Positions 1-57,021 of a stretch of DNA of 57,021 bases are shown here, in pieces (the stretch's first letter is position 1; every line of letters begins with the position of its first letter). The stretch comes from Gemmatimonadota bacterium (GTDB lineage: Bacteria; Gemmatimonadota; Gemmatimonadetes; Gemmatimonadales; Gemmatimonadaceae), in contig JARIFA010000009.1 in NCBI GenBank assembly GCA_031127075.1, positions 1-57,021 of the forward strand, read 5' to 3'. The position numbers were made by a program, and so were the translations under genes. The notes below the pieces were generated by a model, which was not told where the DNA came from, did no database searches, and worked only from the letters and a program-made list of their open reading frames with translations.

Positions 1-1
1 C

Positions 2-781
2 GACACCATCTACGAGTTCATCCTCCGCGACGGCTCCCGGCTCTTCGGCACCGTCGTGAGCGAGGATGCAGACCGCGTGGTGGTCCTGACGAGCTCGGGT
101 GCGCGCGTGGAGGTGCCGCGTGCACAGATCGAGCGGCGGAGGATCGCCGCCGGCACCGCGCGCGATGGGCAGTTCTGGGGCGAGGATCCGAATCTCTCGC
201 GGCTCTTCCTCACGTCGACGGCGCGGCCTCTGCCCAAGGGCGAGGGCTACGTGTCGAGTTTCCTGCTCTTCTTCCCGTTCGTCGCGTACGGCGTGACCGA
301 CCGCTTCACGATGGCCGGCGGCACGCCGATCATCCCCGAGGCGATCGGGCGCGTGTTCTATCTCGCACCGAAGTACACGGTGGCGCAGCGCGAGCGCGCC
401 ACGTACGCGCTCGGCGCGCTCGGCTTCTTCTCCTCGCGCGACGAGGGGTCGGTTGGCGTGGTGTATGGGTCCGGCACCTGGGGCACGAGCGACAACGCGG
501 TGACCGCTGGTGCCGGGTGGGGCTATGCGAGCGATGGATCGACGGTGGATCTCGCGAGCAAGCCGGTGCTGGTGCTCGGCCTCGAACGGCGCGTGGGGCG
601 GCGGACGAAGCTCGTCAGCGAGAACTGGTTCGCGGCGGGGTCGTCGGCGCGCTTCGTGAGCGGCGGGGTGCGCTTCATCGGCGACCGGATCTCCGCCGAC
701 CTCGGGCTCGGGAGCTTCGGCGAGGGCGGGTGCTGCGTGCCGCTCGTGAACTTCGTCTGGAATTTCGGGGGCGGGAGATAG
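2..781 (+). CDS. Unknown protein, 5' end outside the window
   Basis: The frame is open from base 2 and reads as protein straight into the body of the gene, so the true start lies to the left; the first in-frame start in the window (GTG at 56) is probably internal. The N-terminal part seen (D-T-I-Y-E-F-I-L-R-D-G-S) is a short beta-rich region. The rest (about 200 residues) is rich in Gly, Ser and aromatic residues with alternating strands and ends in V-N-F-V-W-N-F, an aromatic ending that would suit an outer-membrane or surface beta-barrel. No catalytic motif or named family is recognised. A heptamer repeat array starts right at its stop codon. The reading frame is secure; a function cannot be given. 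Confidence 0.7.
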   Translation, partial: DTIYEFILRDGSRLFGTVVSEDADRVVVLTSSGARVEVPRAQIERRRIAAGTARDGQFWGEDPNLSRLFLTSTARPLPKGEGYVSSFLLFFPFVAYGVTDRFTMAGGTPIIPEAIGRVFYLAPKYTVAQRERATYALGALGFFSSRDEGSVGVVYGSGTWGTSDNAVTAGAGWGYASDGSTVDLASKPVLVLGLERRVGRRTKLVSENWFAAGSSARFVSGGVRFIGDRISADLGLGSFGEGGCCVPLVNFVWNFGGGR

Positions 782-897
782 AGGCTGAAGGCTGAAGGCT
801 GAAGGCTGAAGGCTGAAGGCTGGAAGCTGGAGGCGGGCGTCCGTCGCCTCGTTCAGCCCATAGCTTTCAGCTTATCGCTTTCCGCTTTCAGCGATTC
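782..897. repeat. Inverted pair of heptamer arrays
   Basis: Five perfect tandem copies of AGGCTGA (782-816) followed by two decayed copies fill the start of this gap. About 35 bases later the complementary register appears as GCTTTCA, GCTTATC, GCTTTCC, GCTTTCA, GCGATTC (863-897), also with 7-base period. The two halves are inverted and could pair into an imperfect hairpin. The same heptamer family recurs at 17622 and 19903. Confidence 0.85.
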
Positions 898-950
898 CGG
901 CTGCAGCGATCCCTGCTGCCGCGTTGCTTTCTCCCCCTCCCGCGCCCCCG

Positions 951-1334
951 ATGCCCGCCTCCCGTCGGTTCGTCCTCGTCCTCGCCCTCCTGCTCCCGGT
1001 CGTCGCCGCTGCCGCACTGCGGCATGATCTCACCGGCGTCTGGGACTTCGCCGTCGTCACCGAGAATGGCACCGGCACCCCGGTCGTCCGGATGACCCAG
1101 GACGGCACGACGCTCACCGGGACCTACGAGTCAGGGCGGATGGGTGTCCGCCCCATCAGCGGCTCCGTCGTCGGCGACACGATCCGCTTCGTCCTCGCGG
1201 CGGCGTCGGAGGGGGGGATGGCCCTCGCCTTCGTCGGGCGCGTGATCTCGCCGGATCTCGTGCGCGGCGAGGTCGACTTCCAGGGGATGGGGAGCGCGAC
1301 CTTCACCGGCACACGTCGCAAGCCGACGCCCTGA
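951..1334 (+). CDS. Small secreted protein of unknown function
   Basis: A 127-residue protein with a clear signal peptide: positive start M-P-A-S-R-R, a hydrophobic core (FVLVLALLLPVVAAAAL), then a mature domain beginning D-L-T-G-V-W-D-F. The pattern L-T-G-x-W-x-F ... G-T-T-L-T-G-T-Y ... I-S-G-S-V-V-G-D ... F-x-G-x-V is typical of small beta-barrel domains common in secreted proteins of Gemmatimonadota and Acidobacteriota. The ATG at 951 is chosen over an upstream TTG at 924 because the signal peptide begins there. It lies 15 bases before the transporter gene that follows and may be co-transcribed with it. The specific role is unknown. Confidence 0.65.
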   Translation: MPASRRFVLVLALLLPVVAAAALRHDLTGVWDFAVVTENGTGTPVVRMTQDGTTLTGTYESGRMGVRPISGSVVGDTIRFVLAAASEGGMALAFVGRVISPDLVRGEVDFQGMGSATFTGTRRKPTP

Positions 1335-1349
1335 CCACCGGACGCACCG

Positions 1350-2690
1350 GTGTCGCCCCCCGACCGCGGTCGCCTGCGCGCCATCATCGGCGGTTCCGTC
1401 GGGAACCTGGTCGAGTGGTACGACTGGTACACCTACTCGGCCTTCGCCCTCTACTTCGCGGGGAGCTTCTTCCCGAAGGGTGACGCGACCGCACAGCTGC
1501 TCAGCACCGCCGCGGTCTTCGCGGTCGGGTTCTTCATGCGGCCGGTCGGGAGCTGGCTCCTCGGCTGGTACGCCGACCGACACGGGCGTCGCGCCGCGCT
1601 GACCCGCTCCGTCTGGTTGATGTGCGCGGGATCGCTCCTCATCGCGGTCACGCCGTCGTACGCGACGATCGGCGTCGCGGCGCCGGTCCTCCTCGTGGTG
1701 GCGCGGCTCCTCCAGGGGCTCAGCGTCGGGGGCGAATACGGCGCGAGCGCGACCTATCTCAGCGAGCGCGCGGGCCGTGCACGCCGGGGCTACTACACGA
1801 GCTTCCAGTACGTCACGCTGATCCTCGGGCAGCTCCTCGCGCTCACCGTGCTACTCGTGCTGCAACGGGTGATGCCGGAGGCCTCGCTCGTCGCCTGGGG
1901 ATGGCGGATCCCTTTCGTGTTCGGGGCGCTCGCTGCGATCGTCGCCGTCTGGATGCGCCACGCGCTGGATGAGACCGAGAGTTTCACGCGCGCGCAGCAG
2001 GCGCAGCAGGCGCAGCTCCGCGCCGAGGCCGCGCCGGAGGGCGTGGCCTCGACCGCCTCGGCGTCCGGGGACGCCCCCGCGCGCGGCCTCCGCGGGCTCG
2101 CGCGGCATCGTCGCGCCGCGTGGACGGTCTTCGGCCTCACCGCCGGCGGGGCCCTCGCGTTCTACGTCTGCACCACCTACGCGCAGAAGTTCCTCGTCAA
2201 CACGACGGGGCTCTCCAAGGCGGTCGCGTCGCAGGTGAACGCGATCACCCTCGTCGGCTTCATGCTCCTGCAGCCCCTCGTCGGTGCGCTCTCCGACCGC
2301 ATCGGCCGTCGGCCGATCCTCCTCACCTTCGGCGTGCTCGGCACCCTCGGCACGGTGCCGCTCCTCACCGCGCTCGAGACGGCGACGCCGCTCCGCGCGG
2401 TGCTCCTCCTCGGGGCGGCGCTGACCGTGGTGACCTGCTACACGTCCATCAACGCCGTCGTAAAGGCCGAACTCTTCCCGACCGAGGTCCGCGCGCTCGG
2501 CGTCGCGTTGCCGTATGCGCTCGCCGTCTCCCTCTTCGGCGGTACGGCGGAATACGTCGCGCTCTGGCTCAAGGGCCTCGGCCACGAGCGCTGGTTCTAC
2601 TGGTACGCCACCACGGTGATCGCGGCCTCCCTGGTGGTGTACTGGCGGATGCCGGATACGCGGGATGCGTCGCTGATCCTCGAGGACTGA
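1350..2690 (+). CDS. MFS transporter, metabolite:H+ symporter (KgtP/ProP-like)
   Basis: A 446-residue, twelve-helix major facilitator protein. The N-terminus G-S-V-G-N-L-V-E-W-Y-D-W-Y is the signature of the metabolite:H+ symporter family (alpha-ketoglutarate permease KgtP, proline/betaine ProP). The loop 2-3 motif G-W-Y-A-D-R-H-G-R-R and L-Q-G-L-S-V-G-G-E-Y-G also fit, and a second loop motif S-D-R-I-G-R-R occurs in the C-terminal half. It should import an organic acid or zwitterion across the inner membrane with protons; the substrate cannot be read from sequence. A long central loop (about residues 205-250), rich in Ala and Gln, separates the two halves. Start is GTG at 1350. It converges with the cysteine-synthase-like gene, with a shared stem-loop over both stop codons. 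Confidence 0.85.
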   Translation: MSPPDRGRLRAIIGGSVGNLVEWYDWYTYSAFALYFAGSFFPKGDATAQLLSTAAVFAVGFFMRPVGSWLLGWYADRHGRRAALTRSVWLMCAGSLLIAVTPSYATIGVAAPVLLVVARLLQGLSVGGEYGASATYLSERAGRARRGYYTSFQYVTLILGQLLALTVLLVLQRVMPEASLVAWGWRIPFVFGALAAIVAVWMRHALDETESFTRAQQAQQAQLRAEAAPEGVASTASASGDAPARGLRGLARHRRAAWTVFGLTAGGALAFYVCTTYAQKFLVNTTGLSKAVASQVNAITLVGFMLLQPLVGALSDRIGRRPILLTFGVLGTLGTVPLLTALETATPLRAVLLLGAALTVVTCYTSINAVVKAELFPTEVRALGVALPYALAVSLFGGTAEYVALWLKGLGHERWFYWYATTVIAASLVVYWRMPDTRDASLILED

Positions 2691-2703
2691 CCGCGGCGGT
2701 CAG
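2687..2703. terminator. Short perfect stem-loop over two convergent stop codons
   Basis: CTGACCGC, one base, GCGGTCAG: an 8-bp perfect stem lying across the end of the symporter gene and the end of the facing gene. It could act as a two-way terminator, though there is no T-tract on either side. Confidence 0.4.
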
Positions 2704-3752
2704 CGCCCCATCCGGCGCTCCAGCCCCTTCGCCATCTCGAAGATCCCCGTCGGGAAACTCGCCGTGTCCTGCGGGTCCACGCAGGTCAGGCACGAGCGAT
2801 TGATCGCCCGGAAGCCCACGAAGGTCGCGCGCGGTGTCAGGTAGCCGTCGCGCACGGGGGTCTCGCGCAGCAACGGTCCGTCGAGATAGGTGCGGTTCGA
2901 GTCGCAGAGCACCGTCGTGACGACGGCGCCCGCGCCGAGCGTCTCGTGCAGGCGGAGGGCGGCGACGACGTTCGCGCCGCTCGAGATGCCGACCCCGAGC
3001 CCGAGTTCGCGCGCGAGCTTCTGGGCCATCAGGATGGCGTCCCCCGCGGCGATCGCGACCGGGCCGTCACTCCCCGGGAGCGGGCCGTCGGCGCGCGGCC
3101 GCCACCCCGGGATCTCGCCGCCGTCCGCCGCGTGCGCGTGATGCACCCGCACCGACGGGATCTCGCGTCGCAGCGCCTGCCCGACGCCGCGCAGCGTCCC
3201 TCCCGTCCCCACCCCCGTGACGAACGCGTCGGGGACGGCGTGCTGCCCGAGGAGCTGCAGCCAGAGTTCGCGCGCCGTGGTCTGGCGGTGCGCCTCCGCC
3301 TGCTCGTCGGGCGAGAGCCGGTCGAGCCGGTACGCGCCGGGCGTGGCGCGCGCGAGCTCGTCGGCGAGTGTCGGGAGCAGGGCTCGCGGGGCGAGATGGA
3401 GCTCCGCGCCGTAGGCGCGCGCGAGCAGCGTGTGCTCGGGCCGCGCGTCGTCGGGCATCACGAGCTGCACGCGCCGTCCGATGGCGCTCCCCACCGCGCT
3501 GACACTCACCCCGGTGTGTCCCTCGGCCGCGGCGACGAGCCGCGTCGCCGCGTCGAGCGCCCCATCCTCGAGCCCCCGGCGCACCGCCTCCACCGCGGCG
3601 CGGTCCTTGATGCTCCCCGTGAGGTTCAGGTGCTCCGCCTTCGCGTGGATGACGAAGGGCGCGCCGCCGTCACGGCGGCACTCGATGGCGAGGAGCGGCG
3701 TACCGCCGACGAGACGGCGGACGGATCGCAGGCGATCCGTGAGGGGAACCAT
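2700..3752 (-). CDS. PLP-dependent cysteine synthase / cystathionine beta-synthase family enzyme
   Basis: A 350-residue fold-type II PLP enzyme. Residues shortly after the start read V-G-G-T-P-L-L, and the PLP-lysine motif N-L-T-G-S-I-K-D-R-A-A follows. The phosphate-binding loop G-V-G-T-G-G-T-L-R-G-V and the substrate-side A-A-A-E-G-H-T-G-V-S-V (the family usually has T-S-G-N-T-G) are present. The change from S/G-N-T-G to E-G-H-T-G suggests a substrate other than plain O-acetylserine. A C-terminal extension with Cys residues (S-C-L-T-C-V-D) follows the usual end of the domain. The start at 3752 is preferred over the first possible one at 3812 because the family sequence begins there and a GGAG lies about 11 bases upstream. 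It could be a cysteine synthase, a beta-replacing enzyme or a diaminopropionate synthase-like enzyme. Confidence 0.75.
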   Translation of the reverse strand: MVPLTDRLRSVRRLVGGTPLLAIECRRDGGAPFVIHAKAEHLNLTGSIKDRAAVEAVRRGLEDGALDAATRLVAAAEGHTGVSVSAVGSAIGRRVQLVMPDDARPEHTLLARAYGAELHLAPRALLPTLADELARATPGAYRLDRLSPDEQAEAHRQTTARELWLQLLGQHAVPDAFVTGVGTGGTLRGVGQALRREIPSVRVHHAHAADGGEIPGWRPRADGPLPGSDGPVAIAAGDAILMAQKLARELGLGVGISSGANVVAALRLHETLGAGAVVTTVLCDSNRTYLDGPLLRETPVRDGYLTPRATFVGFRAINRSCLTCVDPQDTASFPTGIFEMAKGLERRMGR

Positions 3753-3903
3753 GGGGGACGACTCCGAGAGGTGGGACGGCGAAATACCGCCACCGCGTGC
3801 GCGCGCCGACATCAGGCGGGAGGGTCGTCGGGGGTAGGGGAAAGCCGGGGTCGGGTCTCAGGTATCCGGGGGCCGCGCGCCGCGCGCGATCCCCCGCGAC
3901 CGG

Positions 3904-4701
3904 TCACCTGACCCCGGTGCCCTGGAGTTCCGCCACCACCGGTCGATGGTCCGATGCCAGTGGTTCGGTGATCACCCGGGCGCCGAGGGCGCGCCAGCGA
4001 TCACGCGGCGCCGCGAAGACGAAGTCGATCTCCTTCACCGGGGCCGTCGACGAGAAGGTGAAGCGGTCCGTCGCCGGCTTCGCGACCTCCATCGCGCGCG
4101 CGTGGAAGAGCGCCAGGGTCCGCGAGCCGGGCTCGTCGTTGAAATCGCCGAGCAGGAGATACGGGTGCCGCAGCGTGTCGAGCACCTGCGTGAGCGCCGT
4201 CGCCTGCGTGAAGCGGAAGCTGTCGTCGTCGACCCAGTCGAAGTGCACGTTGACGACGACGACCGTGTCCCCGGGCGCCGGCACGATGGTCGCGGCGAGC
4301 GCGACGCGTGGCTCGTTCCCGTCGGGGAGACGGATCGGCGTGGCCCGCACGATCGGGTGCCGCGAGAGGATCGCGAGGCCGTACTCGCCGCCCTGGTACG
4401 GCATGAAGGCGCCGAAGGCGTGGGCCATCCCGAGCGCGCGGCCGAGGTGTGCGGCCTCGTCGATCCCGCCGCTGCGCTGGACGACGCGATCCACCTCCTG
4501 CAGCCCGACGACGTCGGGGGCGAGGGCGCGCAGGACCGCCGCGGTACGGTCGAGATCGACGCGCTCGTCGGTCCCGCGGCCGTGACGGATGTTGTAGCTG
4601 ACCACGCGCCAGAGGGCGGGGGCGGGGGCGGCCGGCACGGCGGCGAGGAAGACGACCGGGAGCAGCACGGCGACCGCGAAGGCGGCGGGACGATGTCGCA
4701 T
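3904..4701 (-). CDS. Secreted endonuclease/exonuclease/phosphatase-family protein
   Basis: A 265-residue protein with an N-terminal signal peptide (hydrophobic residues 7-28, ending in an Ala-Pro-rich stretch). The metal-dependent phosphoesterase motifs of the DNase I/EEP superfamily appear in order: S-Y-N-I-R-H-G, V-G-L-Q-E-V-D, L-L-G-D-F-N-D-E-P, and S-D-H-R-P-V at the end. The Asn, Glu, Asp and His of the active site are all present, so it should be active. Substrate could be nucleic acid, a sphingomyelin-like lipid or an inositol phosphate; nothing here decides. It is transcribed away from the decarboxylase gene, with a 95-base gap between them. Confidence 0.85.
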   Translation of the reverse strand: MRHRPAAFAVAVLLPVVFLAAVPAAPAPALWRVVSYNIRHGRGTDERVDLDRTAAVLRALAPDVVGLQEVDRVVQRSGGIDEAAHLGRALGMAHAFGAFMPYQGGEYGLAILSRHPIVRATPIRLPDGNEPRVALAATIVPAPGDTVVVVNVHFDWVDDDSFRFTQATALTQVLDTLRHPYLLLGDFNDEPGSRTLALFHARAMEVAKPATDRFTFSSTAPVKEIDFVFAAPRDRWRALGARVITEPLASDHRPVVAELQGTGVR

Positions 4702-4796
4702 CCGGCAACGATACCACCCGCCGCCGGCGCGCGTATCCTTCGGCAGCGCGCTCCTTCGGCGCGCGCTTCTCCGCCGTCTCGCACCCGACCCCCCCC

Positions 4797-6287
4797 GTGG
4801 CCGACCTGCTCCCCCCCGACGATCCCGCCGCCCTCGACTTCCCGCCCGACGTGATGCGGGCGATGGGCCACGCCGTCGTCGACCGCGCCGTCGATCATCT
4901 CGCGTCGATTCCCACGATGCCGAGCCGCGGCGACGTCGCGGCGGAGGCGCTCTGTCGCGCGCTCCGCGCGGACGCGCCGGAGACGGGCCGCGCGCTCGAG
5001 CCCCTCCTCGACGAGCTCTTCGATCGCTGCATCCCGCCCTCCTTCACCACCATCGGCGCGGGGTACCTCGCCTACATCCCGGGCGGCGGCATCTATCCGG
5101 CCGCGCTCGCCGATTTCATCGCCGATACCACCAACCGCTTCACCGGGATCTGGCAGGCGGCGCCGGCCCTCGTGCAGCTCGAGGCCAACGTCCTCGACTG
5201 GCTCCGCGACTGGATGGGGTTCCCCGAGACGGCGCGCGGCGTGTTCACCACCGGCGGCTCGATGGCCACCTTCAACGCCATCGCCGCGGCCCGCGAACGC
5301 CACCTCGGCCCCGACATCCGCCGCGGTACGCTCTACGTCTCCACCCAGGCGCATCACTGCGTGCAGAAGGCGGCGAAGCTCGCCGGCATCGCCGCCGACC
5401 GCGTCCGCGAGATCCCGGTCGACGCCGCGTACCGGATGCGCGTCGACGCGCTCGCCGCGGCGATCACTGCCGACCGGGCCGCGGGCCTGACGCCGTTCTT
5501 CGTCTGCTCGACGGCGGGCACCACCAACACCGGTGCGGTCGATCCGCTCGATGCCATCGCCGACCTCGCCGCGCGTGCGGGGTGCTGGCATCACGTCGAC
5601 GGCGCCTACGGCGCCTGCTTCCATCTCGTCCCCGAACTCCGCCCGCTCCTCACCGGTCTCTCGCGCGCCGACTCGCTCACCCTCGATCCACATAAGGGCC
5701 TCTTCCTGCCGTACGGCACGGGCGCGCTCCTCGTCCGTGACGGTGAGGCGCTGCGTGCGTTGCACGCCTCGACCGCCGGCTACCTCCCGCCGAATCAGGG
5801 GGCGTTCTACGACCCAGCGCAGTACGGCCCCGACCTCTCCCGTGATTTCCCGGGACTCCGCCTCTGGCTGACCTTTCAGCTCGTCGGGCTCGCGCGCTAC
5901 CGCGCCGCCCTCGCCGAGAAGCGTGCCCTCGCGCTCGAGGCCGCGGCGCGGCTCGCGGAGGTGCCGGGGCTCGTCCTCGACGCGCCGCCGCAGCTCTCGC
6001 TGATGGCGTTCCACCTCGAGGGGCCTGGGCTCGCGACGCGTGACGCGCAGGACCGTGCGACGGCTGCGCTCGTCGAGCGCGTCACCGCGCGGGGCGATGT
6101 GATGCTCTCGGGGTGCGTGGCCGAGGGCCGCGCCCTCGCGCGCATCTGCGTGCTGAGCTTCCGTACGCGTCGGCGCGAGATGGAGATCGCCATCGCGCAG
6201 GTCGCGGCCGAGGCCGCGGCGCTCCTCGCGGAGGCGCGCGCGATGCACGAATCCTCGACGCCCCACGCCTCGGGCACCACCGCGTGA
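4797..6287 (+). CDS. PLP-dependent decarboxylase, aromatic-L-amino-acid decarboxylase family
   Basis: A 496-residue group II decarboxylase. Recognisable parts are the N-terminal substrate region (P-S-F-T-T-I-G-A-G-Y-L), the stretch F-T-T-G-G-S-M-A-T-F-N-A that holds the cofactor phosphate, H-H-C-V-Q-K-A-A-K-L, W-H-H-V-D-G-A-Y-G-A, and the Schiff-base lysine in L-D-P-H-K-G-L-F-L-P-Y-G. It should remove CO2 from an aromatic or acidic L-amino acid; the exact substrate is not decidable. Start is GTG at 4797. The stop overlaps the start of the MFS exporter that follows (GTGA), so the two are translationally coupled and the exporter may remove the amine product; that last step is inference. Confidence 0.85.
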   Translation: MADLLPPDDPAALDFPPDVMRAMGHAVVDRAVDHLASIPTMPSRGDVAAEALCRALRADAPETGRALEPLLDELFDRCIPPSFTTIGAGYLAYIPGGGIYPAALADFIADTTNRFTGIWQAAPALVQLEANVLDWLRDWMGFPETARGVFTTGGSMATFNAIAAARERHLGPDIRRGTLYVSTQAHHCVQKAAKLAGIAADRVREIPVDAAYRMRVDALAAAITADRAAGLTPFFVCSTAGTTNTGAVDPLDAIADLAARAGCWHHVDGAYGACFHLVPELRPLLTGLSRADSLTLDPHKGLFLPYGTGALLVRDGEALRALHASTAGYLPPNQGAFYDPAQYGPDLSRDFPGLRLWLTFQLVGLARYRAALAEKRALALEAAARLAEVPGLVLDAPPQLSLMAFHLEGPGLATRDAQDRATAALVERVTARGDVMLSGCVAEGRALARICVLSFRTRRREMEIAIAQVAAEAAALLAEARAMHESSTPHASGTTA

Positions 6288-7564
6288 GCCCGGACGCACC
6301 GGTCCCTCCCGACCCGTACGCCGCGCTGCGGCATCCGAAGTTCAAGCGCTACATCCTCTGCCTCTTCGCCCTCACGCTCGGGATCCAGATCCAGGGGACG
6401 GTCGTCGGCTGGCAGATGTACGACCTCACGCGCGACCCGCTCGCCCTCGGGCTGATCGGCCTCGCCGAGGCGCTCCCCGCGCTCGCGACGGCGCTCTATG
6501 CGGGCCACGTGGCGGACCAGCACGACCGACGGCGCATCGCGCTCCTCGCGCTCGCCGTCCTCGTCGCCTGCAGCCTCGCGCTCTGGGCGCTTGCGGGCCC
6601 GCACGCGCTCGGGGTCGCCCTCGCCACGCCGGTGCGCGTGCGGGCGATCTACGGCGTCATCATCGTGAGCGGCGTCGCACGAGCCTTCCTCCAGCCCGCG
6701 CGGCAGGCGCTCTCCGCGGAACTCGTCCCGCGGGCCCTCTTCAAGAACGCGATCACCTGGCGCAGCGGCTCGTGGCAGCTCGCCGCGGTGCTCGGCCCCG
6801 CGCTCGGCGGCCTCCTCTATGCGCTCGGGGGCACGACGCTCGCCTACGCGGTCGATGCCGCGTTGATGGTCTTCGCGGTCGGCGTGATGCTCTCGATCCG
6901 CCACCGCTCCCCCGAGCGCACCCGGTCGAGCGAGCCTATCTGGGACTCCGTCGCGGGGGGCGTCCGCTTCGTCGCGCGGGAGCCGGTCATCCTCGGCGCG
7001 CTCACTCTCGACCTCTTCTCCGTCTTCTTCGGCGGCGCCGTCGCACTCCTGCCGATCTTCGCGGCCGAGATCCTCCACGTCGGCCCCGTCGGGCTCGGCC
7101 TCCTCCGCGCCGCGCCCGCCGTCGGCGCGGTCACGATGGGCCTCGTCCTCGCCCGTCATCATGACTTCGAGCGCACCGGGCACGTCCTGCTCTGGTCCGT
7201 CGCGGGCTTCGGCGCCTGCATGATCGGCTTCGGCCTCTCGACGAGTTTCTGGCTCTCGCTCGCGCTCCTCTTCGGGTCGGGGCTGCTCGACATGATCAGC
7301 GTCGTCATCCGCAGCACCCTCCTGCAGTCGCGCACCCCGGAGGCGCTTCTCGGCCGCGTCGCCTCGGTGAATCAACTCTTCGTGGGCTCGTCGAACGAGA
7401 TCGGGATGTTCGAGAGCGGTGTCACCGCGCGGTGGTTCGGGACCGCGCCGAGTGTGGTGCTCGGCGGCGTCGCGACGCTCGGCGTGGTCGCGTGCACGGC
7501 GCTCTTCGTCCCCACGCTGCGGACGCTGCGCCGGTTGCATCCCGAGGAGCGCACCGGGGTGTAG
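6284..7564 (+). CDS. MFS exporter, EntS-like
   Basis: A 426-residue major facilitator protein of the enterobactin-exporter (EntS)/MFS_3 type. It begins with a short basic segment (L-R-H-P-K-F-K-R-Y), has the loop 2-3 motif A-G-H-V-A-D-Q-H-D-R-R-R, and about twelve hydrophobic segments. The GTG start at 6284 overlaps the decarboxylase stop as GTGA; the longer upstream reading is an out-of-frame translation of the decarboxylase. Likely cell role is export of a small metabolite or drug. Coupling to the decarboxylase suggests they act together, which is inference from arrangement only. Confidence 0.8.
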   Translation: MSPDAPVPPDPYAALRHPKFKRYILCLFALTLGIQIQGTVVGWQMYDLTRDPLALGLIGLAEALPALATALYAGHVADQHDRRRIALLALAVLVACSLALWALAGPHALGVALATPVRVRAIYGVIIVSGVARAFLQPARQALSAELVPRALFKNAITWRSGSWQLAAVLGPALGGLLYALGGTTLAYAVDAALMVFAVGVMLSIRHRSPERTRSSEPIWDSVAGGVRFVAREPVILGALTLDLFSVFFGGAVALLPIFAAEILHVGPVGLGLLRAAPAVGAVTMGLVLARHHDFERTGHVLLWSVAGFGACMIGFGLSTSFWLSLALLFGSGLLDMISVVIRSTLLQSRTPEALLGRVASVNQLFVGSSNEIGMFESGVTARWFGTAPSVVLGGVATLGVVACTALFVPTLRTLRRLHPEERTGV

Positions 7565-7645
7565 CGCCGGGGCGCGCCGAGACGGATCGCCCGGTTCCAT
7601 GTCCACGGGGTATCATCGCCCACACCGCTCGCCCCCTCCGTCCGT

Positions 7646-8308
7646 ATGCCGCACCATCCACTCCACCACCGACGCCTCGTCGTCCTCGCCGTCATCCTCC
7701 TCCTCGTCGTCGGGGTGGGGCAGTCGGCGATCCTCGGCGATGCGGTGCGTGACGTGCTCGGCATCCTCGAGCGGGTGGTCCGTAGCTATCCGCGGGCCGG
7801 GATGGCCGTCTTCCTCGCTTTCGCCGCCGTCTCGGCGATGCTCTCGTTCTTCTCGAGCACCCCGATCGTCCCCGTCGGCGTCTACGTCTGGGGTGCCGAG
7901 CGGACGATGCTCCTGCTCTGGATCGGTGGGGTGTTGGGGGGCACGGGCGGCTACTGGCTCGCGCGCACCCTCGGCCGCCGCGTCGCGGTGCGCTTCCTTC
8001 CCGCTGAGCCGTTCCACCGCTACGAGACGTTCTTCGCGACGCGCGCCCAGTGGCGGAGCATCCTCCTCTTCCGGGTCGCGCTGCAGTCGGAGCTCCCGAG
8101 CTATGTCCTCGGCGTCCTGCGCTATCCCTTCGTGAAGTATCTCCCGATCATGGCGCTCGCCGAGCTCCCCTTCGTGGCGGTCGTGGTCTATCTCGGTGAT
8201 GCCTTCGTACGGGGGCGCAGTGGGATCTTCGTGCTGACCCTCGCGGTGAGCCTCGGACTCACCGTACTCGCCTTCCGGCGGCTGCAGCGGGAGATGCAGG
8301 CCGGGTGA
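7646..8308 (+). CDS. VTT/DedA-like (TVP38/TMEM64) integral membrane protein
   Basis: A 220-residue protein with about five hydrophobic segments. The central part has F-F-S-S-T-P-I-V-P-V-G-V-Y-V-W and G-G-V-L-G-G-T-G-G-Y-W-L-A-R-T-L-G-R, followed by F-R-V-A-L-Q-S-E-L-P-S-Y-V-L-G. This is the layout of the VTT (SNARE-associated) domain, with the two re-entrant segments and the G-x-x-x-G-Y-x-x-G/A-R motif. Family members are thought to move or scramble lipids such as polyprenyl phosphate or phospholipid across the membrane. Its stop lies at a GTGA that could also start the following ATP-grasp frame, so the genes are probably one transcript. Confidence 0.75.
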   Translation: MPHHPLHHRRLVVLAVILLLVVGVGQSAILGDAVRDVLGILERVVRSYPRAGMAVFLAFAAVSAMLSFFSSTPIVPVGVYVWGAERTMLLLWIGGVLGGTGGYWLARTLGRRVAVRFLPAEPFHRYETFFATRAQWRSILLFRVALQSELPSYVLGVLRYPFVKYLPIMALAELPFVAVVVYLGDAFVRGRSGIFVLTLAVSLGLTVLAFRRLQREMQAG

Positions 8309-8370
8309 GCGCAAACGGGCCTCGCGCTTCGACTTGCGCGAGGTGGTGGGTGGCGTTTGAATCCACCCGA

Positions 8371-9507
8371 ATGGCTGCCCTGCCGATCCCGATCGCGACC
8401 CCAGCGCCCCTCGTGTGGGTGCTCATCCCCACCGTCGCGACCGACGACCCGAACCTCGCCTGGTACAGCGACTACTCGCTCGCGCGCGAGGAGTACACGC
8501 GCGCGTTCGCGACGCTCGGGATGGCGTGGCGCTGGCAGCCGGTGACGATGGCCGACGTGGAGACGGTGATCGGCGGCCTCCGGCGCGCCTCGCGCGGCTA
8601 TGCGCCGATCGCGCTCAACCTCTGTGACGGCGATGAGATCAACGGCTCCCCGGGCCTCTCGGTGATCCGCGCGCTCCGAGCGCACGGGATCCCCTTCACC
8701 GGTGCGGATGAGACGTTCTACGACCTCACGACGTCGAAGATCGTGATGAAGCGACTCTTCGAGTCGGCGGGTGTCCCGACCGCGCCCTGGGCCATCGTCC
8801 AGCGCGACGGGCGCGGCACCGCCCGACTCTTCGACGAGATCTCGCGGACGCTCATTCTGAAGCCGGCCATCTCCGCCGGGAGCCTCGGCATCGGGATGAA
8901 GTCGGTGGTGCGCTCCCCGCAGGCGCTGCGCGCGCAGCTCAAGCGGTTGCACGACGGCTATCGCGGCTGGGCGCTCGCCGAGGGGGGCGCCTTCGTCGAG
9001 AAGTTCGTCATCGGGCCCGAGTACACGACCTTCATCGTCGGGAACGGCGCGGACCCGGCGGGCGCGCGGATCTATCCGCCGGTCGAGCGCCTCTTCAACG
9101 AGACGATCCCGGTGCGGGAGCGATTCTTGTCGTTCGACCGCCTCTGGGGGATCTACGAGGAGGAGCCCGAGATCGATGGCGGTGACGGCGAGCTCTGGCG
9201 CTACACGCCGGTGCGCCGGAAGGCGCTCGCGCGCGAGATCGAGGCGATCAGCTGGGCCGCGTACGCCGCCGTCGGTGGGCGCGGCTATGGGCGCGTCGAC
9301 CTGCGGCAGGACGCGCGCACGGGGAAGCTCTACGTCCTCGAAGTGAACTCGCAGTGCGGGCTCTCCGAGGACGAGGTGCAGACCTCGATCGGGGCGATCC
9401 TCCGGTTCGCGAAGATCCCCTTCGCGCGTGCAGTCGCCGCGATCCTCGCGCACGCCAACATCCCGGAGCGTCGTCGTGGTCGGCGCGTGACCCGCGCCGC
9501 CGGATGA
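8371..9507 (+). CDS. ATP-grasp ligase (D-Ala-D-Ala ligase-like), first of a tandem pair
   Basis: A 378-residue ATP-grasp protein. The N-terminal pre-ATP-grasp part has A-L-N-L-C-D-G-D-E-I and a G-I-P-F-T-G-A-D-E-T-F-Y motif, followed by K-I-V-M-K-R-L-F and L-I-L-K-P-A-I-S-A-G-S-L-G-I-G, the nucleotide-binding lysine and glycine loop. E-K-F-V-I-G-P-E-Y-T-T-F and the Mg-binding L-E-V-N-S-Q-C-G-L-S complete the core. It should join a carboxylate to an amine using ATP. The ATG at 8371 is preferred; a GTG at 8305 overlapping the preceding gene is possible but adds 22 residues that do not look like protein of this family. It overlaps the next gene by ATGA and the two are clearly related in sequence. 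Confidence 0.8.
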   Translation: MAALPIPIATPAPLVWVLIPTVATDDPNLAWYSDYSLAREEYTRAFATLGMAWRWQPVTMADVETVIGGLRRASRGYAPIALNLCDGDEINGSPGLSVIRALRAHGIPFTGADETFYDLTTSKIVMKRLFESAGVPTAPWAIVQRDGRGTARLFDEISRTLILKPAISAGSLGIGMKSVVRSPQALRAQLKRLHDGYRGWALAEGGAFVEKFVIGPEYTTFIVGNGADPAGARIYPPVERLFNETIPVRERFLSFDRLWGIYEEEPEIDGGDGELWRYTPVRRKALAREIEAISWAAYAAVGGRGYGRVDLRQDARTGKLYVLEVNSQCGLSEDEVQTSIGAILRFAKIPFARAVAAILAHANIPERRRGRRVTRAAG

Positions 9508-10967
9508 AGGTCTGCGTCCTCCAGCCCGACTACTCGGCCTCGGGCGTCGACTACCGGCACTACGACCCGCAGCGCGACCTCGCGCCGCTGCTCCCGGGCG
9601 CGACCGTGCACCACGAGGCGCTCAACAAGGTCAGCACGTATCGGCAGCTGAAGCGGCTCGCCGCGGAGGGGTTCGACATCTTCGTGAACCTCTGCGAGGG
9701 CTATCCCGAGTGGGACGTCCCCGGGATCGACGTCATCCAGTGTCTCGAGGCCCTCGACCTCCCATACACCGGCCCGACGCCGACGCTGTACGACGTCCCA
9801 AAGCCGATCATGAAGTACGTCGCCCACATCATGGGCGTCGCGACACCGGTGCACGCGTTGCTCGACGCGGCGCGTCTCCCGGCGGATGGGGCAGAGGCGC
9901 GCCGAGTCATCGGTGCGGCCGCGCAGCGGCTGCGATACCCCTGCTTCGTGAAGCCCGCCGGTGCCGGCGACAGCCTCGGCGTGGATGACCACGCCGTCGT
10001 CGCCGATCTTGATGCGCTCGTGACGCAGGTGCGGACGCTCGCCGACGAGTTCCCGGCGCTGCTGGTGGAGGAGTACATCGACGGGCGTGAGTTCACCGTG
10101 CTCGTCGTCGGGGAGGCGGAGCGGCCCGGCCGTGGCACGGCACTCGTGCCGGTGGAGTACACCTTCCCGCCGGGGTTCCGGTACAAGAGTTACGCGCTCA
10201 AGACGAGCGAACTGCATCCCGAGGCGAACCATCCCGTGCGCGACGAGGCGCTCGCGAGCCGGCTCCGACAGGCGGCGGAACGCGTCTTCGAGGGGTTCGC
10301 GGGGGTCGGCTACGCGCGGATGGACTTCCGGATGGATGCCGCCGGGACGATCCACTTCCTCGAGATGAACTTCACCTGCTCGGTCTTTTACGAGGGGGCG
10401 TATGGCGGCTCCGCCGATCATATCCTGCGCTTCGACCCGATGGGGCAGGCCGGGTTCCTCGATCGGATCATCGCGGAGGGGATCGCGCGGCATCGGCGCC
10501 GGGAGAAGGCGTACGCGCTCCGCGGGGACGCCATCGCCGGGTATGGGGTCGTCGCGACCAAGCGGCTGACGGCGGGCGAGCTGATCTGGGCTGGGGAGGG
10601 GCGCCCGCATCGGATCGTGACGCGCCGGCACGTGGAGCGACACTGGGATGCGACCGACCGCGAGCTCTTCCGGCATTACGCCGTCCCGCTGAGCGACGAG
10701 GTGTACGCCATCTGGGACGAAGATCCCCTCGCCTGGGCGCCGTGGAACCACAGCTGTGCGGCGAACACCGCCTTCCGTGGGCTCGACGTTGTCGCGATTC
10801 GCGACATCGCCGTCGGCGAGGAGCTCACCCTCGATTACGGGCAGCTCTTGGATGAGCGGAGCGCCGGCTTCGACTGCCGGTGCGGGGCGGCGGCGTGCCG
10901 CGGCCGGGTGGCGGGGCGGCCCGGGAATTCCGTAACGGCGCGGGAGCGGGCGGCGGCTGCGTCGTAG
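9504..10967 (+). CDS. ATP-grasp ligase fused to a SET-domain methyltransferase
   Basis: A 487-residue two-domain protein. Residues 1 to about 325 are an ATP-grasp ligase like its upstream neighbour (N-L-C-E-G-Y near 62, P-C-F-V-K-P-A-G-A-G-D-S-L-G near 146, E-M-N-F-T-C-S near 287). Residues about 338 to 466 are a SET domain: G-Y-G-V-V-A-T-K-R-L-T-A-G-E, then the cofactor-binding W-N-H-S-C-A-A-N (414-421), E-L-T-L-D-Y-G (440-446) with the catalytic Tyr, and a post-SET C-x-C-x4-C motif (Cys458, 460, 465). All key SET residues are present, so protein-lysine or small-molecule N-methylation with S-adenosylmethionine is expected. ATG at 9504 overlaps the previous stop (ATGA). The substrate is unknown; two ligases plus a methyltransferase suggest a modified peptide or amide product (inference). 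Confidence 0.85.
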   Translation: MKVCVLQPDYSASGVDYRHYDPQRDLAPLLPGATVHHEALNKVSTYRQLKRLAAEGFDIFVNLCEGYPEWDVPGIDVIQCLEALDLPYTGPTPTLYDVPKPIMKYVAHIMGVATPVHALLDAARLPADGAEARRVIGAAAQRLRYPCFVKPAGAGDSLGVDDHAVVADLDALVTQVRTLADEFPALLVEEYIDGREFTVLVVGEAERPGRGTALVPVEYTFPPGFRYKSYALKTSELHPEANHPVRDEALASRLRQAAERVFEGFAGVGYARMDFRMDAAGTIHFLEMNFTCSVFYEGAYGGSADHILRFDPMGQAGFLDRIIAEGIARHRRREKAYALRGDAIAGYGVVATKRLTAGELIWAGEGRPHRIVTRRHVERHWDATDRELFRHYAVPLSDEVYAIWDEDPLAWAPWNHSCAANTAFRGLDVVAIRDIAVGEELTLDYGQLLDERSAGFDCRCGAAACRGRVAGRPGNSVTARERAAAAS

Positions 10968-11089
10968 GTGACGCGGAACGGGTGTTGACCGGCCCGTTGC
11001 TTGACTCAGGGCCTAGGTCGGTGGCATCGTGAGGAACGTCAGCGCCCACCCTCGCGGCGCCTCCATCACCCCAGTAGGGATCGCAATCG

Positions 11090-11530
11090 ATGAATAACGC
11101 GCTCCGGCGGCTTCTCCTCCTCCTCGGCCTTGCTTTCCTCGCCGCTCCCTCCGCGGCGTCGGCGCAGAGCTACGCCAACACTGTGTGGGACCAGCTGAAG
11201 CGTGGCTACGATTCCAACCAGAGCCAGGGCTTCTCCTCGCGAAACTACATCATGGGGCGACTGAACGACGACGCCTCCGACACCTGGAGCTTCGCGCTCA
11301 CCGCCGGGATGACCTACAAGTTCTGGGGCGTCTGCGACGGTGACTGCAGCGACCTCGACATCGCCCTGCTCGACGAGAGCGGCACCGAGCTCGAGTCCGA
11401 CGTCCTCACCGATGACAACCCGATTGTCGAGTTCCGCCCGAAGAAGAGCGGGACCTACAAGGTGAAGGTCACGATGGCGGCGTGCAGCACGAACCCCTGC
11501 TTCTGGGGCTTCGCGATCTTCCAGAAGTAG
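11090..11530 (+). CDS. Secreted protein with a PPC-like beta-sandwich domain
   Basis: A 146-residue protein with a signal peptide (R-R, then LLLLLGLAFLAAPSAASA and a cleavage site before Q-S-Y). The mature part resembles the bacterial pre-peptidase C-terminal (PPC) domain: D-T-W-S-F-A-L-T-A-G-M-T-Y-K-F-W, D-L-D-I-A-L-L-D-E-S-G-T-E-L-E-S-D, and P-K-K-S-G-T-Y-K-V-K-V. Four Cys in the mature part (two in C-D-G-D-C, two in C-S-T-N-P-C) could form disulfides outside the cytoplasm. It stands alone: the 122-base gap before it contains TTGACC and TTGACT hexamers but no convincing -10 box, and two stem-loops follow its stop. A binding or surface role is likely; no enzyme motif is seen. Confidence 0.7.
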   Translation: MNNALRRLLLLLGLAFLAAPSAASAQSYANTVWDQLKRGYDSNQSQGFSSRNYIMGRLNDDASDTWSFALTAGMTYKFWGVCDGDCSDLDIALLDESGTELESDVLTDDNPIVEFRPKKSGTYKVKVTMAACSTNPCFWGFAIFQK

Positions 11531-11589
11531 TCGCGGTCACACCGCGACGGACGAGGGCCCGGCTCCCCATCGGGGAGCCGGGCCCTCGT
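11531..11589. terminator. Two successive stem-loops between convergent genes
   Basis: TCGCGGT-CAC-ACCGCGA (11531-11547) starts right after the stop codon. It is followed by an 18-bp perfect stem with a three-base loop (11551-11568 pairing with 11572-11589, core GGGCCCGGCTCCCC). There is no T-run. The strong stem would act on the secreted-protein transcript and could also stop the peptidase transcript coming from the other side. Confidence 0.75.
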
Positions 11590-11657
11590 CGCATCCGCTC
11601 CGGTCGCGTCGGGCGCCCGCCCGACGAAGCCGAGCCCGCGCCGCCGGTCGCGCCGAC

Positions 11658-14561
11658 CTACCGACCGGCGTCGAGGTCGTTCCAGTGGAGGATCGAGTTG
11701 AAGCCGAGGAAGAAGGTCCCGTGCGTCTGCCACCGCCAGAAGGGGCGGATCCCGAAGCTCACCACGTGGCCCTGGCCGAGGGGCGAGTCGATCACCTGCG
11801 CGCGGTTGGCGAGCGCCTGACCCCCGTCGAGCGATCCCGAGAGGAGCATCTCCGCGGGGTTCGCGGGGAAGCTCATCACCACGCGCGGCCGGCCCGGCAG
11901 CGCCCCCGCACTCGCCGCCCCGCCGATCGCGGGACCGCCGTTTCCGCCGGCCGTCCCACGTCCGCGGGCCGCCGTCGCGCCCGACATCGGCGTCGGCGTC
12001 GAATCGACCGCCGCCCAGTTCCATGCTGAGAGGGTCAGCGGCGTTGCCATCGGCGTCGTGTTCTGTCCGGCGCCCGCACCACCGCCGGCCCCGCCGCCAA
12101 CGCCACCCGCCCCCGCCACGCTGAGCACCGGCGCGGAGTTGAAGTAGACCGGCACCTGCGCGCCATAGCCGTAGGCGATCGGGCTCGTGCGGTCCGTCAC
12201 GATCCCGCGCATCACCGAGCCGCGCACGAAGAGATTCGCGGGCGTCTCGACGGTGATCCCGGTGAGGAGCTTGTACTCCGGGAAGATCGTCGCCGTCGCA
12301 CCCTCGACAATCAGCGTCCCCCCGGCCTCGACGAACTTCCGCAGCTCGAGAAGCCCCCCGTAGCCCATCCCGCCGCGGATGTCGTCTGACTGGTCGTTCG
12401 CGCCGAGGTTCGGCGTCTCTGGCGTGCGGCGATACGGGAGCGGGAGCGATCCCGTCATCGCGAGGCCGTTCACCTGCGCTTCCGCGGACCCGCCGACGTG
12501 GGGATAGATGATCACGTCGTAGCGCGCGCGGAGGTTCCCCTCACGGAGCTTCTGGTCGGCGAAGTAGGTGTAGGGCACGCCGTAGGTGTCGAGCGCGGCG
12601 CGCACCCACCCTTCGTCCTGCGTGCGCTGCCAGCTGTGCACATAGCCGATCCGCGGGAGGTCGAGGTCATGCGTCTTCACCGTCGGCGCCGCGGCGAGCG
12701 CCACGCCGGCGAGGCCGAGGTCGCGCAGCACCGGCCCGACGACCGCGGGGTTCGCGTTCGAGATGATGAAGCTTCCGGCGCGGAAGCGACGCCCGCCGGC
12801 CTCGAAGTCCGCCTCGGCGGCGGCCATCGGCACCTCCTTCAGGCGGAAGCGCATCGTCACGAGTGCGTTGTCCGCGGTGTGGTCGACGACGACGACCGGG
12901 CCGCTCCCCGTGATGCCGCCCGACGCGCGCGCCGGCGCGGTGAGGCGCGTCATCCGTTGTGTGAGGATCGAGGTGTCCGTCACCGCGTGCAACACGACGT
13001 TGCGCATCAGCGGGAAGGTCCAGCCGGTGTCGTCGTACGGCCGCGGGTTTGTGCTCGGGAAGTTCTGGGTGGCGAAGTACATCTCCGCGAGCGTGCGGTA
13101 CGGCTGGTCCGCCCGGATGACGAAGTCTCCCTTCTCCACCTTGAGACCGCCCGCCGTGAAGGGCGCATCGGCCACGTGGATCTCCAGCCCCTGGCGCTGC
13201 AGTTCGTTGATCGCGTCGACCGCATCGACGCGACGGCGCTGCCCCGCCGGCACCACCCAGCCGAAGGTCGGGCCCGTCCGCCCGCGCGCCACGGAGCGCT
13301 GCGCCTTCAGCCAGTAGTTCTCGAGATAGAGTTTCCGGTTTTTCGCGAAGTGATCGAGGGAGAAGAGGACCCCCGACTGCCCGATGTTCACCGAGTTGCG
13401 CGGTCCCCACTTGATCTCCGGGAGCGGCGGGTTCGGCCGGAACCACTCGCGGCTCGTCGTCCCCGGGCCCACGCGCAGCGACGGGTTGTTGTCCGGGCCG
13501 TAGCTCTGCACCTCGTAGAAGCGGCCGATCGCGTTGCGCGAGTGCGCGGCGAAGAAGAGGTAGTTCGGCACCCAGCCGTCGTAGAAGCCGTAGGTCCAGA
13601 CGCCCGGGACGCCACGCTTGGTCAGCTCCATCACGTCGGCCTGCGCCATCATCCACCACTCGTTCACCGTGATGGGATCGAGGCCCTCGTTGTACGGCCC
13701 CGTCCCCGTCGACGAGTAGAGGTACGAGACCGACTCGTGCAGGTCGTGCATCACCTGCGGCGTCCACTGCATGAAGGTGCGGTTCACGTGGCGCGTCAGC
13801 GCGAGGAACTGCCCCATCCCGTCGCGGTTGTTGTCGTGCGCGACGTACTTGCCCCAGTACATCAGCGGCAGCCGCGCCTCGCCCGCCGGGCGTGCCTTGT
13901 TGAAGTAATAGGTGTCCACCTGCCGCTCGCGCCCGTCCACCTCGAGCACCGGCGTGATGAAGGTGATGACGTTCGTCCGGATGTTCTCGTAGAACGGGGT
14001 CTCCGTCACCGCCATCCGGTACGCGAGCTCCATCAGCATCTCGGGCCCGCCCGTTTCGCCGGAGTGCAGCCCCGAGGTGATCCAGTAGATCGGCTTCGCG
14101 GTCTCGAGGAGCTGCTGCCCGCGGGCGACCGTCGTCCGGCGCGGGTCGGTCAGCTCGTTCAGGTAGCCGCGGTGCGCATCGAGGGTCGCGATGACCGCCG
14201 AGTCGGCGATTGCCACGACGATCATGTCGCGTCCCTCCTCGGTCTCACCGATCTTCCACGTCGTCACGCGCGGCGAGGCCGAGTCGAGCGCGAACATGTA
14301 CCGGTGGATGTCCCGCGCGTAGGTCAGCTCGCCCGGTGTCCCGACGATCCGCCCGAGAAATGTCAGCGGCGTGGGCACGCGGTCGGAGGCCGGCAGGTGA
14401 TCCACGAGCTCCGTGCTGATGCGCGCGTCCTGGAGGTGCTCGCGGATCTTGGCGGTGTACGCGCGGTCCACCGGCTGGCCCTGGGCCCGAGCGGTGCCGG
14501 GGAGCAGCAGCGAGGCGAGGAGCGCGGTCGTGGCGAGCCGCGGGCGGGTCAAGCGGGACAT
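11658..14561 (-). CDS. Secreted M14-family zinc carboxypeptidase
   Basis: A 967-residue exported protein. After the signal peptide (residues 1-26, ending A-R-A before Q-G-Q) comes an M14 metallocarboxypeptidase domain. The zinc motif is S-G-L-H-S-G-E-T-G-G (HxxE) with V-M-H-D-L-H-E-S nearby for the third ligand, and D-N-N-R-D-G-M in the position of the substrate-binding Asn-Arg. The remaining 600 residues include domains usually found in the large peptidase M14 proteins of Gemmatimonadota, with a Gly-rich linker late in the protein and a C-terminal part that ends S-F-G-I-R-P-F-W-R-W. Start chosen at ATG 14561, where the signal peptide begins and a GGAG is present. It probably removes C-terminal amino acids from external peptides for nutrition. 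Confidence 0.85.
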   Translation of the reverse strand: MSRLTRPRLATTALLASLLLPGTARAQGQPVDRAYTAKIREHLQDARISTELVDHLPASDRVPTPLTFLGRIVGTPGELTYARDIHRYMFALDSASPRVTTWKIGETEEGRDMIVVAIADSAVIATLDAHRGYLNELTDPRRTTVARGQQLLETAKPIYWITSGLHSGETGGPEMLMELAYRMAVTETPFYENIRTNVITFITPVLEVDGRERQVDTYYFNKARPAGEARLPLMYWGKYVAHDNNRDGMGQFLALTRHVNRTFMQWTPQVMHDLHESVSYLYSSTGTGPYNEGLDPITVNEWWMMAQADVMELTKRGVPGVWTYGFYDGWVPNYLFFAAHSRNAIGRFYEVQSYGPDNNPSLRVGPGTTSREWFRPNPPLPEIKWGPRNSVNIGQSGVLFSLDHFAKNRKLYLENYWLKAQRSVARGRTGPTFGWVVPAGQRRRVDAVDAINELQRQGLEIHVADAPFTAGGLKVEKGDFVIRADQPYRTLAEMYFATQNFPSTNPRPYDDTGWTFPLMRNVVLHAVTDTSILTQRMTRLTAPARASGGITGSGPVVVVDHTADNALVTMRFRLKEVPMAAAEADFEAGGRRFRAGSFIISNANPAVVGPVLRDLGLAGVALAAAPTVKTHDLDLPRIGYVHSWQRTQDEGWVRAALDTYGVPYTYFADQKLREGNLRARYDVIIYPHVGGSAEAQVNGLAMTGSLPLPYRRTPETPNLGANDQSDDIRGGMGYGGLLELRKFVEAGGTLIVEGATATIFPEYKLLTGITVETPANLFVRGSVMRGIVTDRTSPIAYGYGAQVPVYFNSAPVLSVAGAGGVGGGAGGGAGAGQNTTPMATPLTLSAWNWAAVDSTPTPMSGATAARGRGTAGGNGGPAIGGAASAGALPGRPRVVMSFPANPAEMLLSGSLDGGQALANRAQVIDSPLGQGHVVSFGIRPFWRWQTHGTFFLGFNSILHWNDLDAGR

Positions 14562-14672
14562 ACGGACTCCGAGGTGGGAGGAACGAGGGACGCCGGGAGG
14601 CCTACGCACGGGCGTCGCAGGATGCTGGATGCTCGAGGCTGAAAGCGATGGCGATGCGACTGCCGAAAGGCC

Positions 14673-17165
14673 TCAGCGCGGGGAGAGCCGTGTGCGCGAC
14701 GACGTCGCCGCGTCGATCTTCGGTCGCGTGTACAGCACAGGGAAGTACCGGTCCCGCGCCCACTCGGCGAAGAGGTCGCGATAGAACGGGCTCGCCGGGT
14801 CCCCCGACTGACCCGGCGTGTTCGTGCCAAGCGCGAGATCCCAGTCCGCGAGATCGATCGCGATCCGGAACGAGGCGCCGCTCGTCTGGTTGTCACCCGT
14901 GCCGTTCGCGTTGAGGGTGAGCCCGTAGCCGCCGCGCGGCGCCGGGCCCACGTCGAACCGCGACTGCAGCGAGTCCGTGACGAGTCCGCTGAGGACGTGC
15001 CGGATCATCACGTGCTTGTAGCCGGGCCGGCCGTACGCCCAGCCGGACACCGCCGCGCCGAACCGCTCCCGGAGCGACGCCTCGGCGTCCACCAGAGCGC
15101 GGACGAGCAGCGCGTCGCGCGCCGCCAACGGCGCCGCGCCCCACGCACCGTCGGGGACCGTCACCGCGCGGAGCACCACCGCGAAGGGGATCGTCGGCAT
15201 CGCGGCCCGCTCGGCCGGCGCCACCAGGTGCTCATAGGTCAGCCGCGCGAGCCGGCGCTCCCACGCCACGTAGATCCCCGCCTCCACGCTCTCCTTCGCG
15301 AGCACGTGGTCCCACGCGAGCAGGCGGGCGCGGAGCGAGTCCACGCGCGCGGTCGGCATCGGCAGGTCGCGCAGCAGTCGCGTGAGTTCCCGCGCGGGGA
15401 GCGAGAGCTCATCCGTCTGCAGGCGCGTCATATCGGCGAGCGAGAACCGCCGGCCGCTGCCGAGCACCTCCGTCGCACGCGCCCACCGGTGCGGACTCGC
15501 CCAGGTGAAGCCGATCGCATCCATCGCAGGGAAGTCGCGCGGCACATTGTCCTGGTTCGCCGTCGCGAAGAAGCCCTCGGCGGGGTCGACCACGTGCGGC
15601 TTCTGCAGGATGTCGAGGTAGCCGTTCCACTCGTAGCGCCCATCGCCCGGCACGGGCACGAGGCCGCTGAAGTTCGGGCGCCGCGGCGCGATCCCCACCG
15701 CCTGCCAGCCGATGCGCCCCGTGCGGTCCGCCCAGATCATGTTCTCGCCGGGGATGTGTCCGTAACGATTCGCCGCGCGGAATTCCTCCCACGTCGTCGC
15801 CTGGTCGATCCGCAGGCTCGAGAGGTAGGGCGCTCCGCCGGGCTCCAGCCACGCCGCCCGCACCGCGAAGGCGCGATGGCGTGCGGCATCCTGGTACACC
15901 ACCGGCCCGTGCCGTGTGTATCGGTGCCGCACGATCGCGGGACGTTGGCCCTTCACCGGGATCGTGTCGATGATGATGCGCATCGCCTCCCACTGCCCGC
16001 GGTAGCGATACCGGTCGGCGTTCGCGGGGTCGGTCTCGTAGACGAGGAGATCCTCCCCGTCGGTCGCGAAAATCGTGAGCCCCCACGCGCCGTGCTGGTT
16101 GTGGCCGATCGAGAGGCCCGGGAGCACCGGTTCGCCGCCGCCGATCACGTCCCACCCCGGTCCGACGAGGTGCGCGAAGTAGCGCAGCGAGGGGACGGAG
16201 ATCGCGCGGTGGGGGTCGTTCGCGAGGAGCGGGGCGCCGCTCTGGCTCAGCCGACCGCTCACGATCCAGTTGTTGCTCCCGCCGGCGAGGCGTTCACGGT
16301 ACCAGTCGATCGGGTCGGCGTCCTCCGCGGTCTCCGTGCTCGTGCGCGCCCCCGACCCATCGCGACGCACGTCGGCAGGCCCCGAGCCCCCATCGCGCCC
16401 ACCCGGCGCGTTCGCCGCGCGGTACGCGGGCGCGATGTCCTCGGCGTGGAAGCGGAGCGGCCCCCGGAACGCGTTGTAGAGCTTCAGGATGTCGGCGGCG
16501 AGGAGCGCCGAGTCGATTCCCGGGGCGAGTGTGAGGTCGGGATCCCCCGGTCGGAACCCCTGCAGCGCTTTCACGCGCGCCGGGCCGACCGCCGCGACCA
16601 TCCGCCCGTAGTCGAGCTCCTCGGTGATGTTCCCGAGCAGCCCCTGGTGCCGCGAAATCACGACCTCCGGGGTCCAGAGGCCGGGGAGCGAGTTGAGGAT
16701 CGTGAACTCGATCGGGAGGCGCGCGGGATCGCGCCGCGCCTCCGTGACATAGGCATTGATGCCGTCGACGAAGGCCGTGATGATCGCGCGGCCGCGCGGA
16801 TGGTAGTGCTGGAACTCCGCCGTGAGGTCCCCGCGAAACCGGAAGAGCCGGGCGCCGATGTCGCGGTCGAGCTCGCGCGGGCCGAGCCACTCGGCCACCG
16901 TCCCCGTCGCCTGCCGACGCCAGACCTCGAACTGGAAGAGCCGGTCCTTCGCGGCGGCCCACCCCTGCGCGAAGAAGAGGTCGTGCTCCGTCTTCGCGTA
17001 GATGTGGTTGATCCCCCAGCGGTCACGGATGATCTCGACCGGCTGTTCGAGCCCCGGGAGGCGGAGCGTGGTCTCATCCGGTGCGGTCGGCTGCGCGTCG
17101 ATGCGGGCAGCGGCCGCGCTCAACAGGCCGAGGAGGACGCGGCGGACGGCGACGAAGCGGTGCAT
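14673..17165 (-). CDS. Penicillin acylase-family Ntn hydrolase
   Basis: An 830-residue protein with an N-terminal signal (A-V-R-R-V-L-L-G-L-L-S-A-A-A-A). The alpha part has W-G-I-N-H-I-Y-A-K-T-E-H-D-L-F-F-A-Q-G. The self-cleavage site and nucleophile are in L-A-G-G-S-N-N-W-I-V-S-G, where Ser becomes the N-terminus of the beta chain, followed by L-L-A-N-D-P-H. Such enzymes are cut into two chains in the periplasm and hydrolyse amide bonds, for example of acyl-homoserine lactones or beta-lactam side chains; which one is not decidable here. Between the two conserved parts sits a low-complexity insert with Gly, Ala and Asp just before the cleavage site. It lies downstream of, and on the same strand as, tRNA-Cys, with a stem-loop between them. 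Confidence 0.85.
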   Translation of the reverse strand: MHRFVAVRRVLLGLLSAAAARIDAQPTAPDETTLRLPGLEQPVEIIRDRWGINHIYAKTEHDLFFAQGWAAAKDRLFQFEVWRRQATGTVAEWLGPRELDRDIGARLFRFRGDLTAEFQHYHPRGRAIITAFVDGINAYVTEARRDPARLPIEFTILNSLPGLWTPEVVISRHQGLLGNITEELDYGRMVAAVGPARVKALQGFRPGDPDLTLAPGIDSALLAADILKLYNAFRGPLRFHAEDIAPAYRAANAPGGRDGGSGPADVRRDGSGARTSTETAEDADPIDWYRERLAGGSNNWIVSGRLSQSGAPLLANDPHRAISVPSLRYFAHLVGPGWDVIGGGEPVLPGLSIGHNQHGAWGLTIFATDGEDLLVYETDPANADRYRYRGQWEAMRIIIDTIPVKGQRPAIVRHRYTRHGPVVYQDAARHRAFAVRAAWLEPGGAPYLSSLRIDQATTWEEFRAANRYGHIPGENMIWADRTGRIGWQAVGIAPRRPNFSGLVPVPGDGRYEWNGYLDILQKPHVVDPAEGFFATANQDNVPRDFPAMDAIGFTWASPHRWARATEVLGSGRRFSLADMTRLQTDELSLPARELTRLLRDLPMPTARVDSLRARLLAWDHVLAKESVEAGIYVAWERRLARLTYEHLVAPAERAAMPTIPFAVVLRAVTVPDGAWGAAPLAARDALLVRALVDAEASLRERFGAAVSGWAYGRPGYKHVMIRHVLSGLVTDSLQSRFDVGPAPRGGYGLTLNANGTGDNQTSGASFRIAIDLADWDLALGTNTPGQSGDPASPFYRDLFAEWARDRYFPVLYTRPKIDAATSSRTRLSPR

Positions 17166-17229
17166 GGGACCTCGCGGGCGAGGAGTCGGTGGGGCGGGGC
17201 GACGCGTGCGGACGATGCTACCGGAAACT

Positions 17230-17264
17230 ACGAACGGGCGGCCCGCGAGGGGCCGCCCGTTCGT
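17230..17264 (-). terminator. Stem-loop downstream of tRNA-Cys
   Basis: A perfect 15-bp stem (17230-17244 with 17250-17264) and a five-base loop GCGAG lie 40 bases beyond the 3' end of tRNA-Cys in its direction of transcription. The strand continues AGTTTCC, so the T-tract is weak. It separates the tRNA transcript from the penicillin acylase gene. Confidence 0.6.
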
Positions 17265-17303
17265 GTCGGATCTGGAACTGCGTCCCCGATGCGGGGGCGC
17301 GAG

Positions 17304-17375
17304 AGGCGCCGGTCGGAATCGAACCGACGAATAGCAGATTTGCAGTCTGCCGCCTTACCACTTGGCCACGGCGCC
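17304..17375 (-). tRNA. tRNA-Cys (anticodon GCA)
   Basis: Read on the minus strand the sequence folds into a full cloverleaf. The acceptor stem is GGCGCCG with CGGCGCC, the D-stem GCC/GGC around A-A-G-T-G-G-T-A-A, the anticodon stem GCAGA/TCTGC with loop CTGCAAA (anticodon GCA), and the T-arm has loop TTCGATT. The discriminator base is T and no CCA is encoded. Length is 72 bases. Confidence 0.95.
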
Positions 17376-17459
17376 GTCAGGGCAAAGGTAGCGGTACTGA
17401 CGGCCGAGGGAAACTACGGGTAGATGCGCGCCGAGTGTGCCTGTATGTCCTAAAAAAGG

Positions 17460-17539
17460 GTCACTTTCGGTGACTCGCAGCTTGTTTTGTGCAATTTCTG
17501 CAATTCTTCGCTTGTAGACGGCAAATGAAGAGATAAATT
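17460..17539 (+). promoter_or_regulatory. AT-rich leader with dyad and possible promoter upstream of glutamine synthetase
   Basis: The 317-base gap between tRNA-Cys and glutamine synthetase holds no gene. From about 17440 to 17630 it is far more AT-rich than its surroundings. It contains the dyad GTCAC-TTTCG-GTGAC (17460-17474), repeated TGCAATT words near 17490, and a possible promoter TTGTAG (17512-17517), 16 bases, TAAATT (17534-17539). No sigma-54 type GG/GC element was found. The promoter call is weak; the composition change is plain. Confidence 0.35.
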
Positions 17540-17621
17540 TTGCAGAATCCGCACAAAATCTTGATCACCAAGCATTTTCACCACGGTTTTCTGGAACAGA
17601 ACCACGAACGCTCAGCGTTTT

Positions 17622-17677
17622 GCATTCAGCATTCAGCATTCAGCATTCAGCATTCAGCATTCAGCCTCCAGCCTTCA
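17622..17677. repeat. Heptamer array before glutamine synthetase
   Basis: Six perfect tandem copies of GCATTCA (17622-17663) followed by GCCTCCA and GCCTTCA. It ends 15 bases before the start codon, and no clear Shine-Dalgarno sequence remains there. The unit is the complement of the TGAAGGC register found after the gene. Confidence 0.9.
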
Positions 17678-17692
17678 GTTCAGCCTCCGCTC

Positions 17693-19903
17693 ATGACCAC
17701 GCCTCGCTCCGACGCCCTCCGCGCCATCGCCACGCGCGCCCCGATCGTCCCCAAGGTCCCCGCGCTCGCGGAGCCGCCGATCCCGACCTCCGCCTACTTC
17801 GGCAGCAACACCTTCGGCGCGCGCCAGATGCGCGACAAGCTGCCCAAAGAGGTCTCGGCGAAGCTGACGGAGGCGATCCGGCTCGGGAAGAAGCTCGACC
17901 CCGCCATCGCGCCCGCCGTCGCGAGCGCGGTGAAGGATTGGGCGATCTCCCGCGGTGTGACCCACTTCTGCCACTGGTTCCAGCCGCAGACGGGGCTCAC
18001 CGCCGAGAAGCATGACGCCTTCCTCGCGCTGAACGGCGACGGCGCCGCCATCGAGAAGTTCACGGCCGAACAGCTCATCCAGTCGGAGCCCGACGCCTCC
18101 TCCTTCCCGTCGGGCGGCCTGCGCGCCACCTGGGAAGCGCGCGGCTACACGGCGTGGAACCCGGCCTCGCCGCTCTTCATCATGGAGGCCGCCGGCACGC
18201 GGACCCTCTGCATCCCCTCGGTCTTCATCGGCTACAACGGGGAGGCGCTCGACGAGGTCACGCCGCTCTTCCGCTCGAGCGAGGTCCTCTCCACCTCGGC
18301 GCGCGAGCTCCTCGACCTCATCGGCGACACCGGGGCGCTCCGCGTCTATACGACGATGGGCACCGAGCAGGAGTTCTTCGTCATCGACCGCACGCACTTC
18401 GCGATGCGCCCCGACCTCGTGATGGGCGGCCGGTCGCTCGTCGGCGCGCCGCCGCCGCGCGGCCAGCAGCTCGAGGACCACTACTTCGGCGGCATCCCCG
18501 AGCGCGTGCAGGCCTTCCTCGCCGAGGTGGAGCACGAGCTCTACAAGCTCGGCGTGCCGATCGTCACGCGGCACAACGAGGTCGCGCCCTGCCAGTTCGA
18601 GATGGCGCCGCAGTTTGAGGAGACGGACATCGCGACCGACCACAACCAGCTCGTGATGTCGGTCCTCAAGGACGTCGCGCTCCGGCACGGCCTCCAGGTC
18701 CTCCTGCACGAGAAGCCGTTCGCCGGCATCAACGGCTCCGGCAAGCATTGCAACTGGTCGCTCTCGATCGCGAGCGACAACGCGCTCAACGGGATCAACC
18801 TCCTCAAGCCCGGGAAGACACCGCACCAGAACGTGCGCTTCCTCCTCTTCCTCTCGGCCTTCCTGAAGGGCGTCTACAAGCACCAGGGGCTGCTGCGTGC
18901 CGGCATCGGGACGAGCGGCAACGAGCACCGGCTCGGCGCCAACGAGGCGCCGCCGGCGATCATCTCCGTCTTCATGGGGAACGCCCTCACGAAGATGATC
19001 GAGGACATCATCGCCGGCCGCGCCGGGACCAAGGCGGAGCAGGCGATGCTCGCGCTCGGCGTCGCGAAGCTTCCGGAGATCGAGCAGGACAACACCGACC
19101 GCAACCGCACCTCGCCGCTCGCCTTCACCGGCGCGAAGTTCGAGTTCCGCGCGGTCGGGTCCTCGCAGAGCATCGCCTTCCCGGTGATGACGCTCAACAC
19201 GGTGGTCGCCGAGGCGATCCGTGAGATCACCGCGGAGCTGAAGGCGGAGCTCGCGAAGGGCGGCTCGGTCGACGACGCGGCCTTCACGGTGGTGCGCAAG
19301 GCGTTCAAGGCCACGAGCGCGATCCGCTTCGAGGGGAACGGCTACAGCGAGGCGTGGGTGAAGGAGGCGAAGAAGCGCGGGCTCCTCAACCTCCGCCGCG
19401 CCCCGGAGGCGCTGGCGCAGATGACGACGAAGCCGGTGAAGACGCTCTTCACCTCGCTCGGCATCCTCACCGCCGAGGAACTCGAGAGCCGCTATCACGT
19501 GCGCGTCGAGCGCTACGTGAAGGACGTGCTCATCGAGATGGAGACGCTGGCCGAGATGCTCGACACGCAGATCCTCCCGGCGGCGTACGCCTACCTCGGC
19601 GCCCTCGCGCAGGGGGCGGCGCAGGCGAAGCAGGCCGGTATCAAGAGCATCCCGCAGAAGGCCGCCGCCGAGGCGACCGGGAAGCAGGTGGCGGCGCTGC
19701 AGGCCAAGACCGCCGCGCTCCACACCGCGATCACGCGGGCCCACGCGCTGCACGACGATGTCGCGAAGTGCGCGGCGTTCGTCACGAGCACCGGCGCCGA
19801 CGCGATGGCCGCCTGCCGCACGCTCTCGGATGCGCTCGAGGTCTCGATCGGCGATGCGTACTGGCCGCTGCCGCGGTACCGGGAGATGCTGTTCCCGGTC
19901 TGA
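17693..19903 (+). CDS. glnN: Glutamine synthetase, type III
   Basis: A 736-residue protein, the size of the large type III glutamine synthetases (GlnN), clearly longer than type I enzymes. Family marks include the N-terminal F-G-S-N-T-F-G, T-H-F-C-H-W-F-Q-P, the metal and ATP site in G-T-E-Q-E-F-F-V-I-D, R-H-N-E-V-A-P-C-Q-F-E-M-A-P, the glutamate site N-G-S-G-K-H-C-N-W-S, and N-R-T-S-P-L-A-F-T. It makes glutamine from glutamate, ammonia and ATP in the cytoplasm. The ATG at 17693 is used because similarity begins just after it. The gene stands alone between two inverted heptamer arrays, and no PII or ammonium-transporter gene is adjacent. Confidence 0.95.
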   Translation: MTTPRSDALRAIATRAPIVPKVPALAEPPIPTSAYFGSNTFGARQMRDKLPKEVSAKLTEAIRLGKKLDPAIAPAVASAVKDWAISRGVTHFCHWFQPQTGLTAEKHDAFLALNGDGAAIEKFTAEQLIQSEPDASSFPSGGLRATWEARGYTAWNPASPLFIMEAAGTRTLCIPSVFIGYNGEALDEVTPLFRSSEVLSTSARELLDLIGDTGALRVYTTMGTEQEFFVIDRTHFAMRPDLVMGGRSLVGAPPPRGQQLEDHYFGGIPERVQAFLAEVEHELYKLGVPIVTRHNEVAPCQFEMAPQFEETDIATDHNQLVMSVLKDVALRHGLQVLLHEKPFAGINGSGKHCNWSLSIASDNALNGINLLKPGKTPHQNVRFLLFLSAFLKGVYKHQGLLRAGIGTSGNEHRLGANEAPPAIISVFMGNALTKMIEDIIAGRAGTKAEQAMLALGVAKLPEIEQDNTDRNRTSPLAFTGAKFEFRAVGSSQSIAFPVMTLNTVVAEAIREITAELKAELAKGGSVDDAAFTVVRKAFKATSAIRFEGNGYSEAWVKEAKKRGLLNLRRAPEALAQMTTKPVKTLFTSLGILTAEELESRYHVRVERYVKDVLIEMETLAEMLDTQILPAAYAYLGALAQGAAQAKQAGIKSIPQKAAAEATGKQVAALQAKTAALHTAITRAHALHDDVAKCAAFVTSTGADAMAACRTLSDALEVSIGDAYWPLPRYREMLFPV

Positions 19904-19943
19904 GGCTCAAGGCTAAATGCTAAAGGCTGAAGGCTGAAGGCGA
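19903..19943. repeat. Heptamer array after glutamine synthetase
   Basis: Copies AGGCTCA, AGGCTAA, ATGCTAA, AGGCTGA, AGGCTGA, AGGCGAG in strict 7-base register begin at the last base of the stop codon. It is the same unit as at 782 and the reverse complement of the array in front of the gene. Confidence 0.8.
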
Positions 19944-20004
19944 GCAGTGGAACGCGGGGGGCGGGGCCGGATGGCTTCGCCCCCCGTGACTATTCTTCAG
20001 CCCT

Positions 20005-21270
20005 ATGGCACGCATCCTGATCGGCTGCTGGGGCTCCCACGGCGATATCGATCCCTCCATCGGGCTGGGCGTCGGACTCCGGCGCCGCGGCCACGACGTC
20101 ACCATCGCGACGATGTCGTATTTCGCGGACTACATCCGTGCCGCGGGACTCGACTTCCATCCGATCCGCCCCGACCTCAGTCCGACCGACACGAAAATCG
20201 TGCGCCTAGTGATGGACCGGTGGCGGGGGAGCGAGCACCTCCTCCGACAGATCATCGCGCCGGCGATCCCGCAGATGTACGAGGACCTCGAAGGTCCTGC
20301 CCGCGCCTCAGATCTCCTCATCAGCCACGCCCTCACGATGCCGCTCCCGCTTCTCGGCGAGCGCTACGGCATCCCGTGGGCGAGCACGGCGCTCGCACCG
20401 ATGATGTTCTTCTCCTCCACCGATGTGCCGATCTTCCCGCCGGCGCCGTGGCTCAAGTCGGTCGAGCGCGTCGCGCCCTGGGTGGGGCGCGCGCTGGCGC
20501 GGAGCGCGCGGGTCGCCTCGAAGGCCTGGCTCCAGCCGGTCACCGACCTCCGCCGCCAGCTCGGCCTCCCCGACGCCGGCTCACCGATGTTCGAGGGGCA
20601 GCACAGCCCGCATCTCGTGCTCGCGCTCTACTCGCGCGTCCTCGGCGAACCGCAGCCCGATTGGCCCGCCAACGTCGTCATCACGGGCCAGATGTTCCAC
20701 GATGCCGTGCACGGCGAGTCCCTGCCGCCCGCCGTCGCGCGCTTCCTCGACGACGGCCCGCCGCCCGTCCTCTTCACCCTCGGCTCCTCCGCGGTGCTCT
20801 CGCCGGGCCGATTCTGGGAGGAGAGCATCGCCGCCACGCAGCGACTCGGCGGGCGCGCCTTGCTGCTCGTCGGACCGGAGAACCGCGCGATGCTCGACGC
20901 CACGCTCCCGCCCGGCTGCCTCGCCGTCGAGCGCGCCCCGCACTCGCTCGTGATGCCGCGCGCGGCGGCGGTGGTCCAGCAGTGCGGCGTCGGCACGCTG
21001 ACCTTTGCGATGCGCGCCGGCGTACCGATCCTCGCGGTGCCCTTCGCCAACGACCAGCCCGACAACGCCTACCGGGCCGCGCGGCTCGGGGTGGCGCGCA
21101 TCGTCACGCCGAACCGGTACCGCGCGCGGCGGGTCGCGGCCGAGCTCGACGCGCTCGCGCACGACCCGGCGGTGCGGACGGCGGTGGCCGACGTGGCCAC
21201 ACGCGTCCGCGCGGAGGGCGGGGTGGAACTGGCCTGCGACGCGTTGGAGTCCCGCTTCGGGCTCCGCTAG
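20005..21270 (+). CDS. GT1-family glycosyltransferase (UDP-glycosyl/rhamnosyl-transferase-like)
   Basis: A 421-residue GT-B fold protein. The N-terminus [15 protein letters not shown] is the acceptor-domain start of the MGT/sterol-glucosyltransferase group. The C-terminal donor site reads [17 protein letters not shown], later [11 protein letters not shown]. The usual H-H-G-G-x-G-T is here Q-Q-C-G-V-G-T, so the diphosphate-contacting His is replaced. Substrates could be a lipid, polyketide or carotenoid. Gemmatimonas species are known to make a rhamnosylated carotenoid, so such a role is possible but unproven. It converges on hemL; the two stop codons share the sequence CTAG. Confidence 0.8.
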
Positions 21271-22565
21271 ACGTCGCAGCGCCGGAGCGCGTCCTCCACC
21301 TGATCCATCACCTCGTCGTTGTGCATCACCGAGGTGAACCCCGCCTCGAACTGCGACGGCGCGAGGTACACCCCCTCGCGCAACAGCTCGTGGAAGACGT
21401 GCGCATACCGCGCGGTGTCGGCGGTCTTCGCCGTCGCGTAGTCCACGACCGGCGTCGAGGTGAAGAACGAGCCCCACATCGTGCCGGCGCGCGTCGCCTG
21501 GAACGGGAGCTCCCGGTCGGCGGCCCAGTCGGTCAGCAGGCGCACGAGCCGCGCCGCCGCGCTCTCCGCGCGTGCGAACATCCCGGGGCGCGTGAGCACA
21601 TCGAGCGTCGTGATCCCCGCCGCCATCGCGACGGGATTCCCGCTCAACGTCCCGGCCTGATACATCGTCCCCGCGGGCGCGACCATCTCCATCAGGTCGC
21701 GCCGACCACCATAGGCGCCCACCGGCATCCCGCCGCCGATGACCTTGCCAAGCGTGGTGAGGTCGGGCGTCACGCCATAGTGCGCCTGCGCGCCGCCGAG
21801 CGAGACACGGAAGCCGGTCATCACCTCGTCGAAGATCAGCACGATCCCCCGCGCGGTGCAGAGCGCGCGGAGCCCCTCGAGGAAGCCGGGCTGCGGCAGG
21901 ATGAAGCCGGCGTTCCCCACCACCGGCTCGACGATCACCGCGGCGACCGTGCCGGCGTGCGCGTCGAGGAGCTGGGTCACCGCGTCCAGATCGTTGTACG
22001 GCGCGGTCAGCGTGTCGGCCGCGGTCCCGGGCGTCACGCCCGGGGAATCGGGGAGGCCGAGCGTCGCGACGCCGGAGCCGGCCTGCACGAGGAACGCATC
22101 GCCGTGGCCGTGATAGCAGCCGGAGAACTTGAGGAGCTTGGCGCGGCCGGTCGCAGCGCGCGCGAGCCGCACGGCACTCATCGTGGCTTCGGTTCCGCTC
22201 GACACGAATCGCACCATCTCCATCGACGGCACCATCCGCACGATCCGCTCGGCCAGGTCCGCCTCGAGCGCGCAGGGCGCGCCGAAGCTCATCCCGTCGA
22301 CGACCTGCTTCCGCACCGCCTCCACGACCTCGGGGTGCGCGTGCCCGAGGATCATCGGCCCCCACGAGAGCACGAAGTCCACGTAGCGATGCCCGTCCGC
22401 ATCCCACAGGTACGGGCCCTGCGCGCGCGAGATGAAGCGCGGCGTCCCACCGACCGACCGGAAGGCGCGCACGGGGCTGCTCACCCCGCCCGGCATCAGG
22501 GTCTTCGCGCGGGCGAAGAGCGCTTCCGACCGCGAGGTCGGGGGCGCGTCACTGGGCTGGATCAT
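21267..22565 (-). CDS. hemL: Glutamate-1-semialdehyde 2,1-aminomutase
   Basis: A 432-residue class III aminotransferase-fold enzyme that turns glutamate-1-semialdehyde into 5-aminolevulinate, the second C5-pathway step. Marks: [12 protein letters not shown] near the start, [23 protein letters not shown], and the PLP lysine in [16 protein letters not shown]. The ATG at 22565 overlaps the hemB stop (ATGA) and has GGCGGA in front; longer readings intrude into hemB. It is the last gene of hemC-hemD-hemB-hemL. The matching first-step gene, hemA, is in the other minus-strand operon. Confidence 0.96.
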
Positions 22566-23572
22566 TCCGCCGTGGACAGCCATCGGGCGGCCTCCTTCGC
22601 ATAGTAGGTGATCACCTGGTCGGCGCCCGCACGGCGGATCGCCACGAGCGATTCGAGTGCGGCGCGCCGCTCGTCGAGCCATCCCCGCTCGGCGGCGGCC
22701 TTCAGCATCGCATACTCCCCGCTCACCTGGTACGCGACGAGCGGATGCGGGAACCGGTCGCGCACCTGCCGGATGATGTCGAGCGCCGAGCCCGCCGGCT
22801 TCACCATCAGGAGGTCAGCGCCTTCGTCCACGTCGATCTGCACCTCGACCAGCGCTTCGCGCGCGTTCGCGGGGTCCATCTGGTATGCCCGCCGGTCGCC
22901 GAACGACGGCGTGCTCTCCGCTGCGCCACGGAACGGGCCGTAGAACGCCGAGGCGTGCTTCGCGGCATAACTCAGGATCGGCGTGTCGAGGAACCCCGCG
23001 TCGTCGAGCGCGGTGCGGATCGCCGCTATCTGGCCGTCCATCATCGCACTCGGCGCGACGAGGTCCGCGCCGGCGCGCGCGTAGCAGACCGCGGCGGCGC
23101 CCAGCAGCGGCAGGGTCTCGTCATTCACCACCACGCCCGACGCATCCCGAACGATCCCGCAGTGCCCGTGCGCGGTGTACTCGCAGAGGCAGACATCCGC
23201 GATCACCACGAGCGACGGGTCGAGACGCTTGAGCTCGGCGATCGCCTGCGGCACCGGACCGTCGGGGTCCCACGCGCCCGTCCCCTCGTCGTCTTTCCGG
23301 CGCGGGATCCCGAAGAGGAGGACGCTGCGGATGCCGAGCGCGCGGATCTCCCGGACCTCGGTGGCGAGGCGATCGACGGAGAGCTGCGCGTGCCCCGGCA
23401 TCGTCTCGATCGGCTTCGCGACGCCGGTGCCCTCGACGATGAAGAGCGGATGGATCAGGTGCCCCGCCTCGAGCGACGTCTCGCGCACGAAGGCGCGTAG
23501 CGCCTCGGTGCGGCGCGTGCGCCGCGGACGGCGCGCGTCGGGCAGGACGGTGGGGAGCAGGGTGTCGAGCAT
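22562..23572 (-). CDS. hemB: Delta-aminolevulinic acid dehydratase (porphobilinogen synthase)
   Basis: A 336-residue enzyme that condenses two 5-aminolevulinate molecules to porphobilinogen. The cysteine cluster [14 protein letters not shown] supplies three zinc ligands, so this is the zinc-dependent type. Active-site lysines appear in [14 protein letters not shown] and L-M-V-K-P-A. It starts at ATG 23572 (a GTG one codon earlier is possible), 15 bases after the hemD stop, and overlaps hemL by four bases. Confidence 0.96.
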
Positions 23573-23587
23573 CACGGCCTCCGGGGG

Positions 23588-24379
23588 TCAGACGGCGACG
23601 GAACGGGTGGCACAGCAGCGGAGCAGGGCATCGATGAGGCCCGCGTCATCGTGGCTCGCCGCCACCGCGTCCACGGGGAGACCGCAGTCGCGCGCCGCCG
23701 CAGCGGTCACGGGCCCGATGCAGACGATGAGCGGCCGGGTGACGGGATCGAGGTCGGCCACCGCGATCCCCGCGGCGGTGAGCCCGTCGACGACGTGGCG
23801 GACGGTGGACCCGCTGGTGAAGGTGATCGCGTCGACGTGCCCGTCGCGCAGGATCTCCGCGACGCCGAGCGAGCCGGCGTCGGAGACGGTCCGGTACGCC
23901 ACCGGCGCGACGACGGTCGCGCCGCGCGCGGCGAGCGCGTCGATGAGCGCTGGACCCGCGAGATCCCCGTGCGGCCACAGCACGCGGTCCCCCGCGGTGA
24001 CCGGGAGTTCGCGGCCGAGCGCGTCAGCCACCGCCTGCGAGGGGGTGAAGGCGACGGCGAGGCCGGCGGCGCGCAGCGCGACGGCGGTCGAAGTCCCCAC
24101 CGCGGCGACCCGCAGCGTCTCGGGCCACGTCGCGTCGGGTCCGCGCGCCGCGAGGATCGCGTGCACGGCGTTCGCGCTCGTGCAGACCAGCCAGTCGATC
24201 TCCTCGAGGCGCTCGAGTGCGGCCGTGAGCGGCTGCGGATCCTCCGGCGGCAGGATACGGATCGCCGGCGCGGCGATCGGCGTGGCCCCGAGGGCGCGCA
24301 ACGCGTCGAGCAGCGCGGCGCCCTGCGCGGCGGCGCGCGTCACGACGATGCAGCGGCCCTCGAGCATCCGCTCAGGCAT
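23588..24379 (-). CDS. hemD: Uroporphyrinogen-III synthase
   Basis: A 263-residue protein of the poorly conserved HemD family, which closes and inverts ring D of hydroxymethylbilane to give uroporphyrinogen III. The sequence has the two-lobed Rossmann-like pattern: G-R-C-I-V-V-T-R at the start, D-W-L-V-C-T-S-A-N-A-V in the first lobe, and D-A-I-T-F-T-S-G-S-T-V and P-L-I-V-C-I-G-P-V-T-A in the second. Position directly after hemC, overlapping its stop by eight bases, supports the call. A second ATG four codons in is an alternative start. Confidence 0.92.
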   Translation of the reverse strand: MPERMLEGRCIVVTRAAAQGAALLDALRALGATPIAAPAIRILPPEDPQPLTAALERLEEIDWLVCTSANAVHAILAARGPDATWPETLRVAAVGTSTAVALRAAGLAVAFTPSQAVADALGRELPVTAGDRVLWPHGDLAGPALIDALAARGATVVAPVAYRTVSDAGSLGVAEILRDGHVDAITFTSGSTVRHVVDGLTAAGIAVADLDPVTRPLIVCIGPVTAAAARDCGLPVDAVAASHDDAGLIDALLRCCATRSVAV

Positions 24380-25316
24380 GCGAGGTCCCTGCGGCGAGCG
24401 CTTCGGCGAGCAGCGTCGCGCCGCCGGAGCCGACGAGCGCATCGGCGGTCGCGCGACCGATCGCGATGGCGTCATCGACCGCACCAGCGCGGTGCACGCG
24501 CACCAGCCGCCCATCCGGCGCGCCGACGAGCGCGGTCATCGTGAGCGTGTCGCCGGTGATGGTCGCGAACCCGGCGAGCGGCGCGTTGCACCCGGCGCCC
24601 ATCGCGGCGAGGAAGGCGCGTTCCGCCTCCGCGCACCGACGGCTCGGGAGATGGTCAAGGGCGGCACAGAGCGCCTGGGCCTCCGTGTCCTCCGCGTGCG
24701 TCTCCACGGCGAGGATCCCCTGCGCGACGGCGGGGAGCATGCGGTCGGGGTCGAGGTACTCGGTGACCACGCCGTCCCATCCCAGTCGCGCGAGCCCCGC
24801 CGCGGCGAGGACGATCGCGTCGTAGTCGCCACGATCGAGCTTGGCGAGACGCGTGTCGACGTTGCCGCGGATGTCGAGACAGACGAGGTCGGGGCGCAAT
24901 GCCTTCAGCTGGCAGGCGCGCCGCGGGCTGCTCGTCCCCACGCGGGCCCCGTGCGGGAGCGCGGTGAGCGGCCCTGCCTTCGAGATCAGGGCGTCCCTCG
25001 GGTCAGCGCGCTCGGTGTAGGCGGCGATGGTGAAGGCGTCGCCCAAGGTGGACGGGAGATCCTTCGCCGAATGCACCGCGAGCCGGATACGGCGTGCCCG
25101 GAGTGCTTCTTCGATCTCCGCGACGAAGAGCGAGTTGCGCCCGATCGCGGCGAGGGGGCGATCCTGGATCTCATCGCCCCGCGTGCTGATGCGCTCGAGG
25201 GTGATGGCGAGTCCCGGGCGCTCGGCGAGGAGCCGGTCCCGGATGTGGTTCGACTGCCAGAGCGCGAGCTGACTCGCGCGGGTCCCGATCACGAACGTGC
25301 CGTCTGTGGTCACCAT
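24372..25316 (-). CDS. hemC: Porphobilinogen deaminase (hydroxymethylbilane synthase)
   Basis: A 314-residue enzyme that links four porphobilinogens into hydroxymethylbilane. It begins F-V-I-G-T-R-A-S-Q-L-A-L-W-Q, has H-S-A-K-D-L-P in the active site, R-R-A-C-Q-L, and the dipyrromethane-cofactor Cys in M-G-A-G-C-N-A-P-L-A. The start at 25316 follows GGAGGTGG and is where family similarity starts. It is the first gene of hemC-D-B-L and is read away from the phytochrome-like gene; a promoter-like element lies about 100 bases upstream. Confidence 0.96.
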   Translation of the reverse strand: MVTTDGTFVIGTRASQLALWQSNHIRDRLLAERPGLAITLERISTRGDEIQDRPLAAIGRNSLFVAEIEEALRARRIRLAVHSAKDLPSTLGDAFTIAAYTERADPRDALISKAGPLTALPHGARVGTSSPRRACQLKALRPDLVCLDIRGNVDTRLAKLDRGDYDAIVLAAAGLARLGWDGVVTEYLDPDRMLPAVAQGILAVETHAEDTEAQALCAALDHLPSRRCAEAERAFLAAMGAGCNAPLAGFATITGDTLTMTALVGAPDGRLVRVHRAGAVDDAIAIGRATADALVGSGGATLLAEALAAGTSHA

Positions 25317-25415
25317 CCACCTCCACCCAGCAGGGCGGACGTCCCGGGACCTCGGCGCCCGGGGGGGTGCGCCCTGTGCGTCAGCCATCAAGCCCCAAGG
25401 GGGGCCTCCGGGCCG

Positions 25416-25444
25416 AAGATACGGCCCCACTGGCGATTTGTCAC
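25416..25444 (-). promoter_or_regulatory. Probable sigma-70-type promoter of hemC-D-B-L
   Basis: Read on the minus strand: GTGACA (25444-25439), 17 bases, TATCTT (25421-25416). The expected transcript start is near 25409, giving a leader of about 90 bases before hemC. A perfect 18-base palindrome sits ten bases upstream of the -35 box. Confidence 0.5.
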
Positions 25445-25454
25445 GACCTCCTGT

Positions 25455-25492
25455 CGTCAGGGAACCCTGACGGGTCGGTCCAAATTCGGACC
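25455..25492. promoter_or_regulatory. Two dyads in the hemC / phytochrome-like divergent gap
   Basis: CGTCAGGG-AA-CCCTGACG (25455-25472) is a perfect palindrome; GGTCC-AAATTC-GGACC (25477-25481 with 25488-25492) follows four bases later. They lie between the hemC promoter and a TATATA (25526-25531) that may be the -10 box for the phytochrome-like gene. They do not match the PpsR, FNR or LexA consensus. Reading them as operators is inference. Confidence 0.55.
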
Positions 25493-25588
25493 ACTTTTCC
25501 TAATGCAATCTTCCGGTCCGGGTGCTATATAGGTGGTGCGATGCCCCTTCCGGGGCGCCGTGGCTGACCCCCCGCAGCCCCTGTCGGA

Positions 25589-27766
25589 ATGCCTCGCGCC
25601 GAACGTCCCCCCGTCGGATCGGCTCACACGTCGCCGTCGACCATCGTGCATCATCCCGAGCGGATGGTGCAGGCGCACGGCGTGCTCCTCGTCGTCGCGG
25701 AGCCCCACGCACAGGTGATGCAAATCAGCGCGAACGCGCCGCTGCATTTCGGGTGGTCGATCGATACCATCGTCGGGCAGGGCATCGACCGCTTCGGGAC
25801 GGAGCTCGCGCACGCGGTACGGCAATGGACCGAGGCGGGCTCGCTCACCCTCGCCATCCCCCGGCGCGTCCGACTCACCACGGCGACCGGGATCACCACC
25901 GCACTCGTCACGATGCATCGCCCCGGCACGGGGAGCGTGCTCGTCGAGCTCGAGGACCTCCGGAAGACACCGCCGAAGCGCACGCCGCCGCTCACGGCAC
26001 GGCTCACCGATCTCGTCGCCCGGCTCAGCGCCGCGCATTCCATCACCGCGCTCGCTGACCTCGTCGTCACCGAACTCCGCGAGCTCACGGGATTCGATCG
26101 CGTCGTGATGCAGCGCTGGGACGTCGCGGGCCACGCGGAAGTGATCGCCGAGGCGCGCCGCCGCACGTTGGTGCCACATCTGCATCGGCGCGTCCCGGCG
26201 CACGCGGTCCACGCGGCGACGCGCGCGCATCAGCTGCGCCACCGGACGCATCTCGCGGTGGACCTCCACGCCGATCCCGTCGCGATGTATCCCGCCGCGG
26301 CGCCGGAGGGCCGGTCGACCGATCTCGGCGCGGCCGCCTTGCTCGCGCTCCCCCCGGCAGAGCGCGCGCAGCTCGTCACCGATGGCGTTGGGGCGCTCTT
26401 CGAGGTCTCCCTGTTGCACGAGGGCCGCGTCTGGGGGCTCCTCCGCTGCACGCACGGGAGCGCTCGCTACCTGACGGTCGAGGTCCGCGCGGCGATCGAA
26501 CTCCTCGCCGAGGTCGTCTCCACCCGCATCTCGGCGCTCGAACACTACGCGGAGGCGCAGGCGGAGGTGCTCGTGCGCCGCCTCGAACATCGCCTCATCG
26601 AGGCCACGTCGGCCGACGGCGACTGGCAGCGGGCGCTCTTCGAGACGCCGCGGCAGCTGCTGCAGCCGCTCGGTGCGACCGGTGCCGCACTGCGCTTCGA
26701 CGGTGAGATCCACACCACCGGCGATGCCCCCGCCGTCGTCGACCTCCAACGCCTCTTCGCCCATCTCGACACGCTGCCGATGGCAGGGGTCTTCGCCAGC
26801 GCCGCGATCGGGAAGGAGCATCCGCCCCTCGCCGGGATGTCATGCGCCGCCGCCGGTGTCCTCGCCGTGCGCATCGGGGCGGCCCGCGGGGAATACCTCG
26901 CCTGGTTCCGGCGCGAGCAACCGCACGACGTCATCTGGAGCGGCCCAGGGCCCGCCGGGCGATCGGGGACGGCGCCCACCGCCGACCCCACCTGGCGCGA
27001 GCACGTGCGCGAGACCGCGCTGCCCTGGCGGATGCGGGAGTGCGCGATCGCGAAGGCGATCGGCGCGTCGGTGGCGGACATCGTCACGCAGCTCCGCTCC
27101 GTCCGGGTGCTCATCGCCGAACGTCAACTGCGGAAGATGCACGGCGCGGTCGAAGCGATGGACGAACCGTGCGTCGTCACCGACGCCGACGGCGACATCC
27201 TCCTGATCAACTCCGCCGTCGGGCGGCTCATCGGTGGGCCGCATCGGCAACTCGAGACGCTGGACGATCTCGCCGCGGCCTTCACCGATGCGGAGGGGAC
27301 CGCCGCGATGCTGGCGACCCTGCTGGTGGACCGTCGCCCCTGGCGCGGCGAGGTCCGCCTCACCCCGCGCGGGCACGACGCCGGCACGCCGGTCGCGGTG
27401 CGCGCCGATCCGATCCCCGGGGTCGACGGCGGGCTCCTCGGCGTCGTCGTGATGCTCACCGACCTCAGCGAGCGACACGAAGCGGAGGTCGCGCGTGATC
27501 GGTTGCAGCGCCTGATCCTCGCCGCGCAGCGTCCGGGCGGTGCACCCGGTGACGCTCCACCGGCCCCGCCGACGGTGCAGGCGCTCGTCTCCGCGATCTG
27601 GGCGAATGCCGGCGTCGCGGTGAGCGAGATCGCCGACAGCGCCGATGCCGCCTCTATCGCGCCGCTGCTGCAGGAGGTCGAGGCCGCCACCGAGCACGCG
27701 GTCCGACTCTCGGCGATCCTCGGGCGCTTCACACTGGATCCGGGTCCGACCCCCGACGGCGAGTAG
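25589..27766 (+). CDS. Bacteriophytochrome-like PAS-GAF-PHY-PAS protein without bilin-binding residues
   Basis: A 725-residue protein with the photosensory core of bacteriophytochromes. PAS is about 19-125 (V-Q-A-H-G-V-L-L, Q-I-S-A-N-A), GAF about 140-315 (L-T-G-F-D-R-V-V, E-V-I-A-E-A-R-R, V-W-G-L-L-R-C-T-H), PHY about 330-505 (G-E-Y-L-A-W-F-R-R-E) and a further PAS about 515-640. There is no histidine-kinase domain. The N-terminal chromophore Cys is absent (no Cys before residue 287). The PASDIP motif is PAHAVH (203-208), losing the Asp. The pyrrole-water His is Glu258, and PRxSF in the PHY tongue is APTAD. Architecture equals Rhodopseudomonas BphP1 and Bradyrhizobium BphP, which act on PpsR. 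It therefore may be a light-blind PpsR partner or sense another ligand (inference). It is divergent from hemC and convergent on hemY (6-base gap). Confidence 0.85.
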   Translation: MPRAERPPVGSAHTSPSTIVHHPERMVQAHGVLLVVAEPHAQVMQISANAPLHFGWSIDTIVGQGIDRFGTELAHAVRQWTEAGSLTLAIPRRVRLTTATGITTALVTMHRPGTGSVLVELEDLRKTPPKRTPPLTARLTDLVARLSAAHSITALADLVVTELRELTGFDRVVMQRWDVAGHAEVIAEARRRTLVPHLHRRVPAHAVHAATRAHQLRHRTHLAVDLHADPVAMYPAAAPEGRSTDLGAAALLALPPAERAQLVTDGVGALFEVSLLHEGRVWGLLRCTHGSARYLTVEVRAAIELLAEVVSTRISALEHYAEAQAEVLVRRLEHRLIEATSADGDWQRALFETPRQLLQPLGATGAALRFDGEIHTTGDAPAVVDLQRLFAHLDTLPMAGVFASAAIGKEHPPLAGMSCAAAGVLAVRIGAARGEYLAWFRREQPHDVIWSGPGPAGRSGTAPTADPTWREHVRETALPWRMRECAIAKAIGASVADIVTQLRSVRVLIAERQLRKMHGAVEAMDEPCVVTDADGDILLINSAVGRLIGGPHRQLETLDDLAAAFTDAEGTAAMLATLLVDRRPWRGEVRLTPRGHDAGTPVAVRADPIPGVDGGLLGVVVMLTDLSERHEAEVARDRLQRLILAAQRPGGAPGDAPPAPPTVQALVSAIWANAGVAVSEIADSADAASIAPLLQEVEAATEHAVRLSAILGRFTLDPGPTPDGE

Positions 27767-27772
27767 CCGCGG

Positions 27773-29182
27773 TCAGACCGTGAGCGGCATCCCGTGCGGG
27801 GTGCCGCGTCGTCCGCCGCTCGTCACGCCGCGCTCCTGCACGATCCGCATCGCGAGGTGCTGCCCCTGCGCGAGGCAGTCGCCGAGCGACACGCCGCCCC
27901 GCCACTGCCCACCCAGATAAAGCCCGGGATGCTCCGACTCGATGCGGAGCGCGGCGCCGACCACGCGCTCGTGGCCGAGCGCGTACTGCGGGATCGCCTG
28001 CGGCCAGATCTGATGCGCCACGAGCGTCGGGGCGCCGCGCACGCCGAGCAGCGCCTGCAGGTCCGCGAGCACGCGCGGCAGGACGGCGTCCGTCGACATC
28101 CGGCCGATCTCCGGTGCGCGCTGGCCACCGAGGAAGCAGGTGATGAGGACCTGCCCGTCCGGCGCGCGCCCCGGGAAGAGCGAGGAGGAGAAGATCGCCC
28201 CGAGGAGGGTGCGGCCCTCCACGGCAGGGCAGAGCATCCCGAAGCCGTCGAGCGGATGTGCGACGGCGTCGCGCGGAAAGCCGAGCGCCAACGTCGCGAC
28301 GGGCGGATGTTCGACGCGCTCGATCGGCTGCAGCGCCTGACGGACCTCCCACGGCAGATCAATCGCGTGGAGTGCGTGCGCGGGACCGGCGTAACAGACC
28401 GCATCGGCGGTGAGCCGCGACTCGGCGCCGTCCGCGTCGACGATGGTGACGTGCCAGCCGTCCTCGGACGGCTGCACCGCGGTCACGCGCGTACGCAACC
28501 GGATGCGGCCGCGGAGCGCTTCAGCCATCGCCTTCGGCAGGGTGCCGAGTCCTTCGCGGAAGCTCGTGATGCCGCGGTGCCGCACGACGCCGGCGCGTGC
28601 GCGCGCCTCCCGGAAGCCGCCCAGGAGCACGGAGCCGTGGCGCCGCTCCGCGTGGAAGAGCATCGGCATCGCGTGGCGCGCCGAGAGACGGTCCGGGTCG
28701 CCGGCATAGATCCCCGAGACGAACGGGGCGACGAGATAGGTGAGCACCTCGGCGCCGAGGCGTCGACGCACGAGAGACGCGATCGATTCGTCCTCCGGAT
28801 CACGCACCGGCGTCACCCAGGGCTCGCGGAGGAGGCGCCACTTGGCGCCGCGGGAGAGCGCGCGTGAGGTGAGGAGACTCGCCGGGCCCGACGGCAGCGC
28901 CACCGGCGCCCCGTCGCGGACGATGAACCGACGCTTCGCCGTCGGCGACGGGAGCACGCGGTCGCCCGCCAGACCGAGGCGCGTGATGAGCGCCTCAAGG
29001 GTCGGCGTGGCGCTCAACGAGGTCGGTCCGGATTCGACGAGGAAGCCGTCCACCCGACGGGTCGTGACCACGCCCCCCACACGGGCGCTGGCCTCGAGCA
29101 CTGTCACGTCGACGCCCTGGTCACGGAGTTCGAGCGCGGCGCTCAACCCCGTCACCCCGGCCCCGATCACGACGACGCGCAT
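27773..29182 (-). CDS. hemY: Protoporphyrinogen oxidase, HemY/PPOX type
   Basis: A 469-residue FAD enzyme of the oxygen-dependent PPOX family, which oxidises protoporphyrinogen IX to protoporphyrin IX. It starts V-V-V-I-G-A-G-V-T-G-L-S-A-A-L-E-L, followed by V-L-E-A-S-A-R-V-G-G-V. It also has V-E-S-G-P-T-S-L, A-P-F-V-S-G-I-Y-A-G-D-P and a C-terminal FAD contact P-G-L-Y-L-G-G-Q-W-R-G-G-V-S. It is the last gene of the bchG-to-hemY operon, four bases after hemF. The flavoprotein type, not the HemG flavodoxin or HemJ type, is clear from sequence. It delivers protoporphyrin IX at the branch to magnesium chelatase. Confidence 0.94.
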   Translation of the reverse strand: MRVVVIGAGVTGLSAALELRDQGVDVTVLEASARVGGVVTTRRVDGFLVESGPTSLSATPTLEALITRLGLAGDRVLPSPTAKRRFIVRDGAPVALPSGPASLLTSRALSRGAKWRLLREPWVTPVRDPEDESIASLVRRRLGAEVLTYLVAPFVSGIYAGDPDRLSARHAMPMLFHAERRHGSVLLGGFREARARAGVVRHRGITSFREGLGTLPKAMAEALRGRIRLRTRVTAVQPSEDGWHVTIVDADGAESRLTADAVCYAGPAHALHAIDLPWEVRQALQPIERVEHPPVATLALGFPRDAVAHPLDGFGMLCPAVEGRTLLGAIFSSSLFPGRAPDGQVLITCFLGGQRAPEIGRMSTDAVLPRVLADLQALLGVRGAPTLVAHQIWPQAIPQYALGHERVVGAALRIESEHPGLYLGGQWRGGVSLGDCLAQGQHLAMRIVQERGVTSGGRRGTPHGMPLTV

Positions 29183-29186
29183 CCGC

Positions 29187-30152
29187 TCAGGCCTCGTCGA
29201 CCCAGTCGCGCGGGGCGAGCATCGCGGCGAGCTCCGCTTCGATCGATCCCGGCGCGGGCTCTTGGTACGGCGCCCATGCAGCCAGTGGCGGAAGTGACAT
29301 CAGGACGCTCTCCGTGCGCGCGCCGGTCTGCAGCCCGAAGATGGTGCCGCGGTCGTGCACGAGGTTGAACTCCACATAGCGCCCGCGGCGATAGAGCTGC
29401 AGCGCCTTGTCGCGCTCGGTGTACGGGAGATCGCGGCGCGCGTGGACGATTGGGCCATACGCGTCATCGAGGGCGCGGCCGATGGTCGTCACGTAGGCGT
29501 GCAGGGCATCGGGGGCGAAGTGGAACGGCCCCTCATTCGGACGCAGGTGATCGAAGAAGACGCCGCCGACGCCGCGTGCCTCGTTGGCGCGATGCAGGTT
29601 GCGGAAGTATTCATCGCACCACGCCTTGTGAGCGGGGTAGAGCCGCGGATCGTGCGCATCACACGCCCACTTCAGCGAGCGGTGGAAGTGCCGGGCGTCC
29701 TCGGGGAACGGATGCATCGGCGTGAGGTCGGTGCCGCCGCCGTACCAGGCGTCGTGCAAGCGGCCGTCGGCATCGGTGAGCTCGAAGTACCGGACATTGA
29801 GATGGATGGTCGGCACCATCGGGGACCGCGGATGCACCACCACGCTGACGCCCGTCGCGAAGAAATACGGGGTCGCGTCCGCCGGCACGTTCCCGCCGAG
29901 CCGCTTGGCGGCCTCCGGCGGGAGGATCCCTTCGACGAGCGCGCGGTTCACGCCGGCCTTCTCGAAGACGGCGCCGTCGCTGAGGAGGCGCGAGCGACCC
30001 CCGCCACCGCCCTGACGGTCCCACGCCGCTTCAGAGAAGTGCCCGCCGTCGAGGCGCTCGAGGAACGTCGTGATCTCGTCCTGCAGCTGCGCGGTCCAAG
30101 CCGCCATCAGGTCGCGGCGCGCCGTGCGGGTGAGCCCCTTCGCCATCGTCAT
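29187..30152 (-). CDS. hemF: Oxygen-dependent coproporphyrinogen-III oxidase
   Basis: A 321-residue enzyme that converts coproporphyrinogen III to protoporphyrinogen IX with O2. The sequence has the family hallmarks F-A-T-G-V-S-V-V-V-H-P-R-S-P, H-L-N-V-R-Y-F-E-L, W-Y-G-G-G-T-D-L-T-P, F-H-R-S-L-K-W-A-C-D, and R-R-G-R-Y-V-E-F-N-L-V-H-D-R-G-T. ATG at 30152 overlaps the hemE stop (ATGA); upstream in-frame codons read into hemE. Use of HemF fits an organism that makes bacteriochlorophyll in air, as does AcsF in the same cluster. Confidence 0.96.
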   Translation of the reverse strand: MTMAKGLTRTARRDLMAAWTAQLQDEITTFLERLDGGHFSEAAWDRQGGGGGRSRLLSDGAVFEKAGVNRALVEGILPPEAAKRLGGNVPADATPYFFATGVSVVVHPRSPMVPTIHLNVRYFELTDADGRLHDAWYGGGTDLTPMHPFPEDARHFHRSLKWACDAHDPRLYPAHKAWCDEYFRNLHRANEARGVGGVFFDHLRPNEGPFHFAPDALHAYVTTIGRALDDAYGPIVHARRDLPYTERDKALQLYRRGRYVEFNLVHDRGTIFGLQTGARTESVLMSLPPLAAWAPYQEPAPGSIEAELAAMLAPRDWVDEA

Positions 30153-31225
30153 CGTGCCGCCTCCGCGGACTGTGCCGCCGCCATCGCCCCGCGCGAGTCC
30201 CACGCCTGTACCGTCTCGATGAACGCCTTCGCGTGCGCCACCGGGACATCAGGCAGGATCCCGTGCCCGAGGTTCGCGATGTAGCCGGGCCCGTCGATCG
30301 CCGCGAGCATCGTGCGGGTGCGCTCGCGGATCACGTCCGGGGCCGCGTAGAGCGTGCACGGATCAAGGTTCCCCTGCACGCCGCAGCGCCGCGTGTCCGC
30401 GACGCCGCGCGCCCAGGCCGCATCGGTGTGCCAGTCGACGCCGAGCACGTCGCACCCCGTGGCCTCGGCGATTTCGCCGAGTGCCCAGCCGGCGCCGGGC
30501 GCGAAGGCGATCACCGGAACGCCGGCGGTCTTCGCGATGCGCGCCGCCCGCGCCATGTACGGGAGGGCGAACTCGCGGTACTCGCGCGGGCCGAGCGAGC
30601 CAGCCCACGAGTCGAAGAGCTGCAGCGCCTGCGCGCCCGCGGCGGCCTGCGCGACGAGGAAGCGGCCGACGTTGTCCGCGAGCCGCCTGAGCAGCGCGTG
30701 CGCGAACTCCGGATCGGCGAAGAGGAGCTTCTTCGCGATGCTGAACGACTTCGTCCCCTTCCCTTCGGTCATATACGCGAAGAGCGTCCACGGCGAGCCG
30801 GCGAAACCGATGAGCGGGACGCGGCCGTCGAGTTCGCGGCGCGTCATCCGCAGCGCGTCGAGATGGTAGCGCAGCCCCTCCTCGGGCTCAACGTCACGCA
30901 GGCGCGCGAGGTCGCGCATCGTGCGCACGGGGTCGGAGAACTGCGGCCCCACTCCCTCGTCGACGGTGAGGTCCATCCCCATCGCATCGGGGATGACGAG
31001 GATGTCGGAGAAGATGATGGCGGCATCGACGCCGATGAGGTCCACCGGCTGGAGCGTCACCTCGGTGGCGAGCTCCGGCGTCCGGCACATCGTGAGGAAG
31101 TCGGCCTTCGCACGCACCGCGCGGTATTCGGGCAGGTAGCGACCGGCCTGGCGCATCATCCAGACGGGCGGGCGCTCAACCGGTTCACGACGGAGGGCGC
31201 GGAGGAAGAGATCGTTCGTGGCCAT
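30149..31225 (-). CDS. hemE: Uroporphyrinogen decarboxylase
   Basis: A 358-residue enzyme that removes four carboxyls from uroporphyrinogen III. It begins with A-T-N-D-L-F-L-R-A-L, then W-M-M-R-Q-A-G-R-Y-L-P-E-Y-R, the standard signature, G-F-A-G-S-P-W-T-L-F, and A-N-L-G-H-G-I-L-P-D near the end. The start codon at 31225 shares a base with the hemA stop (TGATG). Length and all motifs are normal. Confidence 0.97.
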   Translation of the reverse strand: MATNDLFLRALRREPVERPPVWMMRQAGRYLPEYRAVRAKADFLTMCRTPELATEVTLQPVDLIGVDAAIIFSDILVIPDAMGMDLTVDEGVGPQFSDPVRTMRDLARLRDVEPEEGLRYHLDALRMTRRELDGRVPLIGFAGSPWTLFAYMTEGKGTKSFSIAKKLLFADPEFAHALLRRLADNVGRFLVAQAAAGAQALQLFDSWAGSLGPREYREFALPYMARAARIAKTAGVPVIAFAPGAGWALGEIAEATGCDVLGVDWHTDAAWARGVADTRRCGVQGNLDPCTLYAAPDVIRERTRTMLAAIDGPGYIANLGHGILPDVPVAHAKAFIETVQAWDSRGAMAAAQSAEAAR

Positions 31226-32547
31226 CAGTGGCTCCGGGGGGAGGGACGCCGACCGCGCGGCCGGCTGCGGTCGGATGCCGGGGCCGGCATCGGCCCCGCG
31301 AAAAGGGAATCCAGCGTGAGATGGAACGCCTGCAGCGCCTCGCCGTGGGCGATGGCGGTGCGGAGCTTCGTCATCGGACGGGCGAGGAGTTTCGCGACGA
31401 TACGGTCGGTCGCGTGGTCCGCCACCGCATCCCCCGCCGCGAAGGTGAGCTCGCGGCGACAGATCTCCGTGAGCGCCTCGGCGAGCGGGCGGATCGCCTC
31501 GCGAGCCGCGGCCACCGCCACCCATTCGATGAAGCTGGCCAGCTCGGCCTCGACGATCGACTCCGCCGCGGGCGCCGACGACTTCCGCGCCTCCTCGGCT
31601 TGGAGCACCGGGAGGTGCAACGCGTCGAGGTCCGCCACGGTGATCGCCGGGACGCCGTGCAGCGCCGGGTCGATGTTGCGTGGCATCGAGAGGTCCATCA
31701 GGAGGAGCGGGTAGGTGCCGGTACCGCAGTTGGCGCGTGCCACCGCGAGCGCCGATGCCGTGACGACCGGCTCGTGCGAGCCCGTCGCGGCGATCGCGAC
31801 GTCCGCCATCGCCACCTCGACGTGCAAGGCTTCGTAGGGTGCGGCGCGGCCGCCGACCTCTGCCGCCAGCGTGTGCGCCCGCTTCGGCGAGCGATTGATG
31901 CAGACGACGTCGCGGGCACCCAGCTTCGCGAGCTGACGCGCGACCGACTGGCCGGTCTTCCCGCAGCCGATCACCACGAGCCGCGCATGCGCGAGGTTGC
32001 CGAACCGGTCGTGTGCGACGGCGGCGGCCTCTGCGCCGACCGAGCGCCGGCCCGCGGTGAGCGCCGTTTCCGCGTGCACCCGTTTGCCGGCGCGCAGCGC
32101 GGTCTCGAAGAGGCGGTGCAGCACGGACCCGGCCGCCCCGGCGTCCGCCGCCTCGCGGTACGACTGCCGGAGCTGGCCAAGAATCTGTCCGTCCCCCATC
32201 ACCTGCGACTCGAGCCCGCTCGCGATGCGCAGCACGCGGCGCGCGACGTCGAGCCCGGCGCGCCGCTGCGCCACCCCGAGGAGCGCCTTCGCCCCGGCCC
32301 GGTTCCCCATCCAGACCCGCGCGATCGCGTCGACCGCGTCGTCGAAGGCGACCGTGCTGGCCGGATCGTGCCCGGCCGTCCAGGCGTAGATCTCGCTGCG
32401 GTTGCAGGTGGCGACCGCGACGAGCTCACGAACCCCGGCCGGCAGTGCCGTCGTGTGCAGCCGGAGGATCCGCTCGGGTGAGAGATGGAACCGCTCCCGC
32501 GTCGCGACGTTCGCGTGGCGGAAGTCGACCGCGATGGAAATCAGCAT
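31225..32547 (-). CDS. hemA: Glutamyl-tRNA reductase
   Basis: A 440-residue enzyme that reduces glutamyl-tRNA to glutamate-1-semialdehyde with NADPH, the committed step of the C5 route. The catalytic Cys48 is in V-A-T-C-N-R-S-E-I-Y. S-G-L-E-S-Q-V-M-G-D-G-Q-I-L-G-Q and the nucleotide site V-V-I-G-C-G-K-T-G-Q are present, then L-L-M-D-L-S-M-P-R-N-I-D-P. With hemL it shows that this phototroph makes 5-aminolevulinate from glutamate, unlike Rhodobacter, which uses a condensing ALA synthase. It starts four bases after tspO and overlaps hemE. Confidence 0.96.
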   Translation of the reverse strand: MLISIAVDFRHANVATRERFHLSPERILRLHTTALPAGVRELVAVATCNRSEIYAWTAGHDPASTVAFDDAVDAIARVWMGNRAGAKALLGVAQRRAGLDVARRVLRIASGLESQVMGDGQILGQLRQSYREAADAGAAGSVLHRLFETALRAGKRVHAETALTAGRRSVGAEAAAVAHDRFGNLAHARLVVIGCGKTGQSVARQLAKLGARDVVCINRSPKRAHTLAAEVGGRAAPYEALHVEVAMADVAIAATGSHEPVVTASALAVARANCGTGTYPLLLMDLSMPRNIDPALHGVPAITVADLDALHLPVLQAEEARKSSAPAAESIVEAELASFIEWVAVAAAREAIRPLAEALTEICRRELTFAAGDAVADHATDRIVAKLLARPMTKLRTAIAHGEALQAFHLTLDSLFAGPMPAPASDRSRPRGRRPSPRSH

Positions 32548-32551
32548 CGGG

Positions 32552-33040
32552 TCACCTCGTGTGGAAGGGACCGTTCAGCTTCACGACGGTCCAGTTGAGG
32601 TAGGTGGCGATGGCGACCCAACCGAGGTACGGCGCGAACCAGATCCCCGCCGCGTAGGCGAGGGGCCGCGTGGTCCAGTACATCAGAAAGATCGAACACC
32701 AAAAAGGAACGACCTGCCGCAGCGCCCAATCGGGCCGCCGCCGTCGGAAGAAGAGCCAGCTCCACCAGACGTTGCCGAGCGCGTTGATGAGGCAGGCCAC
32801 CAGAAAGGTCCGCCGCTCGCCCGGCGTCCCGCCGCCGCGCCAGGCGATGACGCCGCCGGTCCCCGTGCAGACGAAGACCGTCGTCCAGATCGGGCCGAAA
32901 AGCGCGTCGGGCGGTTTCCACCACGGCTGGCGCAGCGCTCGATACCACGGCCCGATGTCCGTGACGAGCGCGCCGGCCACGGCGACCGCGCTCCAGAACG
33001 CGATCGCCGCCGTAACGGGGAGCCAGACCGCCGGATCCAT
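32552..33040 (-). CDS. tspO: TspO/MBR-family tryptophan-rich sensory protein
   Basis: A 162-residue membrane protein with five hydrophobic helices and many Trp residues. The hallmark P-W-Y-x-x-L-x-Q-P-W-W-K-P-P, then F-G-P-I-W-T, and late N-A-L-G-N-V-W-W-S-W-L-F-F are typical of TspO. In Rhodobacter sphaeroides TspO sits in the outer membrane, binds porphyrins and lowers photosynthesis gene expression. Placement here inside the operon, after bchP (overlap of one base) and before hemA, supports a role in tetrapyrrole balance. The effect in this organism is inferred. Confidence 0.93.
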   Translation of the reverse strand: MDPAVWLPVTAAIAFWSAVAVAGALVTDIGPWYRALRQPWWKPPDALFGPIWTTVFVCTGTGGVIAWRGGGTPGERRTFLVACLINALGNVWWSWLFFRRRRPDWALRQVVPFWCSIFLMYWTTRPLAYAAGIWFAPYLGWVAIATYLNWTVVKLNGPFHTR

Positions 33041-34236
33041 CAGGTCGTCGCGAGCCCAGTGAGGTGCGCAAGGTTCTTGAAGAAGATCCGGACATGGGAG
33101 AGCGGCTTGGCCCGCACGAGCCGCTTCCGCATGTACGCGTCGAAGGTGAGCTGCTGCACGTCGCGGTCGCGGCAGATCGCCACGAAGCGCTCGCGACGCG
33201 CGTCGGAGGTGTACCAGAAGCGCTGCATCACGTCGAGCACCCAGAAGACCTGCCCGTGCGCCCGCATGAAGCGACGACGCGCCGAAGCGAGCGCGGTGGT
33301 GCGACCGGTCGCGAGCGCCTGCTCGACGGCGTCGGCGGCGAAGCGGCCACCGGTCATCGCGTAGAAGATCCCCTCGCCGCTCGCGGGCGCGACGACGCCC
33401 GCGGCATCACCGGCGAGCACGACTTCACGGCCATCGTCCCACCGCGGCAGCGGATGGAGCGGGATCGGGGCCCCCTCGCGACGGATCGTCTCCACCTGGT
33501 CGAGTCCGGTGTCGGCGCGGAGCTTCGCGACCGATTCCTTGAGCCCGAACCCCCGCTGGAGCGAGCCAGTGCCGATGCTCGTCGTCTTCCCGTGCGGGAA
33601 GATCCAAGCGTAGAAGTCGGGCGAGAGCGGCCCCTGGTAGTAGACGTCACAGCGGTCGTGCGCGAAGACGCGGCTGTCGGTCTCCGGTGACTTCACGATC
33701 TCGTGGTACGCGAAGACGAACTTCCCCTCGTCGGCGCGCGGGACACACTGCCGCGCCACCTGTGAGAGCGCGCCGTCCGCGCCGATGATGAAGCGCGTGC
33801 GCACCGACCGCTCCTCGCCGTGCCGCGAGCGGCCGTCGGTGTAGTGCACCCGCGCGACGCCGTCGCCGTCATGGGTGCGCCGGACGAACGCCCCGAGCCG
33901 GCGCTCCGCCCCGGCGCTTGCCGCGCGGGCCCGCAGCCACTCGTCGAAGACGTCGCGGTCGACCATCCCCACGAAGCCGTCGCCGACCGGGATGTCCACC
34001 GTCTGCCCCTTCGGCGAGATCATCCGCGCTTCATTAATGCGCGCCACCAGAAGCGACTCCGGCACCTCGAAGTCCGAGAGGAGCTGCGGCGGCACCGCCC
34101 CGCCGCACGGCTTCACCCGCCACGCGCGGTCGAGGAGCAGCACCTTCCGGCCCTTCCGTGCGAGGTCGTGCGCCGCCGTCGCGCCCGCCGGCCCGCCGCC
34201 CACCACCACTACGTCGTACGTCGTCTCGAGGATCAT
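33040..34236 (-). CDS. bchP: Geranylgeranyl bacteriochlorophyll reductase
   Basis: A 398-residue FAD protein that reduces the geranylgeranyl tail to phytyl. It opens with Y-D-V-V-V-V-G-G-G-P-A-G-A-T-A-A, then L-L-L-D-R, K-P-C-G-G-A-V-P-P near residue 50, and the FAD motif V-L-A-G-D-A-A-G-V-V-A-P-A-S-G-E-G-I. The region W-I-F-P-H-G-K-T-T-S-I-G-T-G is typical for BchP/ChlP. The start at 34236 shares a base with the bciB stop; the far longer upstream reading is bciB in another frame. It follows bchG, with two genes in between, in the same operon, so both tail steps are co-expressed. Confidence 0.95.
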   Translation of the reverse strand: MILETTYDVVVVGGGPAGATAAHDLARKGRKVLLLDRAWRVKPCGGAVPPQLLSDFEVPESLLVARINEARMISPKGQTVDIPVGDGFVGMVDRDVFDEWLRARAASAGAERRLGAFVRRTHDGDGVARVHYTDGRSRHGEERSVRTRFIIGADGALSQVARQCVPRADEGKFVFAYHEIVKSPETDSRVFAHDRCDVYYQGPLSPDFYAWIFPHGKTTSIGTGSLQRGFGLKESVAKLRADTGLDQVETIRREGAPIPLHPLPRWDDGREVVLAGDAAGVVAPASGEGIFYAMTGGRFAADAVEQALATGRTTALASARRRFMRAHGQVFWVLDVMQRFWYTSDARRERFVAICRDRDVQQLTFDAYMRKRLVRAKPLSHVRIFFKNLAHLTGLATT

Positions 34237-35483
34237 CAGGTCGTCTCCTGGGGGGTCTGCAATCGCTCGCCGGCCCGCGGGGTGAGCCCGTACCGGGCCA
34301 CCAGGTGCCACGCGAAATCCGGGATCATCCGCTTCATCCGGTGCGGACGCTCGTGCCGCAGGGCGAGGATGCCCTCGGCGCACTTCATCTCCACGCGCGT
34401 GCGCGCGAACTCGAGCCCCTTCGGGCCGAACCGCCGCTGCGCCCAGCCGATCACCGGCCGCGCCCAATCCGGGGCGCCACGCACCGGGAGCCCGCCCGCC
34501 GCGCGCTCGCTCAGCGCGACGAAGGTCTTCACGGCGCCCGTGCGGTCCCCGCGCGACCCCGGCGCGGCGAGCGTCACTTCGTCGCGGATCAGGTCGAGCA
34601 GCGCCTCGCCGCGCGCCGTGCGGACCAGCAACCACTGGTCCCCCTCGCCGCCCATGTAGCCGACGGTGAGGTCGCTCAGGCTGTTCGTGTAGTCGAAACA
34701 GGACCGGCACGTCGCGGGGAAGAAGTCGCGCGGCAGGTCACGGATCGGGAGCTGGAGGAACGGGATGTAGCGATGCGAGCCGTCGCGGAAGCGCAGCTCC
34801 ACGCGGAAGTCAGCCAGGAATTCGAGGTACGTCACCTCGTCCGGCGTGTCGGTGAGCAAGCCGAGGAACTGATGAAAGCGTTCCGTCGTCGTGTTGTCAC
34901 TGCACGGCGTGCCGATCACGTAGAGCGCCTCGAGCCCGAGTTCCGCCTCGAGCGCGCGCAGCGCGTGGATCTGACATGCCACGCCGATGACCGCGAGCCG
35001 GCGATACCCGCGCGCCACGCACTCGTCGAGCAGCGCGAGGAGCGGACTGTAGCCCATCTTCATCCCGCGGCACTCGGCCATCCCCTCGGGGGCCGTCACG
35101 ATCACGGGCCGCGGCCGCCAGCGGTCCTCGGCATCGCTCGCCGTCGCGAGCACGGCGTCGACGGCGCCGATCTCGAGCAGTCGCTCGCCGATCCGCGTGG
35201 TGATGCCGGTCCACTGCGCGCCGGCCCGCGGCCGGTCGAGGCGCGCCCGATGCATCGCGCGGTGCACGCCGAAGAACGCCTCGTCGCCGCGTGCGACGTC
35301 CCGTGCGCGCCCGTGGACCTGCCGCTCGAGGGTCTCGTATCGCGGATGGATGAACTGACAGGCCTTCCCGCACTGATGCGCCCACGACGAGCGGGAGACC
35401 CCGCAGTCGGTGCAGAGGTCGCGGTGCGGCGCCGGCGCGAGCGTCGGCGTCTCCGCGAGGAGCGGGAGGGTGGCGATGACCAT
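34236..35483 (-). CDS. bciB: 8-vinyl reductase, BciB type
   Basis: A 415-residue protein related to the F420-reducing hydrogenase beta subunit, the family of BciB, the ferredoxin-dependent 3,8-divinyl (proto)chlorophyllide 8-vinyl reductase. Two groups of Cys fit its two [4Fe-4S] clusters: D-L-C-T-D-C-G and C-G-K-A-C-Q-F-I near the N-terminus, and P-A-T-C-R-S-C-F-D-Y in the middle, with G-T-P-C-S-D-N just before it. G-V-A-C-Q-I-H-A-L-R is also typical. BciA, the unrelated alternative, is not in the window. It is coupled by one-base overlaps to the pucC-like gene and to bchP. Confidence 0.9.
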   Translation of the reverse strand: MVIATLPLLAETPTLAPAPHRDLCTDCGVSRSSWAHQCGKACQFIHPRYETLERQVHGRARDVARGDEAFFGVHRAMHRARLDRPRAGAQWTGITTRIGERLLEIGAVDAVLATASDAEDRWRPRPVIVTAPEGMAECRGMKMGYSPLLALLDECVARGYRRLAVIGVACQIHALRALEAELGLEALYVIGTPCSDNTTTERFHQFLGLLTDTPDEVTYLEFLADFRVELRFRDGSHRYIPFLQLPIRDLPRDFFPATCRSCFDYTNSLSDLTVGYMGGEGDQWLLVRTARGEALLDLIRDEVTLAAPGSRGDRTGAVKTFVALSERAAGGLPVRGAPDWARPVIGWAQRRFGPKGLEFARTRVEMKCAEGILALRHERPHRMKRMIPDFAWHLVARYGLTPRAGERLQTPQETT

Positions 35484-36814
35484 CAGCGCATCGCCCCTAG
35501 AATCGCGTCACCGGCGTCGGCGCGCCGCAGGAGGCCCCCGCGCACCGACGGCGTGCTCGCCATCGCCATCGCGGCGGCGATCACGAAGAGGACCGCTTCC
35601 GCCGCGAAGACCACGGTGTAGCCACGCGCCGGTTCGCCGAACCAGGCGATCGTGAGGTCGCTCGCGACCCCGCCACCGAGGGAGCCTGCGGCGTACGCGA
35701 TCGCCTGCGCGGCGCCGTACACGCCGAGCCGAATCCCCGTGCCGCGCGTCCCGTCGGCGGCGGTCATCGCCATCATCGCGCCGATCGCGCCGACCGCGAA
35801 GACGCCGTTCGCGACGCCGAGGCAGAAGATGATGGCCGAGAGCGCCGTCGGCCCGCCGAGCGCAGGGGACTGCGCCAACGCGACGAGGGTGAGCGCCGAA
35901 GCGAGACACCCGCCCACGGCCCAGTGCCGCAGCGAGCCGAAGCGCGCGCTGAGCAGCGCGGCGCCGAGCATCCCGAGCATCACGCCACCGTGCTGCGTCC
36001 CGCCCAGCTTCGTGCTCTCACCCGGCGTCATCCCGAAGACGCGGCCGGCGAAGGGCTCGAGGATCAGGTCCTGCGCGGAGTAGGCGAGCATCGCTGCGAA
36101 GACGAAGAGCGCGAAGCGGCGCGTCGCCCGGTCGGCCAGCGCGTCACGCAGCACGGTGCCGAACCCTGCGCTCGGCGCCGCGGCGCCCGTCCCGGCGGGC
36201 GCGCGCCGGATGTGCCACGACCCCCACGCCGCGATACTCGCGAGGACGACGGCGATCGCGCAGACCGCCCCGATCACGATGAGGAGCCGACGGAAGGAGA
36301 AGGGGTCGAGGAGCTGACCCGAGACGCCTGCGGTCACGGCGATACCGAGGATCATCATGATCCAGAGCATCGCGGCCGCTCCACCGAGTTTCTGCGGCGG
36401 CATCTCCTCGGCGACGTGGGCGAGCAGCGCGGTGCCCGCCGCGCTCATCCCGACGCCGATGAGCGCGTAGCCGATGAAGGCGACGCCGAGGCCCGGGACC
36501 GTGCGCGTCGCAGCCAACGCGACCCCGAGCGCGGCGAGGAAGCCGCCGACGGCGAAGGTCACCACGCCACCGAGGATCCACGGCGCGCGATGCCCGCTGC
36601 GGTCGGAGTCGAAGCCGAAGCGCGCCCGCGACATCTGGATCACGAAGTGGAGCGCCACCAACACACTCGGCACCGTCGCGGGGAGGGCGAGTTCGACCAC
36701 CATCACGCGGTTGAGTGTGGAGGTCATCACGGCGGCGACCGCACCGATCGCGATCTGCGCGAGCCCGAGCCGGGCGACATCGCGCCAGCCGAAGGGGCGT
36801 CGGGTCGTGGTCAT
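35483..36814 (-). CDS. pucC: PucC-family (BCH2) membrane protein, likely antenna assembly factor
   Basis: A 443-residue protein with about twelve hydrophobic segments from the PucC/LhaA branch of the major facilitator superfamily. It has M-T-S-T-L-N-R-V-M-V-V-E-L-A-L-P near the N-terminus, as in LhaA, then R-A-R-F-G-F-D-S-D, and D-L-I-L-E-P-F-A-G-R-V-F-G-M-T-P-G-E in the second half. Relatives help deliver bacteriochlorophyll or assemble light-harvesting complexes. The ATG at 36814 overlaps the bchG stop (ATGA), as in proteobacterial clusters where bchG, this gene and bchP are neighbours. It is distinct from lhaA in the other operon; the symbol is by family, and the exact role is not proven. 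Confidence 0.85.
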   Translation of the reverse strand: MTTTRRPFGWRDVARLGLAQIAIGAVAAVMTSTLNRVMVVELALPATVPSVLVALHFVIQMSRARFGFDSDRSGHRAPWILGGVVTFAVGGFLAALGVALAATRTVPGLGVAFIGYALIGVGMSAAGTALLAHVAEEMPPQKLGGAAAMLWIMMILGIAVTAGVSGQLLDPFSFRRLLIVIGAVCAIAVVLASIAAWGSWHIRRAPAGTGAAAPSAGFGTVLRDALADRATRRFALFVFAAMLAYSAQDLILEPFAGRVFGMTPGESTKLGGTQHGGVMLGMLGAALLSARFGSLRHWAVGGCLASALTLVALAQSPALGGPTALSAIIFCLGVANGVFAVGAIGAMMAMTAADGTRGTGIRLGVYGAAQAIAYAAGSLGGGVASDLTIAWFGEPARGYTVVFAAEAVLFVIAAAMAMASTPSVRGGLLRRADAGDAILGAMR

Positions 36815-37728
36815 GCGAGGCTCCGGAGCGCCACCGCGGCGACCATCATCCCCGAGACATAGAACGGGACGCCGACGGCGGAGAGGAAGAGTGCGCGCTC
36901 GCGCGGCGCGGCGAGGAACCGGGCCATCAGGCCGAGTTGCACTGCCACGAGGGCGGTGATGCCGATCGGCGCGCCCGTCGCGCCCCAAGCGCGGAGGAGA
37001 CCGATGACGACGAGTTGCGGGACGAGCATCACGACGCAGAGCACCCACGCGGCGCGCGTCGGCCCGAGCGTCGCGGGGAGGGAACGGATCCCCATCCGAC
37101 GATCGCCGTCGATCGCCTTGAAGTCGTTGAGGGTCAGGATGCCGTGCGCGCCGAGCGAGTAGAGCGCGGCGATCGCGAGGACGCGTCCATCGGGGACGAG
37201 GCCGCCGAGCATCACGACGGCGCCGGTCACCCACGCGAGGCCTTCATAGGTGATGCCGACCGCGGCATTGCCGATCCATCCGTTCTGTTTGAATCGGAGC
37301 GGCGGCGCGGAGTAGGCCCACGCGAAGGCGAGGGCGATCCCTACGGCGAGCATCCCGCTCGCCCCGAGGGGAATGGCCGCCGCGAGCGAGAGCAGTGTCC
37401 AGACGATCGCGATGCGCAGGCCCCAGGTCCCCGGCATCCGGCCGGAGGGAATGGGGCGGTGCGGCTCGTTGATCGCATCGACGTGGCGATCGAACCAGTC
37501 GTTCGCGGCCTGGCTCGTCGCGCAGACGAGCGGTCCGGTGATCAGCACGCCGAGGGCGACGGTGCCGAGTCGGTCACGGACCGGCAGCCCGGTGGAGACG
37601 ACGCCGCAGGCGAAGGCCCACATCGGCGGGAACCAGGTGACGGGCTTGAGCAGCTCGACGATTGTCCAGAGGCTCGGCGCACCCCGGACCGAGGTCGACG
37701 GTGCATTGACACCCAAAAGTGTCGTCAT
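36811..37728 (-). CDS. bchG: Bacteriochlorophyll synthase
   Basis: A 305-residue UbiA-family prenyltransferase with about nine membrane helices that esterifies bacteriochlorophyllide a with geranylgeranyl diphosphate. The first Asp motif region is A-A-N-D-W-F-D-R-H-V-D-A-I-N-E-P-H-R-P-I-P. The second is L-N-D-F-K-A-I-D-G-D. L-L-K-P-V-T-W-F-P-P-M-W-A-F at the N-terminus is nearly diagnostic for BchG. It begins 55 bases after ppsR and is the first gene of the nine-gene operon. Its start codon lies inside a perfect PpsR-type palindrome, so repression by PpsR is expected. Confidence 0.96.
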   Translation of the reverse strand: MTTLLGVNAPSTSVRGAPSLWTIVELLKPVTWFPPMWAFACGVVSTGLPVRDRLGTVALGVLITGPLVCATSQAANDWFDRHVDAINEPHRPIPSGRMPGTWGLRIAIVWTLLSLAAAIPLGASGMLAVGIALAFAWAYSAPPLRFKQNGWIGNAAVGITYEGLAWVTGAVVMLGGLVPDGRVLAIAALYSLGAHGILTLNDFKAIDGDRRMGIRSLPATLGPTRAAWVLCVVMLVPQLVVIGLLRAWGATGAPIGITALVAVQLGLMARFLAAPRERALFLSAVGVPFYVSGMMVAAVALRSLA

Positions 37729-37738
37729 AACCTGACAC
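37719..37738. promoter_or_regulatory. PpsR/CrtJ-type operator over the bchG start codon
   Basis: GTGTC, ten bases, GACAC: a perfect match to the TGT-N12-ACA palindrome used by PpsR/CrtJ, with five-base arms. The bchG ATG (37728-37726) lies inside the spacer. Another GACAC half site occurs at 37708-37712. The ppsR stop is only 45 bases away, so this site sits between the regulator gene and the operon it should control. Confidence 0.8.
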
Positions 37739-37782
37739 TCGAGGAAGACAGACCGGGGCGGATGGGGGCGCGCGTCATCGGA

Positions 37783-39198
37783 TCAGATGGCTTCGGCGGT
37801 GTCCGTGTCGCCGCCGGACAACCCGTGGCGGCGCAGCTTCACGTACAGCGTCTGCCGCGACAGGCCGAGGACTTCGGCGGCGGTCGTGCGGTTGTCGCCG
37901 GTGAGCTCGAGCGCGGCTTCGATGAAGTGCCGCTCGACGAGGTCGGTCGTGTCCTTCACGAGCGTCGGGAGCGAGACGCGGCCGACGAGCGCGGTGAGGT
38001 CTTCGACCGCCTTGGTGAGGTCGCGCGCGCCGTGCGGCACGGTGGCCACGCGCCGACCGACATCCCGCAGGATGAAGCCGATGCCGCCGTCGGCGAGGGT
38101 CACCGCGGAGAGCTCGATCTCCGAGCTCAGGCCCAAGTCACCACGGACGCTGCTCGCGGCGACGCGGACGACGCCGTGCTTCTTGAGCGTGGAGAGGAAG
38201 ACCTGGAGATCGGCGCCGGGTCGGCCGACCCAGTTGCCCAGGGAGCGGGCCTTCGCCTGCTCCTCGCTCGCGAGCTGCGCGAGGTCGAGGAAGGCGCGGT
38301 TGGCATAGACGATGGCGCCGTCGGCGTCGGTGATGACGCAGGCATCCGGGGCCATCTGCACGAGGGCGAGCACCTGCTCGCGCGTCGCGCTCACGCCCGC
38401 CGGCGCCGCGAAGCGCGAGAGGCGGATGAGAAGGAGCGTGAGGTTCTCCTGCCGGAAGCAGGAGGCCGAGGCGAGCGACTCACCACGGCCGTCGGCGAGC
38501 GTGATGCGCACGTCACCCGCGTGCCCGGTGGTGCGGGCCGCGGCGAGGAGATCCTCCATCGCACGGGCGGAGCCGACGGCGATGCCAAGAGGGAAACTCC
38601 GCCCCACGAGCTTCTCGGCGGGGAGGTCGAAGAGGCGTGTCGCGGCGTTCGAGGCGTCAACCACCTTCATCGTGTCGGCATCGACGACGATGATGGCGTC
38701 GGTCGAGAGCTGGAAGAGGAGGCGGTAGCGCGTCTCGACGTGCCGCAGCTTCCAATAGTCGCGCTCCATCGCTTGCTGCGTGTCGACGAGGCGCTGCTGC
38801 AGCGTCGAGATCGCGCGGAGGTCGCGCCCGACGGCGACGACCGAGCCATCCTCGGCGCGGACCGCGTTGTAGGCGACCGGGATGTCGGCGCCGGCCCGTG
38901 AGGGATGATTCACCTGTCGGCGGCGGGTCGTCCCCGCCGTCGTTGCCTCACGCAGCATCTGCTCGATCTTCCCGCGGGACTCCGGGGTGACGGTGTCGAC
39001 CCAGGGCGTCCCGACCCAGCTCTCCGCGCCATCGACCGGGGGTTCCGCCCCGCTGAACTCGACGTGTCGGATGATGCCGCCACGATCCACGACCAGCGCC
39101 ACCTCGCTGGTGGCGGTGATCAGCGTCGCGGCCCAGTCCGGTGCCAGACCGGAGAGGGGGGCGCGCGACGCGTTCGAGGCGGAGTGACCGGAAGTCAT
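37783..39198 (-). CDS. ppsR: PpsR/CrtJ photosynthesis transcription repressor
   Basis: A 471-residue regulator with an N-terminal PAS-like domain (about 20-130), a Gln-rich linker (T-L-Q-Q-R-L-V-D-T-Q-Q-A-M), two further PAS domains (about 155-265 and 275-385) and a C-terminal Fis-type helix-turn-helix. The HTH has T-A-A-E-V-L-G-L-S-R-Q-T-L-Y-V-K-L-R-R-H-G-L. This is the PpsR layout. It represses bch, crt and puc genes through TGT-N12-ACA sites, two of which are in this window. The HTH has no Cys; the only Cys are in A-S-C-F-R-Q and D-A-C-V-I-T-D, so the redox Cys of the Rhodobacter protein's HTH is missing. It follows aerR by 28 bases. Confidence 0.95.
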   Translation of the reverse strand: MTSGHSASNASRAPLSGLAPDWAATLITATSEVALVVDRGGIIRHVEFSGAEPPVDGAESWVGTPWVDTVTPESRGKIEQMLREATTAGTTRRRQVNHPSRAGADIPVAYNAVRAEDGSVVAVGRDLRAISTLQQRLVDTQQAMERDYWKLRHVETRYRLLFQLSTDAIIVVDADTMKVVDASNAATRLFDLPAEKLVGRSFPLGIAVGSARAMEDLLAAARTTGHAGDVRITLADGRGESLASASCFRQENLTLLLIRLSRFAAPAGVSATREQVLALVQMAPDACVITDADGAIVYANRAFLDLAQLASEEQAKARSLGNWVGRPGADLQVFLSTLKKHGVVRVAASSVRGDLGLSSEIELSAVTLADGGIGFILRDVGRRVATVPHGARDLTKAVEDLTALVGRVSLPTLVKDTTDLVERHFIEAALELTGDNRTTAAEVLGLSRQTLYVKLRRHGLSGGDTDTAEAI

Positions 39199-39226
39199 GA
39201 GTGGGCCTTATCAGCGAGAGGATGCA

Positions 39227-39931
39227 TCAACCGAGGCTCAGCTCGGAGACGCCCCGAAGACGTCGGGCCACGACCACCGCGGAATCCGCGTCGGTCGCGA
39301 AGCCATCCGCCCCCAGTTGTTCGACAAGCGAGGAATCGGTACCGAAAAGATGGCCACCGACGAGCACGCGGATGTCCGCGTTGCGAGACACCTGCCTGAC
39401 ACGTCGGATGTCGCTGCGGAGTCCTGGCACGTACTGCGAGCACGAAACCGAGACACCGAGGCAATCATAATCGGCTTTCCTAACCATGTCCAACAATATA
39501 TCTGAACTATAGATGGTCATGAGGTGGACATCCCACCCATCCCGAATGAAATGTTCGGCTACAATCAGCGTTCCGAGGGTGTGCTGTTCCCCCGGGGCAC
39601 AGGTGAGGAGCATCCGGCCCATCGACCCGAACTGCACGCGGTCGGAGAGGAAGAGGGGGCTGATCGCACGGACGAGGCGCTGGATGTGCCCGGATGCAAT
39701 GGTCACTTCATAGAAGGAGCAGTCGTCCGATTCCCACCGTTCGCCGAGGATGCGGGCGGCGGGGGCGAAGACCTGCTCGAGGATCGCCGATGGGGACATG
39801 CCATCGCGCAGGAGGGCACGGACGAATACGCCGGGCGCCGACTCATCCGCCGACAAGATGGTGTCGGTGAAGTCGATGACGACCCGCGCGGTCTCCGGGC
39901 GTTCTTCCCGGGCAAGACCAGAAGAGGACAT
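39227..39931 (-). CDS. aerR: AerR-like cobalamin-binding antirepressor
   Basis: A 234-residue protein with a helical N-terminal part (R-A-L-L-R-D-G-M-S-P-S-A-I-L, A-A-R-I-L-G-E-R-W) and a B12-binding Rossmann domain. The domain has A-P-G-E-Q-H-T-L-G (the D/E-x-H-x-x-G motif, His being the lower cobalt ligand), V-S-V-S-C-S and L-V-G-G-H-L-F-G. AerR in Rhodobacter capsulatus binds B12 after light exposure and blocks the repressor CrtJ, so with ppsR next door this is very likely a light-responsive pair. The gene has a visibly lower G+C stretch around 39440-39560. It is divergent from bchF with a shared regulatory gap holding a PpsR-type site. Confidence 0.9.
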   Translation of the reverse strand: MSSSGLAREERPETARVVIDFTDTILSADESAPGVFVRALLRDGMSPSAILEQVFAPAARILGERWESDDCSFYEVTIASGHIQRLVRAISPLFLSDRVQFGSMGRMLLTCAPGEQHTLGTLIVAEHFIRDGWDVHLMTIYSSDILLDMVRKADYDCLGVSVSCSQYVPGLRSDIRRVRQVSRNADIRVLVGGHLFGTDSSLVEQLGADGFATDADSAVVVARRLRGVSELSLG

Positions 39932-39994
39932 GCGAACCTACCACCGAGGTTGGGGGGCTGACCCAGGCTGTTCCACCCTCAAGGTGGGACCGGG

Positions 39995-40014
39995 GTGTCT
40001 GGCTGTCAAGACAC
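39995..40014. promoter_or_regulatory. PpsR/CrtJ-type operator between aerR and bchF
   Basis: GTGTC-TGGCTGTCAA-GACAC, the same five-base arms and ten-base spacing as at bchG. Its right half also holds TGTC-AA-GACA. Read on the minus strand the spacer includes TTGACA (40009-40004), a possible -35 box of aerR, though no convincing -10 follows. The site lies 17 bases upstream of the bchF -35 box and could control both directions. Confidence 0.8.
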
Positions 40015-40031
40015 TATGACGTAAACTTCTA

Positions 40032-40060
40032 TTGACATCGCGTGAGTGGGCTTCCAATAT
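40032..40060 (+). promoter_or_regulatory. Probable promoter of the bchF operon
   Basis: TTGACA (40032-40037), exactly 17 bases, CAATAT (40055-40060). The expected start of transcription is near 40067, about 21 bases before the bchF ATG at 40088. A full consensus -35 is unusual in this sequence. Confidence 0.7.
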
Positions 40061-40087
40061 CACGGGGTGTCAGTCCAAGAACCGTCA

Positions 40088-41835
<1,748 letters not shown>

Positions 41836-41839
41836 CGCG

Positions 41840-43487
41840 ATGCAACTGACGCTCTGGACCTACGAGGGGCCGCCGCACGTCGGGGCGATGCGCGTCGCCA
41901 CATCTATGGAAGGCGTGCATTACGTCCTCCACGCGCCGCAGGGCGACACCTACGCCGACCTGCTCTTCACGATGATCGAGCGGCGCGATGCCCGCCCGCC
42001 GGTCACCTACACGACGTTCCAGGCCCGCGACCTCGGCGGTGACACCGCGAACATGGTCGTGACGGCGGTGCGTGAGGCGTATGAACGCTTCCGCCCGCAG
42101 GCCCTCCTCGTCGGCGAATCCTGCACCGCGGAGCTGATCCAGGATCAGGCCGGGGCGCTCGCGGTCGGGATGCAGCTCCCGGTCCCCGTCGTGCCGCTCG
42201 AGCTGCCGGCCTACTCCAAGAAAGAGAACTGGGGCGCGTCAGAGACGCTCTACCATCTCGTCCGCGCGATGGTCGGGAGCACGGCGCGCCCACGCCCGTC
42301 GCGGGATGGCCGACGCCCGCGCGTGAACCTCCTCGGTCCGACGAGCCTCGGCTTCCGGTGCCGCGACGACGTGCGCGAGGTGCGGGAGCTCCTCGCCAGC
42401 ATCGGGGTGGACACGCATGTCGTCGCCCCGCTCAACGCCACGCCGGCCCAGCTCGCGACCCTCACCGACGCCGACGCGAACGTCGTGCTCTATCCTGAGA
42501 TCGCGCAGACCACCGCCGGGTGGCTGCAGCGGACCCACGGGATGCCGATGGTCCGCACCGTGCCAATCGGAGTCGGCGCGACGCGCGACTTCCTCACCGA
42601 GGTCGGCACCGTCCTCGGCATCGACGTGCAGTCGGTCCTCGACCGCCCCGCGTCGCGGCTCCCCTGGTACTCGCGGTCGGTGGATTCGACGTATCTCACC
42701 GGGAAGCGCGTCTTCATCTTCGCCGATGCGACGCACGCGATCGCCGCCGCCCGCGTCGCTCGCGACGAACTGGGCTTCGAGGTCGTCGGCCTCGGCACGT
42801 ACGCGCGCGAGATGGCACGCGAAGTCCGCGATGCGGCCAAGAGCTACGGGCTCGAGGCGCTCATCTCGGACGACTACCTCGAGGTCGAGCGCGCCATCGC
42901 CGCCGCGGCGCCCGAACTGGTGCTCGGCACGCAGATGGAGCGACACATCGCCAAGCGGCTGCACGTGCCGTGCGCGACGATCTCCGGTCCCTTCCACGTG
43001 CAGGACGTCCCAGCGCGCTACAGCCCGCAGATGGGATGGGAAGGCGCCAACGTCCTGTTCGATGCCTGGGTGCATCCTCTGATGATGGGGCTCGAGGAGC
43101 ACCTCATCACGATGTTCAGCGAGGATTTCGAATTCGACGAGACCGGCAGCCATCTCGGTAAGGGCGGCGGCCGGCGCGAGGAGGGCGCGGGCGCGGTCCG
43201 CATCCTGACGAGCGTCGAGGCCACTGGCCCGAGCCGCTCGACGGAGCTGTCCGACACCGCCACGATGGCGTCGGTCGATGTCGTGGCGCCGCTGGTGGAC
43301 GCGGCGGCGGCGACCAGCGTGGCCGTCGCGGCGGCCGGACCGAGCTGGAGTGCGGACGGCGAGCGTGAGCTCAAGAAGATTCCGTTCTTCGTGCGCAAGA
43401 AGGCGCGGCTCAACACCGAGCGCTTTGCGGCGGACCGCGGGATCGCGACGATCACCGTCGACACGCTGTACGAGGCGAAGGCGCACT

Positions 43488-43498
<11 letters not shown>
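41840..43498 (+). CDS. bchB: Light-independent protochlorophyllide reductase, subunit B
   Basis: A 552-residue subunit, partner of BchN. It starts [18 protein letters not shown]. Asp36 (Q-G-D-T-Y-A-D) is at the position known to be the fourth ligand of the shared [4Fe-4S] cluster. [11 protein letters not shown] follows, and the C-terminal domain [11 protein letters not shown] is the standard end. Between about 435 and 510 there is a low-complexity linker rich in Ala and Val. The stop overlaps the bchH start by eleven bases. Confidence 0.97.
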
Positions 43499-48060
<4,562 letters not shown>

Positions 48061-48061
<1 letters not shown>

Positions 48062-48795
48062 TGCATCTCGCGCAGCCGCCTGAGTCGACCGGCTACGTGC
48101 GCACGCGCGCGTGGCTGGAGGAGTATTTCGATCGCCGCGCCTCCGCGGCTTGGGCGGCGCTCACCTCGGAGTCGCCGGTTGGCCGCATCCGGGCGACGGT
48201 CCGTGAAGGGCGTGCGCAGATGCAGCGTACCCTTCTGGACTGGCTGCCCACGAATCTCTCCGGGATGCGGGTACTCGACGCCGGGTGCGGCACTGGTACG
48301 GCGTCGATCGAACTCGCCCGTCGCGGGGCTGAGGTCGTCGCGATCGATCTCTCGCCGACCCTCGTCGCCGTCGCGCGCGACCGGGCCGCGCAGTCGTCGC
48401 TGCGCGGCCGCGTCGACTTCCGGAGCGGGGATATGCTCGACCCCGCGCTGGGGACGTTCGACCACGTGATCGCGATGGATTCGCTCATCCACTACGAGAT
48501 GCCTGATGCGCTGGCCGCGCTCGAGCGTCTCGCTCCTCGGGTCCGGGCGTCGATCGTCTGGACCTTCGCGCCCCGGACGCCGCTCCTCGCCGTGATGCAC
48601 GGCGTCGGTCGGCTCCTGCCGGGGCGTGACCGTGCGCCACGCATCGTCCCGATGCGCGAAGCCGCCGTGCGGGGTGGCCTCCAGGCCACCCTGGGCACCG
48701 CGGGCTGGACAGTCGGCCGCACCATGCGCGTGCAACGCGGCTTCTACACCTCGCAGGGCCTGCATCTCTCCCTCACCCCCCGGAGGATCCCATGA
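48061..48795 (+). CDS. bchM: Magnesium-protoporphyrin IX methyltransferase
   Basis: A 244-residue class I methyltransferase that adds a methyl group from S-adenosylmethionine to the C13 propionate of Mg-protoporphyrin IX. The SAM site is V-L-D-A-G-C-G-T-G-T-A-S-I-E-L-A. The N-terminal Y-F-D-R-R-A-S-A-A-W and the later D-S-L-I-H-Y-E and F-Y-T-S-Q-G are typical of BchM. It is coupled to bchL by a one-base overlap and to orf108 by ATGA. Confidence 0.96.
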
Positions 48796-49118
48796 ACGGA
48801 TGGACCTGGCTGGCGATCTTCGCCGCCACGCTGGCCGGCTGGCTGGCGTATCGTCGGACGCGCGAGGTCGCGTGCACCATCGACCTCGCCTCGACGCCAC
48901 TTGACTTCCATGCGCACGTCGTGCTCGACGGCGTCGAGGTGAACGAGGGCGATGCCGTGCTGGTGCACGGGGCGCCGGATCGTATCGGGATTGGCGAGGT
49001 CCGGACGATGCGGGCGACCGCGACGGTGCAGCAGGCGAGCTGGCCCCGTCGGCTGCTCGTACGCGTCCTCGGGACGAGCGGGATCACAGAGCTCTACGAA
49101 GTCGGATTCGAGGGCTGA
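48792..49118 (+). CDS. Unknown membrane-anchored protein between bchM and acsF
   Basis: A 108-residue protein with one N-terminal membrane helix (W-L-A-I-F-A-A-T-L-A-G-W-L-A-Y) followed by R-R-T-R-E and a beta-rich domain of about 85 residues. The domain has V-N-E-G-D-A-V-L-V-H-G and V-R-T-M-R-A-T-A-T-V-Q, and ends G-I-T-E-L-Y-E-V-G-F-E-G. I do not recognise the family. The positive charges after the helix favour a cytoplasmic domain. Overlap with bchM (ATGA) and a 3-base gap to acsF make co-translation certain in arrangement. Possible roles are an acsF helper, a membrane tether for bacteriochlorophyll enzymes, or a minor reaction-centre subunit; all are inference. Confidence 0.8.
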   Translation: MNGWTWLAIFAATLAGWLAYRRTREVACTIDLASTPLDFHAHVVLDGVEVNEGDAVLVHGAPDRIGIGEVRTMRATATVQQASWPRRLLVRVLGTSGITELYEVGFEG

Positions 49119-49121
49119 GCG

Positions 49122-50198
49122 ATGATCGACGCCACGATGACCCCCGCGATCGAGACGGTGAACGAGACGACCCGCGCCGCGACCGATGACGCGGTGCTGA
49201 ACCCGCGGTTCTACACCACGGATTTCGCCGAGCTGGACCGGCTCGACGTCACCCCGCTGCGCGCCCAGTGGGACGCGCTGGTGGATGAATTCCGCCGGGA
49301 TCCCAACAAGGACCACTTCAAGCGCACTCCCGAGTTCGCCGACCTCGACTGGACCGGCTGGTCGCCCGAACTGAAGGCGGCGTTCATCGAGTTCCTCACG
49401 AGCTCCGTGACCGCGGAGTTCTCCGGTTGCATCCTGTACGCCGAAGTGAAGAAGCGGGTCAAGAACAAGGACATCCGCGAGCTCTTCGGCTTCATGAGTC
49501 GCGACGAGGGACGGCACGCAGGCTTCATCAACCACGTACTGAACGACTTCAACGTCCGCGTCGACCTCTCGTTCCTGACCCGCGCGAAGAAGTACACCTT
49601 CTTCAAGCCGAAGTACATCTACTACGCCACCTATCTCTCCGAGAAGATCGGCTACGCGCGGTACATCACGATCTACCGCCAGCTCGAGGCGCATCCGGAG
49701 TTCCGGTTCCATCCGATCTTCAAGTGGTTCCAGGAGTGGTGCAACGACGAGTTCCGTCACGGGGAGGCGTTCGCCGTGCTGATGCGGGCCAACCCGCACA
49801 CCCTCGAGGGGATCAACAAGGTCTGGATCCGGTTTTTCCTCCTCGCCGTCTTCGCCACGATGTACGTGCGGGACCACGCGCGGCAGACCTTCTTCCAGGC
49901 GCTCGGGTTCGACGTCGACGATTTCGACCGGAAGGTGATCCGCCTGACGAATGAAATTAGCCGGCAGGTCTTCCCGGTGACGATCGACACCGACAGCCCG
50001 CGCTTCTGGGCGCTGCTGGAGCGGATGCACCGGAACATGCAGGCGATCGAGCGCGCCAATCAGGCGGGCGGCTTCGGCGGCGCCGTACGGTCGACGCTCG
50101 CCAAGCTCGACAACGGCGTCACCTTCCTCCGATTGATGCTGTTGCCGGCGAAGCACGCGCCGCTCCCCGCCAACGTCCGGCTGGAGCCGGTGTGGTGA
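49122..50198 (+). CDS. acsF: Mg-protoporphyrin IX monomethyl ester oxidative cyclase (aerobic)
   Basis: A 358-residue diiron enzyme that forms the fifth ring of bacteriochlorophyll with O2. The two iron-binding patterns are E-F-S-G-C-I-L-Y-A-E with D-E-G-R-H-A-G-F, and E-W-C-N-D-E-F-R-H-G-E-A-F. Other AcsF marks are N-P-R-F-Y-T-T-D-F and K-Y-I-Y-Y-A-T-Y-L-S-E-K-I-G-Y. Length and motifs are normal. No bchE (the oxygen-independent enzyme) lies in the window, so together with HemF it points to synthesis in oxygen. Gap to lhaA is four bases. Confidence 0.96.
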   Translation: MIDATMTPAIETVNETTRAATDDAVLNPRFYTTDFAELDRLDVTPLRAQWDALVDEFRRDPNKDHFKRTPEFADLDWTGWSPELKAAFIEFLTSSVTAEFSGCILYAEVKKRVKNKDIRELFGFMSRDEGRHAGFINHVLNDFNVRVDLSFLTRAKKYTFFKPKYIYYATYLSEKIGYARYITIYRQLEAHPEFRFHPIFKWFQEWCNDEFRHGEAFAVLMRANPHTLEGINKVWIRFFLLAVFATMYVRDHARQTFFQALGFDVDDFDRKVIRLTNEISRQVFPVTIDTDSPRFWALLERMHRNMQAIERANQAGGFGGAVRSTLAKLDNGVTFLRLMLLPAKHAPLPANVRLEPVW

Positions 50199-50202
50199 GG
50201 CA

Positions 50203-51651
50203 ATGAGCCGTCGCCGCTCTCCCGTGACGTGGGCCCTGGAGACCCTGGGGCCCCGCTGGCTGCCGTTCGCGGACATCGCGACGGCGGAGGTGCCGTTCTC
50301 GCGGTTCCTCCGGCTCAGCCTGTTCCAGCTCACGGTCGGGATGGCGACGACGCTCTTCTATGGTACGCTCAACCGCGTGATGATCGTCGAACTCGGCGTT
50401 CCGTCGACGGTGGTGGCGGCGATGATCGCCATCCCGCTCCTCGTGGCGCCCTTCCGGGCGCTCATCGGGTTCCGGTCGGACACGCACCGGAGCTTCTGGG
50501 GATGGCGACGCGTGCCGTACATCTATGTGGGCTCGTTCATGCAGTTCGGCGGGCTCGCGATCATGCCGTTCGCCCTGCTCCTGCTGTCCGGGGAGCAGGC
50601 GTCCGGGCCGGCGTGGCTCCCGTATGTCGGGGCGGCGTTGGCGTTCTTCCTCGTCGGTGCCGGGGCACACACGGTGCAGACGAGCGGCCTGGCCCTCGCG
50701 ACCGATCTCGCCGATGAGGCGAAACGGCCGCGCGTGGTGGCGCTGATGTACGTGATGATGCTCGTCGGGGCGCTTGCGAGCGCCTTCCTCCTCGGCGGGC
50801 TGCTGCACGACTTCACGCCGCTCCGGCTCATCCAGGTCATCCAGGGGGCGGCGGTCTTCACCGTCGGTTGCAACTTCGTCGCGCTCTGGCAGCAGGAGGC
50901 GCGTGGCCCGGCCACCGTCCCCTACACGGCGTCGGATCGTCGACCGCGTTTCCGCGACGCCTGGCGGACCTTCGTCGCCGGTGGCCATGCGGTCCGGCTC
51001 CTCGTCGCGACGGGGCTCGGCTTCTTCGCCTTCAACATGCAGGACGTCCTCCTCGAGCCGTATGGCGGGGAGATCCTGCGGTGGGGGGTGGGGGCGACGA
51101 CCTCGCTCACTGGGGTCACCGCGATCGGGGCGCTCGTGGCCTTCGTCCTCGCGGCCGCGCTCCTCGAACGGGGCCACGATCCCGTACGTGTCGCCGCGCT
51201 CGGGGCACTCGTCGGCGTGGTGAGTTTCGTCGCGGTGATCTTCGCCTCGCCGCTGCATTCCTCCACGCTCTTCATCGCCGGCACGGGATTGATGGGGCTG
51301 GGGGAGGGGCTCTTCGCCGTCGGCACGCTCAGCGCCGCCATGGGACTCCGCGACGTCACGCAGCACGGGATCGCGCTCGGAGCGTGGGGAGCTGTTTTCG
51401 CCACCTGCGAAGGGCTCTCGATGGCGATGGCCGGCGTGATCCGCGACGCGATGGGGGCGGCAATCCGATCGGGGGCGCTTCAGGGCGTCTGGGCCGACCC
51501 GAGCGTGCCCTACACGGTCGTGTACCACCTCGAAACGTTGTTGCTGTTCGCCACGCTGCTGGCCCTCGGGCCGCTCGTGCGGTTGGTCCGGTCGGGCGCG
51601 ATCCGGCGCGCGCCCGAGTCGGAGTTCGGCCTCGCCGATCTGCCGGCGTAG
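50203..51651 (+). CDS. lhaA: LhaA, light-harvesting 1 assembly protein
   Basis: A 482-residue MFS-related protein of the LhaA/PucC group with about twelve hydrophobic segments. Marks: [52 protein letters not shown], and [10 protein letters not shown]. In Rhodobacter LhaA is needed to build LH1 around the reaction centre. It is placed before puhA as in purple bacteria. A 28-base gap with a strong GGGGGGAGG site leads into puhA. Confidence 0.93.
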
Positions 51652-51679
51652 TCGTCTTTCATCCCAGGGGGGAGGAATC

Positions 51680-51883
51680 ATGGAGTACATCGATGGTGCA
51701 CAGATCGCCCTGTATGTGTTCTGGGCGTTCTTCATCGGGCTGGTGATCTACCTGCGTCGCGAGGATAAGCGCGAGGGGTATCCGCTCGAATCGCCGCAGG
51801 GTCCGCGGGAGGGGTGGCCGACCGTCCCCGAGAAGAAGGAGTTCATCCACGTCACCCAGCACACGGACGGAGGGTCGCACTGA
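51680..51883 (+). CDS. puhA: Reaction-centre H subunit, membrane-helix part (first of two genes)
   Basis: A 67-residue protein equal to the N-terminal part of Puh[17 protein letters not shown] and one helix, then [13 protein letters not shown], the conserved start of the cytoplasmic stretch. Normal PuhA is about 250-260 residues in one chain. Here the frame stops after G-G-S-H at 51883 and the rest is in the next gene. A Shine-Dalgarno GGGAGGA lies just before the ATG. The H subunit caps the reaction centre and guides protons to quinone B. It could in principle be a frameshift mutation, but see the second gene. Confidence 0.88.
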
Positions 51884-52425
51884 TGTCGGAGCTCAAGGCA
51901 GTCCCGGTGGACCACTGGAACGGGTCCCCGCTCGTCCCGACCGGCGACCCGATGGTCGATGCCGTCGGTCCGGCGGCGTACGCCGATCGCGCGGATGTGC
52001 CGGATCTCACGGCGCACGGCGAAGCGAAGATCATCCCGATGCGCGTGGCGCCGAGCTTCTCAATCGCCGCGGGCGACCCCGATCCGCGTGGGCTCCCCGT
52101 GAAAGCGTGCGACGGCGCGATCGCCGGCACGATCGCCGACCTCTGGGTCGACCGCTCGGAGCCGCAGATCCGCTATTACGAGGTCAAGCTCGCCGCGACC
52201 GGCGCGCATCGCCTCCTTCCCGCCGCCCTCGTGCAGTGGCCGCATTTCGGGCTCTGGGGGAACGACCACGTGATCGTGAAGGCGATCACGGCAGCGCAGT
52301 TCGCCAACGTCCCCACCACGAAGCGCGATGATCGCATCACGCTGCTCGAAGAGGACAAGATCATGGCGTACTACGCCGGCGGGCACCTCTACGCGACGCC
52401 CGATCGCGCCGAGCCCTGGATCTGA
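51883..52425 (+). CDS. puhA: Reaction-centre H subunit, cytoplasmic part (second of two genes)
   Basis: A 180-residue protein matching the rest of PuhA: P-L-V-P-T-G-D-P-M-V-D-A-V-G-P-A-A-Y, P-S-F-S-I-A-A-G-D-P-D-P-R-G-L-P-V, G-T-I-A-D-L-W-V-D-R-S-E-P, and L-L-P-A-A-L-V-Q near the end of the beta-barrel. The start shares one base with the previous stop (TGATG). A strong GGAGGG (51869-51874) sits eight bases before its ATG, so it has its own ribosome binding site. The two chains together give 247 residues, the normal size. This fits two chains that assemble, not a broken gene. I recall a two-chain H subunit being described for Gemmatimonas phototrophica, so it may be a group trait. Confidence 0.9.
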   Translation: MSELKAVPVDHWNGSPLVPTGDPMVDAVGPAAYADRADVPDLTAHGEAKIIPMRVAPSFSIAAGDPDPRGLPVKACDGAIAGTIADLWVDRSEPQIRYYEVKLAATGAHRLLPAALVQWPHFGLWGNDHVIVKAITAAQFANVPTTKRDDRITLLEEDKIMAYYAGGHLYATPDRAEPWI

Positions 52426-52426
52426 G

Positions 52427-53023
52427 ATGACCACTTCCGTCCTCGGCGTCTCGGCGACGTCTCCCCGTGCACGGGTGCACGGCGTCGCCGAGGCCCTCCC
52501 CCCCGGGGAACGGGTGCTCTGGGAGGGCGCGCCGCAGCCGCGCGCGCTCGCCCGGCACCTTCTGCTCGTCCGCCCGCTCGCGGCCTACTTCACGCTGATG
52601 GTAAGCTGGTGGGTGCTGGCCAATGTCTCTCGAATCGACGGCACCGCCTTCTGGGGGCCGTTCGCCCTGCAATTGGCGCTCGTCGCGGTCGTCATCGGCG
52701 GCGCGCACGGGCTCGCCCGCTGGATCGCCGCGAGCACGACGTACGCGATCACCGACCGTCGCCTCGTGATGCGGCTCGGTGTCATCTTCCCGCTGACCGT
52801 CAACATCCCGCTCGCGTATGTCCAGGGCGCGCAGGCGCGCACCTTCGGCGATGGGACGGGACAGATCGCGTTGCAGCTCGATCCGAAGGAGAAGCTCGCG
52901 TGGATCGTGCTCTTCCCGCACGTCCGGCCCTGGCGCATCGGGCGCCCCGAGCCGCTCCTCCGCGGACTCGAGAATCCCGCCGCCGTCGGCGCGATCCTGC
53001 GTCGCGCCACCCTCGGCGAGTGA
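52427..53023 (+). CDS. puhB: PuhB, photosynthetic complex assembly protein
   Basis: A 198-residue membrane protein with V-A-E-A-L-P-P-G-E-R-V-L-W-E-G-A-P near the N-terminus, the start of a bacterial PH-like domain, two to three membrane helices (about 55-115), and Y-A-I-T-D-R-R-L-V-M-R. This is the PuhB layout; it supports reaction-centre assembly in Rhodobacter. The ATG at 52427 follows the puhA stop by one base. It is followed by puhC. Confidence 0.92.
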   Translation: MTTSVLGVSATSPRARVHGVAEALPPGERVLWEGAPQPRALARHLLLVRPLAAYFTLMVSWWVLANVSRIDGTAFWGPFALQLALVAVVIGGAHGLARWIAASTTYAITDRRLVMRLGVIFPLTVNIPLAYVQGAQARTFGDGTGQIALQLDPKEKLAWIVLFPHVRPWRIGRPEPLLRGLENPAAVGAILRRATLGE

Positions 53024-53030
53024 GCCAGCG

Positions 53031-53540
53031 ATGAGCGTCCAGATTCACTTCGAGGCGGAGCCGGGGTCCACCTCGGCGATGCCGCAGATCACCCCGCCGA
53101 AGGCCTTCTTGCGGGCGGCGGTGGCGATGGCCGCCCTCACATTGGTGGTGGCCTTCCTCGCCGCGCGCTATGGCATCGGCAAGTCTGCCGATACGTACGG
53201 CACCCCGGTCGCGCAGCGCGCGTTGCGCTTCACCGACGCGCCCGACGGCGGCATCATCGCCACCGACGCCGCCACCGGGACCCTCGCGGTCGCGATGCCG
53301 AGTGGCACGAACGGGTTCATCCGTGGCGCGCTGCGTGCGCTCGCCGGGGGGCGCCGTCGCGCCGGCCATTCGCCGTCCGCGCCGTTCCTGCTGACCGCGT
53401 GGGACGATGGCCGCCTCACCATCGAGGACCCGACCACCGGGGAACGCATCGCGGTGAGTTCGTTCGGGCCGACGCAGGTGCAGAGTTTCCTCGCCCTGCT
53501 CGACACCGCCGGACGCGTCGTCAGCGGTCCCGTGCCGTAA
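53031..53540 (+). CDS. puhC: PuhC, photosynthetic complex assembly protein
   Basis: A 169-residue protein with a single N-terminal membrane helix (about 28-47) and a soluble domain that starts R-A-L-R-F-T-D-A-P-D-G-G and continues with V-A-M-P-S-G-T-N-G-F-I-R-G-A-L-R-A-L. This is characteristic of PuhC; the later D-D-G-R-L-T-I-E-D-P and V-S-S-F-G-P-T-Q also fit. It takes part in forming the reaction-centre-LH1 core. The last 20 bases overlap the end of puhE on the other strand. Confidence 0.92.
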   Translation: MSVQIHFEAEPGSTSAMPQITPPKAFLRAAVAMAALTLVVAFLAARYGIGKSADTYGTPVAQRALRFTDAPDGGIIATDAATGTLAVAMPSGTNGFIRGALRALAGGRRRAGHSPSAPFLLTAWDDGRLTIEDPTTGERIAVSSFGPTQVQSFLALLDTAGRVVSGPVP

Positions 53541-54273
53541 GGAAGGCGTCCCACGGCGTCGAGTCCACCCGGACGCCGAGGAGCGCGATCTCCAACACCG
53601 CGAGCGCCAAGATCGTCGCGTAGATCGCTGCGGCCTGCCGCCGGCCCGCGGTGTGCCGCGGGCGCGTGCCGAGCAGCACCCAGGCGGTCGCGACGACGAG
53701 CACGACGAGACTCGCCGTCCGGAATGGCGAGTTCACCGCCGGTCCGAAGAACTGCCGGAGTCCTGCCAGATGCGGCGGGAGGAAGTTCGCCGCCGGGTTC
53801 TCGACCCCGAAGAAGACGTTCAGCTTTGCGACCTGCTGCACGCCCCAGAACAGGGCGAGCGCCTTGAGTCCGGTCCGGTTCCGTGCGCCGCGATCGAGCC
53901 ACGCGGAGAAGATCAACAGGAAGAGCGCCGCCGCATCGCTGACGATCGTCGCGGCGATCGCCGGGAGCACGGCGCCCCACGAGGGCGCGGGCGGTGTCGG
54001 CGCGGTCGGGGCGATGCCGGTGAGGAACCCGCCATAGAAAGTCGCGGAGACCCATCCCCAGAGCATCGCGCCACCGAGGAACGACCGACGCACCGAGGTC
54101 GGCGCATCATCCTCGCGCGTCGCGCGCATCTCGAGGAAGCCGACGACGGCGAGGAGCGTGGCGAGGACGAGACCGGCCCCTCGGGTCCACGGCGTCGCCT
54201 GCATCGCGATGATGATCCCGGTCGCGACCCACCAGAACGCGATGACGAGCCCCACGCCGCGCCAGAGCTCCAT
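53521..54273 (-). CDS. puhE: PuhE, photosynthetic complex assembly protein 2
   Basis: A 250-residue membrane protein with about seven hydrophobic segments. Typical parts are W-W-V-A-T-G, E-M-R-A-T, F-L-G-G-A-M-L-W-G-W-V-S-A-T-F-Y-G-G-F, A-L-F-W-G-V-Q-Q-V-A-K-L-N-V-F-F-G-V and F-L-P-P-H-L. This is PuhE (DUF3623). In Rhodobacter PuhE influences bacteriochlorophyll production and complex assembly. It is last in bchI-bchD-puhE, starts at the bchD stop codon with one-base overlap, and ends inside puhC, so opposite transcripts meet there. Confidence 0.93.
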   Translation of the reverse strand: MELWRGVGLVIAFWWVATGIIIAMQATPWTRGAGLVLATLLAVVGFLEMRATREDDAPTSVRRSFLGGAMLWGWVSATFYGGFLTGIAPTAPTPPAPSWGAVLPAIAATIVSDAAALFLLIFSAWLDRGARNRTGLKALALFWGVQQVAKLNVFFGVENPAANFLPPHLAGLRQFFGPAVNSPFRTASLVVLVVATAWVLLGTRPRHTAGRRQAAAIYATILALAVLEIALLGVRVDSTPWDAFLTARDR

Positions 54274-56048
54274 CAGGCGCTCGTCGGTCGGACGGCGCTG
54301 ACCGCCGCGTGGATGCTCTGCGCGTCGGTGCGCGGCAGCGCGACATAGCGCGCCCCCATCGCGACCGCCATCGCCTGCGCCGTCGGCGAGGGGCGCGTCG
54401 ACGTGTCGATCAGGAGCGTCGTCCCACCGAGCTGTCGGAGGAGCGCGGCGCTCGCGGTGGCGTCGGCCTCCGCGGCGGGTCGGCCCGGCGTACCGTCGCG
54501 CGCGATATTGGCCCGCGCATCCGTGAGGAAGACGACGATCGTGTCGTTCCCCTCGCGCCGGGCGCGGTCGGCGAGTTCGCGCGCCCGATCGATCGCGCTC
54601 GCGAGCGGCGTCCCGCCACCGCCCGGTAGCGCCGCCAGTGCCCGCTTCGCCGCGGCGATGGCGCGCGTGGGGGCGAGGAGCACATCGGCGGCGGCGCCGC
54701 GGAAGGCGATGAGCGCCACTTCATCGCGCCGGGAGTACGCATCGGCGAGGAGGAGTTCCACAGCGCCCTTCGCCTCCGCCATCCGGTTCAGTGCCGCCGA
54801 CCCGGAGGCATCGACGACGAAGATGGCCGTCGTCCCCGTCGGCTCCACGAGTCGACGGATCCGGAAGTCGTCGGGACGGACCTGGATGCGGACCCGTTCG
54901 CGTGCCCCGGCGGGTGCGGGGCGCAGGCGTTGCCAGGGTGCGGCGGCGCGCAACGTCTCGAGGAGGTCGAGCCGACCGCCGGCGCGCGGATCGCCACGGC
55001 GCGTCCCCACCTGGCGGCCGCGCCGTCCGCCCGCGTGATCCCTCCCGGCGCGTCCGCTGCTGCGACCGGCACGTGGCGCCGTCGTCGGGGCGGACATCGT
55101 CAGGCCGACGGGGAGCGTGGCGAGCGCCGCTTGGATCAGCATCTCCTCGAGCGCCTTCACGTCGTCGGCACGTGGCGTCTCCGAGGGATCCGGTGGCGTC
55201 GCGTCCTGATCGGCGGATGGTGGCGGTGGCGGTGGTGGCGGGGCCTCGGCCGCCTCGTCGAGGCTCGGCGGACGCCGGGTCGCGCGAGGCCCGAGCACGA
55301 GCGTGGCGGCGGCCGCGCAGTCGTCATCCGTGGTCTGGTCGCGCCCGTCGAGCGCCGCGCAGCCTCGAGCCGCCCGCACCGCGAACGAGAGCGCGCGTAA
55401 CGAGGACACCCCGAGCAGCGCCGCGGTGCGCACGAGCGTCGCGAGCTGGGTGTGTCCGATGCCGACGGTGTGCCAGCGGGCTGCGGCGGCCTCGACCTCC
55501 GCGCGCGTCAGGAGCGCCGCGTCGACGTCCTCGTCGATGGTGAGGTGGAACGCGAGACGGTCAACGAGTGCGGCGTGGAGCGGCTCGTCGTCCGGCTCCG
55601 ACTCGTCGAGCGCGATGAGCCCGATGCGCGCATCGGCTGGGTCGCCGGCGAAGGGGCCACGAGGCATCGCGACGTGCGTGTCGAGCACCGCCGTGAGTCG
55701 GGCGACGAGCGCCTCGCCCGCGCGCTCCGCGCACGGGAGCACGAGAAGTCCGCCATCGTGACGGGCGAGGAGCCCGCGTTCCGCGACGGGACGTCCGGTC
55801 GCGAGCGTCATCGCGAGGTCGAGGCCGCCGAGGAGGCGGTCCTCGCCGATGCCGATCGGTACGCGGCCGATCGGCGCGCCCGCCGGACGCAGCGCGGTGA
55901 GCTGGGCGATCCAGGCGGTGGCCCGGTCCGCCCGCGAGGCACGGAGGACGACGCCGCCGAACGCGATGGGATCGAGCGCGACCAGCGCCGCGGCGAGCGC
56001 GGCGCGGTGTGTGCCGTCGAGTACCGGGGTCGACTCCCCCACGGGCAT
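54273..56048 (-). CDS. bchD: Magnesium chelatase, subunit D
   Basis: A 591-residue protein with an N-terminal AAA-like domain (1 to about 255) that lacks a proper Walker A, an acidic/proline linker (about 265-300, with a run of Pro), and a C-terminal integrin I (vWA) domain. The metal site there is F-V-V-D-A-S-G-S-A-A, followed by G-G-G-G-T-P-L-A-S-A-I. It joins with BchI in a two-ring motor that drives Mg insertion by BchH. ATG at 56048, two bases after the bchI stop. Length is normal. Confidence 0.95.
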   Translation of the reverse strand: MPVGESTPVLDGTHRAALAAALVALDPIAFGGVVLRASRADRATAWIAQLTALRPAGAPIGRVPIGIGEDRLLGGLDLAMTLATGRPVAERGLLARHDGGLLVLPCAERAGEALVARLTAVLDTHVAMPRGPFAGDPADARIGLIALDESEPDDEPLHAALVDRLAFHLTIDEDVDAALLTRAEVEAAAARWHTVGIGHTQLATLVRTAALLGVSSLRALSFAVRAARGCAALDGRDQTTDDDCAAAATLVLGPRATRRPPSLDEAAEAPPPPPPPPSADQDATPPDPSETPRADDVKALEEMLIQAALATLPVGLTMSAPTTAPRAGRSSGRAGRDHAGGRRGRQVGTRRGDPRAGGRLDLLETLRAAAPWQRLRPAPAGARERVRIQVRPDDFRIRRLVEPTGTTAIFVVDASGSAALNRMAEAKGAVELLLADAYSRRDEVALIAFRGAAADVLLAPTRAIAAAKRALAALPGGGGTPLASAIDRARELADRARREGNDTIVVFLTDARANIARDGTPGRPAAEADATASAALLRQLGGTTLLIDTSTRPSPTAQAMAVAMGARYVALPRTDAQSIHAAVSAVRPTSA

Positions 56049-56050
56049 CG

Positions 56051-57021
56051 TCAGGCGCCGAGGATGTCGGCGACGGCGCGCGCGACGCGGGCGGTGCTGC
56101 CGACGTCATCGAGCACATTGCGGCGGAGTCGATGCCGCAGGGCGCTCGGCGCGATCGCTCGGAGGTGACTGAGGCCTACGTGGCGGGCGCCCTCGAACGC
56201 GGCGAGGGCGCGGGCGCCACGCAGCAAGGCGAGCTCACCACGGACGCCGTCGGTGCCGATCGCGGTACAGAGCCGTGCGGCGGCGCGAAGGACGTCATCC
56301 GGTACGGTGAGCGCGTCGACTTTGGGTCGGGCCCGCTCGACCTTCCGGCGGATCGCACGGTCCGCGTCCGCCCATTGCGCCGCGAAGCCCTCGGGGTCGC
56401 GGTCGAAGGCGTCGCGGCGCTTGATCACCTCGATGCGTTCATCGAGGTCGGTGGTGGTCATGACCTCGACCGAGAGGCCGAAGCGGTCGAGGAGCTGCGG
56501 TCGCAGATCGCCCTCCTCGGGATTGCCGCTGCCGACGAGAACGAAGCGCGCGGGATGGCGCACGCTGATGCCTTCGCGTTCGACGACGTTCTCGCCGGTC
56601 GCGGCGACGTCGAGGAGGAGGTCGACGAGGTGATCCTCGAGGAGATTGATCTCGTCGACGTAGAGGTAGCCGCGGTGGGCGCGGGCGAGGAGGCCGGGTT
56701 CGTACGCTTTCTCACCACGGGTGAGGGCGCGTTCGAGGTCGAGGGCGCCGACGACGCGGTCCTCGGTCGCACCGAGTGGGAGATCGACGACGGGGACCGG
56801 GACTTTGGCGGACCGCAGTTTCTGGCCGTCAGCTTCCCGGGCGAGGCAGTCGGCGCAGCGTCGTCGTCCCGCGTCGGGGTCGCAGCCGTACCGGCATCCG
56901 GTGACGACGGTCATCGGCGGGAGGAGCGCCGGGAGGGCGCGGACGGCCGTCGACTTGGCGGTGCCTCGGTGACCGAGGATGAGGACGCCACCGAGGGTGG
57001 GGTCCACCGCGGTCAGGAGGA
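56051..57021 (-). CDS. bchI: Magnesium chelatase, subunit I (5' end outside the window)
   Basis: An AAA+ ATPase of which at least 322 residues are visible; the frame is open to the right edge (L-L-T-A-V-D-P-T-L-G-G-V-L-I-L-G), so the first twenty or so residues are beyond it and the GTG at 57007 is not the real start. Walker A is G-H-R-G-T-A-K-S-T, with Ala in place of the second Gly of the usual G-D-R-G-T-G-K-S-T. Walker B lies in Y-L-Y-V-D-E-I-N-L-L-E-D-H, sensor 1 in V-G-S-G-N-P-E-E-G-D-L-R-P-Q. It hydrolyses ATP to power Mg insertion and is followed by bchD. Confidence 0.95.
   Translation of the reverse strand, partial: LLTAVDPTLGGVLILGHRGTAKSTAVRALPALLPPMTVVTGCRYGCDPDAGRRRCADCLAREADGQKLRSAKVPVPVVDLPLGATEDRVVGALDLERALTRGEKAYEPGLLARAHRGYLYVDEINLLEDHLVDLLLDVAATGENVVEREGISVRHPARFVLVGSGNPEEGDLRPQLLDRFGLSVEVMTTTDLDERIEVIKRRDAFDRDPEGFAAQWADADRAIRRKVERARPKVDALTVPDDVLRAAARLCTAIGTDGVRGELALLRGARALAAFEGARHVGLSHLRAIAPSALRHRLRRNVLDDVGSTARVARAVADILGA

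Follow-up and report, generated by a model that had tools for sequence, protein, structure and literature searches.

A BphP1-type phytochrome without bilin pocket or adjoining heme oxygenase in a clade of Gemmatimonadota, and its possible role as a light-independent partner of PpsR

The window analysed here, a stretch of 57,021 nucleotides from a Gemmatimonadota assembly (GCA_031127075.1, contig JARIFA010000009.1), carries a phytochrome gene among tetrapyrrole and photosynthesis genes (Table 1). Its open frame of 725 codons was confirmed, and a missed upstream start supplying the bilin-binding Cys was ruled out, as the frame closes 7 codons upstream (732 codons at most). Pfam analysis of the 725-aa protein returned PAS_2 (residues 25-122), GAF (153-313), PHY (330-501, 103.8 bits) and PAS_4 (522-631), with no kinase domain among the matches and hence no histidine kinase output of the RpBphP4 kind. 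The best PDB match was RpBphP1 (4gw9, 359 bits, residues 22-632), while the top match other than RpBphP1 scored 181 bits, in agreement with an initial annotation that had read the gene as PAS-GAF-PHY-PAS without kinase, of BphP1 type. A structure model (mean pLDDT 80.8) displays the PAS-GAF-PHY architecture and fold of a bacteriophytochrome photoreceptor, with PAS and GAF modelled with good confidence over most of their length, and two long helices (661-682 and 687-716) near the C-terminus. The predicted output, a C-terminal PAS9 and a two-helix HOS without kinase, is that of BphP1-type PpsR antagonists, and the HOS domain likewise comes after PAS9 in RpBphP1 according to an extract of PMC6899989. 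Superposition of the model gave rmsd values of 2.5-3.0 for several Pr entries, 3.1-4.6 for other Pr entries and 3.7-4.4 for Pfr entries; the Pr range overlaps that of Pfr and the tongue tip is disordered, so that a Pr-like or Pfr-like reading of the model was given no weight.

Table 1. Coordinates of the phytochrome gene, its parts and selected neighbours in the window
Feature	Position	Strand	Basis
hemC, divergent neighbour	24372..25430	-	Pfam
Invariant TGTCACG, probable -35 of hemC on the minus strand	25439..25445	.	invariant in 8/8 genomes
Putative PpsR-like palindrome CGTCAGGGAACCCTGACG between hemC and the phytochrome gene	25455..25472	.	
Chromophore-less BphP1-type phytochrome gene, 725 aa, PAS-GAF-PHY-PAS-HOS	25589..27766	+	ORF, Pfam, PDB match, alignment
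N-terminal PAS (residues 25-122); bilin-binding Cys just before PAS missing	25661..25954	+	Pfam, alignment
GAF region of the rate tests (residues 139-313), former bilin pocket; Pfam match 153-313	26003..26527	+	
PASDIP replaced by PAHAVH (residues 203-208)	26195..26212	+	PDB match, alignment
Residues 252-261, intact LRSxSPxHxQY replaced: Arg252>Leu, Ser255>Pro, His258>Glu, Tyr261>Gln	26342..26371	+	alignment
Acidic Glu272: E or D in 5/5 lost species, Val in intact BphP1 types	26402..26404	+	alignment
PHY domain (residues 330-501)	26576..27091	+	Pfam
Shortened tongue (residues 446-473) without PRxSF; tip 456-464 with pLDDT <50	26924..27007	+	alignment, model
Cys485 on the helix joining PHY to the C-terminal PAS	27041..27043	+	5/5 lost species, 0/76 intact homologues
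C-terminal PAS, PAS9-like (residues 517-631)	27137..27481	+	Pfam, PDB match
HOS-like two-helix output (residues 661-716), predicted PpsR-binding part	27569..27736	+	model, HOS of RpBphP1 in PMC6899989
hemY-type oxidoreductase; starts where intact relatives carry heme oxygenase	27773..29182	-	Pfam, synteny
ppsR, predicted partner	37783..39198	-	Pfam
aerR, B12-binding domains	39227..39931	-	Pfam

On one flank the gene is followed outwards by hemC, hemD, hemB and hemL, and on the other by hemY, hemF, hemE, hemA, tspO, bchP, ppsR and aerR, with bch and puh genes beyond aerR; all neighbours were named from their Pfam families. The position between hemC and hemY in one cluster with ppsR, aerR and tspO, as first annotated, was thus borne out. 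Orthologues were sought across the phylum (395 genomes drawn evenly from the larger group) and in the genus (17 genomes). In the genus, the eight genomes with strong BchB matches are the same eight that carry the phytochrome, and the other nine are without either; G395 has only a 27% BchB match, and acsF was not found in G028.

To describe the bilin pocket, 87 rows representing 81 unique genes from Gemmatimonadota and a wider homologue scan were aligned, of which 5 belong to the type seen in the window (lost type) and 76 have an intact pocket. The scan contributed the best 80 of 317 relatives, less three loci (L065, L066 and L106) with stops inside the match; of the residues considered here its two patterns include the Tyr178 position, where they accept Y, H or Q, but neither PASDIP nor the His, Arg or tongue positions. 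Residue roles, including those of both Arg as bilin propionate clamps, are assumed to be as in DrBphP. The changes first noticed by eye, namely the absent Cys, PAHAVH for PASDIP, Glu258 for the pyrrole-water His and APTAD in the PRRSF region, all recurred in the alignment, together with losses that had been overlooked (window numbering: Tyr175>Gln, Tyr215>Gln, Arg221>His, Arg252>Leu, Ser255>Pro, Tyr261>Gln and His288>Thr). The site has therefore lost its Cys, its Asp, both clamp Arg, both pocket His, three Tyr and PRxSF, and His289, beside the lost His288, is the only tested bilin-site residue kept.

The same division runs through the whole alignment. Tyr178, Asp209, Tyr218, Arg224, Arg256, Ser259, His262, Tyr265 and His292 (G129 numbering), as well as Arg473, Ser475 and Phe476 of PRRSF, are found in all intact rows and missing from all rows of the lost type, while Arg474 is Gln in one intact row. 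The Cys is found in all intact rows but L067, whose contig begins after that position, and His293 is kept in all rows, lost type included. Chance is excluded, since all 76 unique intact homologues have the pocket Asp, Arg, His and Tyr and all five species of one clade lack them. A count was also made of positions whose residue is invariant in at least 97% of the 76 intact genes. The lost species all lack this residue at 19 of the 51 such positions in GAF; the corresponding figures are 2/10 for PAS, 2/10 for the tongue, 1/16 for the PHY core, 0/4 for the C-terminal PAS and 1/4 for HOS. The annotated combination of a conserved fold and a bilin pocket changed throughout is accordingly upheld by the 81-gene alignment and the structure model.

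What replaced the pocket is partly shared and partly not. A206, A253, P255, A257, R259, A260, F271, E/D272 and Cys485 are common to the five lost species and are not found in the intact type; Q/H175, Q/L215, H or Q/F221, E/V258, Q/R261 and T/Q288 differ between their two subclades. The window protein has a His-rich stretch that the sister subclade does not conserve, and the comparison of 5 lost with 76 intact genes revealed no new heme-type pocket His both fixed in and private to the lost clade: H199 and H277 occur in all five lost species, but also in intact types of the same genus or elsewhere (2 and 5 of 76).

Loss of the pocket goes together with loss of the enzyme making its pigment. The heme oxygenase family PF01126 was matched in 9 of 20 genomes searched, among them all six orthologue genomes with an intact pocket and none of the five lost ones, although its genome-wide absence carries less weight for the window's assembly (81.5% complete) and for G385 (88%). 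The gene adjoins the phytochrome gene in five of the six intact-pocket genomes and lies on another contig in G183. G087 and G129 have the order hemC, phytochrome, heme oxygenase, hemY, hemF, and G167 the order heme oxygenase, phytochrome, ppsR, aerR; in the window, G249, G028 and G171 the order is hemC, phytochrome, hemY. An assembly gap was ruled out for this slot, which is sequenced through in these four genomes, whereas in G385 the contig ends inside the phytochrome gene. The annotated lack of a nearby heme oxygenase thus extends to an empty slot and to the remaining lost genomes. DUF2470, another source of biliverdin, was not found in the eight genomes searched for it, the five lost ones among them. 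Separately, G351, which has a phytochrome-like match outside the orthologue set, also yielded no PF01126 match (85% complete), an observation that runs against a general heme oxygenase rule.

The lost type comprises the window genome, G249 (86% identical), and G028, G171 and G385 (58-59%), all with assemblies of 1.8-2.3 Mb; the intact type comprises G129, G087, G183, G156, G167 and G093, the G183 copy being frameshifted with its pocket intact. In a tree of 24 chosen rows the five lost genes formed one clade (support 100/100), which joined G129 and G087 at 100/100 and fell inside the BphP1-type group of PpsR antagonists; the tree program flagged an odd letter composition of the window row. Horizontal replacement of the phytochrome gene was ruled out, as tree and synteny agree. 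According to the initial annotation, residues kept by close relatives would point to recent decay. Intact relatives at about 50% identity do keep them. Recent decay was nevertheless ruled out, because the loss recurs in four more species, identity between the two lost subclades has fallen to 57-59%, dN/dS within each subclade is low and the output is conserved; the loss is neither recent nor private to the window genome. The open frame is kept in the four lost species with a complete gene and in the visible part of the fifth. Record titles of three lost genomes (K_Offshore_40m, M_DeepCast_50m and LaPlata) point to standing water, presumably lakes or a reservoir.

By sequence measures, the gene is under purifying selection. 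Within the lost subclades dN/dS was 0.11-0.15 for the whole gene and 0.14-0.26 for GAF, values that are rough because NG86 was applied at this GC; between the two subclades, where dS is near-saturated, it was 0.39, compared with 0.45 for the intact pair G129-G087. Measured as distance to four proteobacterial homologues, the ratio of four lost to two intact genus members was 1.61 for PAS plus GAF, 1.30 for the whole PHY, 1.06 for the PHY core, 1.03 for PAS9 and 1.00 for HOS, so that divergence was faster in PAS-GAF and the tongue and not in HOS. GAF dN relative to PHY-PAS9-HOS was 2.08 for window-G249 and 1.22 for G028-G171, against 0.09-1.04 for 49 intact close pairs, which share members and are not independent; for PAS plus GAF the ratios overlap (lost 2.15 and 1.46, intact 0.50-1.99). 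HOS is identical at 58 of 58 positions between the window and G249, at 45 of 58 between the window and G028, and at 39 of 58 in the intact pair G129-G087. Judged by these rates and identities, the input has been loosened or remodelled and the output preserved.

A candidate partner is encoded in the same cluster. PpsR was present in 12 of the 20 genomes searched, namely the five lost ones, the six orthologue genomes with an intact pocket, and G396, from which the phytochrome is absent; within the lost clade it is 80-96% identical to that of the window with its HTH kept, and is cut off in G385. In RpBphP1 the HOS helices bind PpsR2 and are freed by far-red light, as stated in the extract of PMC6899989. 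HOS in this genus shares only 17-31% identity with its counterparts in Bradyrhizobium and Rhodopseudomonas, so that a contact with PpsR is predicted from homology of the domain only. In the stretch that separates hemC from the phytochrome gene, YGTC-N10-GACR occurs at the aligned place in eight of eight genomes (5 lost, 3 intact), and PpsR may bind this conserved palindrome. The pattern is not enriched in the window (8 observed, 13.6 expected); exact TGT-N12-ACA occurs there 6 times (2.3 expected), with none between hemC and the phytochrome gene. As a control, hemC was sought in the non-phototrophic genus members, and eight of nine genomes gave no match to hemC itself. The ninth, G397, has hemC beside hemY without a phytochrome and nevertheless a perfect palindrome before hemC, which may therefore serve hemC alone.

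By all sequence criteria light control appears to be gone, because there is no bilin site, no heme oxygenase and only a shortened tongue with a low-pLDDT tip. We favour, at a probability of roughly one half, a chromophore-free and constitutive PpsR partner descended from a light-driven PpsR antagonist, its level set by its promoter. By analogy with RpBphP1, the ancestor would have bound biliverdin from the adjacent heme oxygenase and, in far-red light, lifted the repression of photosynthesis genes by PpsR. The clade's common ancestor would have lost heme oxygenase from the slot, as well as the bilin pocket and tongue, with PpsR and the C-terminal PAS-HOS output retained. The present protein would bind or titrate PpsR through HOS independently of light, in a dose set by the hemC/phytochrome promoter region with its PpsR-like palindrome. 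We infer from the same analogy that HOS still binds PpsR, and the effect on PpsR is probably antagonistic and constitutive; the constant antagonism considered in the initial annotation would fit. Counted in favour were the joint loss of pocket and heme oxygenase, monophyly, the rate pattern, low dN/dS, the HOS identity between the window and G249, the binding of PpsR2 by HOS in RpBphP1, the presence of PpsR and the palindrome in eight of eight genomes; counted against were the low HOS identity, ppsR without phytochrome in G396, the G397 palindrome, the lack of enrichment and the GAF dN/dS, which indicates that GAF was not simply freed, as a purely constitutive protein might allow.

That persisting constraint on GAF speaks for the main rival to a constitutive PpsR partner, a sensor of a new signal, in which the PAS-GAF pocket is remodelled for a non-bilin small molecule or Cys485 acts as a thiol redox switch, the signal reaching PpsR via HOS. 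A change to another signal, also proposed at first annotation, is possible but somewhat doubtful: the confident PAS and GAF models and the precedent of R. palustris phytochromes turned to redox sensing speak for it, and the shared new GAF residues with Cys485 lend it weak support, but the pocket positions differing between subclades do not resemble one conserved ligand site, and five species in two subclades are few, so that the fixed Cys may be chance. A related view, held tentatively, is that of a PpsR regulator no longer a photoreceptor, from which light input and pigment gene were removed clade-wide while the pocket was rebuilt (A206, P255, R259, E/D272) and Cys485 fixed, a metabolite or thiol redox signal tuning PpsR instead of far-red light. 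Far-red light hardly penetrates water to 40-50 m; since two lost-type records bear titles of 40 m and 50 m samples, the old light input would be useless there.

Three further readings fit the data less well. A relict on its way out, with no regulatory role left and persisting by chance or by its position between hem genes, is unlikely. In its favour are the missing pocket, heme oxygenase and tongue and the rapid evolution of PAS-GAF, and the absence of the gene from G397 and the frameshift in G183 show that loss of the phytochrome does happen, but the lost species have kept the frame open in assemblies of 1.8-2.3 Mb, with the low dN/dS and the HOS identity given above. More improbable still is the tetrapyrrole ligand suggested by the initial annotation, by which heme, protoporphyrin or a chlorophyll precursor would occupy the old bilin pocket and the protein would signal flux through the pathway to PpsR. 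Although the GAF fold is kept in the model and the gene sits between hemC and hemY, that slot was inherited from the bilin-type relatives G087 and G129 and says nothing new on such a ligand; with both propionate-side Arg gone, E/D272 acidic, the His-rich stretch not conserved in the sister subclade and no new pocket His beyond H199 and H277 in all five species, the proposal found no support. Least probable is a bilin photoreceptor with an unusual, non-covalent site. Cys-less phytochromes that bind bilin non-covalently are known in general and the modelled fold is kept, yet the erased pocket, including PRxSF, and the missing PF01126 and DUF2470 families all stand against it.

This clade is a natural experiment, with a photoreceptor that has lost its light input and whose output is still fully constrained. 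Five lost species, close intact relatives and an identical slot make it possible to study how a phytochrome scaffold functions once its pigment is gone, and whether HOS by itself keeps PpsR in check. For far-red optogenetics, the protein would be a light-independent counterpart from nature to the BphP1-PpsR2 pair. The case also bears on the rewiring of horizontally acquired photosynthesis clusters, to be compared with Gemmatimonas phototrophica (extracts of PMC7844134 and PMC11406998), for which minimal transcriptional regulation of the photosynthesis cluster is described (PMC11406998, in part). Searches of open-licence papers found no report of a BphP1-type PpsR partner that has lost pocket and heme oxygenase across a whole clade, nor a description of such loss in phytochromes of phototrophic Gemmatimonadota; the word phytochrome does not occur in the main texts of PMC11406998, PMC8547001, PMC10581226 and PMC12817894.

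Pigment-free phytochromes are already known from R. palustris, and by this literature search it is the clade-wide loss in a BphP1-type PpsR partner that appears new. The RpBphP4 type, presumably a histidine kinase found in a few strains, is reported, reputedly by Vuillet in 2007, to have changed from light to redox in R. palustris, giving up its chromophore while keeping a role. The window protein likewise appears to have given up its chromophore and kept a role, but it is of the kinase-less PpsR-partner type, its loss is clade-wide, its pocket is remodelled and its heme oxygenase is lost. Structures of RpBphP2 and RpBphP3 with chromophore are known; as apoproteins (Fixen 2014) these are kinases that retain the bilin-binding site, unlike the window protein. 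Light-quality sensing by R. palustris BphP2/BphP3 is not required in low light, as given in an extract of PMC6879726. In the same phylum, the phototroph Gemmatimonas groenlandica is reported to have a BphP histidine kinase and BphO, adjoining each other by accession numbers, whereas G. phototrophica is reported to be without both (PMC7844134, in part) and the window protein has neither kinase nor heme oxygenase. Among the closest known systems are two PpsR antagonists, RpBphP1 and, in photosynthetic Bradyrhizobium, BphP; RpBphP1 is a biliverdin-binding protein switched by far-red light, while the window protein lacks heme oxygenase and, except for His289, the tested bilin-site residues. The intact orthologues of G087 and G129, in the same genus, share the hemC-hemY slot, the cluster and 50-52% identity with the window protein, but retain Cys, DIP, His, Arg, Tyr and PRRSF together with the heme oxygenase gene.

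Heme synthesis seems to have been gained or lost along with the photosynthesis cluster in the genus of the window. Five of its members (G004, G126, G189, G206 and G073) are without this cluster, and searches of their assemblies, which are 92-100% complete, returned no match to hemC and none to a full hemE; the hemE of G073 is represented by a 51-residue piece only (88% identity). In another genome, G397 (87% complete), the phytochrome gene is absent from the gap between hemC and the directly adjoining hemY, and this gap holds the perfect palindrome TGTCAGGAGACTCTGACA. Neither PpsR nor BchB was found in searches of G397.

Between the species of the genus, AerR is far less conserved than PpsR (45-68% versus 77-95% identity), and the His of the AerR EQHxxG motif is kept in the aligned genus rows except that of G396, whose match is partial. 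Exact TGT-N12-ACA sites, two of which lie near ppsR and aerR, occur six times in the window, compared with 2.3 expected. The genome of the window also encodes a short BLUF-domain protein, a possible blue-light input, which was not found in the seven other genomes of the genus that were searched.

Features discussed, with their coordinates
Feature	Location	Remark
TGT-N12-ACA site	window 37720-37737	adjoins ppsR
TGT-N12-ACA site	window 39996-40013	between aerR and next bch gene
aerR	window 39227-39931 (-)	
BLUF-domain protein (L136)	G000:C66:31534-31809	window's genome
hemC/hemY region	L135 (G397), 2409-2627	
Phytochrome orthologue	L051 (G183), 9415-11585	pocket intact

The G183 orthologue is frameshifted in its PHY region, reflecting either an assembly error or a young pseudogene, and the heme oxygenase of this genome sits on a different contig. 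At three further Gemmatimonadota loci, L053 (G167), L052 (G156) and L054 (G093), a heme oxygenase gene adjoins the gene of an intact BphP1-type phytochrome. Searches of these three genomes gave no strong match to BchB and none at all to AcsF. PpsR is found in each of them, apparently a case of a BphP1-PpsR pair outside phototrophy. The G167 genes for heme oxygenase, phytochrome, PpsR and AerR lie side by side.
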